Below are positions 1-64,000 of a stretch of 64,000 bases of DNA, piece after piece. The notes beneath the pieces are model-generated. The model was not told the origin of the DNA. It did not search any database and saw only the letters and a program-made list of their open reading frames with translations. The stretch is taken from positions 1-64,000 of the forward strand of contig NZ_VSKM01000011.1 of the NCBI RefSeq assembly GCF_008086175.1, given 5' to 3'. The translations under genes and the position numbers were made by a program. The stretch comes from Bizionia saleffrena. Lineage in GTDB: Bacteria > Bacteroidota > Bacteroidia > Flavobacteriales > Flavobacteriaceae. Positions within the stretch are counted from its first letter, which is position 1. Every line of letters begins with the position of its first letter.

Positions 1-14
1 TCGTCGCGATCTCT

Positions 15-127
15 GCGTTAAGGATTGAGGCTTTGTTGGAGCTCTCCCGATTTTTTATCGGGAAGCGACTGCCGAAAGCCTGACTGCATTGCAAAACAAA
101 ACAGTGTTTTGCAATGCGGTAACGCCC
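15..127. repeat. Dispersed hairpin repeat family R1, copy 1
   Basis: The element is bounded by GCGTTA and TAACGC as terminal inverted repeats. It contains a central stem CCCGAT/ATCGGG and a second perfect 13-bp stem (86-98 with 105-117). It ends about 15 bases beyond the stop codon of the minus-strand porin gene. Copies 2 to 4 occupy similar positions at 32217, 41405 and 48627. It is an unnamed dispersed repeat; a role in mRNA 3' ends is inference. Confidence 0.75.
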
Positions 128-142
128 AAAATATAATATAAG

Positions 143-2113
143 TTATAGAAAAAAGTTCCAAACTAGACCGAATCGCACGGCAAAATCGCGATACGGATGG
201 TTTGGAGCGGCGTAATAATCGTAACCGGTAAAAGGTGCGTTAAAATGTTCGGCCTTTATATAGATACGCGTTTGACGCACTTTCGCATTGATAAAGAAAT
301 CCAATCGCGGGAATCCACCATATTTTCTATCGGTTTGCACGTAAAATTCTGCTAGTAAGGGATCGTAACCATTCATATTATATTCTGTGAAATAGTTAAA
401 CGTGAAGCCGGTTTGCAAAAACATTGCATTTTTAAAAATGTAATTTGAATAATAGAGCGTGTTTCTGGTAATTACTTCTGGAACGTTAAAGACCTGATTA
501 TCGTCTTTTACGTTTTGATACATTACGGTATTATTGAGGTGGAAGTTACCCACTCGAAATTCCTTATTGGCTTTAAATCTTAAATAAGAAATGGAAGCCT
601 CATTTTGAAACGGCTTTACAAGTCCATCTACATCTGAATTTTTAAAGTATATATAATCGTTTATAGTGGTCGCGTCTATGGATAGATTAACGTATTTATC
701 CGATTTAATATGAAAGGCCAATTGCTGTGTTTTTGTATTATTAAAGCTGTTTTGCCAATTGTAATTTATATAACTACTTTGATATAATAAAACATTATAA
801 TTAGGTGCTTTAGAGCTGTGATTTAACTGTGCAGCAACTAAAATATCGTCGTTTAAAGCAAAGGCTGCTTCACCTTTTATATAATTACCTTCGAAATCGC
901 CAGATACATTTAAACCAACATCTCCTTTAACTTTAAATTGACCAATTTGTTTTTTGTATTTACCGCCAACAGTAACAATATCACCAATTAAACGATTGGT
1001 TAATGTTTCGTTTTCTAGCACTACAACTTTATCGTACCCGTAATTGTAATGGTTATTACTAACATTAAACTGCAATTCTCCTAGTGTATTATTAGCGTAA
1101 TTTATTTGTACTTGGTTATAAAAGTTTTCTAATGAGACGGTGTCTTTTAATGTGGTGGCTTGAAAGGCTTCCCCGAAATAGGTATTTGCTGCCTCTTGTT
1201 CGTACTTATATGCACGGCGATCTAAAGAGATTACGTGTTTTACGTTTAGGGTGTTTTGTGAGGTTGAATCTTCTTTTTTTATAAACTGATAACTGTGATC
1301 TAGATAAAAACGTTTGCCTTTAAGAATGTTTTCGGCGTCTTGAAAGTTGACTTCCAATCGGGCTCTGTCTAGCAAATCTTTATCTCCAGATTCGAAAAAA
1401 GTAACATTACTGTCTTTTAGTCCGCCATTTTCTCGATTCATTAAATCTTGAGCTACAAAATGCCCGCGCACATTATAGCGCTTGTTTTTAGTTTGATAGC
1501 TCGAGGTAAACCTAAAATTCCCGGTACTTGTTAGCACGTTTTGGTAAGTACCTAGAGAACGAAGTCCTTTGTAAGCTATAGAGGCATTAAATTGTTTTGA
1601 GGTATTTACGGTAAAAAAAGCATCTAATAATTGCCCTTGCTTAAAAGCGGTTTTATAAAACAACTCGGTTAACGGTGTTGGCACGTGGTAATACTTTATA
1701 TCTTCGGCCTCCATATAATTAAAATGTCTAGCTTGCGCACCAAACCCGGGTAAAAGGCTTGTGTTCTCGAAGTCGTAACTTAGCGTATTATAACTTTGTC
1801 CGATATTTGCAAATGGCATAAGATTAAAATTATCTTTGCGCAAATAGTTGTATTTATACTCCTTTTGTATGGTTAATGTGGTATCGACATGAGTGGTATC
1901 GTTGGCCTGAGACACGACTAAATAATCGGTGATTTTAACAGCGTCATTTTTAACGTTTTTATTGCTAGTGCTTTTATTTGCGCCCCTATTATCAGCAATA
2001 GTATCGTTCCTATTGCTTTGTTGTAAATCAGCTCTAGTTAGAGTTTGTTTTATTTGTCCGGTGGCTGTAATGCTAAAGATTAATAAAAATAGGATTAAAA
2101 TTATTTTATTCAT
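143..2113 (-). CDS. Putative outer-membrane beta-barrel porin (Porin_10-like)
   Basis: The 656-residue protein begins with a clear signal peptide (about residues 1-20, hydrophobic and ending near TATGQ). It continues with long alternating aromatic/polar strands and ends in Phe-Phe-Leu after a Trp-rich strand, as expected of an outer-membrane barrel. Length and composition fit the flavobacterial 'putative porin' family (Porin_10). The substrate is unknown and a purely structural role cannot be excluded. The gene is divergent from rnhB. A reverse-strand -7 box (CAAAAATA at 2162-2169, i.e. TATTTTTG) could drive it. An R1 hairpin repeat follows its stop codon. Confidence 0.75.
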   Translation of the reverse strand: MNKIILILFLLIFSITATGQIKQTLTRADLQQSNRNDTIADNRGANKSTSNKNVKNDAVKITDYLVVSQANDTTHVDTTLTIQKEYKYNYLRKDNFNLMPFANIGQSYNTLSYDFENTSLLPGFGAQARHFNYMEAEDIKYYHVPTPLTELFYKTAFKQGQLLDAFFTVNTSKQFNASIAYKGLRSLGTYQNVLTSTGNFRFTSSYQTKNKRYNVRGHFVAQDLMNRENGGLKDSNVTFFESGDKDLLDRARLEVNFQDAENILKGKRFYLDHSYQFIKKEDSTSQNTLNVKHVISLDRRAYKYEQEAANTYFGEAFQATTLKDTVSLENFYNQVQINYANNTLGELQFNVSNNHYNYGYDKVVVLENETLTNRLIGDIVTVGGKYKKQIGQFKVKGDVGLNVSGDFEGNYIKGEAAFALNDDILVAAQLNHSSKAPNYNVLLYQSSYINYNWQNSFNNTKTQQLAFHIKSDKYVNLSIDATTINDYIYFKNSDVDGLVKPFQNEASISYLRFKANKEFRVGNFHLNNTVMYQNVKDDNQVFNVPEVITRNTLYYSNYIFKNAMFLQTGFTFNYFTEYNMNGYDPLLAEFYVQTDRKYGGFPRLDFFINAKVRQTRIYIKAEHFNAPFTGYDYYAAPNHPYRDFAVRFGLVWNFFL

Positions 2114-2255
2114 TAAATCATAATTATTTTTAAACTTTAAAACTCAGGTCTTAAGTTTCGTCAAAAATAGGAAATATCTTTTTGGAATTTTATCTTCTAC
2201 AAAGAAAGACTTAAATATTACCTTTAATAACGCCAAAATACTAAGTATTATATAA

Positions 2256-2855
2256 ATGTTGAAATTAAATTATTCTGGTTTAGAATTAGAATGTGGCACA
2301 GATGAAGCTGGCCGAGGTTGTTTAGCTGGCCCAGTTACGGCTGCCGCTGTTATATTACCTACTCATTTTAAAAATCTTTTATTAAATGATTCTAAGCAAC
2401 TTTCTAAAAAAAAACGCGATGCCTTATTACCTATTATTGAAGCTGAAGCTCTTTGTTTTAGTTACGCGCACGTTTACCAAGAAAAAATAGACGAGATTAA
2501 TATTTTGAATGCTTCAATTTTAGCAATGCAACAATCCATAGGGAATTTAAAACCAACACCCCTGTTTATAATTGTTGATGGTAACAGATTCAAACCTTAT
2601 AAAAACATACCCCACGAGACTATAGTTAAAGGGGATAGCAAGTTTTTAAGTATAGCGGCCGCTTCGGTTATAGCAAAAACCTATCGCGATGCGTATATGA
2701 ACACTATTGATAAGGAGTTCCCTATGTACAACTGGAAGCAAAACAAAGGATACCCCACCAAAGAACACCGCGCAGCGATTAGAAAATATGGTGTTACAAA
2801 ATACCACCGAAAGAGTTTTAAGCTTTTGCCCGACCAAATAAAACTTGAGATTTAA
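2256..2855 (+). CDS. rnhB: Ribonuclease HII
   Basis: RNase HII removes RNA primers and single ribonucleotides from RNA:DNA hybrids in the cytoplasm. The 199-residue protein has the family hallmarks: the GTDEAGRG motif near the N terminus (catalytic D16 and E17), NDSKQLS, the VDGN aspartate (D108), KGDSKF and the closing SVIAKTYRD aspartate (D145). Length is normal. It is followed after 43 bases by a lipoprotein gene on the same strand, so the two may be cotranscribed. Confidence 0.97.
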
Positions 2856-2898
2856 TTTATTCTTTTAAAAGAAATAGATTAAGTAATTTTACCAAAAT

Positions 2899-5349
2899 AT
2901 GTCACTAGTCTTTATGAAAAACATTTATTTTAGTCTTTTATCAGTGTTTATACTTTCGGGTTGCCAAAACACGTCTAACACCACGTCGCTATATGATGCA
3001 ATTCCTGAAAATGCTTCGGTTATACTTCATATAAAAGACAAAGAAAGTTTAACCAGTAACCTTAAAAACAATAGTTTACTTGGAGACTTAGCCGACACTA
3101 AAAATTACGACAAACTATCTCAAAAATTAGTCGCCTTAGATTATGTAAATACTACCCAACGTATTGTGCTCTCTTTATTAAAGGATAAAAACGATAGTTT
3201 GCAGTTTACATTTGCTACGAAATATGTACCAAACCTATTTAAAATTGACTCGTTACAGAATCATAAATCTGAACAATTTAAGATTAACCAATACATAGCA
3301 CAAAAAATAACGATTAAAAACGAACGTTTATATGCGGTAATAAAAGACAGTATCGCTTTTGCAGCCTCTACACAGCCACTTCTTGAGGCTATTTTACAAC
3401 CCACAAAAAAGAACGCACAGTTAGATAAAATAATTAAAACGACAAATACAGACCAATCGTTTTCAGTGATTTTAAATCACAAACAATTAAAAACGCAAAC
3501 TACACTTTTACCTTCGGACAGTCTTTTCACCTCTCGTTTTACAAATTATAGTGCTTTTGATACCGAGATTTCTCAAGACCGTATTTTACTAAATGGTATT
3601 ACTATGGCTAACGATTCTACAAATAGTTTAATCAACGTTTTTAAAAACACGACACCACAAGACACTCAAATTGCTAAAATAGCACCCTCAAACTGCGATT
3701 ATTTAATGAGTTTTACTTTTGATTCGTTTGCCACTTTTAAATCGAATTTGGAGGCTTTCAATGGGACTAAAACCAGCACTTCTATTACAACCCTTTTTAA
3801 CAATATTGTGGAAGTTGGCGTCATCACGGAAAGCGATAATACAGCTGTTGTATTAAATTCGATAGATGTAATTGCTACTAGAGATGCTTTAATTAGTGCA
3901 CAAACCGAAGCGGAAGAGTACAGACAAGTCACCATATATAGGTTTGATGCGCCTGCTGTTTTTCAAAAAACATTTTCGCCACTTATCGGTTTTAAAGAGG
4001 CCGCTTATTATTGTAATATCGATCAGTTTTTTGTGTTTTCGAACACCATAGAAAACCTTCAAAATATTATTGCGAACTACCAAAATAAAACGACTCTTAG
4101 CGATCGGGACTATTATAATGAAGTGGTTTCAAATTTTAGCGACCAATCGTCTTTATTTCAAATGGCGACCTCTTCAATTTTAAAAACTACTTTAGAAAAG
4201 GGGCTGGATTCTGAAATTAAACCGACGTTACAAGCGTATAAATTATCTGGCATTCAATACATATACGATACTAATTTCGCCCACGTTAATGCCATCATTA
4301 AAAAGAATAAAGCAAAAGCAGAACGCAATGCCGTTACAGAACTTTTAAATATTAAATTAGATAACGATATTTTAAATACACCGCAGTTTGTGCTAAACCA
4401 TCGTACTAAAGAAAAAGAAATTGTAGTCCAAGATGTTAAAAACAAACTGTATTTAATTTCTAATACTGGAAATATTTTATGGAAGAAACAATTAAAAGGA
4501 CCAATTTTAGGTAGTATTGAACAGATTGACACCTATAAAAATGGCCGATTACAATTAGTATTTGCAACGCCAAACCACGTGTATGTAATTGCTAGAAACG
4601 GAAAGAATGTAGACAATTTCCCGATGATTTTTAAAGATAAAATCACACAGCCCTTATCGGTATTTGATTACGATACTAATAAAAAATACAGATTATTTGT
4701 TACGCAAGGCTCCAATGTATTACTTTATGATGCTACAGGAAAAACAGTAAAAGGATTTAAATTTACTAAAGCAAACGGAACGATTAATCACAAACCGCAA
4801 CACATACGTTTAGGAAATAAAGATTATATTTTGGTAAAAACAGAGAAGCAACTTCATATTTTATCACGTCGCGGTTCGGCTCGTGTTACCCCAAAAACTA
4901 AAGCTAATTACAGCGATCAAGGCGTTTACGAATACAACAATACGTTTACAACGATTACCCAAGACGGGAAACTAATAAGCATTGACCAAAAAGGAGGCGC
5001 TAGCATAAAAAATCTAGATTTAAACGATAACGTAGCGTTTACTACTACCACAAAAACATTGGCTGCACAAAGTGACAACAAACTAATGATTAGAAATAAG
5101 ACGTTAGAATTGGATTTTGGAAACTACACAGCGCCAAAGATATTCTATATCAATAATAAAATTTACGTATCGGTAACCGATTTACAAGCCCAAAAAGTTT
5201 TACTTTTTGATAGCCAAGCAAAAAGCATCGATAACTTCCCTGTTTATGGTAACTCTACTATTGAATTAGACAATATTGATAAGGACAGCAATTTGGAGTT
5301 TATTACTAAAGGAGAGTCTAATTCTATTTTACTGTACGAAATTAATTAA
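2899..5349 (+). CDS. Large lipoprotein with C-terminal beta-propeller-like repeats
   Basis: This 816-residue protein has a lipoprotein signal (LSGC lipobox), so it is probably anchored in the envelope. The N-terminal half, starting around YDAIPENASVILHIKD, resembles the conserved flavobacterial hypothetical proteins found beside rnhB. The C-terminal third has repeated strands of the form LYLISNTGNILWKK, VYVIARNGK, LLYDATGK and LLFDSQAK. These look like PQQ/quinoprotein-type propeller blades, and no enzymatic motif is visible. An alternative ATG lies at 2914, giving a start MKNIYF directly before the hydrophobic signal; that start is equally plausible. The function is unknown. Confidence 0.8.
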   Translation: MSLVFMKNIYFSLLSVFILSGCQNTSNTTSLYDAIPENASVILHIKDKESLTSNLKNNSLLGDLADTKNYDKLSQKLVALDYVNTTQRIVLSLLKDKNDSLQFTFATKYVPNLFKIDSLQNHKSEQFKINQYIAQKITIKNERLYAVIKDSIAFAASTQPLLEAILQPTKKNAQLDKIIKTTNTDQSFSVILNHKQLKTQTTLLPSDSLFTSRFTNYSAFDTEISQDRILLNGITMANDSTNSLINVFKNTTPQDTQIAKIAPSNCDYLMSFTFDSFATFKSNLEAFNGTKTSTSITTLFNNIVEVGVITESDNTAVVLNSIDVIATRDALISAQTEAEEYRQVTIYRFDAPAVFQKTFSPLIGFKEAAYYCNIDQFFVFSNTIENLQNIIANYQNKTTLSDRDYYNEVVSNFSDQSSLFQMATSSILKTTLEKGLDSEIKPTLQAYKLSGIQYIYDTNFAHVNAIIKKNKAKAERNAVTELLNIKLDNDILNTPQFVLNHRTKEKEIVVQDVKNKLYLISNTGNILWKKQLKGPILGSIEQIDTYKNGRLQLVFATPNHVYVIARNGKNVDNFPMIFKDKITQPLSVFDYDTNKKYRLFVTQGSNVLLYDATGKTVKGFKFTKANGTINHKPQHIRLGNKDYILVKTEKQLHILSRRGSARVTPKTKANYSDQGVYEYNNTFTTITQDGKLISIDQKGGASIKNLDLNDNVAFTTTTKTLAAQSDNKLMIRNKTLELDFGNYTAPKIFYINNKIYVSVTDLQAQKVLLFDSQAKSIDNFPVYGNSTIELDNIDKDSNLEFITKGESNSILLYEIN

Positions 5350-5597
5350 TTCGCAAAGCGGAAATTATTCAGACTAAAAACGATAATTTTCAAGCTTATT
5401 TTACTCTTTTAAACAGGCTTGACGTTCTTTTAATACTGTTACATTCGAAGCTTTAGCGCTAACTAATTACAGCCTTTCACTTCTCTAATTTTATTATATT
5501 TCTCTATAACAGCGCTTAAACTTCTTTTATCTTTTATTTATAATGTGACATAAATAGCTTAACTTTAGTTTAATAACCAACTAATAACAAGTGTATT

Positions 5598-6251
5598 ATG
5601 AAAATAAATCCTCTTATTTATTTGTTCCTTTTAGTTTTTATCTCTTGTAATAATGATAAAAAAGAATCTGATAAAGACATAGATACCGATTCTGTAAAAA
5701 AAGAACTGACCAGTTATAATTATGTTTACGAAGGCGATTTGGAACGCGCCTATATTAAACATCGCATTATAGATTTAAAAAAAGAATTGGAAAGTTTAAA
5801 CGCGACAATCCAAGCAGGCAAAAACGATGAGAATAGCATCGTATTTCTCGAAGAGACCGAAGCAGAAATTTTAAAACTTAACAATGATTACCAAGCTATA
5901 ATACTCGTTAAAAAAGGAGTGCTGCCAATAATACCGCCGCCACCGCCGCCGCCGCCTGTTCCTTGTTTATGTTTTGATGTCTTTAATAGACTTAATCAAG
6001 TTGTAGCGACCAATACTGTTGTTTCGCTTTCGGCTACTTTAACAGACAACAATGGTAAAAAAATATTTTCTACCAAAGACATTATGCCAGAACCCATTTT
6101 AGATACGAGATTAGTAGTTTTCGATTTAAATACCGATTTAGAAAAATTTACAGACGAAGGCTTTTTAACCATAGAAAAAATAATGAAAGACGACTCTAAA
6201 AAAACATACGATGTTTCGGTTAGCGTACATCCTATAGAGAACACTCCTTAA
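5598..6251 (+). CDS. Hypothetical lipoprotein with a run of eight prolines
   Basis: I do not recognise the family. The 217-residue product begins with a lipoprotein signal peptide (VFISC lipobox). A charged, probably helical segment rich in Lys, Glu and Leu (about residues 25-105) follows, then eight consecutive prolines, then PCLCFDVFNRL and a beta-rich C-terminal domain of about 90 residues. The eight prolines, mostly CCG codons, would need EF-P for translation. The gene lies 77 bases upstream of the TPR-CHAT gene on the same strand, so cotranscription and a shared envelope role are plausible but inferred. Confidence 0.75.
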   Translation: MKINPLIYLFLLVFISCNNDKKESDKDIDTDSVKKELTSYNYVYEGDLERAYIKHRIIDLKKELESLNATIQAGKNDENSIVFLEETEAEILKLNNDYQAIILVKKGVLPIIPPPPPPPPVPCLCFDVFNRLNQVVATNTVVSLSATLTDNNGKKIFSTKDIMPEPILDTRLVVFDLNTDLEKFTDEGFLTIEKIMKDDSKKTYDVSVSVHPIENTP

Positions 6252-6328
6252 TTTTAAGTTTGATTTTCTCTGAAAATCTCTAGAGTTCTTTATACTGCTG
6301 CGTTTCATTTTCAAATTACAGATTCATA

Positions 6329-9115
6329 ATGGTTTTTAAACCAAGAAACATCACGTTTAAATTAATAGAACACAGCCTCATGTCGCTGTTTTTTATGCTT
6401 TTCACGATTTCTATTTGCGCTCAGAATGAAAGTGAAGATATACATAGCATGTTTAAAAAGATGACTACTTATATGTATACTAATAAGGACTCCACTTTTC
6501 ACTATTCTAACGCTATTGTTTCGGCCTCAAAAGACCCCAATACTTATACCAATGTGATTTACGCCTATTTATACGCCAACAAATCAGCGGCTTATTTTAA
6601 TGATTTCTGTACTTTAAAACGCAATATCGAAAAAATCGACAGTATTTTTAGTGCTCGCGAAGACGCTTTATCTCAACTTGATCGTTTGTATTATATAAAG
6701 AACTCGGCAAATTATGATAAAGGCGTTTATTTCTATAAGTTAAACGATTATACAAAAGCACGCGATGCACTAAAATCTATTATCGATGTATCACAAAGCG
6801 ATCCTAGAGCCATAAATAATAATCCCAATAACGATTTAGTTTATGGTGCCTACACAACAATCGCGAAAATGTATAGCAACGATGGCAAATATGAAATGGC
6901 AAAAGACTATTATAGCAAAGCGATTCGGTTTTTAAATACGCACGCAGAAGATGCATACAGTGTCTTTAAACTGAATAGAATTTACAGTTTAATTGGCGAA
7001 ATTTATAAAAAGCAAAACCAACCTTTAGTTTCTAATACCTATTATAAAAAATCGCTAAAACAAAGTATTGTTTTTAATAATGCTAATGGAATACTCACCG
7101 AAGCCAATACCATCGCAGAAAACTATATTTCATTAAAACTAACTGATAGTGCGGAATTCTATTTAAAACAGATGGCACCTTTTCTGGAGGACAGCAATCC
7201 GTATACGTATAAGTATTATAAGACAGTGGCACAATTGGCTCATTTATATAATGACACTGTTGCTGTGGTAGCTAATTTTAATAAGGCACTACTATTAAAT
7301 ACTGCTAAATGGAACACTAAAAAACATATAGAAACTGCCGAAATCTATCAAGAATTATCTAAATTCTATAGTGCTATTCAACAGTATCCTAAAGCGTTAT
7401 TACAAATAAATAAGGCTATAGAAAATGTTTCTGGGGATAACGTAATTTCTTCATCGGTAAACAATACAATGTTATTTCGGTTATTAAAGATAAAAGCACA
7501 GCTCTTAAATACAATTAGAGATTACGAAAACGCCCTAAAAACGGTACATCGCGCCGTTGCTATTTTAGACATTTTAAAACCCTCCTTTAAAAACAACACG
7601 GATAAATTATTATTAATTAACGACGCTTATCCTTTAATTGAAACAGGCCTGGATGCTACGTACAACTTATATGGAGAGACTAAAAATGAAGCATTAATTG
7701 ACCACGCTTTCTTTCTTACCGAAAAAAACAAAAGTGTACTCCTTCTGGATGCCTTGTTAACTAGCGAGGCTTTTACTTATGCCAACATTCCTAATCATAT
7801 TATCGAAAAAGAGCACATTTTAAAATACCAAATCACGGCATTAGAAAAAGAACTCAACACCAATACTAATACTGATAAAAAAGATGAATTATTCGAATTG
7901 CAATTGGAGTACCGAGAACTTATCGAAGGTCTTGAAAAAGACCACATAAACTATTACAATTTAAAATACAATCAAGACGTCGTTACCGCAAATCAACTTC
8001 AGAAATCCTTAAAAACTAAGGAAGCCATAATTGCATTTTTCTACGGTAATTCTTTCATCTACCGCATTACCATTACCAATTCTACTAAAGAACTGAAACG
8101 CATTCGCAATACTAAAGCACTTCAAACGTCCCTTTTAAATTTTCAAAAACTTATAAGTTCGCCGACTTCCAATCGTAAAAACTTAGCTACAATTTCTAAA
8201 GAACTTTTTGCTATTCTAATGCCGAAAACATTTGAACTAGAAAAAATTAAAAACTTAGTAATTATTCCTGACGGTTTACTCAATTATATTCCTTTTGGAG
8301 CGCTAGAATCTTTAAACACAGAATATAATTATGCGATCCAAGAATATGAGATTAGCTACATTAATTCGGCTACATTATTAGAGCAATTAAAGGGCAAAAA
8401 GAAAAACAATGGAAAACTTTTAGCCTTTGCTCCTACATTCGCAGGTAAAATTAGCACTCTTTTACCGTTACCCAATACAGCAAAGGAAATCCGAAGCTTA
8501 GCAAATCATTTTAAAAGTGATTTATATTTTGATACGCAAGCTAATTTGAAGGCTTTTGATACTTTAAGTAGTAAATACAGTATTCTACATTTGGCTACTC
8601 ACGCCGTTTTTAATAATTCTACCCCAGAGTACTCCTACTTGGCATTTAGCGCCAACATAAAAAATGAAAATCTGCTATATGTAAAAGACCTATATAATTT
8701 AAAACTTAATGCCGATTTGGTAACGTTAAGTGCTTGCGATACCGGGATGGGAGAATTAAAACGCGGGGAAGGCTTGCTCAGTTTAGCGCGCGGGTTTTAC
8801 TTTAGTGGCGCCTCGAGTTTAGCGAGTACGCTTTGGAAAATTAACGACGCGTCTTCCTCACAATTAATGGATGCATTTTACTCTAACCTAGCTTCTGGGC
8901 AACCAAAAGATAAGAGTCTCCAAGCCGCTAAACTAGAATTTATTAATTCTAATAAAGAAACGGGGTTGTCTCACCCTTATTATTGGTCTGGATTTATTAT
9001 TTCTGGAAATACAACCCCTTTACAAACAACAACAAATTATACAGTATATATAATAGGTATCGTCGCGCTTTTAATTATACTACTTTTAATTAAAAATCGG
9101 CGTAAATTAACTTAA
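6329..9115 (+). CDS. Secreted, membrane-anchored TPR-CHAT protein (putative caspase-like protease)
   Basis: The 928-residue protein has a signal peptide (hydrophobic segment ending ISICAQ, about residues 18-32) and a long TPR-like helical region (about 60-480). A coiled-coil-prone linker and a CHAT domain (about 610-890) follow. The CHAT catalytic pair is visible: His758 in LHLATHA and Cys803 in LSACDTG, followed by GLLSLARGF and a closing HPYYWSGFI. A C-terminal membrane helix (about residues 900-920) and a short KNRRK tail would anchor the CHAT domain in the periplasm. CHAT domains belong to the caspase-like peptidase clan. The 3' end overlaps by 9 bases the end of the convergent anti-sigma-like gene. 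A proteolytic role toward that neighbour is inference. Confidence 0.9.
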   Translation: MVFKPRNITFKLIEHSLMSLFFMLFTISICAQNESEDIHSMFKKMTTYMYTNKDSTFHYSNAIVSASKDPNTYTNVIYAYLYANKSAAYFNDFCTLKRNIEKIDSIFSAREDALSQLDRLYYIKNSANYDKGVYFYKLNDYTKARDALKSIIDVSQSDPRAINNNPNNDLVYGAYTTIAKMYSNDGKYEMAKDYYSKAIRFLNTHAEDAYSVFKLNRIYSLIGEIYKKQNQPLVSNTYYKKSLKQSIVFNNANGILTEANTIAENYISLKLTDSAEFYLKQMAPFLEDSNPYTYKYYKTVAQLAHLYNDTVAVVANFNKALLLNTAKWNTKKHIETAEIYQELSKFYSAIQQYPKALLQINKAIENVSGDNVISSSVNNTMLFRLLKIKAQLLNTIRDYENALKTVHRAVAILDILKPSFKNNTDKLLLINDAYPLIETGLDATYNLYGETKNEALIDHAFFLTEKNKSVLLLDALLTSEAFTYANIPNHIIEKEHILKYQITALEKELNTNTNTDKKDELFELQLEYRELIEGLEKDHINYYNLKYNQDVVTANQLQKSLKTKEAIIAFFYGNSFIYRITITNSTKELKRIRNTKALQTSLLNFQKLISSPTSNRKNLATISKELFAILMPKTFELEKIKNLVIIPDGLLNYIPFGALESLNTEYNYAIQEYEISYINSATLLEQLKGKKKNNGKLLAFAPTFAGKISTLLPLPNTAKEIRSLANHFKSDLYFDTQANLKAFDTLSSKYSILHLATHAVFNNSTPEYSYLAFSANIKNENLLYVKDLYNLKLNADLVTLSACDTGMGELKRGEGLLSLARGFYFSGASSLASTLWKINDASSSQLMDAFYSNLASGQPKDKSLQAAKLEFINSNKETGLSHPYYWSGFIISGNTTPLQTTTNYTVYIIGIVALLIILLLIKNRRKLT

Positions 9116-9832
9116 CTTATTTAATAACTTTTTAGCTTCTTGACGTTTGTAATTCTGTTGCCTTAAAACTAATTTGAGTTCCTTTTTGGCCCGTACGATA
9201 TCATTTTGTTTTAAATAAATTAACGCTAGATACCAATGTGATTCCCCAATAAAAGAAGAAGCTTCGGTGGTATTTTTATTAAGTAGTCCCTTTGCTTTTT
9301 CTAAGTCACCGAGTTCTAAATAGGTCTGCGCTTTATAAAATAAGATATATTCTTCAGGATTTTTAATAGTATTAAAATTAGTTAAAGCCATGTCAAAATC
9401 TTGAGCTTCGTATGCCACAAAAGCTTGACGTTCTATAGAATTTATAGTGTCGCTTCGGGTAATAGGAAACACAGTATTAGGATGTGTAACGTAATTAGTT
9501 GCGTATAATTCTACGGTATTTACACCAAAAAAAGCATCGTAGCCAAACCAGCTAGCCGACATAAATAAAAGTACTGCCGCCGCTATTTTCCAATTAAACC
9601 ATTGTGTTTTCTCATCAGATTCTTTACGCGTCTTTATTTCGGTTTCTAAGGTTTTCAATTTGGTTTTAAGACGCTCGCTTTCGGTCTCTTTTATCGCAAG
9701 TTTTAAGTTTTTTTCAAATTCAAATTGTGCCTTAAATTCGGCATCTTCAGCTAATAAACTCTCAAATAATTGTTCTTGATTTGGTGTTAAGCTGTGAGAA
9801 AAATAACCGTTTAATAATTCTTCTTTTTTCAT
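9107..9832 (-). CDS. Single-pass TPR membrane protein, anti-sigma-like layout
   Basis: The 241-residue protein has a cytoplasmic N-terminal part (residues 1-78, highly charged, starting KKEELLNGYFSHSL as in many Bacteroidota anti-sigma-like proteins). One membrane helix (about 81-100) and a periplasmic TPR-like C-terminal part (about 130-241) follow. The gene is 7 bases downstream of the sigma factor gene on the same strand, the usual place for an anti-sigma factor. No canonical zinc anti-sigma motif is visible, so this role rests on topology and context. The 3' end overlaps the convergent TPR-CHAT gene. Confidence 0.8.
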   Translation of the reverse strand: MKKEELLNGYFSHSLTPNQEQLFESLLAEDAEFKAQFEFEKNLKLAIKETESERLKTKLKTLETEIKTRKESDEKTQWFNWKIAAAVLLFMSASWFGYDAFFGVNTVELYATNYVTHPNTVFPITRSDTINSIERQAFVAYEAQDFDMALTNFNTIKNPEEYILFYKAQTYLELGDLEKAKGLLNKNTTEASSFIGESHWYLALIYLKQNDIVRAKKELKLVLRQQNYKRQEAKKLLNKLS

Positions 9833-9839
9833 TACAAAT

Positions 9840-10403
9840 TTAGTTAAGCTTTATGCGTTCTCTTAATGTTTTCATGCAACGCGATTTGGTGCTTTTTACT
9901 ACATTTTCGGTATTATAATCGCCTTGGCTTAAAATCTCTTTTATGGTGTATCCACGGTAATAAAACAAAGTGAGTAGTTCTTGGCATTGTTTACCTAGCG
10001 TTTTAAAATGTTTTTTAAGCAAGCGCTGTTGCGTTGTTAATGCTTCTGTCTCCATTTCAATGGTTTCACTAATTTTAGACTCTTTTTGTAATAGACGCAC
10101 ATCAAAATCTACTATTTCCATTTTATTACTTCTTTTTATCCTATCAAAAATCATAAACTTTCCTATACTAATAATGTAGGTAGAAACGCTACTAGTTAAC
10201 GCCTGCAATTTTCCACTCATTACATTAGTATAAAAGGCAATATAAGCGTCTTGATATACATCTATAATGTCGTCGTCTTCCAAATTATAGCGCCTAGCAA
10301 AATGAATAAATCTGGCCCGATTATTCTCGTAAATCTTTTTATAAATAATCTCCGATCCTTTTTGGAGGTCTTCAATTGTGATGTCTAAATCTAATGTACC
10401 CAT
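9840..10403 (-). CDS. ECF-type RNA polymerase sigma factor
   Basis: The 187-residue protein has the sigma-70 region 2 layout (about residues 30-90: FARRYNLEDDDIIDVYQDAYIAF, then TYIISIGKFMIFDRIKR). A linker is followed by region 4 (about 125-187: LGKQCQELLTLFYYRGYTIKEI, then NTENVVKSTKSRC). There is no region 1.1 or region 3, as in ECF sigma factors. It is first in an operon with the membrane TPR protein. The start is set by ATG at 10401-10403. A TGTTAACCTTTT motif (minus strand, 10420-10431) lies 17 bases upstream, suggesting autoregulation. Confidence 0.9.
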   Translation of the reverse strand: MGTLDLDITIEDLQKGSEIIYKKIYENNRARFIHFARRYNLEDDDIIDVYQDAYIAFYTNVMSGKLQALTSSVSTYIISIGKFMIFDRIKRSNKMEIVDFDVRLLQKESKISETIEMETEALTTQQRLLKKHFKTLGKQCQELLTLFYYRGYTIKEILSQGDYNTENVVKSTKSRCMKTLRERIKLN

Positions 10404-10419
10404 TAATGTAAATGCTTCG

Positions 10420-10431
10420 AAAAGGTTAACA
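10420..10431 (-). promoter_or_regulatory. TGTTAACCTTTT motif upstream of the sigma gene
   Basis: The exact 12-mer TGTTAACCTTTT occurs on the minus strand 17 bases before the sigma start codon. It is the inverted partner of the copy at 10478. ATTAA follows at the same 12-base distance seen in the other two copies, but here it overlaps the start codon. This may therefore be an operator or a very short-leader promoter. Confidence 0.5.
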
Positions 10432-10477
10432 CTACTTTAATCTAAAATACAACATTTTAAAAAAAACTCATATTTAA

Positions 10478-10509
10478 TGTTAACCTTTTTATTTCCATAC
10501 TATTAAATA
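10478..10509 (+). promoter_or_regulatory. Candidate ECF sigma promoter of the DUF4412 gene
   Basis: TGTTAACCTTTT (10478-10489) is followed after 12 bases by ATTAAATA (10502-10509), 21 bases before the ATG. The same two blocks with the same spacing occur at 11385-11416. The blocks would serve as the -35 and -10 elements of the adjacent sigma factor; this is inference from conservation within the locus. Confidence 0.55.
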
Positions 10510-10530
10510 GTAAACCAAAACCTTTTAATT

Positions 10531-11367
10531 ATGAAACTATTTAAATTACTCCCCTTAATTATTCTTATGTGTGTTAGCACTTCTATAAACGCTCAGATTT
10601 TTAAAAAGCTAGGAAAAAAATTAGGCAAAGTTGTCGAGCGTACCATTGAAGGGAAAGCCGAAGAAAAAACAGCACGAGAAACAAGTAAAGCATTCGACTC
10701 TACATTTAATAATCCTTCAAAAACTTCGAAAACTAGCAGTCCTTTTAATATTATGGGTAAAGCTGAAGCTCCCGCTGGAAGCTACGCGTTTACCCATAAA
10801 TATGTTATGAGATTTAATGATGGTAAAAAGACTTTCGACATTACCTATTTCCTTTCCGAAAGCGGCAATTATATGGGCTCAAAATATAATTACGAAGAGA
10901 AAGGTATGGAGGATATGATTATGGTTATCGATGCTACAAGAAATACACTATTCACTTTTATGACTGTCGATGGCAAAAAAACGGTAATTAGTATGGGTTT
11001 CGATATAAACGATGCTCCCGAACAGGTCGAAACAGAACAAAACATTTCATTTAAAAAAACAGGACGCACCAAAACTATTTTAAAGTTTTTATGTGAAGAA
11101 TATACCGTAAAAAGCCAAGACTCCCAAGGTTCTATTTGGATTACAAAAGAAACTGAAGTGCGTTTTTTAAACCTGAAGCAACAAATGAAAGGCACTAAAA
11201 AATTCAATCAAAAATGGTTAAGTCTTGGTGACGGTTTAGTTATGGAAATGGATATGGTAGATACTTCGCGCCGTAAACCTAAACCAATGAAAATGGTATG
11301 TACTGCTTTAGAAACAATCAATTATACTTTAGACACTTCAGAATATGGGTCTTTGTACAAAAATTAA
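10531..11367 (+). CDS. DUF4412-like secreted protein
   Basis: The 278-residue protein has a signal peptide ending near SINAQ, then a basic amphipathic segment (FKKLGKKLGKVVERTIEGKAEEKT). A beta-rich domain from about residue 75 (AFTHKYVMRF onward) matches the DUF4412 pattern of a lipocalin-like fold with an internal CEEYTVKS segment. Molecular function is unknown. It is divergent from the sigma factor gene and carries the shared TGTTAACCTTTT/ATTAAATA element, so it is a probable target of that sigma factor. Confidence 0.75.
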   Translation: MKLFKLLPLIILMCVSTSINAQIFKKLGKKLGKVVERTIEGKAEEKTARETSKAFDSTFNNPSKTSKTSSPFNIMGKAEAPAGSYAFTHKYVMRFNDGKKTFDITYFLSESGNYMGSKYNYEEKGMEDMIMVIDATRNTLFTFMTVDGKKTVISMGFDINDAPEQVETEQNISFKKTGRTKTILKFLCEEYTVKSQDSQGSIWITKETEVRFLNLKQQMKGTKKFNQKWLSLGDGLVMEMDMVDTSRRKPKPMKMVCTALETINYTLDTSEYGSLYKN

Positions 11368-11384
11368 AAAAAAAGAAGTTCTCT

Positions 11385-11416
11385 TGTTAACCTTTTGTAA
11401 AAAGTCCAATTAAATA
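11385..11416 (+). promoter_or_regulatory. Candidate ECF sigma promoter of the collagen-like lipoprotein gene
   Basis: TGTTAACCTTTT (11385-11396) is followed after 12 bases by ATTAAATA (11409-11416), 34 bases before the ATG. Sequence and spacing are identical to the element at 10478-10509. Confidence 0.55.
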
Positions 11417-11450
11417 AGTAAATAAACTATTAATCTTAAACATTAAAATT

Positions 11451-12011
11451 ATGAAACATTTAGTATTAAAAACGAAGTATGTAGTATTAGCTTTATTAAT
11501 TAGTTTTAGCTTCTCCTGTTCTGTAGAAGACGGCGCAGATGGCGTTGTTGGTGCACAAGGCGAACAGGGTATTTCGGGAACTGATGGAATAAATGGCAAT
11601 GCCAATGTACAAGTATTAACTATAGATATGTCTACGGAATCAGGTTCGTTCGACGATAAATCTGTGCCAGAATTAACCCAAGATGTCATAAATAATGACG
11701 TCATACTAGGCTATATTAAAAGAGGCGAGATGTGGTTTCCTTTACCTGCTGTTGCCGATATTATTCCTTTTAGTGTTTCGATAACCATTACTGTAGGCAA
11801 CTATAGTTTAGATTATGTAGATGGCGTTACCGGAAGCTCATATAGTATTAATGCTGGTGATATTGATTTGCTTAAAATTGTAATTATAGAAGCATCCAAT
11901 AGTTCCAAAAACAGTAATAATAATCTAAACGCTTATGAAGAGTTATTGAACGCTGGCGTAGATGTAACTGATTTTAGAGCCGTTTGCGACTATTACGATA
12001 TTGCATACTAA
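11451..12011 (+). CDS. Lipoprotein with a short collagen-like Gly-X-Y segment
   Basis: The 186-residue protein has a lipoprotein signal with lipobox SFSC. A short collagen-like stretch (residues about 27-48: GADGVVGAQGEQGISGTDGINGN) follows directly, then a beta-rich C-terminal domain. Many Bacteroidota surface or envelope lipoproteins share this arrangement, and no function is assigned. Its promoter region holds the second TGTTAACCTTTT/ATTAAATA element, tying it to the sigma factor locus upstream. Confidence 0.75.
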   Translation: MKHLVLKTKYVVLALLISFSFSCSVEDGADGVVGAQGEQGISGTDGINGNANVQVLTIDMSTESGSFDDKSVPELTQDVINNDVILGYIKRGEMWFPLPAVADIIPFSVSITITVGNYSLDYVDGVTGSSYSINAGDIDLLKIVIIEASNSSKNSNNNLNAYEELLNAGVDVTDFRAVCDYYDIAY

Positions 12012-12381
12012 GCCTCCAATTATTCTTAAACTCCGTAACACCCATAGAGCACGAATTAGTAAATCGAAATTAATAAGGTGGTAAAACCCTTTCCTACAAT
12101 CAAGGTGCTATTAATCAATTTGGTTTTATGCTACTTTTAATTTCAAACCTCTAAATCGTATTGCGGAGTTCTTTTTTCTTCAAAAACTTTCCTTCACAAT
12201 TACATTATATTTACTCACAATCCATAACTGTAGTCATTTCTCCGCTAAAGAATCATTCAAAAATTAGAGTTCCAATATAAAAAGAAACACGCGAGTTATC
12301 ATTTTTTGTTATTTTAATTCTACTATAATTAGTACTATTGCATAGGCAAAACTCAATTCTGATTTAATTCAAATTTACAAG
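12012..12381. other. 370-base intergenic gap, nothing recognised
   Basis: The stretch is AT-rich. I see no ORF with coding character, no tRNA-like fold and no clear terminator or dispersed repeat. It separates the collagen-like lipoprotein from the nucleoid-associated protein gene and presumably holds the promoter of the latter. Confidence 0.5.
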
Positions 12382-13431
12382 ATGATAAAACGTACAAATG
12401 CGACTATTTCGAAGTTTATAATTCATAAAGTCGGTAACAAACACAACGATACAAAAAATGCTTTTTCTGAGAAAGAAGTGCATTTCGACGAAGCGAGTTA
12501 CGAACTTATGCTTCCATTTTTGTTGCGTCCTTTCGGATCTGTTGTGCAAAGTTTCCGTTTTAATCATCACGCAAATGTAGAATTGAATGAAATAAACGCC
12601 TACGCAAAATCCATTTTAGGAGATGAAGAAGCCTTTGTAGAGTCTTCAAAAAATATTGTAAAACATTTATACGAGCAATCTAATTCGGCGCAAATAAAAA
12701 CCGGAGATGTTTTAGTCGCTATTTTTGAAGGCATAGAATATAAGGAGATGGTAACAAATGCTATCGGTATTTTTAAAATTGAGAGTAAAGTCAATTTTTT
12801 TCAAACCTTTTTAGAAAATAATAGTTACGATGTGCTGGTACAAAAAGGAATTAGCTCTAAAAAAGTAGATAAAGGCTGTTTAATTTTAAACCAAAAAGAC
12901 ACCGAAGGCCATATTATTTTAAGTGTAGACAATAACAGTTACGACGCGCAATATTGGATCGATAATTTCTTAAATATTAAGTATGCCGACGATATGAATA
13001 ACCATACGCATAACTATTTAGAATTATGCAAAGAGTTTTCTACCGAAGTCTTAAAAACAAGTTACGGCGAACAAGAGCGCAATATCTTTTTAGCGAAAAC
13101 GATAGATTATTTTAAAGAAAATGAAACGATAAATGTCGAGCGTTTTAAAGAAGAGGTTTTTACTGATGAAAAACACATTCGAGAATTTGAAGATTTTAAA
13201 AAAGATTATGAAACAGATTTAAGTTTAGTATTACGTAATCAATTCGATTTGGCTGAAGCTGTAGTTACAAAAGAAAAGAAAAAGATTAAAACCGATATAA
13301 AACTAGATACTCACATACAAATTAAATTAGATATTGATGCGCCTGATGCGGCGAGTGAACATTTAGAACGTGGTTATGACGAGGACAAAAAAATGCATTA
13401 TTATAAGGTGTTTTTTAACAATGAAGCTTAA
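12382..13431 (+). CDS. 37-kDa nucleoid-associated protein (NdpA/YejK family)
   Basis: The 349-residue protein matches the NA37/NdpA family in length and layout. It has an N-terminal TISKFIIHKVGN segment, the central FEGIEYKEMVTNAIGIFKIESK and FLKIKYADD-like segments, and a C-terminal IKLDTHIQIKLD strand. The family binds nucleoid DNA; its biological role is poorly defined. The stop codon is only 17 bases before the start of an AAA+ ATPase gene, so the two are very probably one transcript and may act together. Confidence 0.88.
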   Translation: MIKRTNATISKFIIHKVGNKHNDTKNAFSEKEVHFDEASYELMLPFLLRPFGSVVQSFRFNHHANVELNEINAYAKSILGDEEAFVESSKNIVKHLYEQSNSAQIKTGDVLVAIFEGIEYKEMVTNAIGIFKIESKVNFFQTFLENNSYDVLVQKGISSKKVDKGCLILNQKDTEGHIILSVDNNSYDAQYWIDNFLNIKYADDMNNHTHNYLELCKEFSTEVLKTSYGEQERNIFLAKTIDYFKENETINVERFKEEVFTDEKHIREFEDFKKDYETDLSLVLRNQFDLAEAVVTKEKKKIKTDIKLDTHIQIKLDIDAPDAASEHLERGYDEDKKMHYYKVFFNNEA

Positions 13432-13448
13432 TTAATTAAAACAAGATA

Positions 13449-14159
13449 ATGAGCGTTTCTAATTTAACGATTCACGACGAAACAACAATTGACTTTGATA
13501 CCATTCATTTTAGTCCAGAGAATAAAAATTCTTTAACGCGTTTACTTAAAGAATTTAAGCATATTGATGCGTTAAGCAAGTACGATTTAGCGGCAGATAA
13601 CAAAATTTTATTGTACGGCCACACCGGTTGCGGAAAAACAACAACAGCAAAAGCCATTGCTAAACACATTAACAAAAAAATCTATATTTTAGATTTAAGT
13701 ACGATTGTATCAGCAAGATTAGGTGAGACGCCGAAAAATGTAGCCACTGTGTTTAAAAAAGCGGCGCAAGAAAAAGCGGTGTTATTTATTGACGAATTTG
13801 ATTATTTAGGCACATCGCGAAGCCTTAACCAAAAAGACTCTGCCGAAATGCAGCGTCTGGTAAATAGCATTATTCAGCTTATTGATTATTACCCAAAAGA
13901 CGCGCTTTTAATTGCAGCCACTAATTATAGTAATGCTATCGATTCGGCATTGTTACGTCGTTTTCAGCTTAAACTAAAATTCGAACTCCCTACCAAAGAA
14001 GAGCTAAACACTTATTACGATAGTTTATTGGAACACTTCCCAAAAGAATACCATCAGTTTTCTAGAGCCTACGACATTTCTTATGCTGAAGCAAAAGACC
14101 GATTACATCAGGCTATAAAAGCACAAATTATTAATGAAGAAGAGCAGAAACTACTATAA
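13449..14159 (+). CDS. Small single-domain AAA+ ATPase
   Basis: The 236-residue protein is one AAA module of the FtsH/classical AAA type. It has Walker A GHTGCGKT (about residues 57-64), Walker B VLFIDEFD (111-118), sensor-1 Asn159 in IAATN and the paired arginines R170-R171 in LLRRF. The N-terminal extension is only about 45 residues and there is no protease or helicase domain. It follows the NdpA-family gene closely and is last in the unit, so it may remodel that protein or its nucleoprotein complexes (inference). Confidence 0.88.
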   Translation: MSVSNLTIHDETTIDFDTIHFSPENKNSLTRLLKEFKHIDALSKYDLAADNKILLYGHTGCGKTTTAKAIAKHINKKIYILDLSTIVSARLGETPKNVATVFKKAAQEKAVLFIDEFDYLGTSRSLNQKDSAEMQRLVNSIIQLIDYYPKDALLIAATNYSNAIDSALLRRFQLKLKFELPTKEELNTYYDSLLEHFPKEYHQFSRAYDISYAEAKDRLHQAIKAQIINEEEQKLL

Positions 14160-14178
14160 TCCACGCTTTATAGATCAT

Positions 14179-14216
14179 AAAAAAAGCAATCTCGTAAAAA
14201 TAAGGCCGCTTTTTTT
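14179..14216. terminator. Terminator-like inverted repeat between convergent genes
   Basis: AAAAAAAGC (14179-14187) pairs with GCTTTTTTT (14208-14216). It can serve both the AAA gene and the convergent lipB gene. The stem is weak with a 20-base loop. Confidence 0.45.
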
Positions 14217-14236
14217 AATTTGTATACCATAGTAAA

Positions 14237-14947
14237 TTACACCTTTGCTGTCGTAAACTCAGCTTCAAAAAGCATTGCAAAGTGTTTTATTAATTTTTCT
14301 TTGACTTCGTCTTCGTTAACGGTTAGTTTTCCTAATTCTACATTAAGAGAAGTCACGGCTTTTCCGCGAATGCCACAAGGAATAATATTATCGAAATAGC
14401 CCAAATTAGCATTTACGTTTAAGGCAAAACCGTGCATTGTTACCCAGCGACTCGCACGTACACCCATTGCGCAAATTTTTCTAGCAAACGGCGTCCCAAC
14501 ATCTAGCCACACGCCAGTTTCTCCAGGGCTACGTTCGGCTTTTAATCCGTACTCGTCGAGAGTAAGAATTATCATTTCTTCTAAAAAGCGTAAATATTTA
14601 TGTATGTCGGTAAAGAAATTATCCAAATCCAAAATAGGGTAACCAACAATTTGTCCGGGTCCATGATACGTAATATCACCACCACGATTAATTTTATAAA
14701 ACGCGGCTCCTTTTTCTTTTAGCTGATCTTCATTAAGCAATAAGTTGGACACATCTCCACTTTTACCCAAGGTGTAAACATGCGGATGTTCAACAAAAAG
14801 AAAATAGTTATTGGTTTCCAAACTTGCATCTTCTCTTCTGTTTCTAATTTTAATATCTAAAATCCCTTTAAATAATTCCTCTTGGTAATTCCAAGTATCT
14901 TTAAAATCTTTAGACCCTAAATCCTGTAGTTCGATGTGCTTATTCAT
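14237..14947 (-). CDS. lipB: Octanoyltransferase (lipoyl synthesis)
   Basis: LipB transfers octanoyl from acyl carrier protein to lipoyl domains such as those of the keto-acid dehydrogenase E2 at 33425. The 236-residue protein has family motifs: VEHPHVYTLGKSG, RGGDITYHGPGQ, GVWLDVG, KICAMGVRASRWVTMHGFALNVN (with the conserved Lys) and the catalytic Cys in IIPCGI. Length is normal. A reverse-strand -7 box (CAAAATTA, 14954-14961) lies seven bases before the start, implying a very short leader. Confidence 0.95.
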   Translation of the reverse strand: MNKHIELQDLGSKDFKDTWNYQEELFKGILDIKIRNRREDASLETNNYFLFVEHPHVYTLGKSGDVSNLLLNEDQLKEKGAAFYKINRGGDITYHGPGQIVGYPILDLDNFFTDIHKYLRFLEEMIILTLDEYGLKAERSPGETGVWLDVGTPFARKICAMGVRASRWVTMHGFALNVNANLGYFDNIIPCGIRGKAVTSLNVELGKLTVNEDEVKEKLIKHFAMLFEAEFTTAKV

Positions 14948-14953
14948 AGACTA

Positions 14954-14961
14954 CAAAATTA
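14954..14961 (-). promoter_or_regulatory. -7 box of the lipB promoter
   Basis: TAATTTTG on the minus strand matches the Bacteroidota TAnnTTTG consensus and ends seven bases before the lipB ATG. A -33 element was not resolved. Confidence 0.4.
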
Positions 14962-15114
14962 CAAATTAATTACTGAAGCTCTTAATGTTACTAAGTGAAA
15001 GTAGTTTAAAAAAAGGTAGAGAATACTATTATGATAAGTTAAGCTAGAATTACTAATTGAAAGACGTCGTAATTTTTTTAAAAGTTTAGTAAAAACTGCC
15101 CTTATTATAAAGAC

Positions 15115-15273
15115 CTACCTATTTGGGTTATTTAAAATCACTAAAGCGGCAACAATGCCAGGCACCCAGCCACAGAGCCATAATAAAAACACAATTAATA
15201 TAGAACCACAGCCTTTATCTAAAACGGCTAACGGCGGACAAATTATTGACAATAATACTCTCCAAAACCCCAT
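15115..15273 (-). CDS. YqaE/Pmp3-family small membrane protein
   Basis: The 52-residue ORF starts MGFWRVLLSIICPPLAVL and continues DKGCGSILIVFLLWLCGW, then VPGIVAALVIL. This is the Pmp3/UPF0057 pattern: two hydrophobic helices with the conserved PPLAV, GCG and PGI signatures. Family members sit in the inner membrane and are linked to salt, cold or membrane-potential stress in other organisms. It is a stand-alone gene on the minus strand. A (GATTT)n pentanucleotide repeat lies about 20-40 bases before the start codon. Confidence 0.9.
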   Translation of the reverse strand: MGFWRVLLSIICPPLAVLDKGCGSILIVFLLWLCGWVPGIVAALVILNNPNR

Positions 15274-15292
15274 AACTTTGATTTATTTTTTT

Positions 15293-15311
15293 GATTTGAT
15301 TTGATTTGATT
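15293..15311. repeat. Pentanucleotide tandem repeat (GATTT)n
   Basis: There are three full GATTT units and a partial fourth, directly after a T-run. They lie in the 5' region of the Pmp3-like gene. Copy-number change could alter promoter spacing; this is inference. Confidence 0.7.
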
Positions 15312-15439
15312 GACGATAGAAAAATTTACATATCCTATAACACTACATAAGACGGTTATTAAATCTTTTTGTTACACTTAACGTTAGCGCTTACTCTTTC
15401 GATTTTAATTTTATTATTAACTATTCATTATGAGGTCTT

Positions 15440-15500
15440 AGTTAAGCAGTTATGGAAGCGCTCTCTTTTTTTATCGGGAAGCAACTTGTGTACGCGTAAC
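15440..15500. repeat. Degenerate copy of repeat family R1 (copy 5)
   Basis: The segment keeps GTTA near the left end, GGAAGCGCTCTC, TATCGGGAAGC and GCGTAAC. These align with the corresponding blocks of copies 1 and 2, but the central stem is broken. Unlike the other four it does not follow a gene end directly. Confidence 0.45.
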
Positions 15501-15545
15501 TAGAATGGTATCCAAAAAATAATTTTAATTGCAGTGTAATAATCT

Positions 15546-15553
15546 TATCTTTG
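15546..15553 (+). promoter_or_regulatory. -7 box of the lysS promoter
   Basis: TATCTTTG matches TAnnTTTG, 27 bases before the lysS start, with a TTG about 20 bases further upstream. Confidence 0.5.
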
Positions 15554-15580
15554 CAGGCTTAATTACACACAAATTTAACT

Positions 15581-17275
15581 ATGTCACAATTATCTGAGCA
15601 AGAGCTCGTACGAAGAGAAAAACTTGCCAAATTACGCGAGTTAGGAATCAACCCTTATCCAGCCGATTTATTTCCTGTTTCTGAGACTTCAAAGCAAGTC
15701 AAACAGGATTTTGAAAACGGTAAAAAGGTGGTTATTGCAGGACGTTTAATGTCTCGTCGTATTCAAGGTAATGCAAGTTTTGCCGAACTTCAAGATAGCG
15801 AAGGCAGAATTCAAGTATACTTTAATCGTGACAAAATTTGTGCTGGAGATGATAAAAGTCAATACAACGATGTTTATAAAAAATTACTAGATATTGGTGA
15901 TTTTATTGGTATTGAAGGTGAGCTTTTCACAACGAAAGTAGGTGAAAAAACAGTGATGGTAAAAGAATTTAAATTGCTTAGTAAAGCATTAAAACCATTA
16001 CCATTACCAAAAATTGATTCGGATGGGAATGCACACGATGCCTTTATTGACCCTGAATTGCGTTACCGCCGTCGCTATGCCGATTTAGTGGTAAACCCTC
16101 ACGTTAAAGAAGTATTTATTAAACGTACAAGGTTGTTTAATGCTATGCGTAACTTTTTTAACGAATCTGGATATTTCGAGGTAGAAACTCCTGTTTTACA
16201 ACCTATTCCAGGTGGTGCTGCAGCGAGACCATTTATTACACACCATAATAGTTTAGATATTCCGTTATATATGCGTATCGCTAACGAATTATACCTAAAA
16301 CGTTTAATTGTTGGTGGTTTTGATGGTGTCTACGAGTTTTCTAAAAACTTTAGAAACGAAGGAATGGATAAAACCCATAATCCGGAGTTTACAGCGATGG
16401 AAATCTATGTGGCTTATAAGGACTACAATTGGATGATGGATTTTTGCGAAAAACTTCTAGAACATTGTGCAATTGCTGTTAACGGAACGAGTGAAGCGAC
16501 TTTTGGCGAGCATAAAATTAGTTTTAAAGCGCCTTACGCACGTGTAACTATGGCCGATTCTATTAAGCATTTTACAGGTTTTGATATTACGAATAAATCC
16601 GAAGACGAGATCCGCGAAGCTGCAAAAAGTATGGGTATTGCAGTAGATGCTACTATGGGTAAAGGAAAATTAATTGATGAAATTTTCGGCGAAAAATGTG
16701 AAGGTAATTATATCCAACCTACCTTTATTACCGATTACCCGAAAGAAATGAGCCCACTATGTAAGGAACACAGAGACAATCCTGAATTAACCGAGCGTTT
16801 TGAATTAATGGTTTGTGGTAAAGAAATTGCCAATGCGTACTCTGAGCTTAATGACCCGATTGACCAACGTGAACGTTTTGAGCACCAATTAAAACTAGCG
16901 CAAAAAGGAGATGATGAAGCTACCGAATTTATTGACGAAGACTTTTTACGTGCTTTAGAATATGGTATGCCTCCAACCTCTGGAATGGGGATTGGAATGG
17001 ACCGTTTAATTATGTATTTAACAAATAACCAATCTATTCAAGAGGTGCTTTTCTTTCCGCAAATGCGACCAGAGAAAAAAGCAATTCCAATGGGTGACGA
17101 TGAAAAAGCAGTGTTCGCTATTTTAAAGAAACAATCGCCAGTAGATTTAAATATACTTAAAGCCGATTCTGGCTTGAGTAATAAAAAATGGGATAAGACC
17201 ATTAAAGGATTAACGAAATTAGGTGTAGCAAAAGTCGAAAAAACAGACGATGGTTTGTTTGTCGAGCTAGTTTAA
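15581..17275 (+). CDS. lysS: Lysyl-tRNA synthetase, class II
   Basis: This enzyme charges tRNA-Lys in the cytoplasm. The 564-residue protein has an N-terminal OB anticodon-binding domain (about 50-160), class II motif 1 in the RRYADLVVNP to VETPVLQPIPGGAAARPF segment, motif 2 in FRNEGMDKTHNPEF and motif 3 in GMGIGMDRLIM. A C-terminal extension of about 65 residues after the core (from KKAIPMGDDEK) resembles a winged-helix-like tail common in Bacteroidota LysRS. A strong hairpin terminator follows 23 bases after the stop. Confidence 0.97.
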   Translation: MSQLSEQELVRREKLAKLRELGINPYPADLFPVSETSKQVKQDFENGKKVVIAGRLMSRRIQGNASFAELQDSEGRIQVYFNRDKICAGDDKSQYNDVYKKLLDIGDFIGIEGELFTTKVGEKTVMVKEFKLLSKALKPLPLPKIDSDGNAHDAFIDPELRYRRRYADLVVNPHVKEVFIKRTRLFNAMRNFFNESGYFEVETPVLQPIPGGAAARPFITHHNSLDIPLYMRIANELYLKRLIVGGFDGVYEFSKNFRNEGMDKTHNPEFTAMEIYVAYKDYNWMMDFCEKLLEHCAIAVNGTSEATFGEHKISFKAPYARVTMADSIKHFTGFDITNKSEDEIREAAKSMGIAVDATMGKGKLIDEIFGEKCEGNYIQPTFITDYPKEMSPLCKEHRDNPELTERFELMVCGKEIANAYSELNDPIDQRERFEHQLKLAQKGDDEATEFIDEDFLRALEYGMPPTSGMGIGMDRLIMYLTNNQSIQEVLFFPQMRPEKKAIPMGDDEKAVFAILKKQSPVDLNILKADSGLSNKKWDKTIKGLTKLGVAKVEKTDDGLFVELV

Positions 17276-17297
17276 ACCTCAATATAGTTTAATATAA

Positions 17298-17329
17298 AAC
17301 AGCGTTACTTTTAATAAAGTAACGCTGTT
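17298..17329 (+). terminator. lysS terminator hairpin
   Basis: A perfect 14-bp stem pairs AACAGCGTTACTTT with AAAGTAACGCTGTT around a TAAT loop. It is followed by a short T-run. Confidence 0.75.
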
Positions 17330-17354
17330 TCTGGTTAAACATAAACCGCACAAA

Positions 17355-17381
17355 AAAGCTTCAAGTAGACCTCGAAGCTTT
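17355..17381 (-). terminator. Terminator of the M49-like peptidase gene
   Basis: AAAGCTTC and GAAGCTTT form an 8-bp stem, followed on the minus strand by six T residues. It lies just past the stop codon at 17414. Confidence 0.65.
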
Positions 17382-17413
17382 CATAAAATTTGAAACATAT
17401 CCTGTTATAACAC

Positions 17414-19060
17414 TTATAAGCCTAAAGTTTCAATCCCTTGTTCGAAAATTACATCCACAGGAATACCTGCTTCGCTTAAACGATCTAAATCACTTTGAAG
17501 TTCTTCTGGAATCTCTCCGTATTTACTTACAAAAGCCCCAACACCATCGTAATCGCCTTCTCCTTGGTAGGTTAAAATCACTTTCGATAATTCTTTCATT
17601 GCGACTTCCATTTTATCAAATTGTACGGCGTATGTTCCATCTTCATTTCTAGAAAATGATCCCATTTCTTTAAAGAAATTAAAACGAATCATATTTGCTT
17701 TTCCGTGCGCACTAGACGCGCCAAAACGCACAGATCTAAAAATACCAGCCATAAACGTAACCATATTATCTTTTAAATCTTCTTTAAGCTCACCTTTAGC
17801 GTGCAGTTGTTGCACCATATATAATCCTAAAACATCTGCTTTACCTTCTTCCAGTGCACTTGCGTATTCCTTTAAAGAGGTACGAACTGTTCCTTTATTA
17901 TTAATGGTGTTTTTAATACCTAAACCGTGTGCGACTTCATGGAACATTGTATTTGCAAAAAAAGCATTAAAAGTAACGTGCTTACGTTGGTCTTCGGTAA
18001 TTAGCACATCGGTAATTGGTAATAATATTTTATCAAATTTTGCCTGCATTGCATTTTTTAATTGCAAGCGGCGTGTTCCTTTTTTAAGTTGTACCTCTTC
18101 ATCATTTGGTAAGTTAATCGCGATCGTTTTACTTCCAGAATTACAGTCACCCGCATAAAACACAACATCGTAAGCATTTAAATCGCTATCGGTTCCTGGC
18201 TCTTCTTGTTTGTATTTATCGGCAACAGGTAATCCTTTTTGCAATTCTGGTAAAAAGCGACTGAACCTTGCCAAACGCTCGCTCCATTCTTGATCTTTAA
18301 TTAAAACATAACCTTCGTGAGCCGCTTTATTCCCGAATAATTGATCTTCGTATGTTTCAATGGGCCCAATAACAATATCCAACGTATTATTTTTCATTTC
18401 CATCCAAGCAAAATCACTCGCTTGGTATTCGTCATTTAATACTGCCGCGGCCCGCAACTCTAAGTACTTTTTAAATCCGGCGTCGTCTGCTAATTCCGCT
18501 GCCTCTAATAATAAACTTGAAACTTCTTTTACTTCAGCTTCAAATTTCTGGTGATAAGGAATCGTGAATAATTTCCCACTCTCGTCACGACGTACAAAAT
18601 TGTATAAACCCGATTTATTTTCTAACGTTGCATTTTCAAATTCTTCCTTTGTCATATCTTGCGGATAGTAATTAGCGCCTTTGGGTTTTTCACCTACACC
18701 GTCAACAAACGGTTTATTATTTGCTAAGCGATCCCAAGGGCCATAATTAATAGACGCGTATTTTTTCGTGTCGTTATCTTCAATAGAATTTAATAAAGCA
18801 TCACAATCACCATACGCTTCGTACCAGAAAAGAGCATTCATTTTATCGGCAGCCTTAATTAAAATAGGTAGCATTTTACGCTCGTTTTCGGTAAGACCAC
18901 TCAAATCTGTGGTTAGTTTCACACTAACATATTTGTTTAAGTTAACTTGCATTTCTGTTTGTTCAGTTTCAATTTCTACCATAGGTGTGGTTTTTTCAAC
19001 CTCATTTTTACAAGACCATAAGGCTACAAGGCTTAAAACTAGAGTTAATCCTTTTTTCAT
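17414..19060 (-). CDS. Lipoprotein zinc peptidase, dipeptidyl-peptidase III (M49)-like
   Basis: The 548-residue protein has a lipoprotein signal (LWSC lipobox), so it is probably membrane-anchored outside the cytoplasm. The zinc site is visible as HEVAHGLG, followed about 50 residues later by EEGKAD. This corresponds to the M49 HExxGH and EExxAE/D motifs, although the histidine spacing here is HExxH. M49 enzymes release dipeptides from peptide N termini. Bacteroidota homologues are often annotated as Zn-dependent hydrolases, and the exact substrate is unknown. The gene is monocistronic with its own terminator. Confidence 0.8.
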   Translation of the reverse strand: MKKGLTLVLSLVALWSCKNEVEKTTPMVEIETEQTEMQVNLNKYVSVKLTTDLSGLTENERKMLPILIKAADKMNALFWYEAYGDCDALLNSIEDNDTKKYASINYGPWDRLANNKPFVDGVGEKPKGANYYPQDMTKEEFENATLENKSGLYNFVRRDESGKLFTIPYHQKFEAEVKEVSSLLLEAAELADDAGFKKYLELRAAAVLNDEYQASDFAWMEMKNNTLDIVIGPIETYEDQLFGNKAAHEGYVLIKDQEWSERLARFSRFLPELQKGLPVADKYKQEEPGTDSDLNAYDVVFYAGDCNSGSKTIAINLPNDEEVQLKKGTRRLQLKNAMQAKFDKILLPITDVLITEDQRKHVTFNAFFANTMFHEVAHGLGIKNTINNKGTVRTSLKEYASALEEGKADVLGLYMVQQLHAKGELKEDLKDNMVTFMAGIFRSVRFGASSAHGKANMIRFNFFKEMGSFSRNEDGTYAVQFDKMEVAMKELSKVILTYQGEGDYDGVGAFVSKYGEIPEELQSDLDRLSEAGIPVDVIFEQGIETLGL

Positions 19061-19233
19061 AATACGTATTTTAGATTTACGTAAAGATAAAGTATTTAGA
19101 AGAGACGCTAAACTGTAAAAAAGAAGTTATATTTACGCATACTATTAAACCTTAAATTCGCTTAATAGTCTTAAAAACAACTAACAACACTATATTAACG
19201 ATTCGCTTACGCGATAATAAACACTTAAAAACG

Positions 19234-19638
19234 ATGAAAAAATTAGTATTAATTGCCATTGCATTGGTAACATTCCAGATGAATGCACAAAATGAAAAAG
19301 CTGAAAAATTTAACAATAGTAGCGTTGAAGAAATTGCAGAAATGCAAACAGCACGTTTAACGAAAGCATTAACTTTAAATGAAGCACAACAAAAAAGAAT
19401 AAGTATTCTTTCGCTTCAAAATGCAAATTTAGAAAAAGAAATGATGGCTGCTCGCAATAATAAATCACTTTCTAAAGGCGAGCGTAAGAAAATTCAAAAT
19501 AAACGTCACGCGCTTAAAAACGAAAGAGACAATCATATGAAATCAATTTTAACTGCTGAGCAATACACAAAATGGTCGTCCATTAAAGAAGAACAGAATA
19601 AAAGAGAAGACAAATTAAATAAAAGAAGAGCACAATAG
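19234..19638 (+). CDS. Small secreted helical protein (DUF4890/Spy-like)
   Basis: The 134-residue protein has a signal peptide ending MNAQ. A charged all-helical body follows, with AEMQTARLTKALTLNEAQQKRI and an ILTAEQYTKW motif near the C terminus. This is the layout of periplasmic Spy/CpxP-like or DUF4890 proteins. A chaperone role is possible but unproven. A second protein of similar design is encoded next (19783), suggesting a loosely related pair. Confidence 0.75.
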   Translation: MKKLVLIAIALVTFQMNAQNEKAEKFNNSSVEEIAEMQTARLTKALTLNEAQQKRISILSLQNANLEKEMMAARNNKSLSKGERKKIQNKRHALKNERDNHMKSILTAEQYTKWSSIKEEQNKREDKLNKRRAQ

Positions 19639-19690
19639 CTATTAACTCTTAAAAAGGTGATGCATTTACTCACTTTAAGTCAACAATAAT

Positions 19691-19722
19691 AAGACGCAGC
19701 ATAATTAATCTGCGTCTTTTTT
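19691..19722 (+). terminator. Rho-independent terminator
   Basis: AAGACGCAG (19691-19699) pairs with CTGCGTCTT (19710-19718), followed by T residues. It lies 52 bases after the Spy-like gene. Confidence 0.75.
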
Positions 19723-19782
19723 ATTTGCGAATATTATGTAAATAGCTTTCCTTTGGATAATTAATGAATAATACTTGAAAAA

Positions 19783-20124
19783 ATGAAAAAAATAATTACT
19801 TTTTGCTTCTTTGCTTTTGCGCTCGTTTTAGGAACTCAAAACGCAGTTGCTCAGAACAAACTTGAGATTAACAAAGTGGCTAACGAAAAGGCATACGAGT
19901 TAAGAAAAGAATTAAAATTTTCTGATGATGCATTGGAAGAAACCTATCAAGCTTATCGAGAAAAAGCGCTTAAAGAATATTCTTTAGCGAAGCACGACGG
20001 TGTTAACACTCCTGCGTATGCGAAAAATATGGCTACTGTTGAAGCAAAATTTTCGGCTACAATGGAAAGTGTATTAACAGAAGAACAATATAAAAGATTT
20101 ACAATCATTAACGAGTCTAAGTAA
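19783..20124 (+). CDS. Small secreted helical protein
   Basis: The 113-residue protein has a signal peptide ending near AVAQ and a helical body. It carries an ELRKELKFSDD segment and a C-terminal VLTEEQYKRF motif, like the ILTAEQYTKW motif in the preceding gene. It probably belongs to the same broad periplasmic Spy/LTXXQ-like group; function is unknown. A perfect hairpin terminator lies 88 bases downstream at the edge of the IS3 remnant. Confidence 0.7.
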   Translation: MKKIITFCFFAFALVLGTQNAVAQNKLEINKVANEKAYELRKELKFSDDALEETYQAYREKALKEYSLAKHDGVNTPAYAKNMATVEAKFSATMESVLTEEQYKRFTIINESK

Positions 20125-20210
20125 CCAGCGTTAGTAATATAATCTTAAAAAGTATAAGTTATTTAGTCCTGAATAATCGCTACAGAGTAATAAAGGATTA
20201 AATTTAATAT

Positions 20211-21076
20211 TTAAAGCTGAACAATGACTCCATTGTTCAGCTTTTTTGATTTATAAGTTTTCATTTCTATTTTACATTGTTTGTGCATTTGATTTGGAGT
20301 CAACATATGATTTGATAAATGAGGTCTTTCTTGATTATAAATTTTGATTGATTCATTAATGATTTGTTTCTTTATTTTTAGGTTTACCTCATATTTAGCG
20401 ATATTAAATTCTTGCTTTAAAATTCCATTGATTCTTTCTGCTACTGCATTTTCGTAAGGATCATATTTTTCTGTCATACTGGTTTTGATTCCATTTTGCT
20501 CAAGTAATTCTTGGTAATCATTTTAGCAATATTGTAAACCTCTATCTGAATGATGAATTAAGGGGTGTTTTTTATAGCCATACCTAATGCTTGAAATGAA
20601 CCTTCAACAGATAAACTATTGGACACGTTAAACCTCTACAATTTTCTTGGAATAAGCATCCGTAATTAACGCTAAATAACTTGGGGTTTCTCGCCTTCCA
20701 ACATAAGTAATATCACTACCCCAAACTTGTTCTTGTTTATTAATCTTTAGGTTACAAACTTTATTTTTATGCTTTCTAAATCTATGGTGTGAGTCTGTTG
20801 TAATATGATATGATTTCCTTGGAATAATTAATAAATGATTGGCTTTAAGTATTCTAAAGAGCTTATCCTTTCCTGTTTTTATCTTTTTTAAATCCTCTTC
20901 TAACAAATAATATAGTTTTCTTGTACCTAAACGTGGCATCTTCATTCTTAATACACAAACCAAATCGATGACTTGTTGTGCTAAATTTTGCTTACGCAGT
21001 TTTGATTTTTTAGTTCGGTAATACACCTGTCTATTTACCCCAAGTAATCCGCAAGTAGAAACTATTTTTTCTTTGG
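20211..21076 (-). pseudogene. IS3 transposase OrfB, broken
   Basis: The pieces align as one DDE transposase. STCGLLGVNRQVYYR begins the protein and the catalytic Asp in VWGSDITYV lies in the middle fragment (20628-21026). HHSDRG holds the second Asp and NAVAERI the Glu, in the last fragment (20211-20477). Between them lie a stop after IVEV near 20628, at least two frame changes, and a further stop at QYC*NDY near 20523. The transposase cannot be made whole. Confidence 0.85.
20213..20247 (+). terminator. Strong hairpin terminator at the IS edge
   Basis: A perfect 14-bp stem AAAGCTGAACAATG/CATTGTTCAGCTTT with loop ACTC is followed by T residues on the plus strand. It also forms the last codons of the OrfB remnant. 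It may serve the upstream secreted-protein gene. Confidence 0.7.
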
Positions 21077-21496
21077 TTTGCTCTCGGTACTGATCGATAA
21101 CTTGGGTGTGTAATTTTTTCTTATTTGAATATCATACTCTCTTTCAGCCATATCAACCAACATATCAAAAATAATAACCTTTTTGTCTGCTCGTTCTGCT
21201 AAATGTTCCGCTCTAGCTTTTTGTTTTTCTAACAACTTAACTTTTGCTTCTAGCTCAAGTATTCTTTGTTCAGGTATTTTAGACATAGTAACGGGTGTTT
21301 GATTTTCCCAATCAAAATTACCCTATTTTTTTAACCATTTAGTTACAGTGGAGTCACTTTGAATACCATATTTGGTCTGTGCTTGACTTTTTGTAAGAAG
21401 TCCTTGTTCAACTTCTTGAATAATTTGTAGTTTAAAATAAAGTGAGTAATCTTTTTGGGTACGCTTTACGTGCCCAGTGTTTTCTATACGTTTCAT
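21062..21496 (-). pseudogene. IS3 transposase OrfA, one premature stop
   Basis: Reading from ATG at 21494-21496 gives MKRIENTGHVKR and an HTH (FKLQIIQEVEQGLLTKSQAQ, then GIQSDSTVTKWLKK). A TAG follows at codon 58 (21323-21325). The same frame then continues GNFDWENQTPV and the long leucine-rich coil to SKPKKK. A single substitution of a Tyr codon explains the break. Confidence 0.85.
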
Positions 21497-21538
21497 TACA
21501 CTATTGTTTTAGTGTATCGCTATTTCAGAACGGGACAA

Positions 21539-21586
21539 GACATAAAAAAAAGCGATTGTACATTTACAATCGCTTTTTTTTATGTC
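21539..21586 (-). terminator. hemL terminator, 22-bp perfect stem
   Basis: The arms 21539-21560 and 21565-21586 are perfect reverse complements around a CATT loop. They contain GCGATTGTA plus an A8/T8 run. It lies 10 bases after the hemL stop, directly beside the IS3 remnant. Confidence 0.8.
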
Positions 21587-21596
21587 TATCTAATAT

Positions 21597-22877
21597 CTAT
21601 TCAAAAACGGCGTTACACGCTGCAATGGTTTTATCTAAATCTTTATAGGATAAAGCATCACTTAAAAACCACGTCTCGAAAGCACTTGGCGCGATATAAA
21701 CACCATTATTTAACATGCCATGAAAAAACATTTTAAATGTTTCGTTATTTCCTTTTGCTGCTGTTTCAAAATCAATGACTTCAGTTTCATCAAAATGCAC
21801 AGAAATCATAGACCCTACTCTATTTATAGTATGAGTAATATTTCGATTTACCAATACTTCAGATAAACCTTTGTGTAAATATTCAGTTTTTTCAGCCAAA
21901 CGATTAAAAATCTCTTTATCGTTATTTAATTCTGTTAACATAGCTAACCCTGCTGCCATTGCTAAGGGGTTCCCGCTTAATGTTCCTGCTTGATACACGG
22001 GGCCTAGAGGCGACAAGTGGTTCATAATTGCATTATTTGCGGCAAAAGCACCAACTGGTAAGCCGCCACCAATAACTTTTCCGAAGCATAGAATATCGGC
22101 TTTTACATTATACAGTTCTTGAGCACCACCTTTGGCCAATCTGAAACCGGTCATCACCTCATCAAAAACTAACAAGATGTCATTGGCATCACATAAAGCT
22201 CTTAATTGTTGCAGGAAATTGTTTTTTGGCGGAATACACCCCATATTTCCGGCAACAGGCTCTATAATAATACACGCTATTTCTCCTTTATTTGCTTCGA
22301 TTAATGCTTCAACATTTCCTATATCGTTGTACTTTGCTAGTAACGTATCTTTTGCTGTTCCTGCGGTTACACCTGGACTATTCGGACTCCCGAAAGTCAC
22401 AGCACCACTTCCTGCTTGTATTAAAAACGAATCACTATGTCCGTGGTAGCAACCAGCAAACTTTATAATTTTATCTTTCCCGGTATACCCTCTTGCCAAG
22501 CGCACTGCACTCATACAGGCTTCTGTTCCTGAATTTACAAAACGGATTTTATCTATGTTTGGCACCATTGAAACTGCTAATTCTGCAATCTGAGTTTCTA
22601 TTTCGGTTGGCATCCCAAAGGAGGTTCCTTTTCTCGCTTTTTCGATTACTGCATTAACAACCGGTTCGTAAGCGTGACCCAAAATCATAGGACCCCAAGA
22701 ATTTATGTAATCGATTAATGTGTTGCCATCTTCATCGTATAGGTAAGCCCCTTTTGCCTCTTTTACAAAAATAGGCGTTCCTCCTACCGCTTTAAATGCT
22801 CGAACTGGAGAATTCACACCTCCAGGAATAACTTGCTCTGCTTTTGCAAACAAAGCACTACTACGTTTATAAATCAT
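21597..22877 (-). CDS. hemL: Glutamate-1-semialdehyde 2,1-aminomutase
   Basis: HemL converts glutamate-1-semialdehyde to 5-aminolevulinate, the tetrapyrrole precursor, using PLP in the cytoplasm. The 426-residue protein has [18 protein letters not shown] at the N terminus, [24 protein letters not shown] and the PLP lysine K267 in [15 protein letters not shown]. Length is normal. The gene ends in a strong hairpin and lies 16 bases from the upstream glucosaminidase gene, so the two are probably cotranscribed. Confidence 0.97.
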
Positions 22878-22893
22878 AAAATATTTTACTCTT

Positions 22894-23712
22894 TTATAAT
22901 GGTTTAATATATAAAATTTGACCTATCGCTAATTCGTTCGATCTAAGGCCATTTAAATCTTGAAGTGCTTTCACCGACATGTTATAAGTTCTCGATAATG
23001 AATATAAGGTATCGCCAGCCACTACCGTATGTTTGGTGTCGTCTTGTACCAAGCGTTTTGGTTCTTTTCCTAAAACTTCTAAATCGTAATGATACAATTG
23101 GTAACGTTCTATTAAGCTAATTAGTTTTGCTGGATACTTTCTGTCTGTTGCATAACCTGCCGCTTTTAGTCCTTTGGCCCACGCCTCGTAATCGTCTATT
23201 GGTAGATTAAAAAGGGTAGAGTAACGTTTTCTTTCTTTTAAGAATAATGAATGATCTCTAAAAGAATATTTAGAGTGTTTATATTTTCTGAAACATTCTT
23301 GCGCTGCATCATCATCGTGATAAATTTTATCGCCCGTCCACTCACGGTGACATTTAATACCAAAATGATTATTTGCCTCAACCGATAAACGTCCGTTTCC
23401 AGAACCCGACTCTAAAATACCTTGCGCCAATGTTATACTAGCAGGAATGCCATAATCTCTCATTTCATCTTTCGCAATACCGCTATAGTTTGCAATATAC
23501 GCTTCCGTTGCAGTAGCATACACTTTAGTCGCCGACTTTACTTCTCCCCTGTCTTTAGGGGCAGCAATAATTACATTCTCTCCCGTATTCGTTTTAGGTT
23601 GTCGTATAACGCGTTCTGTTTTATTTTTAGATTTACTGGTAACCACCTTTTTACGCGATCCACAACTTAAAACGAGCATACTTAAACATATAATGGTAAC
23701 TATTTTTTTCAT
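22894..23712 (-). CDS. Lipoprotein N-acetylglucosaminidase with LysM domain
   Basis: The 272-residue protein has a lipoprotein signal (LVLSC). A glucosaminidase domain of the FlgJ/muramidase type (about 70-215) shows [20 protein letters not shown] with the catalytic Glu, then NHFGIKCH and [19 protein letters not shown]-terminal LysM peptidoglycan-binding domain (about 228-272: [19 protein letters not shown] to [10 protein letters not shown]) closes it. It should cut glycan strands of the cell wall from the periplasmic side. It lies between hemL and the PLP-enzyme gene on the same strand, with short gaps of 16 and 5 bases. Confidence 0.9.
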
Positions 23713-23717
23713 TAATT

Positions 23718-24629
23718 TTATTGTATTAACGGTAATTCTTTTTGTTTTAAAATAGCGTTCATTCCTGCTATACCTTGTAATCCTCCGGTATGAATTGCTA
23801 AAATCTTCGTTCCTTTAGCAAAATATCCTTTTTTTATTAAATCTGAAATTCCAAATAACATCTTTCCCGTGTAAATAGGATCTAAAGGAATATCATTTTG
23901 CGCTTTAAACTGGTTTATAAACGTTATCAACTCAGGTTTTATTTTAGCATAGCCCCCAAAATGATAATCGGTAATTAATTCCCAATTTTTACGATTTGCA
24001 AATTTACTAATATCCTCTTGTAAAAAGCTTCCTTTTAATGCCGAAAAACCTAAAATTTTCTGATTAGGGTTAGAACTGTTAATTAACCCAGAGATTGTAC
24101 CTCCCGTTCCAACAGATGCGCACACCACATCGAAACTTTTATCTCCTTCACTTAAGATCTCCTCACAGCCCTTAACAGCTAAATCGTTAGTACCGCCTTC
24201 GGGTACGGCATAAAACGAACCGAATTCATTCTCTAAAGCATTTAAAAACTCCGGATTGCTTTTATCTCTAAATTGTTCGCGACTTACAAATTTTAAATGC
24301 ATTCCGCAACGTTTAGCATACTCCAACGTTTCATTGTGTACCGTTTTCTTGGCAAGCTCTTCACCTCTTATAATTCCTATGGTCTTTAATCCGGCTGATT
24401 TTCCGGCGGCAGCGGTTGCAATAATATGATTAGAAAAAGCTCCTCCAAAAGTTAAAAGTGTCCCGTCGTTATTCTCTTTAGCAAATGCGACATTGTACTT
24501 TAATTTCCTGTATTTATTTCCAGAAATAATAGGGTGTATAGCATCCTCGCGTTTAAGATAGACCTCCACATCTTCATTATGCCGTAAAATAACGCGTTCG
24601 TTTATGCTGTTTTCTAAGTTAAAAATCAT
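23718..24629 (-). CDS. PLP-dependent ACC deaminase / D-cysteine desulfhydrase family enzyme
   Basis: The 303-residue protein is a fold-type II PLP enzyme. YLKREDAIHPIISGNKYRKLKYN contains the PLP lysine, GGAFSNHIIATAAAG is a substrate loop, and SVGTGGTISGLI is the phosphate-binding glycine loop. The family includes 1-aminocyclopropane-1-carboxylate deaminase and D-cysteine desulfhydrase, and sequence alone does not decide between them. D-cysteine desulfhydrase-like activity is the commoner outcome in this group (general knowledge). Its start overlaps by 11 bases the end of the upstream small gene. Confidence 0.85.
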   Translation of the reverse strand: MIFNLENSINERVILRHNEDVEVYLKREDAIHPIISGNKYRKLKYNVAFAKENNDGTLLTFGGAFSNHIIATAAAGKSAGLKTIGIIRGEELAKKTVHNETLEYAKRCGMHLKFVSREQFRDKSNPEFLNALENEFGSFYAVPEGGTNDLAVKGCEEILSEGDKSFDVVCASVGTGGTISGLINSSNPNQKILGFSALKGSFLQEDISKFANRKNWELITDYHFGGYAKIKPELITFINQFKAQNDIPLDPIYTGKMLFGISDLIKKGYFAKGTKILAIHTGGLQGIAGMNAILKQKELPLIQ

Positions 24630-24957
24630 AGCTACGAATATACTTTAAAAATTGCCAAAACGAACGTGTTTTTAAATAGTTTAGGTTAGACTCATTCGCA
24701 TAAGCCTCTCTTTCAAATGAAATATTCTTATACGCTTTGTGGGTGTTTTTATACTGAATATATCTGCAAATAAATTCAATACCATAAACAATATAAAAAA
24801 GAAGAAGGCACAACTCGAGTTGCTGTTTTAAATGAATTTTCTCGTGATTAATTAAAACAGCGTCGTCTTTTAAAACTTTCGACTTTAAAAACACAAACGG
24901 ATACATCGTTAAACCAGAATAGCCTTTAGGCACTAAATATTTAGAAAATAATATCAC
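24619..24957 (-). CDS. Small membrane protein with an HExxH zinc motif
   Basis: The 112-residue protein carries HEKIH (H38-E39, H42), a canonical gluzincin signature, directly before a membrane helix (about 47-66: LELCLLLFYIVYGIEFICRYI). EREAYANE follows about 40 residues later and could supply the third ligand. It resembles a stripped-down M56/M48-like peptidase core and is recurrent in Flavobacteriaceae as a hypothetical protein. Protease activity is unproven. It overlaps the downstream PLP-enzyme gene by 11 bases, so the two are translationally linked. Confidence 0.7.
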   Translation of the reverse strand: MILFSKYLVPKGYSGLTMYPFVFLKSKVLKDDAVLINHEKIHLKQQLELCLLLFYIVYGIEFICRYIQYKNTHKAYKNISFEREAYANESNLNYLKTRSFWQFLKYIRSYDF

Positions 24958-24992
24958 TTTTAAAAGCGTTCAAAAACCACTCCAATTTACAT

Positions 24993-25000
24993 TATATTTG
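24993..25000 (+). promoter_or_regulatory. -7 box of the DUF5522-like gene
   Basis: TATATTTG, a consensus -7 element, ends six bases before the ATG, so the transcript would be nearly leaderless. Confidence 0.5.
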
Positions 25001-25006
25001 TAACAT

Positions 25007-25171
25007 ATGAAGAAATTTATACCAATTGAAGAGGGTGATTATTACCTAACACCCGAAGGTTATAAGTGTTTTACAGAACAATACCACTTAAAAAGAGGGT
25101 ATTGCTGCCAAAGCGGATGTAGACATTGCCCTTATGGTTTCAATAAAAAAACAAATACAAAAACCACATAA
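25007..25171 (+). CDS. Cysteine-rich microprotein, DUF5522-like
   Basis: The 54-residue ORF starts MKKFIPIEEGDYYLTPEGYK and contains the hallmark GYCCQSGCRHCPYGF. Four cysteines and a histidine there suggest metal binding. The sequence matches the pattern of the small DUF5522 family of Bacteroidota; function is unknown. A consensus -7 box immediately upstream supports it as a real gene. It is divergent from the HExxH membrane protein gene. Confidence 0.85.
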   Translation: MKKFIPIEEGDYYLTPEGYKCFTEQYHLKRGYCCQSGCRHCPYGFNKKTNTKTT

Positions 25172-25265
25172 TTCCGAAGCATTAGCCTATAAAAAACAAT
25201 GCCTTTCGTTAACTCTTTAATTAGTAGGAATGTACCGTCACTACTGATTACAAAAACATATTAAA

Positions 25266-27251
25266 ATGACTTTTAAAGCGCAAATTCTAGAAGGTATTCC
25301 AGATCAATTACCTAACAAAAAACCTTACGAAACCGAAATCAATCACGCACCAAAGCGTAAAACCATTCTATCTCCCGAAGAAGAAAAATTAGCATTAAGA
25401 AATGCATTGCGTTATTTCGATAAAAAACACCATAACACTTTAATTAATGAGTTTAAGCACGAACTTGATACTTATGGTCGTATTTATATGTATCGTTTGC
25501 GTCCGGATTATAAAATGTACGCCCGCCCTATTAGCGACTATCCAGCACAATCGAAACAGGCTGCAGCGATTATGTTAATGATTCAAAATAATTTAGATAA
25601 TGCCGTTGCGCAACATCCGCATGAATTAATCACTTATGGGGGTAACGGTGGTGTGTTTTCAAATTGGGCGCAATACCGTTTAACATTGAAGTATTTAGCC
25701 GAAATGAACGACGAGCAGACACTAGTTATGTATTCTGGGCACCCTATGGGATTATTCCCCTCGCATAAAGAAGCACCAAGAGTCGTCGTGACTAACGGAA
25801 TGATGGTTCCTAATTATTCAAAACCGGACGATTGGGAAAAATTTAATGCGTTAGGCGTTACGCAATACGGACAAATGACTGCTGGAAGCTATATGTATAT
25901 TGGGCCACAAGGTATTGTGCACGGCACCACTATTACGGTTTTAAACGCTTTTAGAAAAATTAATAAAACGCCAAAAGGAAATCTATTTGTAACCTCTGGC
26001 TTAGGAGGTATGTCTGGAGCGCAACCAAAAGCAGGCAATATTGCAGGTTGTATTACGGTGTGTGCCGAAGTAAATCCTAAAATAACCCAGGTACGTTTAG
26101 ATCAAGGATGGATCGATGAAAAAATTACCGATTTAGATGAGTTAGTGGCACGCGTTGAAAAAGCAAAGGCCGAAAAACAAACCGTTTCTATCGCGTATTT
26201 AGGAAATATTGTAGAGGTGTGGCAAAAATTTGATGAGGCGAATGTCCACATCGATTTAGGAAGCGATCAAACCTCACTTCATAATCCTTGGGCTGGTGGT
26301 TATTACCCTATGGGCTTATCCTTTGAAGAAGCCAATCAAATGATGTCCAAAGATCCAGAGGCCTTTAAAAAGAAAGTTCAAGAAACGTTATGCCTTCACA
26401 CGGACGCTATAAATAAGCATACGGCAAAGGGCACGTATTTCTTCGATTATGGTAACGCCTTCTTATTGGAAGCCTCGCGCGCAGGAGCAGATATTATGGC
26501 CGAAAACGGAATCGACTTTAAATATTCAAGTTACGTACAAGATATTATGGGGCCCATGTGTTTCGATTATGGCTTTGGCCCTTTTCGCTGGGTGTGTGCT
26601 TCTGGAAAACCTGAAGATTTAGCTAAAACAGACACCATTGCCTGTGAGGTTTTAGAAGAGATAAAACGTCATTCTCCGGAAGAAATACAACAGCAAATGA
26701 GCGATAATATTCAATGGATTAAAGGCGCTCAAGCTAATAAATTGGTTGTTGGCTCTCAGGCTAGAATATTATATGCCGATGCAGAAGGTCGTGCAAAAAT
26801 AGCCGAAGCCTTTAACCAAGCAATTGCAAAAGGAGACATCGAGACCGTTATATTAGGTCGCGATCATCATGATGTTTCAGGTACGGACTCCCCATATCGT
26901 GAAACCTCAAACATTTATGACGGCTCACGGTTTACGGCAGATATGGCCATACAAAATGTAATTGGCGATAGCTTTCGCGGCGCAACTTGGGTAAGTATAC
27001 ACAACGGTGGCGGCGTTGGCTGGGGCGAAGTTATAAATGGTGGATTTGGTATGGTTATTGATGGTACTAAAGAAGCGTCAAAGCGCTTAAAATCAATGCT
27101 CTTCTGGGATGTTAACAACGGGATTTCTAGACGTAGTTGGGCAAGAAACGAAGGCGCTGTTTTCGCAATAAAACGCGCTATGGAAATGGAACCTAATTTA
27201 AAAGTAACCTTACCTAATTTAGTAGATGATGAAATTATAGACGCTTTATAA
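25266..27251 (+). CDS. hutU: Urocanate hydratase (long form)
   Basis: HutU hydrates urocanate to imidazolone propionate in histidine breakdown, using tightly bound NAD+. The 661-residue protein has YGGNGGVFSNWAQYRLTLKYL, YSGHPMGLFPS, the NAD loop SGLGGMSGAQPKAG and HNGGGVGWGEVINGGFGMV. At 661 residues it is the long form, close to eukaryotic and Bacteroidota enzymes rather than the roughly 550-residue proteobacterial type. No hutH, hutI or hutG lies in the window, so the rest of the pathway must be elsewhere. Confidence 0.96.
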   Translation: MTFKAQILEGIPDQLPNKKPYETEINHAPKRKTILSPEEEKLALRNALRYFDKKHHNTLINEFKHELDTYGRIYMYRLRPDYKMYARPISDYPAQSKQAAAIMLMIQNNLDNAVAQHPHELITYGGNGGVFSNWAQYRLTLKYLAEMNDEQTLVMYSGHPMGLFPSHKEAPRVVVTNGMMVPNYSKPDDWEKFNALGVTQYGQMTAGSYMYIGPQGIVHGTTITVLNAFRKINKTPKGNLFVTSGLGGMSGAQPKAGNIAGCITVCAEVNPKITQVRLDQGWIDEKITDLDELVARVEKAKAEKQTVSIAYLGNIVEVWQKFDEANVHIDLGSDQTSLHNPWAGGYYPMGLSFEEANQMMSKDPEAFKKKVQETLCLHTDAINKHTAKGTYFFDYGNAFLLEASRAGADIMAENGIDFKYSSYVQDIMGPMCFDYGFGPFRWVCASGKPEDLAKTDTIACEVLEEIKRHSPEEIQQQMSDNIQWIKGAQANKLVVGSQARILYADAEGRAKIAEAFNQAIAKGDIETVILGRDHHDVSGTDSPYRETSNIYDGSRFTADMAIQNVIGDSFRGATWVSIHNGGGVGWGEVINGGFGMVIDGTKEASKRLKSMLFWDVNNGISRRSWARNEGAVFAIKRAMEMEPNLKVTLPNLVDDEIIDAL

Positions 27252-27275
27252 TTACTAACATAAAAATTGAAAAAG

Positions 27276-27815
27276 ATGAAATTAATAAAAACACTACCTG
27301 TATTACTACTTCTTTTAGTAGTTGCTTCGTGTAGTTCGGTGCGGGTGCAGTCGGATTACGATAAGAATGCTAATTTTAGTACTTACAAAACCTTTGCTTT
27401 CTTTAAAACAGGAATCGATAAGGCCGAAATTAGCGACATAGACAAACGTAGAATTCTAAGAGCCATAGAATCGGAAATGATGGCAAAAGGGTTTACAAAA
27501 TCGGAAACGCCAGATCTTCTCGTTAGTATTTTTACAAAATCACGCCAAGAAGTTAACGTGTATAACAACGGAGGTTACGGAATGTACGGTTACGGCTGGG
27601 GCTGGAGTCCTTATTATAACCGCAATACAGTGAGTACTTCTATGCAAGGTAGTTTGTATATTGATTTAATCGATGCCAATAAAAAAGAACTTATTTGGCA
27701 AGGTAAAGGTTCAGGGTATTTAAACACCTCGGGAAATATCGATGAAAAAGAAGCACGAATTAATGAATTCGTTTTTGAAATCTTATCGAAGTATCCGCCG
27801 GAAGCTAAAAAATAA
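27276..27815 (+). CDS. DUF4136 lipoprotein
   Basis: From the ATG at 27276 (an in-frame TTG lies 9 bases upstream) the product is 179 residues with a lipoprotein signal (LVVASC). The DUF4136 pattern follows: VRVQSDYDKNANFSTYKTFAF near the N terminus, DLLVSIFTK in the middle, a Gly/Tyr-rich insert (NGGYGMYGYGWGW) and LYIDLIDANKKELIWQGKGSG. The function of the family is unknown; members are outer-membrane or periplasmic lipoproteins. It follows hutU by 24 bases and may be cotranscribed. A hairpin terminator follows. Confidence 0.85.
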   Translation: MKLIKTLPVLLLLLVVASCSSVRVQSDYDKNANFSTYKTFAFFKTGIDKAEISDIDKRRILRAIESEMMAKGFTKSETPDLLVSIFTKSRQEVNVYNNGGYGMYGYGWGWSPYYNRNTVSTSMQGSLYIDLIDANKKELIWQGKGSGYLNTSGNIDEKEARINEFVFEILSKYPPEAKK

Positions 27816-27820
27816 ATTTT

Positions 27821-27859
27821 AAAAAAGCGATTCAATTTTAAAAATTGAATCGCTTTTTT
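27821..27859. terminator. Bidirectional terminator
   Basis: AAAAAAGCGATTCAATTTT pairs with AAAATTGAATCGCTTTTTT. It lies between the convergent DUF4136 gene and the KIK-repeat lipoprotein gene, with a T-run on either strand. Confidence 0.75.
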
Positions 27860-27877
27860 CTTTACTCTTAGACGCTA

Positions 27878-28117
27878 CTAATCGTCCGTTTTTATTTTTA
27901 TTTTAGTCTCTTCGCCGTCTTCTTTAATTTTCACCTTTTTATCTTCAGTTTCCATTTTTATTTTAGTGTCTTCGCCATCTGTTTTAATTTTGATTTCAGC
28001 GCCCTCATTTTTCATTTCTTCAATCAACTCTTCTTTTTGAGATTTTTCATCTCTACAAGATGTAAATGCAACGGTCATAAAACTTATGGCTAAAGCCGTG
28101 TAAATCAATTTTCTCAT
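27878..28117 (-). CDS. Small lipoprotein with internal acidic/basic repeats
   Basis: The 79-residue protein has a lipoprotein signal (FTSC lipobox) and a body built of alternating K-I-K and E/D-rich units: EIKIKTDGEDTKIK, METEDKKVKIK and EDGEETKIKIK. At the DNA level two blocks of about 40 bases (near 27890 and 27955) are almost identical, so the repeat arose by recent duplication. I do not recognise the family. The alternating strand pattern suggests a surface-exposed beta-solenoid-like or disordered segment. Confidence 0.65.
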   Translation of the reverse strand: MRKLIYTALAISFMTVAFTSCRDEKSQKEELIEEMKNEGAEIKIKTDGEDTKIKMETEDKKVKIKEDGEETKIKIKTDD

Positions 28118-28175
28118 TTTAAATATGTTTAATTAGTTTAAGTTAAATATACTAATTAATTGTAAACCAAATACA

Positions 28176-28502
28176 TTAAGGGAAATAAACTGTAGCGTGA
28201 CCATTTGCAACCAACCACAAGTTAACATCTACTCCTTCTAAAATAATAGTTGCTAGATAACGACCATACTTACCCTGCTTATCTTTATAGGAAATAATTT
28301 CAACTTCTTTATCCAAAATCATTTCTCTTAAAATGTCTCTTACTTTTTTGCCTTCAATTTTTTCAGCTCCTCTAACTTCTGGCGTATCGATACCGTACAA
28401 ACGTAATTTCATTTGCTGAAAATGTAAAAAACCTAAATCTACAACAGCAGTCTCCGTATCGCCATCGTAAACAGCAATAATTTTTGCTTTATAATTATAC
28501 AT
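28176..28502 (-). CDS. Thermonuclease (SNase)-like small nuclease
   Basis: The 108-residue protein has the staphylococcal-nuclease fold pattern: AKIIAVYDGDT with the metal-binding Asp, VRLYGID-type KLRLYGIDTPE with an Arg/Asp pair, then KYGRYLATII and VNLWLVANGHATVY. No signal peptide is visible, so it may act inside the cell, unlike most secreted SNases. It is divergent from a cytosine DNA methyltransferase gene 98 bases away. Whether the two are functionally linked is an open question. Confidence 0.88.
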   Translation of the reverse strand: MYNYKAKIIAVYDGDTETAVVDLGFLHFQQMKLRLYGIDTPEVRGAEKIEGKKVRDILREMILDKEVEIISYKDKQGKYGRYLATIILEGVDVNLWLVANGHATVYFP

Positions 28503-28586
28503 CTCATCCTGTTTTATGGTATTAATTTACAACTATTTAATAATTACAGACTTAAAATAAAATTATTATCACATCTATTGAACTCT

Positions 28587-28594
28587 TATATTTG
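28587..28594 (+). promoter_or_regulatory. -7 box of the DNA methyltransferase gene
   Basis: TATATTTG is a consensus -7 box six bases before the ATG. The methyltransferase has its own HTH domain and could bind this region itself (inference). Confidence 0.5.
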
Positions 28595-28600
28595 TAAAAT

Positions 28601-29854
28601 ATGGACAACAACAAACCTCTTTTAAGAATTAGTGATATCGCCGAAAAACTAAACGTTTCCCTAAAAACAGTAAGAAGACATATACATTCGGGCAAATTAC
28701 AATCGACAAAAATTGGTGGTGTTCATCGTATTTCTGAAGCGGACTATCTTCAATTTTTAAACACTTTTAAATCGGAAACCATAGAGAAGCAAGGCGCTGA
28801 AAAACAGCCAAAGCACCTAAAATCTAAAAAAACAGATACTATTAATTGGACTGATATTAGTGATTTATGGGATACCCCGAAAGCTACACAGCTCACCTCA
28901 GCAGATTTATTTAGTGGCACTGGCGGAATGGCTCTAGGTTTCCAGCTAGCTGGTTTTACTCCTCTTTGTGGACTTGATTGGTTTAAGGAAGCTGGGGAAT
29001 CGTATCGTAAAAACTTGAAACATCCTCATATTGAAGGTGATATTACGAGTAACGCCATAAAAAAAGAATTTATTTACACCGTTAAACAACAACTTAACGG
29101 CAAACCATTAACGGTCCTTTCTGGCGGATTTCCTTGTCAAGGATTTAGTATGTCGGGTAGTCGCATTGTAGAAGATGAGCGCAATTCGTTGTACAAAGAT
29201 ATGTTAGATATTATTTCAGAATTAAATCCGGAGTATATTGTTGCAGAAAACGTAAAAGGACTGCGCTCAATGCTAAAAGGCAAAGTTGAAAATAAAATAA
29301 TTAAAGATATTGAAGCTTTAGGCTACAACGTAAATGTTACCGTTTTAAATGCTGCCGACTATTATGTCCCGCAAAAAAGAGAACGTATCATTTTTATCGC
29401 TAATAAAATTAATAAAACTAATTATCACCCTGCACCGTTATTGGAACCTGCCACTTATATCACCACAAAAGAAGCCATAAAAGATTTAATTAAGGTGAAA
29501 GACAACCCCTCTATAAATCATGTTCGCACTAAACATCGCGAGGATATGAAAACGCGCTTGGCAGCCGTACCCGAAGGTAAAAGTTTATACGATAATTATA
29601 GTGACTCGTGGAAAAAATGCTCGTGGAATGAAGCGAGTTGCACTATTAAAGAAAATCATGGCGGTGTCAATATTCACCCTATCGAACCGCGTGTAATAAC
29701 GGTTCGAGAAATGGCACGACTACAATCGTTCCCCGATTGGTTTATTTTTGAAGGCTCGAAATCCAAGCAAATGGTACAAATAGGGAATGCCGTACCGCCA
29801 CTTTTAGCAAAGGCGATTGGATTAGCCATTCGAAAATCGTATGACGAAAAATAG
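28601..29854 (+). CDS. Cytosine-5 DNA methyltransferase with N-terminal excisionase-like HTH
   Basis: The 417-residue protein fuses a MerR/excisionase-type HTH (residues 5-55: RISDIAEKLNVSLKTVRRHI, then GGVHRISEADYLQFL) to a C5 methyltransferase. Catalytic motifs are intact: motif I DLFSGTGG (103-109 region), motif IV GGFPCQGFS with catalytic C179, motif VI AENV (215-218), motif VIII QKRERIIFI and motif X IGNAVPPLLAKAIG. The target-recognition region is short. No canonical restriction endonuclease is adjacent; the only nuclease-like neighbour is the divergent SNase-like gene. It is probably an orphan methyltransferase able to regulate itself. Confidence 0.93.
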   Translation: MDNNKPLLRISDIAEKLNVSLKTVRRHIHSGKLQSTKIGGVHRISEADYLQFLNTFKSETIEKQGAEKQPKHLKSKKTDTINWTDISDLWDTPKATQLTSADLFSGTGGMALGFQLAGFTPLCGLDWFKEAGESYRKNLKHPHIEGDITSNAIKKEFIYTVKQQLNGKPLTVLSGGFPCQGFSMSGSRIVEDERNSLYKDMLDIISELNPEYIVAENVKGLRSMLKGKVENKIIKDIEALGYNVNVTVLNAADYYVPQKRERIIFIANKINKTNYHPAPLLEPATYITTKEAIKDLIKVKDNPSINHVRTKHREDMKTRLAAVPEGKSLYDNYSDSWKKCSWNEASCTIKENHGGVNIHPIEPRVITVREMARLQSFPDWFIFEGSKSKQMVQIGNAVPPLLAKAIGLAIRKSYDEK

Positions 29855-29884
29855 GGCCTAATAACCGTTTCACTTTAAAGCATA

Positions 29885-29916
29885 AAAAAAGAGAAGCCCT
29901 AGAACTTCTCTTTTTT
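29885..29916. terminator. Bidirectional terminator
   Basis: AAAAAAGAGAAG and CTTCTCTTTTTT form a 12-bp stem around an 8-base loop. It lies between the convergent methyltransferase and E1 genes. Confidence 0.75.
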
Positions 29917-29971
29917 AATAGTATTTTATTGATACAATCCCTTCTTCGCATTTAATTATAAAAATTAAGTT

Positions 29972-32050
29972 TTAATAATTAAGAAGGCTTTCTATTTTTA
30001 CTTTTATTTTTTCTGTTGAAGGAATCATTGTTTCTTCTAAAGTAGAATTTAAGGGAATTGCTGGCATATTTTCACTTCCAATAGTTAGTACTGGCGCATC
30101 TAAATATTTAAAGCATTCCTCTTGAATTTTACCTGCTAATGCTCTAGCAAAACTGTTGTTTGACGGCTCTTCAGTAACGACTAAACATTTACCTGTTTTC
30201 TTAACCGATTTCATTATTGTGTCTTCATCAAGCGGGAATAACGTTCGTAAATCGATCACTTCAATTTGGTCTTTCATACCTAATTCTTCACTTGCATTCA
30301 TTGCCCAATGCACGCCCATTCCGTAGGTAACAATGGTTAACGTTTCTAAGTCGTCTTGTTTCCATATTTCTTGTAATACCCACGCTTTACCAAATGGCAG
30401 GACGTAATCTTCGCTAGGCTCGACAGACGTCGCCCCTTTTGTTCCGGGCACTTTACTCCAATACAAACCTTTGTGTTCTAGGATAACCACAGGATTCGGG
30501 TCGTAATACGCCGCTTTCATCAGTCCTTTTAAATCGGCACCATTACTAGGATATGCTATTTTAATGCCGCGAATATTAGTAATCACACTTTCTACAGACG
30601 ATGAATGGTAAGGCCCGCCACTTCCGTAGGCACCAATTGGCACCCGTAAAATCATACTTACAGGCCATTTCCCGTTACTTAAATAGCAACTTCTACTCAC
30701 TTCTGTAAATAATTGATTTAATCCTGGCCAGATATAATCGGCAAATTGAACCTCAACAATGGGCTTTAAACCTACGGCACTCATTCCCACTGTGGAACCA
30801 ACAATAAAAGCTTCTTGAATTGCGGTATTAAATACACGGTCATCACCAAATTTCTGCGCTAACGTTGCTGCTTCTCTAAACACACCCCCTAAGCGACCTC
30901 CAACATCTTGGCCGTACAACAAACACTCTTTGTGCTTTCTCATTATTTCCTCTACAGCAAATAACGCACAATCTACCATAACCACTTTCTCGGCACCTTT
31001 TGGAGAGCGTTCTCCTCGTTCTTCGGTAATTGGCGTCGGTGCAAAATCGTTAGTAAATAAATCTTCAGGTTTTGGGTCTTCGGCTAATAGTGCTTTATCG
31101 AAATCAGCTTGAACATTCACTTTTACCGCCGCTTCTATTTTATCAATATCTTTTTGCGAAAATCCGTTATCGAACAATTGTTGTTTTAAAACTGGATACG
31201 GATCTCTTGTTTTTGCTTCCTCTAGATCATCGCGATACCATTCCATTCGCACTCCAGAAGTATGATGATTTAACAACGGTACTTTGGCGTGTACTAAAAA
31301 CGGTCTGCGTTCGGTACGGATGGTTTCTATTACTTTTTCTAAGGCTTGGTAACTTTCTGTAAAGTTGGCACCATCAATAGTAATAGCTTCTAATCCTTTA
31401 AAACCTTGCGCATACTCGAAGGCATCTTGAGCACGGGTTTCGGCTGCATTGGCAGAAATATCCCAACCATTATCTTGTACTAAGTATAAAATAGGCATTT
31501 GCTTTAAAGCGGCCATTTGGAACGCTTCGGAAATTTCGCCTTCGGTTACTGAGGCATCCCCTAAAGAGCATACCGTAATTGGTTTGAGTTCTTTAGATTG
31601 CGCTTGGGTAGATGTATCAAGAATTGAATTATCTAAACCTTGTTTTTCTAAATACTGCATTCCCATTGCTGTCCCTGTTGCAGGGATAGTCTGCATTCCT
31701 GTTGCCGACGATTGGTGCGGAATTTTAGGTTTATCTTGATCCTTTAAACTCGGGTGTGCATAATAGGTTCGTCCGCCAGAGAACGGATCGTCTTTTTTTG
31801 CTAATAATTGCAACATTAAGTCGTACGGTTTTAAACCGAAAGACAGCAACATCGCATCGTCTCTGTAATATGGAAAGGCATAATCTTGTGGTAACAATTG
31901 CATACCCAATGCGATTTGTATCGCTTCGTGTCCACGAGAGGTAGCGTGTACATATTTTGAAACTTGTTTAAAGTTCGCTTCGTACAACTCGGCCATTGCT
32001 TTGGCGGTGCATAGATTTAAAAATCCTTTTTCTAAAATGTCTTTTTTCAT
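29972..32050 (-). CDS. Branched-chain 2-oxo acid dehydrogenase E1, fused alpha and beta subunits
   Basis: E1 decarboxylates branched-chain keto acids with thiamine diphosphate and passes the acyl group to the lipoyl domain of E2. The 692-residue protein joins an alpha part (about 1-340, with the ThDP motif GDASVTEGEISEAF to QDNGWDIS) to a beta part (about 350-692, with LYGQDVGGRLGGVFREA, GLKPIVEVQF and VVTEEPSNNSFARALAG). The fusion is typical of Bacteroidota. ilvE and E2 genes lie upstream on the same strand, which identifies the branched-chain complex rather than pyruvate dehydrogenase. Confidence 0.9.
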   Translation of the reverse strand: MKKDILEKGFLNLCTAKAMAELYEANFKQVSKYVHATSRGHEAIQIALGMQLLPQDYAFPYYRDDAMLLSFGLKPYDLMLQLLAKKDDPFSGGRTYYAHPSLKDQDKPKIPHQSSATGMQTIPATGTAMGMQYLEKQGLDNSILDTSTQAQSKELKPITVCSLGDASVTEGEISEAFQMAALKQMPILYLVQDNGWDISANAAETRAQDAFEYAQGFKGLEAITIDGANFTESYQALEKVIETIRTERRPFLVHAKVPLLNHHTSGVRMEWYRDDLEEAKTRDPYPVLKQQLFDNGFSQKDIDKIEAAVKVNVQADFDKALLAEDPKPEDLFTNDFAPTPITEERGERSPKGAEKVVMVDCALFAVEEIMRKHKECLLYGQDVGGRLGGVFREAATLAQKFGDDRVFNTAIQEAFIVGSTVGMSAVGLKPIVEVQFADYIWPGLNQLFTEVSRSCYLSNGKWPVSMILRVPIGAYGSGGPYHSSSVESVITNIRGIKIAYPSNGADLKGLMKAAYYDPNPVVILEHKGLYWSKVPGTKGATSVEPSEDYVLPFGKAWVLQEIWKQDDLETLTIVTYGMGVHWAMNASEELGMKDQIEVIDLRTLFPLDEDTIMKSVKKTGKCLVVTEEPSNNSFARALAGKIQEECFKYLDAPVLTIGSENMPAIPLNSTLEETMIPSTEKIKVKIESLLNY

Positions 32051-32216
32051 ATTAAAATCTATTCGTCGGTTAGCGAGTTTTTAATAACAGTGCCGTTACT
32101 TTTTTTCTGAAATATCGCTGCTGTATTATGTTTAATAATTACGCTAACTGACGGTTTATTTTTTTGCTATTGCGATTAATCGTTTACTTTAATTTGATCT
32201 ATCGGAACTTAAAACT

Positions 32217-32302
32217 GCGTTAGGGATTGAGGCTTTGTTGGAGCGCTCCCGATTTTTCTTCGGGAAGCGACTGCCGAAAGCGCGACCCTTGTGGTAACGC
32301 CC
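32217..32302. repeat. Dispersed hairpin repeat family R1, copy 2
   Basis: GCGTTA/TAACGC terminal inverted repeats enclose a CCCGA/TCGGG stem and CGCGACCCTTGTGG. It lies nine bases beyond the ilvE stop, in the gap between ilvE and E1. Confidence 0.8.
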
Positions 32303-32310
32303 AAACACTG

Positions 32311-33378
32311 CTATGCTAACTCGTTTTTCAAGGTAATTAACCAATTAAATTTATCTTCGGTCTGGCCTGTTTTTATAGCGTCTAGGGTATTATTAACGTC
32401 TAAACCAACCGGACTTTCGTCGGAAACGTGAACTACTTCATCGTCTACTCCAATCTCCTGAATGTAAGCAATACCAACGGCGGTACCTGTACCGAAAGCT
32501 TCTTCTAACGTGCCATTCTTTGAAGCTTCTTGCACCTCGTCGATAGTAATGGCGCGCTCGGTAACTTCGAAACCTTTATCGCGTAAAATAGCGATAACAC
32601 TCATTCTCGTAATGCCATCTAAAATGGAACCATCGCGTTTAGGAGTAATGAATTTTCCGTCGATTTTGAAGAAAATATTCATTGTTCCCACCTCCTGAAT
32701 ATATTTATGCTCGACCGCATCGAGCCACAACACCTGGTCGTACCCTTTTGCTTTTGCTAGCTCCGTCGGAAGTACAGCTCCTGCATAATTACCTGCGGCT
32801 TTAGCTTCTCCCGTTCCACCGTGCGCTGCACGAATGTATTGCTTTTCGGCCCATAATTTAATGCGCTTACTAAAAAACGGTCCTGCTGGTGAGGCCATAA
32901 TTATAAACTTATAATGTGTTGCTGCACGCATACCAATAAAGGCTTCGTCGGCGTACATAAACGGTCTTAAATATAATGCACTTCCATCGGCTGGCGGAAT
33001 CCAATTACGTTCTAAAGACACCATTGCTTTTAAACCTTCTACGAATAAATCTTCGGGAAAATGTGGCATTCCCATACGGTCGGCACTAGCATTTAAGCGT
33101 GCCGCATTTTTATCGGCACGAAAAATCACCGGATTTCCATTGGCGTCTTTCGTTGCCTTCATACCTTCAAAAATCGCTTGTCCGTAATGTAAAGCCATTG
33201 CTGCCGGATGCGTTGGAATAGCGGATAAAGGTTCTATTCTTGGATTACTCCATTCGCCATTGCTATAATCGCAAATAAACATATGGTCTGTAAAAGTGGT
33301 CCCTAGAGGAATGTTGTTAAAATCGAGGTCTTTAACTTTCGATTCTGCAATTTTAGTAATTGCTATATTGTGTTTCAT
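32311..33378 (-). CDS. ilvE: Branched-chain amino acid aminotransferase
   Basis: This PLP enzyme interconverts Leu, Ile and Val with their keto acids, the substrates of the adjacent dehydrogenase. The 355-residue protein has LHYGQAIFEGMKATKDANG, YLRPFMYADE, the lysine-containing LWLDAVEHKYIQEVGTMNIFF and the late EEAFGTGTAVGIA loop. Length and motifs fit the eukaryote-like group II BCAT. It lies between the E1 and E2 genes, so its position suggests a catabolic role here. An R1 repeat follows the stop codon. Confidence 0.95.
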   Translation of the reverse strand: MKHNIAITKIAESKVKDLDFNNIPLGTTFTDHMFICDYSNGEWSNPRIEPLSAIPTHPAAMALHYGQAIFEGMKATKDANGNPVIFRADKNAARLNASADRMGMPHFPEDLFVEGLKAMVSLERNWIPPADGSALYLRPFMYADEAFIGMRAATHYKFIIMASPAGPFFSKRIKLWAEKQYIRAAHGGTGEAKAAGNYAGAVLPTELAKAKGYDQVLWLDAVEHKYIQEVGTMNIFFKIDGKFITPKRDGSILDGITRMSVIAILRDKGFEVTERAITIDEVQEASKNGTLEEAFGTGTAVGIAYIQEIGVDDEVVHVSDESPVGLDVNNTLDAIKTGQTEDKFNWLITLKNELA

Positions 33379-33424
33379 TATGATATGTTTTAATCGGTTC
33401 TAGTGCTTATATAGAACATAAATA

Positions 33425-34744
33425 TTATAGTTTTCTATTGACATCGAACTGCTCGAAATAATCGGCAACCCGGCGTACGAAGCTTCCGCCTAAAAAGCCA
33501 TCGACAACACGATGATCGAAAGACAGCGATAAATACATCATACTACGTATCGCGATTTCATCTCCATTTTCTGTTTCGATAACTTCGGGACGCTTTTTAA
33601 TAATTCCTAAAGCTAAAATGGCTACTTCGGGTTGGTTTATAATAGGCGTGCCCATAACGCTACCAAAAGTACCAACGTTAGAAATTGTAAACGTGCTTCC
33701 TTTTATATCGTCTCCCGCCAATTTATTTTCTCTTGCTTTTCCGGCAAGTTCGTTAACGTTTTCGGCAAGGGTTTTTAAATCTTTCGTATCGGCATTTTTT
33801 ACAACAGGCACAATTAAATTACCACTTGGAAGTGCGGTTGCCATACCAATATTAATATTTTCTTTTACAATAATCTTATTACCGTCTACCGATGCATTAA
33901 TATTCGGGAAGTCTTTAACCGCCTTTGCTACGGCTTCTACAAATAATGGTGTGAAGGTTAAGCGCTCACCGTATTTTTCTTGAAAAGCCACTTTATTAGC
34001 ATTTCTCCAATTTACCATATTGGTTAAATCGGCTTCCACGTAAGCGGTAACATGTGGTGCAGTATGCTTAGAATACACCATATGATCGGCGATCATTTGC
34101 CGCATTCTATCCATTTCAATGACCTTACCCTTCCCTTTATCGAAGTTTAGTTGCGGAATTCGGTATGCCGTAGGATCTTGAGTTATGGGCTGAGCAAATT
34201 TATAAGGCCTGCCATCCTCTATATAATTAAACAGATCGCTTTTACGTAATCTATCGTCGTTTCCTGTGGCTGGAATTCGTGCTAGTTCTTCAAAACTGAT
34301 ATGGTATTCTTTCGCTATTTTTATAATTAGCGGAGAAAAGAATGTATTGGTATTGGCTGTTGAAAAAGCACCAGTTGTTACTTGTGGCTGTGATGCCGCT
34401 TGATGCTTCTTAGTTGGCTTTTTTGATTGTTTTTCCTTTTTTGGAAGCTTTTTATCTTCAATTGAAGCTGATTTACTGCCTTCGGTAGAAGCATGAAGTT
34501 CTTCAGACAGTGCTAAAGTTGCTATTACAGTACCTACTGGCACAACATCTTTGGCTTGAAAAAGGGTTTTAGTTAATTTTCCTGAGGCTGGCGCTGGGAC
34601 TTCGTTATCTACTTTGTCTGTCGCTACCTCTAGAATAATATCACCTTCATTAAAACTATCGCCTTCATTTACTAACCAATTAATGATTGTTCCTTCGGTA
34701 ATACTTTCGCCCATTTTAGGCATTATTAATTCAAAATTTTTCAA
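33425..34744 (-). CDS. 2-oxo acid dehydrogenase E2 (dihydrolipoyl acyltransferase)
   Basis: The 439-residue protein has one lipoyl domain (about 1-80; the lipoylated lysine is in EVATDKVDNEVPAPASG) and a Lys/Ser/Thr-rich flexible linker (about 90-130). A peripheral subunit-binding domain (about 138-175) and the acyltransferase core, with SLSFDHRVVDGFLGG carrying the catalytic His near the C terminus, complete it. It is encoded upstream of ilvE and the fused E1, giving the branched-chain complex except E3, which is absent from this window. LipB at 14237 would supply its cofactor. Confidence 0.92.
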   Translation of the reverse strand: MKNFELIMPKMGESITEGTIINWLVNEGDSFNEGDIILEVATDKVDNEVPAPASGKLTKTLFQAKDVVPVGTVIATLALSEELHASTEGSKSASIEDKKLPKKEKQSKKPTKKHQAASQPQVTTGAFSTANTNTFFSPLIIKIAKEYHISFEELARIPATGNDDRLRKSDLFNYIEDGRPYKFAQPITQDPTAYRIPQLNFDKGKGKVIEMDRMRQMIADHMVYSKHTAPHVTAYVEADLTNMVNWRNANKVAFQEKYGERLTFTPLFVEAVAKAVKDFPNINASVDGNKIIVKENINIGMATALPSGNLIVPVVKNADTKDLKTLAENVNELAGKARENKLAGDDIKGSTFTISNVGTFGSVMGTPIINQPEVAILALGIIKKRPEVIETENGDEIAIRSMMYLSLSFDHRVVDGFLGGSFVRRVADYFEQFDVNRKL

Positions 34745-34882
34745 GCTTAAAATCGGTTTTAGTTAAAGAATTAAAAGTACTAAATTTATAGTCTGACAAA
34801 TGTTAAAACCTAGGATCATTAATTCGTAAAGACTATAAATCTTTTTAAAATCCTATTTCTAGTTTTAAATTCTTTTAGTTCG

Positions 34883-34890
34883 TATATTTG
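34883..34890 (+). promoter_or_regulatory. -7 box of the Lrp/AsnC gene
   Basis: TATATTTG, 24 bases before the regulator's ATG, in the divergent region shared with the E2 gene. Confidence 0.45.
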
Positions 34891-34914
34891 TAAGTATAAA
34901 AAAATAATTTTCTT

Positions 34915-35391
34915 ATGCAGAATGGTCTTGATAAAATAGACACTCGAATTTTAGCGTTGCTGCAACACAACAGTAATAGAACAACAAAAAGTATTGCTAC
35001 GGAGTTAGGAATGACGACGACACCTATTTTTGAACGTATTAAGAAATTAGAAAAGGAAGGGTATATTACAAAGTATGTTGCTGTTTTAAACAATAAAAAA
35101 ATAGGATTAAAACAAACCGTGTTTATAGGTATTACCTTGCAAGGTCATACCAGAAGTTTTCTAGAGAAATTTGTGACTCAGATTAACAGTTTCCCCGAAG
35201 TTATCGAGTGCCACCGTGTGAGCGGAAATTTCGACTATCTATTAAAACTGGTTGTTGAAGATATTGAAGCTTACGAAACGTTTATTATTTCGAAATTGAC
35301 TTTACTTCCTTATTTAGGAAATGTGCAGAGTTTAATTACGTTATCCACGAGTAAAGAAACTAATGAGATTGATTTGAGTAGGATTCTTTAA
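34915..35391 (+). CDS. Lrp/AsnC-family transcriptional regulator
   Basis: The 158-residue protein has an N-terminal HTH (KIDTRILALLQHNSNRTTKSIATELGMTTTPIFERIKKLEKEGYI across about 5-55). The RAM ligand-binding/oligomerisation domain (about 70-145: VFIGITL, FPEVIECHRVSGNFDYLLKLVVED) follows. Lrp-type regulators sense amino acids. It is divergent from the E2-ilvE-E1 operon, so it most likely controls branched-chain amino acid catabolism. This follows from position, not from a recognised operator. Confidence 0.93.
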   Translation: MQNGLDKIDTRILALLQHNSNRTTKSIATELGMTTTPIFERIKKLEKEGYITKYVAVLNNKKIGLKQTVFIGITLQGHTRSFLEKFVTQINSFPEVIECHRVSGNFDYLLKLVVEDIEAYETFIISKLTLLPYLGNVQSLITLSTSKETNEIDLSRIL

Positions 35392-35545
35392 ATAGTTGTA
35401 AGAAATCAAAATATGGTCTACTACATTTGGATTCCTTTTACTTAAATCGACACTTTTAGGCAACCTACTAACGCCTAATCGCTTTAACTAATAGTCAGTC
35501 TTTCGGTTTTAGTAGCTTCAGTCGCCTTATAGGTTTATATCAGTT

Positions 35546-36886
35546 TTATGAATTTCGTAAATCGATTATACGATTTAGTTTCCCTCCTACACTTTTAGGT
35601 ATTGCTCCACAACAGTTTAAAGTGACCTTAATGCTTAATCCTATTTTATCTTTTATATTCTTTTTCAATGCATTAGATATGGAAATCAATGCTAAATTTT
35701 TTACAACGTCTTCGTTAGTGAATCCATTTCCTAATCCTATTTCTACCTGAAAATCACTATTGGTTTCCACCTTTACTTCTACTTGATCCGAGAGCCCTTC
35801 TTTAGTTACAATTAACTGATAGTTGGGAGCTAATTGATGGTATCCATTAAATATTTCTTCAATTTGAGTATGAAATAAGTTGACACCTCGAATAATTAAC
35901 ATATCGTCTGCACGCCCTTTTAACATTCCCATTTTAATGTGAGTTCTAGAAGTACTTTCATCATACGATAGACTACAAATGTCATTGGTCCAATACCTTA
36001 AAAAAGGCATCGCTTCTTTAGTCAGCGTTGTAAATACTAAGACACCTTCCTCACCATAAGGAAGTGGTTCTCCAGTATCTTTATCTACTATTTCTGGAAA
36101 AAAATGATCTTCCCAAACATAACTCCCTGTACCCTGTTCGTTATACGCTTCTTGAGATACACCAGGTCCAATAACCTCACTAAGCCCATAAATATTAGTA
36201 GCTTTTACCCCTAAAGAAGTCTCAATATCTTTTCTTATAACTTCGGTCCAAGGCTCTGCCCCCAGAATAGCATATTTTAGATTAATATCTGAAATGTTTA
36301 AGTTTCTTTTTTCTAATTCAAAAGCAATCGTTTGCGCATAGGAAGGTGTGCAGCAAATAACTTCTGGCTGAAAATCTTGCAAAAGAGTTATTTGTCTATC
36401 GGTCATTCCTACAGACACAGGAACTACCGCCATACCCAATTTCTCTGCTCCGTAGTGTATACCTATACCTCCAGTAAACAAGCCGTAACCATAACTGTTA
36501 TGCATTTTCATACCCGGTTTAGCACCGCCTGCCGACAAAGACCTTGCTACTACTTCAGAAAAAACATCCAAATCATTCTTTGTATAAGCGACTACTGTAG
36601 GCTTTCCTGTAGTACCACTAGAACAGTGAATACGCGCTAATTTATCTTGAGGCACGGTTAAAAACCCAAAAGGATACTGATCTCTTAAGTCCGTTTTTTT
36701 CGTAAAAGGAAGCTTATGGATGTCATTAATAGATTTTATAGATGAAACGTCTACACCAGCTTCATCAAACAAATTTTTATAAAATGGAACATTTTTATAC
36801 ACGCGATTTACAAGAGTTACAAGGCGTTCGCTTTGCAGTTTTCTAAGCTTTACTAAAGGAAGTGTCTCTATTTCTTTATTATACAT
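35546..36886 (-). CDS. paaK: Phenylacetate-CoA ligase
   Basis: PaaK activates phenylacetate to phenylacetyl-CoA with ATP, the entry step of the pathway encoded upstream. The 446-residue protein of the acyl-adenylate family has the AMP loop HCSSGTTGKPTVVAYT, YGYGLFTGG, the GLSEVIGPG motif and the C-terminal KGRADDMLIIRGVNLFHTQIE, all typical of PaaK. It is the last gene of the paa cluster in the direction of transcription, 11 bases after paaY, and converges on the Lrp gene. Confidence 0.95.
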   Translation of the reverse strand: MYNKEIETLPLVKLRKLQSERLVTLVNRVYKNVPFYKNLFDEAGVDVSSIKSINDIHKLPFTKKTDLRDQYPFGFLTVPQDKLARIHCSSGTTGKPTVVAYTKNDLDVFSEVVARSLSAGGAKPGMKMHNSYGYGLFTGGIGIHYGAEKLGMAVVPVSVGMTDRQITLLQDFQPEVICCTPSYAQTIAFELEKRNLNISDINLKYAILGAEPWTEVIRKDIETSLGVKATNIYGLSEVIGPGVSQEAYNEQGTGSYVWEDHFFPEIVDKDTGEPLPYGEEGVLVFTTLTKEAMPFLRYWTNDICSLSYDESTSRTHIKMGMLKGRADDMLIIRGVNLFHTQIEEIFNGYHQLAPNYQLIVTKEGLSDQVEVKVETNSDFQVEIGLGNGFTNEDVVKNLALISISNALKKNIKDKIGLSIKVTLNCCGAIPKSVGGKLNRIIDLRNS

Positions 36887-36897
36887 AGTATCCTATT

Positions 36898-37497
36898 TTA
36901 TTTATTATTTTTAAAAGCTTGCAATGTTTTATAAAAATCTTCTTGTATTGGTAGGTCTTTTGGTATTTCTCGTAATGGTTCAACTGCTTCTAATGATTCA
37001 TGGCAATCGGCTGGCAATTGTTGATATAATCGTGTACCAGCTGTTTTCCAAGAAATCATTTCATCACTCACTTGTTTTATCACTTTTCCCGGATTACCAA
37101 CAACCAAACTACGATTAGGTATTTTAGTTTCGGCTTTTACAAAAGCCATAGCGCCAACAATGCATTCATCACCAATTTCGGCATCGTCCATTATAACGGA
37201 ATTCATACCAATCAGGCAGTTTTTGCCCAAATTAGCCCCGTGAATGATAGCACCGTGGCCTACGTGAGCGTTTTCTTTTAGGATAATTGATTTCCCTGGA
37301 AACATGTGCACCGTACAATTTTCTTGTACATTTACACCGTCTTCTAAAATAATCTGTCCCCAATCTCCGCGAATCGCAGCTCCAGGGCCGATGTAACAGT
37401 TTTTACCAATAATTACATTTCCAGTAACTGCTGCTTGTGGGTGTACGAAACTACTTTCGTGTACAACAGGCGTGTACCCTTTAAATTTATATATCAT
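36898..37497 (-). CDS. paaY: PaaY-type hexapeptide-repeat thioesterase/transferase-fold protein
   Basis: The 199-residue protein forms a left-handed beta helix of hexapeptide repeats (about 12-130: VTGNVIIGKNCYIGPGAAIRGD, HVGHGAIIHGANLGKNCLIGMNSVI). It ends in a short helical tail, as in gamma-carbonic-anhydrase-like PaaY proteins. PaaY hydrolyses dead-end CoA thioesters formed in phenylacetate breakdown (family knowledge). The conserved histidines in HVGHGAIIH could bind metal. It lies directly before paaK, with an 11-base gap. Confidence 0.88.
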   Translation of the reverse strand: MIYKFKGYTPVVHESSFVHPQAAVTGNVIIGKNCYIGPGAAIRGDWGQIILEDGVNVQENCTVHMFPGKSIILKENAHVGHGAIIHGANLGKNCLIGMNSVIMDDAEIGDECIVGAMAFVKAETKIPNRSLVVGNPGKVIKQVSDEMISWKTAGTRLYQQLPADCHESLEAVEPLREIPKDLPIQEDFYKTLQAFKNNK

Positions 37498-37541
37498 ATT
37501 ATTTATGATTAGTGATTGGGAAAGATTGGTGAATACCGATT

Positions 37542-38294
37542 TTATTTAAAATCTTTAAGCTTTTCTTTTGTGAATTCGGAAAGCACTAAAGTACCACTAG
37601 TGGCAGCGCGTTCAGCTAAAAGCTCATCCCAGTTTTCAGTACCACTCCAGAAAACGGCTTTCATTTCTTTTATCGCTTCTGGATTGTAAGTACATAAATG
37701 TTCGGCAGTTGCATTTACAGCGTCGTCTAATTCTTCCATGCTATCATAGACTTGAGCAAATAATCCTTTTTGTTGTGCCCATTCTGCTGAATAAAACGCA
37801 TTGGCGTCGATAGCGATTTGCGACATTGCACTCAAGCCTATTTTACGCTCGATTGCTGGACCGACAACAAATGGTCCGATACCAATATTTAATTCACTTA
37901 ACTTTATTGCAGCAAATTTCGTTGCCATACAATAATCGGTCGACGCTGCTAAACCTACGCCACCTCCAACGGTTTTACCTTGAACACGTCCGATAATGAA
38001 TTTAGGACATTTACGCATCGCGTTAATTACATTGGCAAATCCTGAAAAGAATACTTTTCCAGTCGCCGCATCATTAATATTTATTAATTCGTTAAAACTA
38101 GCTCCAGCACAGAACGTTCTATCTTTTCCACTTTTTAAAACAATAACTTTAATAGCGTCGTTTGTTCCTGCCTCTGTTATGGTTTGTGCTAATTTTGCTA
38201 AAATATCTCCCGGTAAGGAATTGTGCGCAGGATGATAGAATTCTATATGTCCTACTTCGTTTTGTATGTCTAATGTTACGTATGGTGTGTTCAT
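37542..38294 (-). CDS. Enoyl-CoA hydratase/isomerase family protein, PaaF candidate
   Basis: The 250-residue crotonase-fold protein has RTFCAGASFNEL (oxyanion loop) and GRVQGKTVGGGVGLAASTDYCMA. The second oxyanion/catalytic segment reads LNIGIGPFVVGPAIERKIG rather than the usual PGAGGT, and the general-base glutamates of classic hydratases are not both obvious. Its position between paaZ and paaY makes it the best candidate for the 2,3-dehydroadipyl-CoA hydratase step (PaaF), but motif differences leave this open. A 499-base gap separates it from paaZ. Confidence 0.8.
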   Translation of the reverse strand: MNTPYVTLDIQNEVGHIEFYHPAHNSLPGDILAKLAQTITEAGTNDAIKVIVLKSGKDRTFCAGASFNELININDAATGKVFFSGFANVINAMRKCPKFIIGRVQGKTVGGGVGLAASTDYCMATKFAAIKLSELNIGIGPFVVGPAIERKIGLSAMSQIAIDANAFYSAEWAQQKGLFAQVYDSMEELDDAVNATAEHLCTYNPEAIKEMKAVFWSGTENWDELLAERAATSGTLVLSEFTKEKLKDFK

Positions 38295-38793
38295 CTTTTT
38301 TATATATCAATGCGCAGGTGTTACGCATTCGTATTAATATTTCCTTTAGTAATTTATGAAAGTGTCCAATCGGGATTCATCGCCATTATATTCTACTTCC
38401 ATTCTCTTTTCCACTTTTTAGCTGTTTTTTTCTCTTTTAATAGCTACCCTTATAGCGGTATGCTCTTCGAAGTAAACTAGCTTCTAAATATTATAATGGC
38501 CTAAGAGGGTTATATAAGTAGCTACTTTATGTTATTTAATTCTGCTCTGACTATTATTTGTTACCCCAACTTAAAAGAGGTGATTTCTGTCGTGCGTTAA
38601 AATATATGTGTAATACTTTTTAAACATCTCATATAAATTAAGGCGTCTGCGCAATATGTGCGCAGTGACATCCTAATAAAATTACAACAAATGGAACACC
38701 CCTTTTCTATTTAAACTATCCATCCTATAAAAAACAAAAGCTATTTTCGTTTAGGACAACCGACTTCTCGGGTGTTTCGAACAGTTTAATTTG
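38295..38793. other. 499-base gap inside the paa cluster, hairpins only
   Basis: No ORF with coding character is seen. The AT-rich stretch contains a small GC stem CTGCGCA/TGCGCAG (38647-38653 with 38659-38665) and, at its upstream end, the left arm of a long hairpin spanning the paaZ stop codon. It may hold a secondary promoter for the hydratase-paaY-paaK genes. Confidence 0.5.
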
Positions 38794-38818
38794 TTACAGC
38801 AAATTGAACTGTTCGAAA
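38775..38818 (-). repeat. 19-bp inverted repeat with the paaZ stop codon in its loop
   Basis: Arms 38775-38793 and 38800-38818 pair with a single mismatch that becomes a G-U pair in RNA. The six-base loop TTACAG contains the paaZ stop. No U-run follows, so it is not a classic terminator. Confidence 0.6.
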
Positions 38819-41292
38819 TGATGATTAAGGTGTTTACGCTCTAATAAATACCATTCGTATTTATTCATATCACCAAAAACCATATTCTTTAAAACAACGT
38901 CCGAATTTTCTTTGAAGAATAACAGATATGCGTCTCTTGCTTCTACTAATTTTGCTTTAGCTGTTTCGAAATCTGGGTGTTTTAAATCTTCTAATTCGCC
39001 TTTTTTATAAGTTGGGAATACTGTTCCTTTAGGAAACTTATCATAAGTATATAATGAATTATGGACTTTCTCCACTATTTCCTCAGGCGTTACGCAATTG
39101 AAATCCTGGATTTCCCCTGATGCTATTCTATACCCCTCTTCTAAATGTTCTAATAAATGTTGAGGTGTCAAAATACCCCATTGTGGTTTTGTGTCTGCCG
39201 TTAATATACTTAAACAGTCTTCTATTTTCTCATCGGTAATTTCTACAAACGTTTCTTGTTTCTTTTGTACCATAGTTAAAATAGTAGCGACGGCGACAAG
39301 TTCGTCTTCGGCATCGAAAACCTCAACAAACCATTTAACAATTCCGCTTGGGTGTTCTGCCGAAGCAACATCTCTATCTACTTTTTGCTTACATGTTAAA
39401 CGTGCATAAACGGTATCGTTATGGTATAACGGACGTAAAAAACGGCAATCTTCTAATCCGTAGTTAGCAGAAACCGGTCCTTTGTTTGGATATACAAATA
39501 ACCCTGCCGCTGCCGAAATTATAAAATAACCATGTGCTGTTCTTTTTTCGAAAATACTGCCCTCTAAAGACGTGATATCGGTGTGCGCATAAAAATGATC
39601 CCAAGTGACATTGGCAAAATTAATGATATCGGTATCTGTAAACGTTCTTTTGTGCGTTTTTAAAGACATCCCCGGTTGGATATCTTCCCAATGGTATTTA
39701 AACGGATGCTGTGGGGCGTCCTTATATTTTGAGTTAGGCTGATAAATACCTGTAATTTCTGTTAATGTACTTGGAGAACCTTGAATAGCGGTACGCTGCA
39801 TATAGTGTTTTACACCTCGCATTCCACCCATTTCTTCTCCTCCACCAGCGCGCCCGGGTCCACCGTGCACTAAACTTGGTAACGGCGATCCGTGGCCCGT
39901 GCTTTCTTTTGCACTCTCACGATTGATTACTAAAATTCTTCCGTGGTGACTTGCTGCATTGATAACATAATCTTTAGCAATTGCATCGTTATTTGTGGTG
40001 ATAGAAGACACTAACGACCCTTTACCTAATTGCGCTAAAGTTATTGCTTCGTCTAAGCTCTTGTACGGCATAATGGTACTTACTGGACCAAAAGCTTCTG
40101 TTTCGTGCACCGCTAAGTTTTTAAAAGGGTCATCTTCGCGTAATAAAATAGGTGAGATAAACGCCCCTTTTGAAGCATCGGCTCCAATAGTTTTAACGTG
40201 GTTTAAATCGCCATAAACTATTTTTGCTGTTTTAGACAATTCTTGAACGCGCTCGCGAACTTCTGCCACTTGCTCTTTACTTACTAAAGCGCCCATTCGC
40301 ACTTCTTTTAATCGCGGATCTCCAATAGTGACTTTATCTAAAGCCTTACCTAAAGCAATCTGAACATCTTCGACTAAATTTTGAGGCACAATAATACGAC
40401 GGATAGCCGTACATTTCTGTCCCGCTTTCACGGTCATTTCTGTACGGACTTCTTTTATAAACAAATCGAATTCTGGTGTTCCCGGTACGGCATCTTCTCC
40501 AAGAACTGAAGCGTTTAATGAATCGGCTTCCATAGTAAAAGGCACCGATTCGTCTATGATACGTTGATGTGATTTTAATAAACGACCAGTAGTTGCCGAT
40601 CCTGTAAACGTTACGACATCTTGAGACCCTACACCATCTAAAATAGTTCGTGCAGAACCTGCTATTAATTGTAACGCTCCTTCTGGTAAAATACCTGAAG
40701 CTATAATTTCGCGAACAACAGCCTCGGTTAAAAAAGACGTATTTGTTGCTGGTTTTACTACTGCCGGCATTCCTGCCATCCAATTAACTGCACATTTCTC
40801 TAACATTCCCCAAACTGGAAAATTGAAAGAATTAATATGAATCGCGACCCCTCGTTTAGGCACCAGAATATGATGGGCCATAAAGCGTCCGCCACGAGAT
40901 AAATCGATAGGTTCGCCTTCTACGTGATACGACTGATTAGGGAATAATTTACGCAAGGATGCATTGGCGAATAAGTTTCCGAAACCTCCTTCAATATCTA
41001 TCCAGCTATCTACTTTTGTTGCTCCGGTACGGTAACTTAATTCATAAAAAGCGGCTTTCCTTTTCGTTAAGTACAGCGCTAAAGATTTTAGCATATTACC
41101 GCGCTCTTGAAAAGTCATTTTTCTAAGGACTTCACCTCCTTTTGTTCTTCCATATTGAAGAATTTCGGCAAAGTCTAAGCCTTCGGTATCAGATAGTGCT
41201 ACAATTTCTCCAGTAACGGCGTCGTGCATTGGCACACCTTCTCCATTACCTTCTATCCATTGCCCTGTGACGTAATTCTGTAATTTTTTCAT
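38794..41292 (-). CDS. paaZ: PaaZ: aldehyde dehydrogenase and MaoC-type hydratase, with an extra C-terminal domain
   Basis: PaaZ opens oxepin-CoA and oxidises the resulting semialdehyde. The 832-residue protein has an ALDH domain (about 1-520; [31 protein letters not shown], the catalytic Cys in GQKCTAIRR) and a MaoC/hot-dog hydratase domain (about 540-680; ATWDHFYAH-like WDHFYAHTD with Asp/His, [13 protein letters not shown]). Family members are usually about 680 residues; here about 145 more follow, from about residue 690. That extension has [16 protein letters not shown] and ends [14 protein letters not shown], a histidine pattern that resembles DinB/DUF1569 helical bundles. The function of the extension is unknown. 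Confidence 0.93.
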
Positions 41293-41404
41293 CGATTACT
41301 ATTTTATCTTTTCCTAAATAAAAGGAAACTATGATTTATCTATCTCGATTGTATTTATCTAAACACAGTCTCGAAATGATCTGTTTATTTTAAACCGTTT
41401 TACT

Positions 41405-41494
41405 GCGTTAGCGATTAAACGGTGTGTTTTGAGCTCTCCAGACTTTTTGTGTCTGGAAGCGAGTAGTGCAAGCGCGACCCTTGTGGTAACGCCC
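41405..41494. repeat. Dispersed hairpin repeat family R1, copy 3
   Basis: The same GCGTTA/TAACGC ends and CGCGACCCTTGTGG block as copy 2 are present. The central stem is CCAGAC/GTCTGG, replacing CCCGAT/ATCGGG by compensatory change. It ends five bases beyond the paaJ stop. Confidence 0.8.
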
Positions 41495-41499
41495 AAATG

Positions 41500-42711
41500 C
41501 TACTTGCTTACGTTTTCAATAATGGCGGCGTAACCTTGACCAACCCCAACACACATTGTAATTAAGGCGTAACGCTTGCTCTGTTCTTTCAGTTCTATAG
41601 CGGCCGAAAAGGCAAGTCTTGCACCCGTAACGCCAAGCGGGTGACCAATGGCTATAGCACCTCCGTTTGGATTTAATCGTGGATCGTTATCTGCCAATCC
41701 CCAAGCACGTGTGCACGCTAAAGCTTGAGCAGCAAAGGCTTCGTTAAGTTCGATGATATCGATATCGTCCATAGTCAACCCGGCTTTTGCTAAGGCTTTA
41801 TTTGAAGCTTCGACTGGGCCAATTCCCATAATTCTTGGCGCGACACCGACAACTGCCGAACTAACGATGCGCGCTAGTGGTTTTAAATTGTATTTTTTTA
41901 CAGCGTCTTCTGAAGCGATAATGGTCGCTACTGCACCGTCGTTTAATCCTGAAGAATTTCCTGCTGTTACGCTTCCTCCTTCTTTTTTAAATGCTGGGCG
42001 AAGTTTTCCTAATATGTCTAAAGAGGTCGTTGGTTTTACAAACTCATCTTTTGAAAATTTAATAGGATCTTTTTTACGTTGCGGAATTTCGACGGTTATA
42101 ATTTCTTTTGCTAAACGGCCATTTTCTTGCGCTTTAGTCGCTTTTGTCTGACTCCAATAAGCAAAAATATCTTGATCTTCTCGCGAGATATTGAATTTTT
42201 CGACAAGGTTTTCTGCCGTATTCCCCATACCGTCTGTACCGTATTGCTGTTGCATTTTAGGATTGATAAAACGCCATCCGAAAGTAGAATCGTACAGTTT
42301 AGAATCGCCTCCAAATGCTGATGATGGTTTTGCCATTACGTAGGGCCCACGCGTCATATTCTCAACTCCTCCAGAAATAAACACATCGCCATCTCCTGCT
42401 TTAATAGCTCGATTAGCGTGAATAATTGCCGACAATCCTGAGGCACATAAACGGTTTACGGTTTCTCCTGGGACTGTAACTGGTAATCCTGCTAATAATG
42501 ACGACATTCTCGCCACGTTACGGTTGTCTTCTCCCGCCTGATTGGCGCAACCCATTATAACATCGTCGTAAGCTTCTTTTGGAATACTAGGATTTCTTTT
42601 TACTATTTCTGAAATGACCAAGGCGCCTAAATCGTCTGTACGAACAGCGGAAAGTGTTCCTTTGTAACTTCCTATTGGCGTTCTTATACCATCTATTATA
42701 TATGCTTCCAT
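41500..42711 (-). CDS. paaJ: 3-oxoadipyl-CoA thiolase
   Basis: The thiolase cleaves 3-oxoadipyl-CoA to acetyl-CoA and succinyl-CoA at the end of the phenylacetate pathway. The 403-residue protein has the nucleophile C89 in VNRLCASGLSAI and the PYVMAKPSSAFG segment common in 3-oxoadipyl-CoA thiolases. GGAIAIGHPLGVTGARL with the catalytic His and MCVGVGQGYA with the second Cys are also present. It lies between paaI and paaZ on the same strand. An R1 repeat follows its stop. Confidence 0.95.
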   Translation of the reverse strand: MEAYIIDGIRTPIGSYKGTLSAVRTDDLGALVISEIVKRNPSIPKEAYDDVIMGCANQAGEDNRNVARMSSLLAGLPVTVPGETVNRLCASGLSAIIHANRAIKAGDGDVFISGGVENMTRGPYVMAKPSSAFGGDSKLYDSTFGWRFINPKMQQQYGTDGMGNTAENLVEKFNISREDQDIFAYWSQTKATKAQENGRLAKEIITVEIPQRKKDPIKFSKDEFVKPTTSLDILGKLRPAFKKEGGSVTAGNSSGLNDGAVATIIASEDAVKKYNLKPLARIVSSAVVGVAPRIMGIGPVEASNKALAKAGLTMDDIDIIELNEAFAAQALACTRAWGLADNDPRLNPNGGAIAIGHPLGVTGARLAFSAAIELKEQSKRYALITMCVGVGQGYAAIIENVSK

Positions 42712-42855
42712 TTTATTATTTTATTTTTAATTGCCGATGTTAGATTACGGTTTTTGAAGCCTCATTTGCTTCGTTAACTTTTATCTCATCTTGCCATTAT
42801 ACTATTTTTATATTTTTAATCTAAGGACTTTTATACCTTTGTATTACAAGACATT

Positions 42856-43266
42856 TTATTCCCAGTCTTTATTTGTACGATACACTACGCCTTTAAACAA
42901 AGCAACTAATTCGTCACCTCGCTTTACTTCTATAATATTAAACCCTAGCTTATTTTTTACGGATTCTATAACAGATTCTGCCGTAATATAATCGCCTTCG
43001 TTCAATGCTTCAATATGATTAATACTGGTTTCTATAGACACAGCAAATTTTCCGTGAGTGTTTGCGGCAAAACCAAAAGCGGTATCAGCTAGGGAATAAC
43101 TTATTCCGCCGTGCGCTTTACCCATACTGTTTAGCATTTCCTTTCTAATCGTCATTGCGACTTTGCAACGTCCTATTTCAGAGTCTAGAATTTCTATTCC
43201 TAACCACGTACTATAGGAGTCGAGACTTAGCATATTTTTAGGTATGAGGTGTCCTTTTGTAGGCAT
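42856..43266 (-). CDS. paaI: Hydroxyphenylacetyl-CoA thioesterase-type protein
   Basis: The 136-residue hot-dog fold thioesterase has the PaaI signature HGGISYSLADTAFGFAANTHG, with the Asp of the active-site helix, and SIETSINHIEALNEGD. PaaI releases CoA from stalled hydroxylated intermediates (family knowledge). Length is normal. It lies 144 bases upstream of paaJ and 147 bases downstream of paaH, a loosely packed part of the cluster. Confidence 0.93.
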   Translation of the reverse strand: MPTKGHLIPKNMLSLDSYSTWLGIEILDSEIGRCKVAMTIRKEMLNSMGKAHGGISYSLADTAFGFAANTHGKFAVSIETSINHIEALNEGDYITAESVIESVKNKLGFNIIEVKRGDELVALFKGVVYRTNKDWE

Positions 43267-43413
43267 TAGCTATTTGGTATTAGTGATTAGGTGTTATTTT
43301 TTTATAGTAAAACAGTCCTTCGATTACACTCTAGGAAACCTCTGTTTCACTTAAAACATCGTCCCAGTTTTTTTTTTAAGAATTCCTACGTTGCAATCGT
43401 AATAACTACGTAT

Positions 43414-44568
43414 TTAAAAGAATGTTTTGTTTTCATTTTTCATTCTTCTAAGCAATGGACTGCAGCGGTATCTATCTTCGTGATAGTCGTTGTATAAAGC
43501 ATCTAATTTTGAAACGCACCAATTGATACCTTTTTCATCTGCCCAAGCCAATAATCCTTTTGGATAGTTCACCCCTTTCGTCATTGCTATATCAATATCT
43601 TCGGCCGAAGCGATATTTAAAAACAGCGCATCTGCTGCTTCGTTAATTAACATTACCAATACGCGATCGAAAATTGTTTGTGCTAAAACTTTATCTTCTT
43701 TCGGTTCTGCGTTTAAAGCGCCTTCTGAATAATCATAAAATCCTTTCCCTGATTTTCTTCCTAAATATCCTGCTTCGGCAAATCGTTTTTGCGTAAACGA
43801 CGGTTTGTATCTTGGGTCGAAATAGAACGCTGTAAACACTGTTTCGGTTACGGTATAATTAACATCGTTACCTATAAAATCCATTAATTCGAAGGGTCCC
43901 ATTCTAAACTTTCCGATGGTTTTCAAACTGTAATCGATAGTTGCAAAATCGGCAATTCCTTCTTCGTAAATACGCAACGATTCGCCATAAAATGGTCGCG
44001 CTACTCTATTAACAATAAATCCTGGTGTGTCTTTCGCTACCGCAACAACTTTTTTCCAATCTAATAGGGTTTGCTTTGCTTTTTCTAAAACTTCTTTTGA
44101 GGTTTGAATAGCGGGTACAACCTCAACTAACTTCATTAATGGTGCTGGATTAAAAAAGTGGATGCCAACACAACGTTCTGGTTTTTGCAATGATGCCGCT
44201 ATCGAGGCTATGGACAAGCTTGACGTGTTCGAAGCAATTATACAGTCCTCTGAAACATAACGTTCAAGTTCTATAAACACGTTCTTTTTAACCTCTATGT
44301 TTTCAACAATAGCTTCAATTGTTACATTAGAATCTGATAATTCTTTTAAAGTATTAACATAAGAGATATTAGATTGAATACGCGTTTTCTCGTCGGCATC
44401 AACGCGTCCTTTTTCTATTAAACGTGTTAATATTTTTTCTAAAGCGGCTTTGGCTTTATCTAAAGCAGATTGGTTTAGATCAAATAATTTAACAGTACAA
44501 CCTGCTGTCGATGCGACTTGCGCTATTCCGGAACCCATTGTTCCTGCTCCTATTATTCCTACGTTCAT
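43414..44568 (-). CDS. paaH: 3-hydroxyadipyl-CoA dehydrogenase
   Basis: PaaH oxidises 3-hydroxyadipyl-CoA with NAD+. The 384-residue protein has the Rossmann loop GAGTMGSGIAQVA at the N terminus, EAIVENIEVKK and the catalytic His segment VGIHFFNPAPLMKLVEVV. KDTPGFIVNRVARPFY follows, then two helical C-terminal domains, the second short (INEAADALFLNIASAEDIDIAMTKGVNYP). It is shorter than the roughly 475-residue proteobacterial PaaH. It sits between paaG and paaI. Confidence 0.93.
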   Translation of the reverse strand: MNVGIIGAGTMGSGIAQVASTAGCTVKLFDLNQSALDKAKAALEKILTRLIEKGRVDADEKTRIQSNISYVNTLKELSDSNVTIEAIVENIEVKKNVFIELERYVSEDCIIASNTSSLSIASIAASLQKPERCVGIHFFNPAPLMKLVEVVPAIQTSKEVLEKAKQTLLDWKKVVAVAKDTPGFIVNRVARPFYGESLRIYEEGIADFATIDYSLKTIGKFRMGPFELMDFIGNDVNYTVTETVFTAFYFDPRYKPSFTQKRFAEAGYLGRKSGKGFYDYSEGALNAEPKEDKVLAQTIFDRVLVMLINEAADALFLNIASAEDIDIAMTKGVNYPKGLLAWADEKGINWCVSKLDALYNDYHEDRYRCSPLLRRMKNENKTFF

Positions 44569-44695
44569 ATATTAATATCTAATTTTGAATGTTGAATACA
44601 GAAAATTGAATCACACACGCTTAGTTGTGCTTATATTCCGTATTCTAAAACATTCTTTTTTGTTATTATGAGATGCTTAACTATTATATTACTAC

Positions 44696-45478
44696 TTATC
44701 TCCCTTTAAATTCTGGTTTACGTTTTTCCATAAATGCAGCAACACCTTCTGCATAATCATCACTTTGAGCGGCTTCAATTTGAAATTTAGACTCTAAAGC
44801 TAATTGTTCTTGTAAAGAATTTGTTACCGATTTATTAAACAATTCTTTTATAAACCCTAAAGCTTTTGTTGGCATACTGGCTAATTTTAAAGCGAGTTTA
44901 GAAACTTCTTCTTCGAATTGTTCCGCCGGAATAGCCTTGTAAATCATTCCCATTTTATCGGCGTCTTCGGCAGATATTTTATCGCCTAACATTGCTAAAG
45001 CCGATGCTTTTTGAAAACCAATTAATCGCGGTAAAAAGAATGTACCTCCACTATCTGGCACTAAACCGATTAAGCTAAACGCTTGTATAAAGCTTGCTTT
45101 TTCGTGGGCTACAACAATGTCGCAGGACAATGCAATGTTAGCTGCTGCACCAGCGGCAACACCATTTACTGCCGCAACGATTGGTTTTTTAATGTTTCTA
45201 ATACGCGTAATTATAGGGTTGTAATGCTCGTCTAATATTTTTTTAAATCCAGGGTTTAAATCAGGATCTGTAACTTCTTTTAAATCTTGACCTGCCCCAA
45301 ATGCTTTCCCACTTCCAGTGATAACAATTGCTCGCACCTCATCATTTTTTTCGCAAGCATCTAATGTATCTTGAAATAAAAAGGCCATTTCACGATTAAT
45401 ACTGTTAAACACTTCTGGTCTGTTTAGCGTAATGGTCGCTACTTTATTTTCGATTTTAAGCTGAATGCTTTCTGTCAT
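44696..45478 (-). CDS. paaG: 1,2-epoxyphenylacetyl-CoA isomerase
   Basis: PaaG isomerises the ring epoxide to oxepin-CoA and also shifts double bonds later in the pathway. The 260-residue crotonase-fold protein follows E. coli PaaG closely. It has AFGAGQDLKEV, PIVAAVNGVAAGAAANIALSCDIV, the catalytic Asp (D142) in LIGLVPDSGGTFFLPRLIG and a terminal RKPEFKGR. It lies between paaD and paaH on the same strand. Confidence 0.93.
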   Translation of the reverse strand: MTESIQLKIENKVATITLNRPEVFNSINREMAFLFQDTLDACEKNDEVRAIVITGSGKAFGAGQDLKEVTDPDLNPGFKKILDEHYNPIITRIRNIKKPIVAAVNGVAAGAAANIALSCDIVVAHEKASFIQAFSLIGLVPDSGGTFFLPRLIGFQKASALAMLGDKISAEDADKMGMIYKAIPAEQFEEEVSKLALKLASMPTKALGFIKELFNKSVTNSLQEQLALESKFQIEAAQSDDYAEGVAAFMEKRKPEFKGR

Positions 45479-45605
45479 AATTTATATTTTTTTGTTTTAA
45501 ATTAAGAGTGCTTCTATAGAAGAAACACTACTCAATAAAAAAATGAAAATCGTATCAATTGTTATTTTTTGTACGAGGTATGAGGTTTTTACTTGCGCGA
45601 GATTA

Positions 45606-46103
45606 CTATTTTAAACATTTAAAATAATCAAAAGGCTCTTGGCAATCGTCGCACTGAAATTGTGCTTTACATGCCGTGGAACCGAATTGACTCACTAAAC
45701 GTGTGTTTTGAGATCCGCAATTCGTACACTTTACAATACGTTTTCCGTTTAGCAATACATCCTTGTCTGCTTCTGCACCCAAAGGCGCTGCTATACCATA
45801 ATCCTCTAAAGCTTTCCGGCCGCGTGGCGTAATCCAATCGGTGGTCCAAGCTGGAGCCAAAATCAATTCTATTCTAGAATCGTATCCCGCTACTTTTAGT
45901 ACGGTCTTTATATCGTCTCCAATGACGTCCATAGCCGGGCAACCACTATATGTTGGTGTAATTTCGACGTATACTATTTTGTTTTTTATGACTGCAGAAC
46001 GCACTACTCCCATATCCATAATTGATAAAACAGGAATTTCAGGATCTGAGACGTGTTCTAAAATTGGAATTAAAATCTCGTCGATATTTTGTTCTGTTGT
46101 CAT
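45606..46103 (-). CDS. paaD: Phenylacetyl-CoA epoxidase assembly subunit PaaD
   Basis: The 165-residue protein has an N-terminal MIP18/DUF59 domain (about 10-90; VSDPEIPVLSIMDMGVVR, TYSGCPAMDVIGDDI). The C-terminal zinc-ribbon-like part has paired cysteines (CTNCGSQNTRLVS to CDDCQEPFDYFKC). PaaD is thought to help assemble metal centres of the PaaABCE epoxidase (family knowledge). It lies 200 bases downstream of paaC; the gap contains a degenerate inverted-repeat element. Confidence 0.95.
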   Translation of the reverse strand: MTTEQNIDEILIPILEHVSDPEIPVLSIMDMGVVRSAVIKNKIVYVEITPTYSGCPAMDVIGDDIKTVLKVAGYDSRIELILAPAWTTDWITPRGRKALEDYGIAAPLGAEADKDVLLNGKRIVKCTNCGSQNTRLVSQFGSTACKAQFQCDDCQEPFDYFKCLK

Positions 46104-46151
46104 ATTTATTTTAAGATATAATCTCTTTACGTTTTCATTTTAACTATAATC

Positions 46152-46225
46152 TTTCGACTGTACCGGAGGCCACATTATTATTACTATACCCTTTTTTCTC
46201 ACTGTTTAGTCGAGAACAGTCAAGA
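46152..46225. repeat. Degenerate inverted repeat, family R2 (paaC-paaD gap)
   Basis: TTTCGACTG (46152-46160) and a late TAGTCGAGAACAGTCAAGA segment (46208-46225) are imperfect reverse complements. They resemble the clearer element at 47137. Confidence 0.45.
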
Positions 46226-46303
46226 CCTCGTTACCATTCCGATTTACACTTCTTCTTTAATCTACGACCTCTAGACGGCATGTAAAGAGGCTTTATAAAT
46301 TAA

Positions 46304-47059
46304 TTACCACTCCATATTTGGATAGGCAAGCTGCATGTACTGCATATTGCTTAAGATATAACCGAAATGTTCTGTGTGAATTCCTTTTTTACCGCCTTTT
46401 TGAAACCATTTCGATTCAGGTATTTTTAGAGTCGCTTCTTCTAAAACAGCGTTAACTAGCGAATAGTATTTAACTTTGAGTGCGGTTACATCGACACCAA
46501 TTCCTTCAGCAACCATTGCTTTATCGGCCGCCGTTTGATGAAATAATTCGTCGGTGTAGGTCCATAATGAATCGATAGCTTCTTGCATTTTATCGTGACT
46601 CACGGTTGTACCGTCTCCTAAGCGTTTAATCCAATCTGTTGAAAAACGTTGGTGATAGCTTACCTCTTTAATTGATTTTTTAGCGATTGCAGTCAAGGTA
46701 ATATCATGACTCTTTTGAAGCTCTTGTAAAAATAACAAGTGGTACACATCAAACAAAAACTGACGTGCCATTGTGTAAGCAAAATCTCTGTCTGGTTGCT
46801 CCACTAATAGTACATTTACATAATCGCGCTCTTTACGAAGAAAAGCAATGGTATCTTCGGTCGCATCACCGCCTTTTAGTTTTGCTGCGTATTGGTAATA
46901 ACTTCTTACTTGGCCAAATAAATCTAAGGACATATTTGTACACGCGATATCTGTTTCTAAACTTGGCCCGTGCCCTGTTAGCTCGCCTAATCTTTGTCCT
47001 AGAATTAGGGAGTTATCTGCGATACCGAGAATATAATTATATAAGTTTTCGTTTTTCAT
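46304..47059 (-). CDS. paaC: Phenylacetyl-CoA epoxidase structural subunit PaaC
   Basis: PaaC is the non-catalytic ferritin-like partner that forms the PaaA-PaaC heterodimer core. The 251-residue protein begins NLYNYILGIADNSLILGQRL and contains CTNMSLDLFGQVRSYYQYA, LLFLQELQKSHD and HTEHFGYILSNMQYMQ near the C terminus, matching the family. The diiron ligands are incomplete, as expected for PaaC. Adjacent gaps of about 230 and 200 bases carry inverted-repeat elements. Confidence 0.95.
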   Translation of the reverse strand: MKNENLYNYILGIADNSLILGQRLGELTGHGPSLETDIACTNMSLDLFGQVRSYYQYAAKLKGGDATEDTIAFLRKERDYVNVLLVEQPDRDFAYTMARQFLFDVYHLLFLQELQKSHDITLTAIAKKSIKEVSYHQRFSTDWIKRLGDGTTVSHDKMQEAIDSLWTYTDELFHQTAADKAMVAEGIGVDVTALKVKYYSLVNAVLEEATLKIPESKWFQKGGKKGIHTEHFGYILSNMQYMQLAYPNMEW

Positions 47060-47136
47060 ATTTGCTTTCCACGACCGTGGGATTCTTTTTATTGAATGAG
47101 ACTTCTCTTCCTATTTTAAAGTATTAAACTACAACC

Positions 47137-47210
47137 TCTCGACTGCGCTAACGGAGACACTTTAATTCTTAGTAGACTTTTTCTCGATGTTTGGTCCAGC
47201 GCAGTCGAGA
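47137..47210. repeat. Inverted repeat, family R2 (paaB-paaC gap)
   Basis: TCTCGACTGCGCT (47137-47149) and AGCGCAGTCGAGA (47198-47210) are perfect 13-bp arms 48 bases apart. The arms look like a dispersed CGACTGCGC-type repeat of Flavobacteriaceae. Confidence 0.7.
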
Positions 47211-47290
47211 TCTTGATTGCCTCTAAAAACGTTTATTTAATTCGTGAGTTTCCCATTTTCGTGGGAATTGTAATTTAAAGCACGCTTACA

Positions 47291-47578
47291 TTACATATAT
47301 TTCACGTCGTCTGGAAGATCGTAAAAGGTAGGGTGACGATATACTTTATCTTGAGCAGGCTCGAATAACTCGCCGTTGTGCTCTGGATTTGAAGCCGTAA
47401 TATCTTTAGATTCTACAACCCAAATACTTACCCCTTCATTTCTTCTCGTGTATACATCTCTTGCATTCTCAAGTGCCATTTCTGCATCGGCAGCGTGAAG
47501 GCTTCCAAAGTGACGATGTTCTAATCCGTTTTTACTGCGTACAAAGACCTCCCAAAGTGGCCAGTTTTTTGTTGACAT
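47291..47578 (-). CDS. paaB: Phenylacetyl-CoA epoxidase subunit PaaB
   Basis: PaaB bridges the PaaAC core. From the ATG at 47576-47578 the product is 95 residues, starting MSTKNWPLWEVFVRSKNGLEHRH, the usual PaaB beginning and length. An ATG 48 bases further upstream would add 16 residues unlike the family and was not chosen. VGSLHA-like FGSLHAADAEMALENARDVYTRR and SIWVVES are conserved. It lies 56 bases after paaA. Confidence 0.95.
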   Translation of the reverse strand: MSTKNWPLWEVFVRSKNGLEHRHFGSLHAADAEMALENARDVYTRRNEGVSIWVVESKDITASNPEHNGELFEPAQDKVYRHPTFYDLPDDVKYM

Positions 47579-47634
47579 AATTATATTTTTATTTGTGTAA
47601 TGTTCTTTTAGCAGCGCTAAAGACATCGTACAAT

Positions 47635-48591
47635 TTAAATTGCTTGTTTTATTTTACGTTCTGCTTTTTTCTCGGCGTGAGCCATTGCTGCATCGCGTAC
47701 CCATTCGCCACCTTCCCAAGCGTCAATTCGCGCTTTCATGCGTTCTTTATTCATTGGACCGTGACCTTTTACTACTTGCCAAAATTCGTCCCAATTAATC
47801 TCTCCAAAATCATAACTTCCACGCTCTTCGTTCCATTTTAAATCGGGATCGGGGATGGTTAAACCAATTAATTCGGCTTGTGGTACGGTTTGATCTATAA
47901 ATTGCTGACGTAGGTCGTCGTTAGATTTTCTTTTTAGTTTCCATTTCATAGATTGTTCGGTATGCACAGATTCGGCATCTGTAGGACCTAACATCATTAA
48001 ACTAGGCCACCACCAGCGATTTAGTGCATCTTGCGCCATATCTATTTGTTCTGGTGTACCTTGGGTTAATTTTAGCATGATTTCGTAACCTTGGCGTTGG
48101 TGAAAACTCTCCTCTTTACAGACACGCACCATTGCGCGAGCATACGGCCCGAAGGATGTACTACATAAAGGTACTTGATTAATAATGGCTGCACCATCTA
48201 CTAACCAACCAACGGCTCCCATATCTGCCCAAGTTACTGTGGGGTAATTAAATATTGAAGAGTATTTTGCTTTACCCGAGTGTAATTGCTCGTATAATGC
48301 GTCTCTAGAAATACCTAACGTTTCGCAAGCGGAATATAAATATAAACCGTGTCCAGCTTCGTCTTGTACTTTCGCTAACAAAGCGACTTTACGACGCAAT
48401 GTTGGCGCTCGAGAAATCCAGTTACCTTCGGGTAACATACCTACAATTTCAGAATGTGCGTGTTGCGACATTTGCCTAATGTGAGTTTGACGGTATTTAT
48501 CCGGCATCCAGTCCTTAGGTTCTATTTTTTCGTCTCTAGCAATGCGCTCTTCGAATTGCTTTTCTAAGTTTTTAATTTGTTCTTCACTCAT
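47635..48591 (-). CDS. paaA: Phenylacetyl-CoA epoxidase catalytic subunit PaaA
   Basis: PaaA is the diiron oxygenase subunit that epoxidises the aromatic ring of phenylacetyl-CoA. The 318-residue protein has [22 protein letters not shown] and two ExxH-bearing helices, [17 protein letters not shown] and [17 protein letters not shown], which supply the iron ligands. The [13 protein letters not shown]-like [20 protein letters not shown] is near the C terminus. It follows paaE in the operon; an R1 repeat lies in the gap between them. Confidence 0.97.
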
Positions 48592-48626
48592 TGTATTATA
48601 GTATTAGTGAATATTATCTTGGTATT

Positions 48627-48708
48627 GCGTTAAGGATTGCGGCGACATCCTTTTTTGTTTTTCTCAAAAAAGATATAGCGAAAAGCCTGACCCTTTAAGG
48701 TAACGCCC
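48627..48708. repeat. Dispersed hairpin repeat family R1, copy 4
   Basis: GCGTTA/TAACGC ends enclose a central stem CTTTTTTG/CAAAAAAG and AAAGCCTGACCCTTTAAGG near the right end. It lies 65 bases beyond the paaE stop. Confidence 0.75.
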
Positions 48709-48772
48709 CAATTATTATTTTAAAAAAAATCACAAACTATTTTAGAGTTTATGATGCCTTATAATTAAGGTC

Positions 48773-49846
48773 TTATACATCGAAATCGACTACCACTTTA
48801 TCTGTTGTTGGTACGGCTTGACAGCTTAATATGTAGTTTTGCGCCACTTCGTTATCGTCGAGGGCATAATTTACTTTCATTTCTACGGCACCTTCTTTAA
48901 CTTGGCATTTGCAGGTGCTACATACGCCTCCTTTGCAGGCGAATGGCAAATCGGCTCCTGCAGCCAAAGCACCATCTAAGATGTTATCGAAATCGTCGTC
49001 CATTATAAAATGAAATTCTTTTCCGCCATCTATAATTGTAACTTGAGTGCCTTCTACTTTTTTATCTAAAACTTCGGCGATATGTTTATTTTCTTCTTCG
49101 CTACTACCAGAGAAAAACAGTTCATAATGAATTTTTTCTTTCGGTAATCCAGCAGCTTGTAACTCGTCGCTAATTAGAAAAATCATATCCTGAGGACCAC
49201 AAATAAAAGCATGATCTGTATCTGGAACATCGATAAAAGTTTTGGTTAACACAGCCAACTTTTCTTTATCGAAACGGCCATTTAAAAACGGAATATCACG
49301 TTGCTCTTTAGTTAAAAAATAAAACACTTGAAATCTTCCAAAATACTCATTTTTAAGCTGTTCGATCTCTTCCTTAAAGATAATGGATTTTACGGTTCTA
49401 TTCAAATAGAAGAGTTTAAATGTACTGTTTGGCTCGCTTTCAAGGTGTGTTTTTATAATTGACAGCATTGGTGTAATGCCACTTCCTGCAGCAAATGCAA
49501 TATAGTTTTTTGCCGTTGCGGGATCGCAGTCTATATAAAACTCACCGTGAGGCGGCATTAATTGTAGCGCGTCGCCTTGTTTTAAAGTGTTAAAGGCGTA
49601 GTTAGAAAACACGCCGCCGCGAATGGTTTTTACGGCAACTTTCCATTGATTATCTAACGGACTTGAGCATAAAGAGTAGTTACGACGAATGTCTTCTCCG
49701 TTAATTTCTTTTCGTAAAGTTAAGTGCTGTCCTTGTTTAAATTTAAAAGTCTCTTTTAAATCTTCGGGAATATCGAAAGTAATGACCACTGTATCTTTCG
49801 TCTCCTTATATATATCTGCAACTTTTATGTTGTAAAAATCTGCCAT
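48773..49846 (-). CDS. paaE: Phenylacetyl-CoA epoxidase reductase PaaE
   Basis: PaaE passes electrons from NAD(P)H to PaaA. From the ATG at 49844-49846 the product is 357 residues beginning MADFYNIKVADIY, the normal family length; an ATG 27 bases upstream adds unlike residues. Domains are FAD-binding (about 10-105; IRRNYSLCSSP), NAD-binding (about 110-235; AAGSGITPMLSI, CGPQDMI) and a C-terminal 2Fe-2S ferredoxin domain (about 260-357; CKGGVCSTCKCQV and a late C). It is first in the operon after tetR, with a palindromic operator 19 bases upstream of the start. Confidence 0.95.
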   Translation of the reverse strand: MADFYNIKVADIYKETKDTVVITFDIPEDLKETFKFKQGQHLTLRKEINGEDIRRNYSLCSSPLDNQWKVAVKTIRGGVFSNYAFNTLKQGDALQLMPPHGEFYIDCDPATAKNYIAFAAGSGITPMLSIIKTHLESEPNSTFKLFYLNRTVKSIIFKEEIEQLKNEYFGRFQVFYFLTKEQRDIPFLNGRFDKEKLAVLTKTFIDVPDTDHAFICGPQDMIFLISDELQAAGLPKEKIHYELFFSGSSEEENKHIAEVLDKKVEGTQVTIIDGGKEFHFIMDDDFDNILDGALAAGADLPFACKGGVCSTCKCQVKEGAVEMKVNYALDDNEVAQNYILSCQAVPTTDKVVVDFDV

Positions 49847-49864
49847 ATTGTATTCACTAATTTT

Positions 49865-49882
49865 AACTAACACCTGTTAGTT
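49865..49882. promoter_or_regulatory. Palindromic TetR operator candidate at paaE
   Basis: AACTAACA-CC-TGTTAGTT is a perfect 8+2+8 palindrome. It lies between tetR and paaE, just downstream of a minus-strand -7 box (49889-49896), so it covers the expected transcription start. This is the classic place for repression by the adjacent TetR protein. Confidence 0.7.
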
Positions 49883-49888
49883 TAAGCA

Positions 49889-49896
49889 CAAATTTA
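49889..49896 (-). promoter_or_regulatory. -7 box of the paa operon promoter
   Basis: On the minus strand TAAATTTG matches TAnnTTTG. A second candidate, TAATTTTG (49897-49904), is directly adjacent. Transcription would start over the palindrome at 49865-49882. Confidence 0.5.
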
Positions 49897-49926
49897 CAAA
49901 ATTATTTAATACCTAATTGTTAATGT

Positions 49927-50496
49927 TTACGAGTTAATACCTTTAATTAAAATATGACTTAGACTTTTAGATAGGCTATTTTTATCTAATGCTTCTTTTT
50001 TAGGAATCCAAAGGTATAACGAGCGCAAAGTAGACAAGAGGGAGAAGAGTATAATTTCTGGGTTTTCATCTACAATCTCTTTATGCTTTATGCCCGCTTT
50101 AATAATGTTTCTAAAATCTTCTTCGTAGCCATTTCTCAAGGTTAAATAATACTCTAGTTGGTCTTCAAGATGCATCCAATCGTTATTTAAAGATGCCATA
50201 CCATAGGTATTTTCGCTGGCTATTTTAATATGTAACTCGACAATATCGGTTAATTTCTGGGCGGTAGCGGTATCGGCATTTTTAATGCTATTCATTTCAT
50301 TGGTAAATTCTTCGGCTATAGAAATGATAATGGTATTAAGAAGCTCTTGCTTGGAATTGATATGATTATATAAGCTAGCCGCTTTAATCCCCAATGCTGT
50401 TGCTAAATCGCGCATTGTTACCGCACTATATCCTTTTTTCTTAAATAGTTTTGCTGCAGCTTTTACAATTTCGTCTTTTCGGTTTTGTGGCTTCAT
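49927..50496 (-). CDS. TetR-family regulator, probable paa repressor
   Basis: The 189-residue protein has an N-terminal TetR HTH (about 8-55: RKDEIVKAAAKLFKKKGYSAVTMRDLATALGIKAASLYNHINSKQELL). The helical ligand-binding domain follows. TetR-type PaaR proteins in other bacteria repress paa genes and respond to phenylacetyl-CoA; the same role here is inferred from position (directly upstream of paaE) and the palindrome. Inverted TTAAGATTA/TAATCTTAA half-sites lie in its own promoter region. Confidence 0.9.
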   Translation of the reverse strand: MKPQNRKDEIVKAAAKLFKKKGYSAVTMRDLATALGIKAASLYNHINSKQELLNTIIISIAEEFTNEMNSIKNADTATAQKLTDIVELHIKIASENTYGMASLNNDWMHLEDQLEYYLTLRNGYEEDFRNIIKAGIKHKEIVDENPEIILFSLLSTLRSLYLWIPKKEALDKNSLSKSLSHILIKGINS

Positions 50497-50520
50497 TTTA
50501 AAAGGTATGACTCTGTTTTG

Positions 50521-50566
50521 TTAAGATTATAATCAAACGTTAATCTTAATCTATGCGTAAGATTAA
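50521..50566. promoter_or_regulatory. Triple half-site between tetR and the PheH gene
   Basis: TTAAGATTA (50521-50529), TAATCTTAA (50541-50549) and TAAGATTAA (50558-50566) lie in the divergent promoter region. The first two form a 9-bp inverted repeat and the third repeats the motif. They could bind a dimeric regulator of phenylalanine or phenylacetate use. They differ from the paaE palindrome. Confidence 0.45.
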
Positions 50567-50570
50567 TTTA

Positions 50571-50578
50571 TAACTTTG
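50571..50578 (+). promoter_or_regulatory. -7 box of the phenylalanine hydroxylase gene
   Basis: TAACTTTG matches TAnnTTTG and ends 13 bases before the ATG. Confidence 0.5.
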
Positions 50579-50591
50579 TGTACTTACTTTA

Positions 50592-52364
50592 ATGATAGAA
50601 TTGACAACCGTTATGGACAGCAATATAAAAACAAATCCCTTAATTGATAAACTTCCGCCACATTTAAAGCAATTTATTAAACCACAAAATTACGCTGATT
50701 ATTCGCCAATAAACCAAGCGGTTTGGCGCTATGTAATGCGTAAAAACGTGTCGTATTTAAGTAAAATTGCTCACGAATCTTATCTTAAAGGTTTGGAAAT
50801 GACGGGGATTTCTATTGACGACGTGCCAAGTATGTATGGTATGAATAGGATTTTAAAGAATATTGGTTGGGCTGCTGTAGCTGTCGATGGATTTATTCCT
50901 CCAAATGCATTTATGGAATTCCAGGCGTTTAAAATTTTAGTAATAGCCTCGGATATTCGCCAATTAGAAAACATAGAGTACACACCAGCTCCAGATATTA
51001 TTCACGAAGCGGCAGGCCACGCACCTATTATTGCGAACCCAGATTATGCAGAATATTTAAGACGTTTTGGTGAAATTGGATCGAAAGCAATCTTGTCGTC
51101 TCACGACAATGATATGTACGAAGCAGTGAGAAAACTCTCTATTTTAAAGGAAGCTGCCACGTCTAGCGCAGAAGAGATTAAAGAAGCCGAAGATTTAGTA
51201 AATACACTTCAGGATAAAAAGGTGCCCCTTTCTGAAATGGCTCAAATTAGAAATTTACATTGGTGGACTGTAGAATACGGATTGATTGGCTCCTTAGAAA
51301 ATCCGAAAATTTACGGTGCAGGATTGCTATCTTCTATTGGAGAAAGCACATGGTGTATGACCGATAATGTGAAGAAAAAACGCTATAGTATTGCTGCTGC
51401 CGAGCAAGAGTTCGATATTACAAAACCACAACCGCAGCTATACGTTACTCCAGACTTCGCGTATTTAATGCAAGTTTTAGAAGAATTCTCGAATACAATG
51501 GCCCTAAGAAAAGGAGGCTTTAGAGGGTTGCAGAAACTTATAGACTCTAAGAAAATTGGCGCGATTGAATTGAATACAGGCTTACAAATTTCGGGTATAT
51601 TTACCGAAATGATTACCGATGAAGACAACAACGTCGTGTTTTTTAAAACCGAAGGCCCTACAGCTTTAGCCAACCGCGAAAAAGAGTTAATTGGTTTGGG
51701 TACCGAAGGAAACCCTAATGGTTTTAGTTCTCCTATAGGCAAATTAAAAGATATTAGTTTAGCGATTGAAGATATGGGGCCACGAGATTTAAAAGCGTAT
51801 AACTTTTATGATGGAAAACGTATTGCTTTTGAATATGAAAGTGGGATTTTAGTTGAAGGGCTTAATATTACAGGAATTAGAAATATCTACGGAAAACTGA
51901 TTCTTATTGAATTTGAAGATTGCACGGTAACCTATAAAGAGCGCGTCTTATTTTCGCCCGAAGATGGTATTTTCCGACTTGCGGTAGGCTCGCGTATTGT
52001 CTCTGCGTTTGCAGGATCTGCAGATTATAGGTCTTACGATAATCTTTACCACGTATCGCTTACCGAAACTAGGAAAATTGAGAAAAGTGCTGCCGTTTTA
52101 GAATTAGAAAGCTTATATTCTACAATCAAAACGTTAAGAGCTAAAAACTCATTTAGCTTAGATACTATTAAAACAGTATTTAACACACTTAAAGACAACC
52201 ATCCATTAGATTGGCTATTACCTATTGAATTGTACGAACTTCTCCATAAAACTGAAGCCGCAGAATTAAAAGAAAATATTATAGGGCACTTAGAAACGAT
52301 TAAATTAGCTAAGCCTAAGGCCACTCATTTAATTGAAGATGGGGTAGCATTAATTAAAAAATAA
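50592..52364 (+). CDS. Phenylalanine 4-hydroxylase, extended form
   Basis: The enzyme converts phenylalanine to tyrosine with a pterin cofactor and non-haem iron. The 590-residue protein has an aromatic amino acid hydroxylase domain (about 20-330). Iron ligands are visible: H138 and H143 in IIHEAAGHAPIIANPDYAEY and E228 in HWWTVEYGL. Bacterial enzymes are usually 260-300 residues; here about 260 further residues follow (from about 330), with no family I recognise. The internal ATG giving MDSNIKT (codon 8) is an alternative start. It is divergent from the paa operon, linking phenylalanine use to phenylacetate breakdown by position. Confidence 0.92.
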   Translation: MIELTTVMDSNIKTNPLIDKLPPHLKQFIKPQNYADYSPINQAVWRYVMRKNVSYLSKIAHESYLKGLEMTGISIDDVPSMYGMNRILKNIGWAAVAVDGFIPPNAFMEFQAFKILVIASDIRQLENIEYTPAPDIIHEAAGHAPIIANPDYAEYLRRFGEIGSKAILSSHDNDMYEAVRKLSILKEAATSSAEEIKEAEDLVNTLQDKKVPLSEMAQIRNLHWWTVEYGLIGSLENPKIYGAGLLSSIGESTWCMTDNVKKKRYSIAAAEQEFDITKPQPQLYVTPDFAYLMQVLEEFSNTMALRKGGFRGLQKLIDSKKIGAIELNTGLQISGIFTEMITDEDNNVVFFKTEGPTALANREKELIGLGTEGNPNGFSSPIGKLKDISLAIEDMGPRDLKAYNFYDGKRIAFEYESGILVEGLNITGIRNIYGKLILIEFEDCTVTYKERVLFSPEDGIFRLAVGSRIVSAFAGSADYRSYDNLYHVSLTETRKIEKSAAVLELESLYSTIKTLRAKNSFSLDTIKTVFNTLKDNHPLDWLLPIELYELLHKTEAAELKENIIGHLETIKLAKPKATHLIEDGVALIKK

Positions 52365-52373
52365 TAAAACACT

Positions 52374-52679
52374 ATGGGACTTTTAGATTTTATTTTTGGA
52401 GCAAAAAAAAGAGAAGTACACGCTTTTCTGGATAACAACGCGGTAATATTAGATGTCCGCTCACAGCGCGAGTGGGATAATGGGCACATCGCAAATTCGG
52501 TGCATATTCCTTTAGACGAGTTAAATACGCGCGTCCAAGAAGTAAAAGCTCTAAACAAACCTATAATTACGTGTTGTGCTAGTGGTGTACGCTCGTCGAA
52601 AGCTGCAAAGTTTTTAAACTTAAATAATATTAGCGCTACAAATGGTGGTGGTTGGCTCGGTTTAAAAAGTAAATTATAA
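52374..52679 (+). CDS. Single-domain rhodanese-like protein
   Basis: The 101-residue protein is one rhodanese domain with ILDVRSQREWDNGHIANSVHIPLDEL and the active-site loop TCCASGVRSSKA, whose cysteine would carry persulfide. Such proteins move sulfane sulfur in the cytoplasm; the specific partner is unknown. It starts 9 bases after the phenylalanine hydroxylase gene, so it is probably cotranscribed. Its last 6 bases overlap the end of the convergent DUF4230 gene. Confidence 0.9.
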   Translation: MGLLDFIFGAKKREVHAFLDNNAVILDVRSQREWDNGHIANSVHIPLDELNTRVQEVKALNKPIITCCASGVRSSKAAKFLNLNNISATNGGGWLGLKSKL

Positions 52680-53300
52680 TTTTAAATCCTTTAACGTTTC
52701 TTGTAATTTTTCGGGCGTTTCAATAATTGTTTCGTTGTATTGCAACGTCCAGCCCAAAGAATGCGTTAAAATATAAAACTTAGAGAGTTCGCTAATGAGT
52801 CTGTTTTTAGCATTCGCTTTTAAATCAGAATTTTCAATCTTTTTCATCAAAGCTCTATTTACTTTATCTTTAATGGCGTTATAATCTTTTGCTGCAAACG
52901 GGCTTAAAAAATCGGCTTGAATATCATAATATTCAAAATCGGGATAGATTTTAATTTCTTCTTCGGGAATATTTAAAATGTACAGCGTTTTATTTTCTTC
53001 ATCTATTTTATATTCAATTTTGCTTAAATCGTACGCAACCGTAACTTCTGCATTTACAACAACGAGTGCTTTCTTTTCAACATTAATAAAGTTCCCAAAT
53101 AATGCTTCAGATTTGTTGTAATTAAAAACCTGACTAAAATACCCTTCGGTAACCACCAATTTGCCCACATTTTTAAGTTGCTCTTGTATAAGTGCAGAAT
53201 GTTCTTTTAAAATAATTTTATCTTCATTCTGGTCGCCACAATATTTAAAGGTGAGCACGACTACTAGCGTTATAACAACGCCAAAAATTAAATTTCGCAT
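52674..53300 (-). CDS. DUF4230 membrane-anchored protein
   Basis: The 208-residue protein has one N-terminal membrane helix or uncleaved signal (RNLIFGVVITLVVVLTFKYC). A DUF4230 domain follows (LVVTEGYFSQVFNY, ALVVVNAEVTVAYDLSKIEYKID, LYILNIPEEEIKIYPDFEYYDIQ and a terminal LGWTLQYNETI). Function is unknown. The two convergent genes overlap by 6 bases at their stop codons. Confidence 0.88.
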   Translation of the reverse strand: MRNLIFGVVITLVVVLTFKYCGDQNEDKIILKEHSALIQEQLKNVGKLVVTEGYFSQVFNYNKSEALFGNFINVEKKALVVVNAEVTVAYDLSKIEYKIDEENKTLYILNIPEEEIKIYPDFEYYDIQADFLSPFAAKDYNAIKDKVNRALMKKIENSDLKANAKNRLISELSKFYILTHSLGWTLQYNETIIETPEKLQETLKDLKL

Positions 53301-53343
53301 AAAACCAAGATAAGAAAACTTCTAGCTTCCATTATAAATTAGA

Positions 53344-53422
53344 CCTAAAAAAACATCAGCAACACGAAGCAATTAAAAACTTGCAAGTTACTGATGTCCT
53401 AAATATAAATATGATTAATAGC
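53344..53422. repeat. Hairpin unit A of an intergenic pair
   Basis: The stem pairs CATCAGCAAC (53354-53363) with GTTACTGATG (53387-53396), with one mismatch. CTAAATAT and GATTAATAGC follow. It aligns with unit B at 53522. Confidence 0.55.
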
Positions 53423-53521
53423 AATATAAACATACAAAATTATGATTTCCGCTCACGAAAAAATCGATAAGCAGCAGTAAAAGTTGTTGAAAGGCTATAA
53501 TTAAGAAAAACTAAAAAGACA

Positions 53522-53586
53522 TAAAAAAAACATCAATACAAAAGTAATTAAAACTCTAAGTATTGATGTTCCTAATTGATTAATAG
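53522..53586. repeat. Hairpin unit B of an intergenic pair
   Basis: The stem CATCAATAC/GTATTGATG is perfect and differs from unit A by changes on both arms that keep pairing. The same AATTAAAA loop and GATTAATAGC tail are present. Confidence 0.55.
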
Positions 53587-53678
53587 CCTTTTAAAGGTAC
53601 ACTTTATAATAGCACAATCCATAATTATTCGACAAACTGCTAATTAAATTGATAAACATCGAAGTCTCATAAAACGCA

Positions 53679-54632
53679 TTAAAAATTAATGTTTAAGGAC
53701 TGTAAATGAGCTATTTTACGCTGTAAATCTTCAAGAAATTTTAAATGAGCTTGAGAGGACGGGTTAAAAGGTTTGTGAATGAGTCCTTTTTGAACCGCGT
53801 CAATCTCTTTCATAATAGGTGTCGCTTTTGGTACAATCCAAGCGGATTGAAATTGCTCCCAAATATAATGCACAGCCATCATATTAGGATGCAAAAGGTC
53901 TTCATTATAAAAGCGGTAATCTCGAAGTTCGTCTATCATAATTTCGAAAGACGGGAAATAAGAGACTCTTTTATCGCTGTTAGACTCCGTTTTTAGAAGG
54001 TGATGAATAGCAGCAATTAAGTGCGATTTGCTTAATGTATTTTCAATAAAACCATCCTTTATATGGCGCACGGGAGATACGGTAAAAACAAACTGAACTT
54101 TAGGATTAATCGCCTTCACCTTACTAATAATAGTTTCTAAACTCTTAGTGATTTCGGCGATGGTTAATAAGCACTTCTCAAACTCCTTTTGTGGCACTTT
54201 ATGACAATTAGCGACAATTACACTGCTTTCTTTTAACGCATATACCCAAGCCGTTCCTAGCGTGATTATAATATGAGAGGCTTTTTTAAGCTGATAATTG
54301 GTTAACTCCAATTTAGCATTTAAAGTGGCTAATACCCCTTCTTCCGAAGTGCAACTTAATTTTGAATGCGCATCGTAGCATTGCCAACGTTCATTGTAAT
54401 AAAAAACATCGTCTTTTGTATATACTTTTTGCTGAAGTGCGTTAACTATGAGATTTTCAATCGCTTTGGGATGAAATAAAATCCCGAAGGGATTGGACGT
54501 ATTTTGAAATTTAAAATAACTAAATTTCTCTGAAATATTTTCGGCAAAACAAGACCCAAATAGCACAACGTTAGACTCGTAATCGATAGGATTATCGGCT
54601 TTTTGTATTGGTATTTGGGTTTGAAGTTTCAC
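53679..54632 (-). CDS. GSCFA-domain protein
   Basis: The 317-residue protein has the name-giving motif FGSCFAENI near residue 30 and the family segments NPFGILFHP, HIIITLGTAWVY, VSPVRHIKDG and LLHPNMMAVHYIWE. GSCFA proteins form an SGNH-hydrolase-like family common in Bacteroidota; substrates are unknown. The gene lies 18 bases after alaS on the same strand, so it is probably cotranscribed. Confidence 0.93.
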   Translation of the reverse strand: MKLQTQIPIQKADNPIDYESNVVLFGSCFAENISEKFSYFKFQNTSNPFGILFHPKAIENLIVNALQQKVYTKDDVFYYNERWQCYDAHSKLSCTSEEGVLATLNAKLELTNYQLKKASHIIITLGTAWVYALKESSVIVANCHKVPQKEFEKCLLTIAEITKSLETIISKVKAINPKVQFVFTVSPVRHIKDGFIENTLSKSHLIAAIHHLLKTESNSDKRVSYFPSFEIMIDELRDYRFYNEDLLHPNMMAVHYIWEQFQSAWIVPKATPIMKEIDAVQKGLIHKPFNPSSQAHLKFLEDLQRKIAHLQSLNINF

Positions 54633-54650
54633 TTTTTAATTTTATGATAG

Positions 54651-57266
54651 CTATTGAATATAGTTTTTAGCTTGGTAAAGCGCTTGCTCAATTCCTGCAG
54701 GGTTTTTACCTCCAGCAGTTGCAAAGAACGGCTGGCCACCACCACCACCTTGAATAAGCTTTCCTAATTCGCGAACCACTTGCCCCGCGTTAAGGTTGCG
54801 TTCTTTAACCAATTCCTTAGAAATATAACAGGTTAACATCGCTTTATCCGCTTCGGCAGTTGCGAATAATAAGAATAAATTTTTATGTTTACTTCCTAAT
54901 TCAAAAGCAACATCTTTAATTCCCGAGGCATCTAAATCTATTTTTTTTGCCAAGAACTGAATCCCGTTAATTTCTGTAAGTTCATTCGCTAATTCACCTT
55001 TTAAATTCTTCGCTTTATCTTTTAGTAAGCTTTCAATTTGTTTTTTTAACGCCGTGTTTTCATCTTTCAAAGATTCTAAAGCTTTTACAGGCTTTTTGGC
55101 GTTGTTAAGCAAATCTTTCATTTCAAAAAACGCACGATTATTTTCAGAATAAAAGTCTTTCACCGCATCGTTGGTAATGGCTTCTATACGTCTTATTCCA
55201 GATGCGACGGCACCTTCTGATACTATTTTAAAATGCCAAATATCGGCAGTGTTTTTTACGTGTGTCCCACCACAAAGCTCCATAGATTGTCCGAAACGAA
55301 TAGTACGCACTGTATCGCCATATTTTTCACCAAACAAAGCTACTGCCCCTTGTTCCAAGGCTTTTTCCATTGGTACCGATCGGTGTTCTTCTAAATCCAA
55401 TTTACCTTCAATTCTTGCATTCACAAAATCTTCAACATCGCGTAATTGCTCTGGTGTTACTTTTGAAAAATGAGAAAAGTCGAAGCGTAAATATTTTGAG
55501 TGTACTGCACTCCCCTTTTGCTCTACGTGCAGGCCTAAAACTTCTCTTAAACCTTGATGTAGTAAGTGTGTTGCTGTGTGATTACATTCGGTGCGAGAGC
55601 GTTGTTTTGTATCTACTGCCGCCGTAAACGCGGCGTTTAAATTAGAAGGCAAATTTTTAGAAAAATGAATGATTACGTTATTTTCCTTTTTAGTATCAAG
55701 AATATAAACAACATCACCTTTGGCGTCTTCTAAATATCCTTTATCACCGACTTGGCCACCACCTTCAGCATAAAAAGGGGTTAAATTAAACACTAACTGA
55801 TACATCTCTCCTTCTTTTTTAGAGGTTACTTTTCTGTATCGTGTAAGTTTAACTTGGGCTTCTAAGTGGTCGTATCCTACAAATTCTTCAACGGCATCTT
55901 CTATTAAAATGATCCAATCTTCGGTAGACATTTCACTGGCAGCACGCGACCGTTGTTTTTGTTTTTGTAATTCTTCGTTAAATCCTTTTTCGTCTAATTC
56001 CAATCCTTTTTCAGATAAAATTAGAGCGGTTAAATCTATCGGAAAACCATAAGTATCGTATAATTGGAACGCTTTATCTCCAGAAACTTCCTTTCCTTTT
56101 GTGGTCTCAATAATTCTATCTAGCAACACTAAGCCTTGATCTAACGTTCTTAAAAAAGACGTTTCCTCTTCCTTTATTACATTTTCTATTAACTGTCTTT
56201 GGCTTTTAATTTCGGGGAACGCGTCGCCCATTTTTTTACTTAAAACGCTTACTAATCTGTAGATAAACGGTTCTTTTTTATCTAAAAAGGTAAACCCGTA
56301 ACGTATAGCACGACGTAAAATTCTACGAATGACATAACCAGCCCCCGTATTACTAGGTAACTGCCCGTCGGCAATAGAAAACGCCACAGCACGAACGTGA
56401 TCAGAAATTACACGAATTGCAATATCGATTTCCGCGTCTTTACCATACTCTGTATCAGTAATAGTTTCAATCTCACGAATAATAGGCGTAAAAACATCGG
56501 TATCGTAATTAGATTTCACGTCTTGTAACACCATACACAAACGCTCGAATCCCATTCCTGTATCGATATGTTTATTTGGTAACACCTCTAGAGAACCATT
56601 GGCTTTACGGTTGTATTGCATAAATACCAAATTCCAGATTTCTACCACTTGTGGATGATCTTGATTTACAAGGTCTTTACCTGAAACTAATACTTTTTCT
56701 TCTGGGGTACGAATATCGACGTGAATTTCGCTACACGGGCCGCAAGGGCCTTGATCGCCCATTTCCCAGAAGTTATCCTTTTTATCCCCCATTAAAATAC
56801 GGTCTTCAGGAATAATTTCTTTCCATAAATCGTACGCCTCTTGGTCCATTTCTAGAGCATCGCCATCGTTGCTACCTTCAAAAACGGTAACATATAGTAT
56901 GTCTGGATCTATTTTGTAAACGTCTATTAAAAGCTCCCAAGCCCACGCAATCGCTTCTTTTTTAAAATAATCACCAAAACTCCAATTCCCCAGCATTTCA
57001 AATAACGTATGGTGGTAGGTATCGTAACCTACTTCCTCTAAATCGTTATGCTTACCCGAAACACGTAAACATTTTTGCGAATCGGTTAAGCGGGTGTTTT
57101 TTGGTTTTGCATTTCCTAAAAAATATTCTTTAAAAGGCGCCATTCCCGAATTAACAAACATTAAGGTAGGGTCATCTTTTAAAACCATTGGTGCAGATGG
57201 CACAATACTGTGTTTTTTATCTTCGAAAAAACGTAAATAGGTAGAGCGAACGTCTTGAGATTTCAT
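54651..57266 (-). CDS. alaS: Alanyl-tRNA synthetase
   Basis: AlaRS charges tRNA-Ala and edits mischarged Ser/Gly. The 871-residue protein has the class II core at the N terminus ([55 protein letters not shown]). The editing domain follows ([16 protein letters not shown] with zinc-binding His, and the CGGTHV motif), then a coiled coil and the C-Ala domain ([19 protein letters not shown]). Length is normal. It is followed by the GSCFA gene and is divergent from the M23 peptidase gene. Confidence 0.97.
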
Positions 57267-57385
57267 AATGTATCTAGTATTCTTACTTCTGTTAAATTAC
57301 TATTAACAGTAAATTGTTTTTAATTTTTATCCCTTAAATTTATCTCTTAAATTTCAAGGGAGCTTACCTACAATTATACTAATAT

Positions 57386-57418
57386 CAAAAATATTACGAT
57401 AATATTTTTGTAGGTTTG
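57386..57418. promoter_or_regulatory. Symmetric promoter-like palindrome between alaS and the M23 gene
   Basis: CAAAAATATTA-CGA-TAATATTTTTG (57386-57410) is a perfect 11-bp inverted repeat. It places the -7 box TATTTTTG on both strands, facing outward. A second plus-strand box TAGGTTTG (57411-57418) is adjacent. No -33 elements were resolved. Confidence 0.45.
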
Positions 57419-57426
57419 TTCGTTAA

Positions 57427-57460
57427 CTAATCAATTAAACTCTTTTTTTTAATTGATTAG
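57427..57460. repeat. 13-bp inverted repeat upstream of the M23 gene
   Basis: CTAATCAATTAAA (57427-57439) and TTTAATTGATTAG (57448-57460) are perfect arms around a T-rich loop. They lie 28 bases before the M23 peptidase start. It could be an operator or a 5'-UTR hairpin. Confidence 0.6.
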
Positions 57461-57487
57461 CATTGCAAAAATAGCATAAATTAGATA

Positions 57488-58459
57488 ATGAGTAAGGTAA
57501 AATATTATTATGATTCAGATACATTATCGTATCGCAAAATAGAACGTAAAAAAAGACGTACAATTAAGTATGCCTTGTTTTTTTTATTTGCCGCTGCACT
57601 GTTCGGTTTTGTGGTTGTTTTTATAGGAAGTCAGTACTTAGAATCACCCAAAGAAAAAGCCTTAAAACGCGAATTAAGTAATATGCAGATTCAGTTTAAT
57701 TTACTGAATAAAAAAATGGACGACGCAGAAACTGTTCTCGCCAACGTAGAAGATAGAGATAATAATATTTACAGATTATATTTTGAAGCTAACCCCATCC
57801 CTGAAGAGCAGCGAAGAGCCGGTTTTGGAGGTGTAAATCGATATTCGAAATTACAAGGTTACGATAATTCTAAAATAATTACAGAAACAAGTAAACGTTT
57901 AGATGTCTTACAAAAACAGATTGTAGTGCAGTCCAAGTCTTTAGACGAAATTGTACTTTTAGCCGAAGAAAAAGAAAAATTCCTGGCTACTATTCCTGCT
58001 ATTCAACCGGTAAAAAACGAAGATTTAGCACGCGTAGCTTCAGGTTATGGTTATAGAACTGATCCTTTTACAAAAGCAAGAAAATTTCATTATGGTATGG
58101 ATTTCACGGCCTCTCGAGGGACTCCTATTTATGCGTCTGGAGATGGTGTCGTGATTAGAGCCGATAATAACTCAACAGGTTACGGTAATCATATTAGAAT
58201 AGATCACGGTTATGGATACGTCTCTTTGTATGCGCATATGTATAAGTACAATGTAAGAAAGAACCAGAAAGTACAACGCGGCGATATTATTGGATTTGTA
58301 GGCAGCACTGGTCGCTCTGAAGGCCCACACTTACACTATGAAATTTTTAAGGATGATGAACGCATCAACCCTATTCATTTTTATTATGGCAGTTTAACAG
58401 CCGAAGAGTTTGATAAACTTCTCGAGCACGCTTCATTAGAAAATCAATCTTTAGATTAA
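57488..58459 (+). CDS. M23 family metallopeptidase (cell-wall endopeptidase)
   Basis: The 323-residue protein has a basic cytoplasmic N terminus, one membrane helix (about 27-48) and a coiled coil (about 55-115). A periplasmic M23 domain (about 180-295) follows with HYGMDFTASRGTPIYASGDG and YVSLYAHMYKY, ending in GRSEGPHLHYEIF, whose HxH supplies zinc ligands. Such enzymes cut peptidoglycan cross-links. It overlaps the next gene, a MerR regulator, by one base (TAATG), so the two are translationally coupled. Confidence 0.93.
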   Translation: MSKVKYYYDSDTLSYRKIERKKRRTIKYALFFLFAAALFGFVVVFIGSQYLESPKEKALKRELSNMQIQFNLLNKKMDDAETVLANVEDRDNNIYRLYFEANPIPEEQRRAGFGGVNRYSKLQGYDNSKIITETSKRLDVLQKQIVVQSKSLDEIVLLAEEKEKFLATIPAIQPVKNEDLARVASGYGYRTDPFTKARKFHYGMDFTASRGTPIYASGDGVVIRADNNSTGYGNHIRIDHGYGYVSLYAHMYKYNVRKNQKVQRGDIIGFVGSTGRSEGPHLHYEIFKDDERINPIHFYYGSLTAEEFDKLLEHASLENQSLD

Positions 58460-58788
58460 TGCATATAGAACTCTCAGAAAAACGCTATTACGCCATTGGC
58501 GAAGTAGCCAAAGCATTTAAGGTGAACACCTCATTAATTCGGTTTTGGGAGAAAGAATTTGATGTGTTAAAACCAAAGAAAAATGCCAAAGGAAATCGTA
58601 AGTTTACACCCGAAGATATAGAGCATTTAAAATTTATTTATCATCTTGTAAAAGAAAGAGGTTTTACGCTTGAAGGTGCCAAAACACACATAAAAGATGA
58701 ACGCAGACAAACACTTTCGACTTATGAAATAATTAGTAAATTAGAAGGTGTAAAAAACGAACTTATTAAACTAAAAAACCAACTTTAA
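58459..58788 (+). CDS. MerR-family transcriptional regulator
   Basis: The 109-residue protein has a MerR HTH (about 8-75: KRYYAIGEVAKAFKVNTSLIRFWEKEFDVLKPKKNAKGNRKFTPED). A short coiled-coil tail follows with no cysteine-based effector domain. The ligand is unknown. It starts within the stop codon of the M23 peptidase gene and precedes the LemA gene by 11 bases, so it belongs to the same transcript. Confidence 0.92.
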   Translation: MHIELSEKRYYAIGEVAKAFKVNTSLIRFWEKEFDVLKPKKNAKGNRKFTPEDIEHLKFIYHLVKERGFTLEGAKTHIKDERRQTLSTYEIISKLEGVKNELIKLKNQL

Positions 58789-58799
58789 AACTAACTATT

Positions 58800-59399
58800 A
58801 TGAAAAAATGGCTTATCCCTGTAATTATTTTAGGAGTACTTGTTGTAGTATTCTATTCTTGGGGAAAAAACTTTAATAACACAGCTATCGATTTAAAAGA
58901 ATCGGCTACCAAATCTTGGGGTAATGTAGAGAGTAGTTACCAACGTAGAAACGACCTTATAGGGAGTTTAATAAAAACAGTGCAAGGTGCTGCAGATTTC
59001 GAGAAAAGCACTTTAGAAGCTGTTATTAATGCACGTTCTAAAGCAACCTCAGTAACAATCGACCCTTCGAATATTACACCAGAACAATTGCAAAAATTTA
59101 ACCAAGCGCAAAGCGGAGTAAGTAGTGCATTATCGCGCTTATTAGTCACTGTAGAGCGTTATCCCGATATTAAAGCTAACCAAAACTTTTTAGAATTACA
59201 GTCGCAATTAGAAGGAACCGAAAATAGAATTAATGTAGCGAGAGATCGTTTTAACGAAGCAATCGAACCGTATAACAAGCATGTTAAACGTTTCCCTAAT
59301 TCTATTTTAGCGGGAATTTTTAACTTCGAACCAATGGATTACTACAAAGCTGAAGCAGGAAGTGAGAAGGCTCCGGACGTAGATTTTGATTTTAAATAA
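58800..59399 (+). CDS. LemA family protein
   Basis: The 199-residue protein has one N-terminal membrane helix (WLIPVIILGVLVVVFYSW) and the helical LemA domain: SWGNVESSYQRRNDLIGSLIKTVQGAADFE, LLVTVERYPDIKANQNFLELQSQLEGTENRI and RFPNSILAGIF. Function is unknown; LemA is often encoded with TPM-domain proteins, as here, where two follow with gaps of 3 and 8 bases. Confidence 0.95.
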   Translation: MKKWLIPVIILGVLVVVFYSWGKNFNNTAIDLKESATKSWGNVESSYQRRNDLIGSLIKTVQGAADFEKSTLEAVINARSKATSVTIDPSNITPEQLQKFNQAQSGVSSALSRLLVTVERYPDIKANQNFLELQSQLEGTENRINVARDRFNEAIEPYNKHVKRFPNSILAGIFNFEPMDYYKAEAGSEKAPDVDFDFK

Positions 59400-59402
59400 A
59401 AT

Positions 59403-59843
59403 ATGCCAAATACAACTGAAGCTTTTTTAACACCAAGTGAAGAAAAAGAAATTGTAGCCGCTATTCGGGTTGCAGAAAAACAAACCTCTGGAGAAATTAG
59501 AGTACATATAGAGAAGACCTCTAAAGGCGCCATTGAAGATCGCGCTTTAGAAGTGTTTTCCGAACTAAAAATGCACAACACAGCACAACGTAACGGCGTG
59601 CTAATTTATGTTGCTGTAGACGATAGAAACTTTGCGATTTACGGTGACCAAGGTATTAATGCTGTCGTTACAGAAACGTTTTGGGACGATACCATATACA
59701 GTATACAAACACATTTTAAGAATGGTAAGTTTAAACAAGGTTTAATCGACGGTATTTTAAAAGCAGGAGAGCAGTTACAAGGGTATTTCCCTTGGGATGA
59801 TACCGATAAAAACGAACTCTCAGATTCTATTTCTAAAGGTTAA
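59403..59843 (+). CDS. TPM-domain protein without signal peptide
   Basis: The 146-residue protein is essentially one TPM/YgcG-type domain: FLTPSEEKEIVAAIRVAEKQTSGEIRVHIE, NGVLIYVAVDDRNFAIYGDQGINAVV and GILKAGEQLQGYF. No signal peptide or membrane helix is visible, so it may be cytoplasmic, in contrast with the secreted TPM protein encoded next. Domain function is unknown, with links to envelope maintenance and photosystem repair in other lineages. Confidence 0.9.
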   Translation: MPNTTEAFLTPSEEKEIVAAIRVAEKQTSGEIRVHIEKTSKGAIEDRALEVFSELKMHNTAQRNGVLIYVAVDDRNFAIYGDQGINAVVTETFWDDTIYSIQTHFKNGKFKQGLIDGILKAGEQLQGYFPWDDTDKNELSDSISKG

Positions 59844-59851
59844 AAAACACT

Positions 59852-60694
59852 ATGTTCGATTCTCTATCCCGTAGATTTCATTTAAAATCATTGAAAAAAA
59901 GCGCACTATTCTTAGTCTTTGCTTTATGTTCAATCTCACTCACTTTTGGACAGTTCGACATTCCAGAAAAGCCCCCTTTAAAAGACGGCGGACAAACGAG
60001 TGTTTACGACTATTCCGATTTACTATCACCAAATGAGAAAAGCACTTTAGAAACTAAACTTATTAAATATTCTGATAGCACATCAACACAAATCGTGGTT
60101 GCTATAATTGCCTCGACTGAAGGCGAATATATTAATTATCTCGGCGCTAATTGGGCTCAAGAATGGGGTATTGGAGATGCTAAAAAAGATAATGGAATTT
60201 TTATTTTACTAGCACGAGACGACCGTAAAATAGGAATAAGTACAGGAAAAGGGACAGAGCATTTAATGACCGATGCAATGTCCAGACGTATTATAGAAAT
60301 AGATATTATACCCTTCTTTAAACGCAACGATTATTACGGCGGATTAAACCGCGGTGCCGATGCTATTTTTGAGGTTATGCAAGGCGAGTATACTGGAACG
60401 CGAGAAACCGCCTCAAAAGAGGGATTCCCTGTTGGTTTAATGTTTTTCTTATTCATTGTATTTATTGTCATCATAGCTTCTATTTCTAAAAATAAAAGAG
60501 GCGGTGGCGGTGGAAACCATTCTAACAGACCTAGTATTCTCGATGCTATTATTTTAAGCAGCGCTGGACGCGGCGCCTTTGGCGGCGGTGGATTCGGTGG
60601 TAGCTCCGGCGGAGGCCTTGGTGGCGGAGGCGGCTTTGGTGGCGGTTTTGGTGGTGGTGGTTTTGGTGGTGGTGGAGCTTCGGGCGGCTGGTAA
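59852..60694 (+). CDS. Secreted TPM-domain protein with Gly-rich tail (YgcG-like)
   Basis: The 280-residue protein has a signal peptide (hydrophobic segment ending SLTFGQF, after a basic extension of about 15 residues). A TPM domain (about 50-185: VYDYSDLLSPNEKSTLETKL, GIFILLARDDRKIGISTGKG) and a membrane helix (about 193-212) follow. A glycine-rich tail with FGGGGFGG-type repeats closes it. It is the last gene of the M23-MerR-LemA-TPM group, and its product is probably anchored in the inner membrane. Confidence 0.92.
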   Translation: MFDSLSRRFHLKSLKKSALFLVFALCSISLTFGQFDIPEKPPLKDGGQTSVYDYSDLLSPNEKSTLETKLIKYSDSTSTQIVVAIIASTEGEYINYLGANWAQEWGIGDAKKDNGIFILLARDDRKIGISTGKGTEHLMTDAMSRRIIEIDIIPFFKRNDYYGGLNRGADAIFEVMQGEYTGTRETASKEGFPVGLMFFLFIVFIVIIASISKNKRGGGGGNHSNRPSILDAIILSSAGRGAFGGGGFGGSSGGGLGGGGGFGGGFGGGGFGGGGASGGW

Positions 60695-60800
60695 AACTTA
60701 TTGCCTTTTAGAAATAATTTCACTATTTCAACTTCTTTAGCGTAATAAAAGCTCTATAAAATTTAGCCTTTTAGCAACGAAGCCAATTACAAATTATAGG

Positions 60801-61418
60801 AAATGCTCTTTATCTCTTATGAGATAACATTAAAACACTGTCCAAATTGCGGACAAACTTACCATACTAAAAGACTTTCGAGTGTTTCAATTTTAGAGGC
60901 CTTAATTAATAATATATTTTCATTAGAGCAATCTTTTCTTAAAACATTAAAGTAGAGTTACTAAATCCTAGCATCTTACCGTTCAGATTACTGGAATGGA
61001 TTTAGAGGCTAATACTATAGTCCTATTAAATTCTTAACTGTCGCTGCATTATTCTTTTTGTTACCTTTTTTGTTGGTGGACGATTTTCTAAGAATTACAG
61101 TAACCAATACGATTTCTGTACATTTTACTTTTCTGTTTCTAAACATAATATTCTTCTCTTTAATCGCTTTTATTGTTTATAAAAAACAGAAGAAGAATTA
61201 TATTAAACTTAAAATCAATTATTTATAACGTTAGTCTCTGGTCTATTCTTTTTGTTCCAATTTCAATATTTCTAGAGTTAATAAAAGTCGAAAACAATTA
61301 TCAATTAATAATTATATTTTTTCATCTTAAGTCTTATGCAAAGAATATAGAGTATCACTTTAAGTCTACTTATTCTTTTTCTATCTCTACTTTTGCTAGC
61401 GTAATGTTTATAAATTGA
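60801..61418 (+). pseudogene. Decayed DUF3667-like membrane protein gene
   Basis: Translation of the pieces gives LKHCPNCGQTYHTKRLS, LEALINNIFSLEQSFLKTLK, then LLNPSI, DYWNGFRG, YYSPIKFL and several hydrophobic helices. This is the order of the DUF3667 family: zinc ribbon, NNIF.., YWNGKR and membrane segments. A stop after LKTLK (about 60954), a frame change before DYWNGFRG, a stop directly after it and a further frame change near 61225 break the frame. The last open part (61173-61418) is the C-terminal membrane region. The product cannot be intact. Confidence 0.8.
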
Positions 61419-61448
61419 AGCTCTAACACTTCAGCATAAAACAAAAAA

Positions 61449-61470
61449 AACAGCATATGGCTATGCTGTT
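61449..61470 (-). terminator. Terminator downstream of der
   Basis: AACAGCATA (61449-61457) pairs with TATGCTGTT (61462-61470). On the minus strand a T-run follows. It lies about 110 bases after the der stop. Confidence 0.7.
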
Positions 61471-61581
61471 CTTATTTATTCTTTAAAACTTAAGACGGTT
61501 TCTAAAAGGCGTGTATTTCGTTAATTGTTTAAACTACTCGAGCAAAAAACTTTTATAAACTCTTAACATTTGAAATTATAT

Positions 61582-62895
61582 TTATTTCTTTCTCAAGTAA
61601 ACGCTTATCGGCACCCCTTTAAAATCATAAAGCTCTCTTAGCTTATTCTCTAAAAAACGTTTGTAAGGATCTCTTACATATTGTGGTAAGTTACAGAAAA
61701 AGGCAAATTGCGGTTGCGGCGTTGGCAACTGCATAATATATTTAATTTTAACGAATTTCCCCTTGTATGCTGGCGGTGGATAATTCTCTATAATTGGTAA
61801 GAACGTGTCGTTAAGAACGCTTGTTTTAATTTTTTTAGTCCGGTTTTGGTAAACCTCAACAGCTGTTTCTATTGCTTTATAGATACGTTGTTTAGTTAAC
61901 ACAGATATAAATACTATGGGCACATCAGTAAAAGGTTCCATTTGCTTACGGATTACTTTTTCGAATTCAATAGTCGTTTTGTGATCTTTTTCTACTAAAT
62001 CCCATTTATTAACTAAAACCACAATTCCTTTTCTATTTCTTTGAGCTAACCAAAAGATGTTTTGTACCTGTCCATCAAAGCCGCGTGTTGCATCTAAAAT
62101 AATAAGACAAACATCACTATGCTCGATCGCGCGTACACTTCTCATTACCGAGTAGAATTCTAAATCTTCTTTAACTTTAGACTTTTTACGAATTCCGGCC
62201 GTATCGACTAAATTAAAATCGAATCCGAAACGGTTATATTTTGTATCTATAGAATCTCTAGTTGTTCCTGCAATATCAGTAACGATATAACGGTCTTTAC
62301 CAATAAGGGCATTTATAAATGAAGATTTACCGGCATTTGGTCGGCCTACAACAGCAAAACGTGGGAATGCTTCCCCTTCTTCCTCTTCTTGCTCTACTTT
62401 CTCTGGAAGAACTTTAACAAGAGCATCTAATAAATCACCTGTTCCACTTCCGTTTATACTAGCAATAGTAAAGTATTCCCCTAATCCTAAAGAGAAAAAT
62501 TCTACGGCATCTTCTGCACGCTTATTATTATCGACTTTATTAACGACTAAAAATACTGGTTTTTTTACTTTGCGCAATAATTCAGCAACCTCTTCGTCCA
62601 TACCAGTGACACCAGACTCTACATCTACCATAAAAATAATAATATCGGCTTCTTCGATAGCTAAAATTACTTGTTTATCGATTTCAGCTTCAAAGACATC
62701 GTCACTTCCTTTAACATAACCACCGGTATCTATTAAAGAAAACTCTCTACCATTCCAATCGCTTTTTCCATAGTGACGATCTCTTGTTACACCACTAACG
62801 GCATCAACAATGGCTTCACGTCGTTGAATTAAACGATTAAAAAACGTCGATTTCCCAACGTTTGGTCTTCCTACTATAGCTACTATATTACTCAT
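61582..62895 (-). CDS. der: Ribosome-associated GTPase Der (EngA)
   Basis: Der is a double GTPase needed for 50S ribosomal subunit assembly. The 437-residue protein has two G domains, each with a P-loop (GRPNVGKST at about residue 8 and GRPNAGKSS at about 182), DTGG and DTAG switch II motifs and two NKxD motifs (NKVD, NKWD). A C-terminal KH-like domain ends [15 protein letters not shown]. Length is normal. Confidence 0.97.
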
Positions 62896-62912
62896 GGTTT
62901 CAAATTATTTTG

Positions 62913-62920
62913 CAAAGATA
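62913..62920 (-). promoter_or_regulatory. -7 box of the der promoter
   Basis: TATCTTTG on the minus strand ends 17 bases before the der start, matching TAnnTTTG. Confidence 0.45.
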
Positions 62921-62971
62921 GTGTTTTGGTGTCAAGAAAAAATACTATTTTAATCTCATTATTAAAAGATT

Positions 62972-63475
62972 ATGAATAAAAACATAAATGATGTGGTTTT
63001 GCGCCCGCGTTTTAAAAGGCAACTCAACACTAGTAAGTCCTTGATTTTAGATGCTTTTGAAACTATAGGTTCTCAAAAAACGGAATTTATCGTTTCGCGG
63101 ATCGAGGACCACGTATTTATTAAATTACCAAAAGCTAAGCAACAATTTTGGTCGCCACAGTTACATTTAGAAATAAATGAAGTTGATGAGAAAAACAGTC
63201 GGCTGTATGGTTTATTCGGGCCTAACCCAACAGTATGGACGCTCTTTATGTTTTTACATTTCGCTGTCGCCGGTTTATTTATCGCTTTTGCCATTTGGGC
63301 TTACTCTAACGCTTCATTAAACACCGACTACCAATTACAAATTTGGGGTATGTCCTTTATGGTAATTGTTTGGTTTGTATTGTACTTTGCCGCAAGGGTA
63401 AGTAAATCTTCTAATCAGGCTGAAATGAATGCACTTTACCGTTTTATGAAAGATGTGTTACAGACAAAGGTCTAA
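62972..63475 (+). CDS. Membrane protein of unknown function between der and era
   Basis: I do not recognise a named family. The 167-residue protein has an N-terminal soluble part (about 1-85), two membrane helices (about 90-110: TLFMFLHFAVAGLFIAFAIWAY; about 124-145: QIWGMSFMVIVWFVLYFAA) and a short C-terminal helix. Soluble N-terminal residues such as FWSPQLHLEINEV suggest a small globular domain. The position between der and era, each transcribed on the other strand, recurs in flavobacterial genomes as far as I recall. Confidence 0.75.
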   Translation: MNKNINDVVLRPRFKRQLNTSKSLILDAFETIGSQKTEFIVSRIEDHVFIKLPKAKQQFWSPQLHLEINEVDEKNSRLYGLFGPNPTVWTLFMFLHFAVAGLFIAFAIWAYSNASLNTDYQLQIWGMSFMVIVWFVLYFAARVSKSSNQAEMNALYRFMKDVLQTKV

Positions 63476-63481
63476 ACCTCC

Positions 63482-64000
63482 TTATTTATTATAACCAAAT
63501 CGTTTTAATTGAGTTGAATTAGAACGCCAGTTTTTATTTACTTTTACATACAGTTCTAAATGAATTTGCTTACCAAAGAATTTTTCTAAATCCTTTCTAG
63601 CTTCAACTCCAACGCGTTTTAAGGCACTTCCTTTATGACCAATGATAATTCCTTTTTGTGTTTCGCGTTCTACCATAATCACTGATCGGACACGAATAAT
63701 CTTTTCCTCTTCAAAAAATTCTTCGGTGTCTATTTCAACAGCATAAGGAATTTCTTTTTTGTAGTGTATTAAAATTTTCTCTCTAATCGTTTCATTTATA
63801 AAGAAACGCTCTGGCTTATCCGTTAACTGGTCTTTAGGATAAAACGCTGGAGATTCTGGAAGCAACTCGATAATTTTATCGAACACTTCTTTTACATTGA
63901 ACCCTTCTAAAGCCGAGATAGCAATAATTTCGGCATTCGGCACTTTTTCTGCCCAAAGCTGAACTTGCTCTTCTAATTCCTCTTGATTGGATTTGTCAAT
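63482..64000 (-). CDS. era: GTPase Era, 3' part only (5' end beyond the window)
   Basis: Era binds 16S rRNA during 30S assembly. The frame is open to the window edge, so the N-terminal P-loop part is missing. Visible are the end of the G domain (WAEKVPNAEIIAISALEGFNV, with the SAL motif) and the whole KH domain, including IIGHKGSALKRVGVEARKDLEKFFG and IHLELYVKVNKNWR. The gene runs toward the convergent membrane-protein gene, with 6 bases between the stop codons. Confidence 0.95.
   Translation of the reverse strand: MDKSNQEELEEQVQLWAEKVPNAEIIAISALEGFNVKEVFDKIIELLPESPAFYPKDQLTDKPERFFINETIREKILIHYKKEIPYAVEIDTEEFFEEEKIIRVRSVIMVERETQKGIIIGHKGSALKRVGVEARKDLEKFFGKQIHLELYVKVNKNWRSNSTQLKRFGYNK

Follow-up and report, generated by a model that had tools for sequence, protein, structure and literature searches.

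How is the ECF sigma factor encoded at this locus controlled, and does the TPR-CHAT protease encoded beside it take part in that control? The window (the whole stretch of 64,000 nucleotides that was analysed) contains the sigma factor gene, the gene of a membrane TPR anti-sigma-like protein (RSD) and, converging on this pair, the gene of the TPR-CHAT protein (CHAT). The coordinates and the domain matches agree with the three-ORF layout given in the initial annotation, including the 9 bases shared by the CHAT and RSD ORFs (9107-9115). The sigma gene product was matched by TIGR02937, the sigma70-ECF family, with 53.9 bits for a cut-off of 42.9. TPRs were detected in RSD by domain search, and the CHAT domain was found after the TPRs of its protein, at residues 624-894 (PF12770, 214 bits for a Pfam cut-off of 24). 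The features of the locus are collected in Table 1.

Table 1. Positions in the window of the genes, residues and putative promoters discussed in the text
Feature	Position	Strand	Support
Lipoprotein-like gene, 217 aa, lipobox-like N-terminus, poly-proline; adjoins CHAT upstream	5598..6251	+	
TPR-CHAT protease gene, 928-aa ORF	6329..9115	+	PF12770 3.6e-63; model pLDDT 87.6; Csx29-like fold
Catalytic His758 codon of CHAT	8600..8602	+	Invariant; aligns with His of Csx29-type protein
Catalytic Cys803 codon of CHAT	8735..8737	+	Invariant; aligns with Cys of Csx29-type protein
Asp840 codon of CHAT, candidate substrate-pocket residue	8846..8848	+	Covaries with RSD residue 126
RSD gene (membrane TPR anti-sigma-like protein), 241-aa ORF	9107..9832	-	ORF, domain matches, model
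RSD R126-S127 codons (dipeptide conserved as [R/M/K]-[G/S]), candidate site of cleavage by CHAT	9452..9457	-	72/78 loci
ECF sigma factor gene, 187-aa ORF	9840..10403	-	TIGR02937 1.6e-14; PF04542 (sigma70 region 2) 1.9e-5
Putative sigma-dependent promoter of sigma-RSD operon, TGTTAACCTTTT-N10-NNATTAA	10403..10431	-	
Putative sigma-dependent promoter of DUF4412 gene	10478..10506	+	
Exported DUF4412 protein, likely target	10531..11367	+	PF14371 1e-7; putative promoter
Putative sigma-dependent promoter of lipoprotein gene	11385..11413	+	
Lipoprotein with short collagen-like G-x-y stretch, likely target	11451..12011	+	PF01391 0.0059 (below cut-off); putative promoter

Conservation of this neighbourhood in related genomes had been set beforehand as a check, and it is clearly borne out. 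The family of the host was surveyed in 199 genomes, where an RSD match lies within 12 kb of 115 of the 141 CHAT matches. Across the phylum Bacteroidota, among the matches listed, at least 68 of the 91 top-scoring RSDs are near a CHAT, with loci L063 and L186 counted in and four partial rows above the same score left out. Eighty stretches entered the detailed reading, where L064 is without CHAT and L082 without RSD or sigma; the detailed set comprises 78 of the 115 family pairs, mostly the better-scoring ones. In all 78 of these CHAT-linked loci RSD is immediately preceded, on its own strand, by the ECF sigma gene, and the CHAT-RSD pairs are convergent in 37, on the same strand in 15 and divergent in 26. 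The neighbourhood recurs across genera, beyond chance. The sigma, RSD and CHAT genes are a conserved module, and the three-gene set is widespread in Bacteroidota. A scan of genome contigs with a single sequence yielded 8 loci, and an alignment query might reach further. Another 20 stretches were chosen for close RSD-CHAT spacing or a strong RSD and therefore give no measure of frequency. On reading, CHAT was present beside four of the 17 RSDs initially counted as CHAT-less (L226, L232, L237, L238), some others of these 17 sit at contig ends, and one of three CHATs initially counted as RSD-less (L240) has both sigma and RSD; no RSD was found in the stretch read around L082, L239 and L241. A search of the open-licence literature gave no description of this module.

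RSD is predicted to consist of a cytoplasmic part (residues 1-78), a TM helix (80-101), a loop and a periplasmic TPR domain. One hydrophobic stretch was found in the RSD of 76 of the 78 loci; that of the window is among the two below the cut, and its model contains a single helix, 80-101, after the N-terminal head. The single-pass topology with a cytoplasmic N-terminal part, already suggested by the initial annotation, is thus also the predicted one. In the model, the cytoplasmic head is short and helical and is followed by one TM helix, a layout compatible with a class I anti-sigma domain. No family named anti-sigma was present among the 25 Pfam families listed, out of 58, for the 78 RSD members; six of these members were weakly matched by DUF3379. 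Comparison of a profile of 39 RSD heads with the PDB gave nothing relevant and no anti-sigma structure. Foldseek gave no match to the RSD model at E 0.001 or better, and the 50 matches listed resemble TPR or designed repeat proteins. RSD might instead be no anti-sigma factor and serve the ECF factor as a membrane scaffold or as a co-activator. For its head no match to a named anti-sigma family could be detected, which would be in line with such a role, as would the lack of a sigma gene in the stretch read around three of five CHAT-less RSDs of the Met subtype (see below). We regard this role as very improbable, since sigma is directly upstream in every locus of the detailed set, the short head with its single TM helix suits an anti-sigma factor, and the divergence of RSD is correlated with that of sigma (rho 0.62), which suits one as well. 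In a mirror-tree analysis, CHAT correlated with the periplasmic part of RSD at rho 0.43 and with the cytoplasmic part at 0.28; this was given little weight because sigma too correlates better with the periplasmic part (0.58, and 0.50 for the cytoplasmic one).

The 3.28-Mb genome has exactly three copies of the putative promoter TGTTAACCTTTT-N10-NNATTAA, all of them at this locus. These sites are conserved, and we infer that their activity as promoters depends on the sigma factor. In the sigma-RSD operon the -35-like element is 16 bases from the ATG, hence a leaderless transcript is possible. In this genome, neither CHAT nor the gene upstream of it has a putative sigma promoter in front, which makes CHAT a better candidate for a regulator than for an output. 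A -35-like element with 0 or 1 mismatch is present on the operon leading into CHAT in some relatives (L090, L092, L094, L101, L165), so CHAT may also be a target. CHAT could instead be an effector co-regulated with, or guarded by, the sigma system, for instance in exported-protein processing, and another site-1 protease would act on RSD. The few relatives just cited are compatible with such a role, as are two divergent loci laid out gene by gene, L063 and L067, where CHAT belongs to a gene cluster that mostly encodes exported proteins and faces the sigma gene. We consider this role improbable in view of the missing CHAT promoter in this genome, of the pairing with RSD in three gene orders and of the decay of the RSD loop upon CHAT loss in one subtype, described below.

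The catalytic residues His758 and Cys803 of CHAT, reported as intact in the initial annotation, are indeed present and are invariant in 79/79 CHATs of one alignment and in 134/134 paired CHATs of another. In the protein of the window the N-terminus is hydrophobic, and a C-terminal TM stretch is followed by a positive tail. Among the 78 loci, the C-terminal hydrophobic stretch was found in 76, the positive tail in all and an N-terminal hydrophobic stretch above a strict cut in 47. The predicted topology is therefore the one claimed earlier, and the best reading of these sequences is that CHAT is a periplasmic, C-terminally membrane-anchored, putative protease. The closest fold to its model is Csx29 (7y84_C, Z 32.1 over 559 residues; 8eey_B, Foldseek 2.2e-15). 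By sequence search of the PDB, the whole protein gave no match at E 0.001 and the CHAT domain alone none at E 10; only the CHAT domain profile reached Csx29-type proteins and DdvA (2.7e-6), whose structures 8rot and 8rw5 match CHAT. Just TPR-type proteins were seen among the best 60 of 255 matches of profile A2. An anti-phage reading was dropped, since PADLOC gave no match at E 0.001 for any of six proteins (sigma, RSD, CHAT, the upstream lipoprotein and the two target-gene products).

Where CHAT would meet RSD is indicated by a conserved dipeptide. Residues 126-127 of RSD read [RKM][GS] in 72/78 loci, and the runner-up among all column pairs of RSD reaches 14/78. The stretch around 126-127 is without secondary structure in the model. 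The likely point of contact or cleavage, judged from the sequences, is thus the loop that joins the TM helix to the TPRs, at R126-S127, and not the TPR domain to which it had been assigned. RSD residue 126 also covaries with CHAT residue 840. In 134 pairs, R occurs with D in 105/105, M with E in 11/11, Q with E in 2/2 and K with E in 6/9. By entropy-normalised MI the pair is the first of 69,930, with and without APC; its normalised MI-APC is 0.475, compared with a maximum of 0.305 for the SIG x CHAT control. With plain MI-APC there is no useful excess, the best RSD-CHAT pair scoring 0.356 against a SIG-CHAT background of 0.352. Three of the next five partners of RSD 126 by normalised MI-APC (CHAT 756, 801 and 808) flank the catalytic residues in sequence; partners 714 and 720 do not, which slightly lowers confidence in the main reading. 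On either tree, the P1 state changed 7 times and residue 840 5 times; the independent pairs never conflict but are too few for significance. The RSD linker columns account for 32 pairs among the best RSD-CHAT couplings, for 7.5 expected, and as they score high with SIG too, the linker is partly a lineage marker.

This linker enrichment could also be explained if CHAT controlled RSD without cutting it: the TPR superhelix or the catalytic cleft of CHAT would grip the loop, and a cue would shift this grip. TPRs are found in both proteins, and the solved transmembrane anti-sigma factor DdvA includes a TPR-CHAT body. The invariant His and Cys would be superfluous for mere binding and, together with the three partners of RSD 126 that flank them, make control by binding only unlikely.

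In the Met subtype the loop appears to follow the presence of CHAT. Eight RSD copies share their operon with CHAT, and the motif is 94% identical among them; between these eight and five CHAT-less copies, which may be one lineage, it is 35% identical. The TPR and cytoplasmic parts show no such drop. The eight copies were chosen by the string GLPT, and the CHAT signature TACETGKP picks exactly the same eight. A general dependence of the motif on a nearby CHAT was rejected, the Met subtype being the only one to show it. In other subtypes, Arg-Gly/Ser is retained by RSDs without CHAT (L222, L224, L229, L234 and several phylum-wide). CHAT types vary among RSDs of the same motif (L119, L136, L139, L140).

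These results favour, with modest confidence, a caspase-controlled ECF sigma switch in which CHAT would act from the periplasm as site-1 protease on RSD, the membrane anti-sigma factor. The arguments are the gene linkage, the invariant dyad, the matching topology, the loop motif, the covariation, the Met-subtype decay, the lack of a CHAT promoter, the Csx29 fold as the closest one and a single match to an M50 (site-2) protease in the genome (2.7e-53). Arguments the other way are the few independent changes under the covariation, the Arg-Gly/Ser kept by CHAT-less RSDs of other subtypes, the varied CHAT types beside one motif, the -35-like element ahead of CHAT in some relatives, the offset of residue 840 from the column of Csx29-type K670, the RSD head without a matching anti-sigma family and the CHATs around which no RSD was read. 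At rest, the sigma factor would be kept at the inner membrane by the cytoplasmic residues of RSD (about 1-78), and CHAT, tethered through its C-terminal TM helix and with its body on the periplasmic side, would stay inactive until a cue. The cue may be periplasmic or at the surface, and may be relayed by the upstream lipoprotein or, in other subtypes, by a subtilase-like protein. CHAT would then cut RSD in the loop that leads from its TM helix to its TPR domain. As conservation suggests, the cut would follow Arg126 in this RSD, and Arg, Lys or Met before Gly/Ser across most of the family; the TPR domain of RSD may position or shield this loop. The RseP-type M50 protease would finish the RSD stump, and the released sigma factor would transcribe its own operon and the exported-protein genes from the putative promoters.

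In the proposed periplasmic first cut of a membrane anti-sigma factor of an ECF factor, and in the presence of an M50 protease in the genome, this switch would resemble RseA/DegS/RseP. DegS is a PDZ serine protease, whereas the site-1 enzyme proposed here would be a cysteine protease of caspase fold whose gene is part of the locus. The CHAT protein has the TPR-CHAT fold and the aligned His and Cys of the type III-E CASP/Craspase system (Csx29, Csx30, CASP-sigma), in which, according to a section of PMC10028731, the substrate of Csx29 inhibits a sigma factor. An inhibitor-type protein and an ECF-like sigma factor are common to both, here as a likeness of gene arrangement. Unlike in that system, CHAT is predicted to be exported and membrane-anchored, the inhibitor-like protein is a membrane TPR protein and not Csx30, and the candidate site is Arg/Met/Lys-Gly/Ser. 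A search of this genome, which is 99.5% complete, for the Cas7-11/RAMP effector family PF03787 gave no match, with matches in 4/14 of the controls, and the window has no CRISPR-like array at the settings used. The CASP-like, CRISPR-independent logic proposed initially thus gains support from the fold, the invariant dyad and the absence of a RAMP-family match, and weaker support from the covariation. The place of action on RSD had to be revised, and the initial interpretation is supported in part. In Myxococcus xanthus, the ECF factor DdvS is active once DdvA is inactivated (part of PMC4374960). DdvA is likewise a transmembrane anti-sigma factor with a TPR-CHAT body, but CHAT body and anti-sigma part are one polypeptide there and two proteins from separate convergent genes here. 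In the ECF54 group of Actinobacteria, CHAT and subtilase genes are reported near the ECF factor, and the review PMC8999054 lists the group among those without an anti-sigma factor and proposes sigma proteolysis; the present module differs by its membrane anti-sigma-like protein. The CHAT protease domain also superposes on eukaryotic separase (5fby_A, 312 residues, 3.4 A, Z 27.0), which cuts after Arg (a passage of PMC9729208). Separase belongs to other biology, and CHAT 840 lies four residues away from the column of K670 of the Csx29-type protein, the residue that is equated with separase D2151.

More tentatively, caspase-gated ECF sigma factors may form a large class in Bacteroidota that has so far gone undescribed. 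Their TPR anti-sigma factors would carry a P1 residue (Arg, Lys or Met) in the juxtamembrane loop, to be read by an exported TPR-CHAT. CASP, which is linked to CRISPR, and the fused DdvA would be specialised offshoots of this general signalling scheme, which would help to explain the control of Bacteroidota ECF factors that lack a recognised anti-sigma partner. Class I anti-sigma partners adjoin only 6% of Bacteroidetes ECF factors, compared with 32% on average (survey figures of PMC7406223), and the module offers a concrete, widespread alternative for factors without such a partner. If this is true, caspase-fold proteases would act in ordinary signalling outside CRISPR, with a hint at the origin of the CASP logic. 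A named candidate cut site, pocket residue and promoter make the module directly testable.

The gene upstream of CHAT varies between loci. A similar lipoprotein gene is present at this place in close relatives and a subtilase-like protein (recognised by eye) in six other loci, and the lipoprotein-like product is possibly an accessory or a sensor. This gene, the putative sigma promoters and the two likely targets are additions to the initial annotation.

Sigma, RSD and CHAT, that is, an ECF sigma factor, a membrane protein with a cytoplasmic head and a periplasmic TPR part that resembles an anti-sigma factor, and a TPR-CHAT protease, form a real, conserved module. The three-gene layout described in the initial annotation, with its 9-base convergent overlap of CHAT and RSD, was borne out by ORF calls and family scans. 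In the nearest named relative found, Bizionia paragorgiae, RSD identity is 71%.

Coordinates of the module genes and of the neighbouring genes discussed in the text
Feature	Position	Strand	Length	Basis
CHAT	6329-9115	+	928 aa	ORF call, family scans agree
RSD	9107-9832	-	241 aa	ORF call, family scans agree
ECF sigma factor	9840-10403	-	187 aa	ORF call, family scans agree
DUF4412 gene	10531-11367	+		
G-x-y lipoprotein gene	11451-12011	+		
37-kD nucleoid-associated-like gene, then short AAA ATPase gene	12382-14159			

Of 199 genomes from the same family, 84 contained RSD matches and 89 contained CHAT matches. Proximity was scored at 12 kb: 115 of the 141 CHAT matches had an RSD match inside this distance, and 114 of the 144 RSD matches had a CHAT match. 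Seventy-eight of these 115 CHAT-RSD pairs were read in detail, and in every one RSD is immediately preceded on its own strand by the sigma gene, with a gap of at most 105 bases. The orientation of CHAT relative to sigma-RSD was convergent in 37 pairs, same-strand in 15 and divergent in 26; the CHAT and RSD 3' ends overlap in 25 of the convergent pairs, and the convergent three-gene set was present in the eight named loci (8/8). At the phylum level (296 genomes; 91 best RSD matches used, 4 partial ones left out), CHAT was nearby for 68/91, namely 39 with a CHAT among the matches listed, 27 of 48 on reading the surroundings, and the loci L063 and L186. No CHAT was found within the stretch read in the last two, L184 and L185.

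A C-terminal hydrophobic stretch was detected in CHAT in 76/78 loci, followed by a tail of net positive charge in 78/78, and an N-terminal hydrophobic stretch exceeded the strict cut in 47/78. From these signals, the body of the protease would lie beyond the membrane, in the same compartment as the RSD TPRs. The predicted CHAT model (pLDDT 87.6) is closest to Csx29 of type III-E CASP (Foldseek 2.2e-15; Z 32.1 over 559 residues), the next structural neighbours being separase and DdvA. In the alignment of the CHAT domain profile with the Csx29-type protein, His758 falls on a His and Cys803 on a Cys; DdvA is a further match of this profile (2.7e-6; score only). The His-Cys dyad is intact in the 134 paired CHATs (134/134).

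In RSD, an [R/M/K]-[G/S] dipeptide occupies positions 126-127 in 72/78 loci, the runner-up column pair across the whole protein reaching 14/78. This dipeptide, a candidate cut site, is part of the segment that links the TM helix to the TPR domain and is modelled without secondary structure (mean pLDDT 67 for residues 121-130). In 134 RSD-CHAT pairs, R126 was paired with Asp840 of CHAT (105/105), M126 and Q126 with Glu840 (11/11 and 2/2, respectively) and K126 with Glu, Asp or Asn (6, 2 and 1); the remaining 7 pairs have other residues. Entropy-normalised MI, whether APC is applied or not, puts (126,840) at the top of the 69,930 RSD-CHAT column pairs; MI-APC puts it fourth. After 840, normalised MI-APC couples RSD 126 most strongly with CHAT positions 720, 808, 714, 801 and 756, three of which flank catalytic residues in sequence and two of which do not. 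The controls weaken this covariation signal: for the sigma factor and CHAT (SIG x CHAT), which should be separated by the membrane, the MI-APC maximum was nearly equal to that of RSD x CHAT (0.352 vs 0.356) and the normalised maximum was lower (0.305 vs 0.475), and RSD linker columns also score highly with the sigma factor. Trees from which the columns in question had been left out show only 7 (RSD 126) and 5 (CHAT 840) changes, and the independent pairs, too few for significance, never disagree in direction. Separase D2151, the reader of the P1 Arg, is equated in PMC9729208 with K670 of the Csx29-type TPR-CHAT. In the profile alignment, K670 corresponds to CHAT 844 (counted by hand), at a distance of four residues from 840, so that a role of residue 840 in the substrate pocket is plausible, not established. 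The control of sigma by CHAT proposed earlier is right in outline; the likely site of CHAT action is the juxtamembrane loop of RSD, not its TPR part.

In the Met subtype (motif DPGLPTTM), the operons of eight RSDs include CHAT; these eight were chosen by the string GLPT, and selection on the CHAT signature TACETGKP gives the same set. Around five similar RSDs, no CHAT was present within the 12-14 kb read, and the sigma gene was also absent around three of them. Within the eight, loop motif identity is 0.94; it falls to 0.35 across the two groups and to 0.21 within the five. The corresponding values are 0.46, 0.45 and 0.53 for the TPR part and 0.33, 0.36 and 0.49 for the cytoplasmic part. The five CHAT-less copies may be one lineage, so that the motif may have diverged only once. 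In L171, a CHAT-linked copy that is more distant, the motif reads DPGLAVVM. A general rule that the loop motif needs CHAT is countered by CHAT-less RSDs of other subtypes, in which Arg-Gly/Ser is kept.

Upstream of the sigma gene, TGTTAACCTTTT is conserved in close relatives. It occurs five times in the window's genome, three of them at the module (reversed control, 2); one of the two other copies is inside a gene and one has no following ORF of at least 60 aa. The bipartite element TGTTAACCTTTT-N(9-12)-ATWAA has three copies in this genome, all at the module, one each upstream of sigma-RSD, the DUF4412 gene and the lipoprotein gene, which would make these genes the likely regulon. Ten genomes gave 32 matches, of which we count 22 within ~6 kb of a module from the positions given; the reversed element gave 0 in each. 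Off the module, the element again precedes DUF4412-like proteins, G-x-y lipoproteins and adhesin-like proteins (by eye); at least one site (L221) does not fit. No bipartite site precedes CHAT or its upstream gene in the window, and a -35-like element precedes the gene leading into CHAT in some relatives. Here (10403-10431) and in several relatives, the start of the sigma gene is 16-18 bases downstream of the -35-like element, a spacing that suggests leaderless transcripts.

These data suggest a switch in which the RSD head would hold sigma and a cue would activate CHAT; RSD would be cut by active CHAT after residue 126, release would be completed by an M50 protease, for which the window's genome has one match, and freed sigma would drive its own operon and exported-protein genes. 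The gene linkage, the topology signals, the intact dyad, the conserved loop dipeptide and the conserved promoter-like element are observed; we infer sigma binding, RSD cleavage and the sigma dependence of the putative promoters. The product of the gene before CHAT is a poly-proline lipoprotein in the close relatives, but a subtilase-like protein (by eye) in six other loci (L098, L100, L101, L102, L119 and L136); this gene is therefore a candidate input to the module, and the subtilase-like neighbour suggests a protease cascade.

The module probably represents a known kind of regulation, in which a protease gates a sigma factor, the protease here being a CHAT enzyme predicted to be exported. 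In CASP, Csx30, the inhibitor of CASP-sigma, is reported to be cut by Csx29 (PMC10028731), whose fold the predicted CHAT model shares; unlike CASP, the window's genome has no RAMP-family match. CHAT and subtilase genes are described as adjoining ECF54 factors without anti-sigma factor (review, PMC8999054). DdvA, a solved transmembrane anti-sigma factor, is similar to the module's CHAT in structure and profile; its inactivation is reported to make DdvS active (PMC4374960), and an anti-phage island to be under DdvS control (PMC12288465). Class I partners are reported beside only 6% of Bacteroidetes ECF factors (PMC7406223). Among the papers listed from an open-licence library, none describes the module, judged by title or start of abstract.

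Several variants were observed outside the window. L063, in the window's own genome (C53), holds a second, divergent-type module; the cluster opposite its sigma and RSD genes encodes CHAT together with a retropepsin-like protein and a LuxR-type response regulator (the last two by eye). In L177 and L179-L184, from another class of the phylum, sigma-RSD is recurrently beside ScpA-, RuvB- or MetK-like genes (by eye); CHAT is encoded once or twice at a distance of a few kb in 6/7 of these stretches and is absent from L184. In L186 (4849-6333), the CHAT match that follows RSD on the same strand is 250 aa long and lacks the long TPR part. A single ORF of L266 (9205-10176) matches both sigma and RSD profiles, so that the two may be fused there, and no CHAT was present in the stretch read. 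In L119, L136, L139 and L140, RSDs close to that of the window are paired with a different CHAT subtype, suggesting partner exchange. Beside the module in the window, the nucleoid-associated-like gene (PF04245, 6e-35) precedes a short AAA ATPase resembling the IetA/IteA anti-phage ATPases (PADLOC 2.2e-56), with an NCBIfam score of 173 bits, below the cut-off of 510. By eye, a similar pair is near the module in L159, and a similar copy of the nucleoid-associated-like gene alone in L160 and L161.
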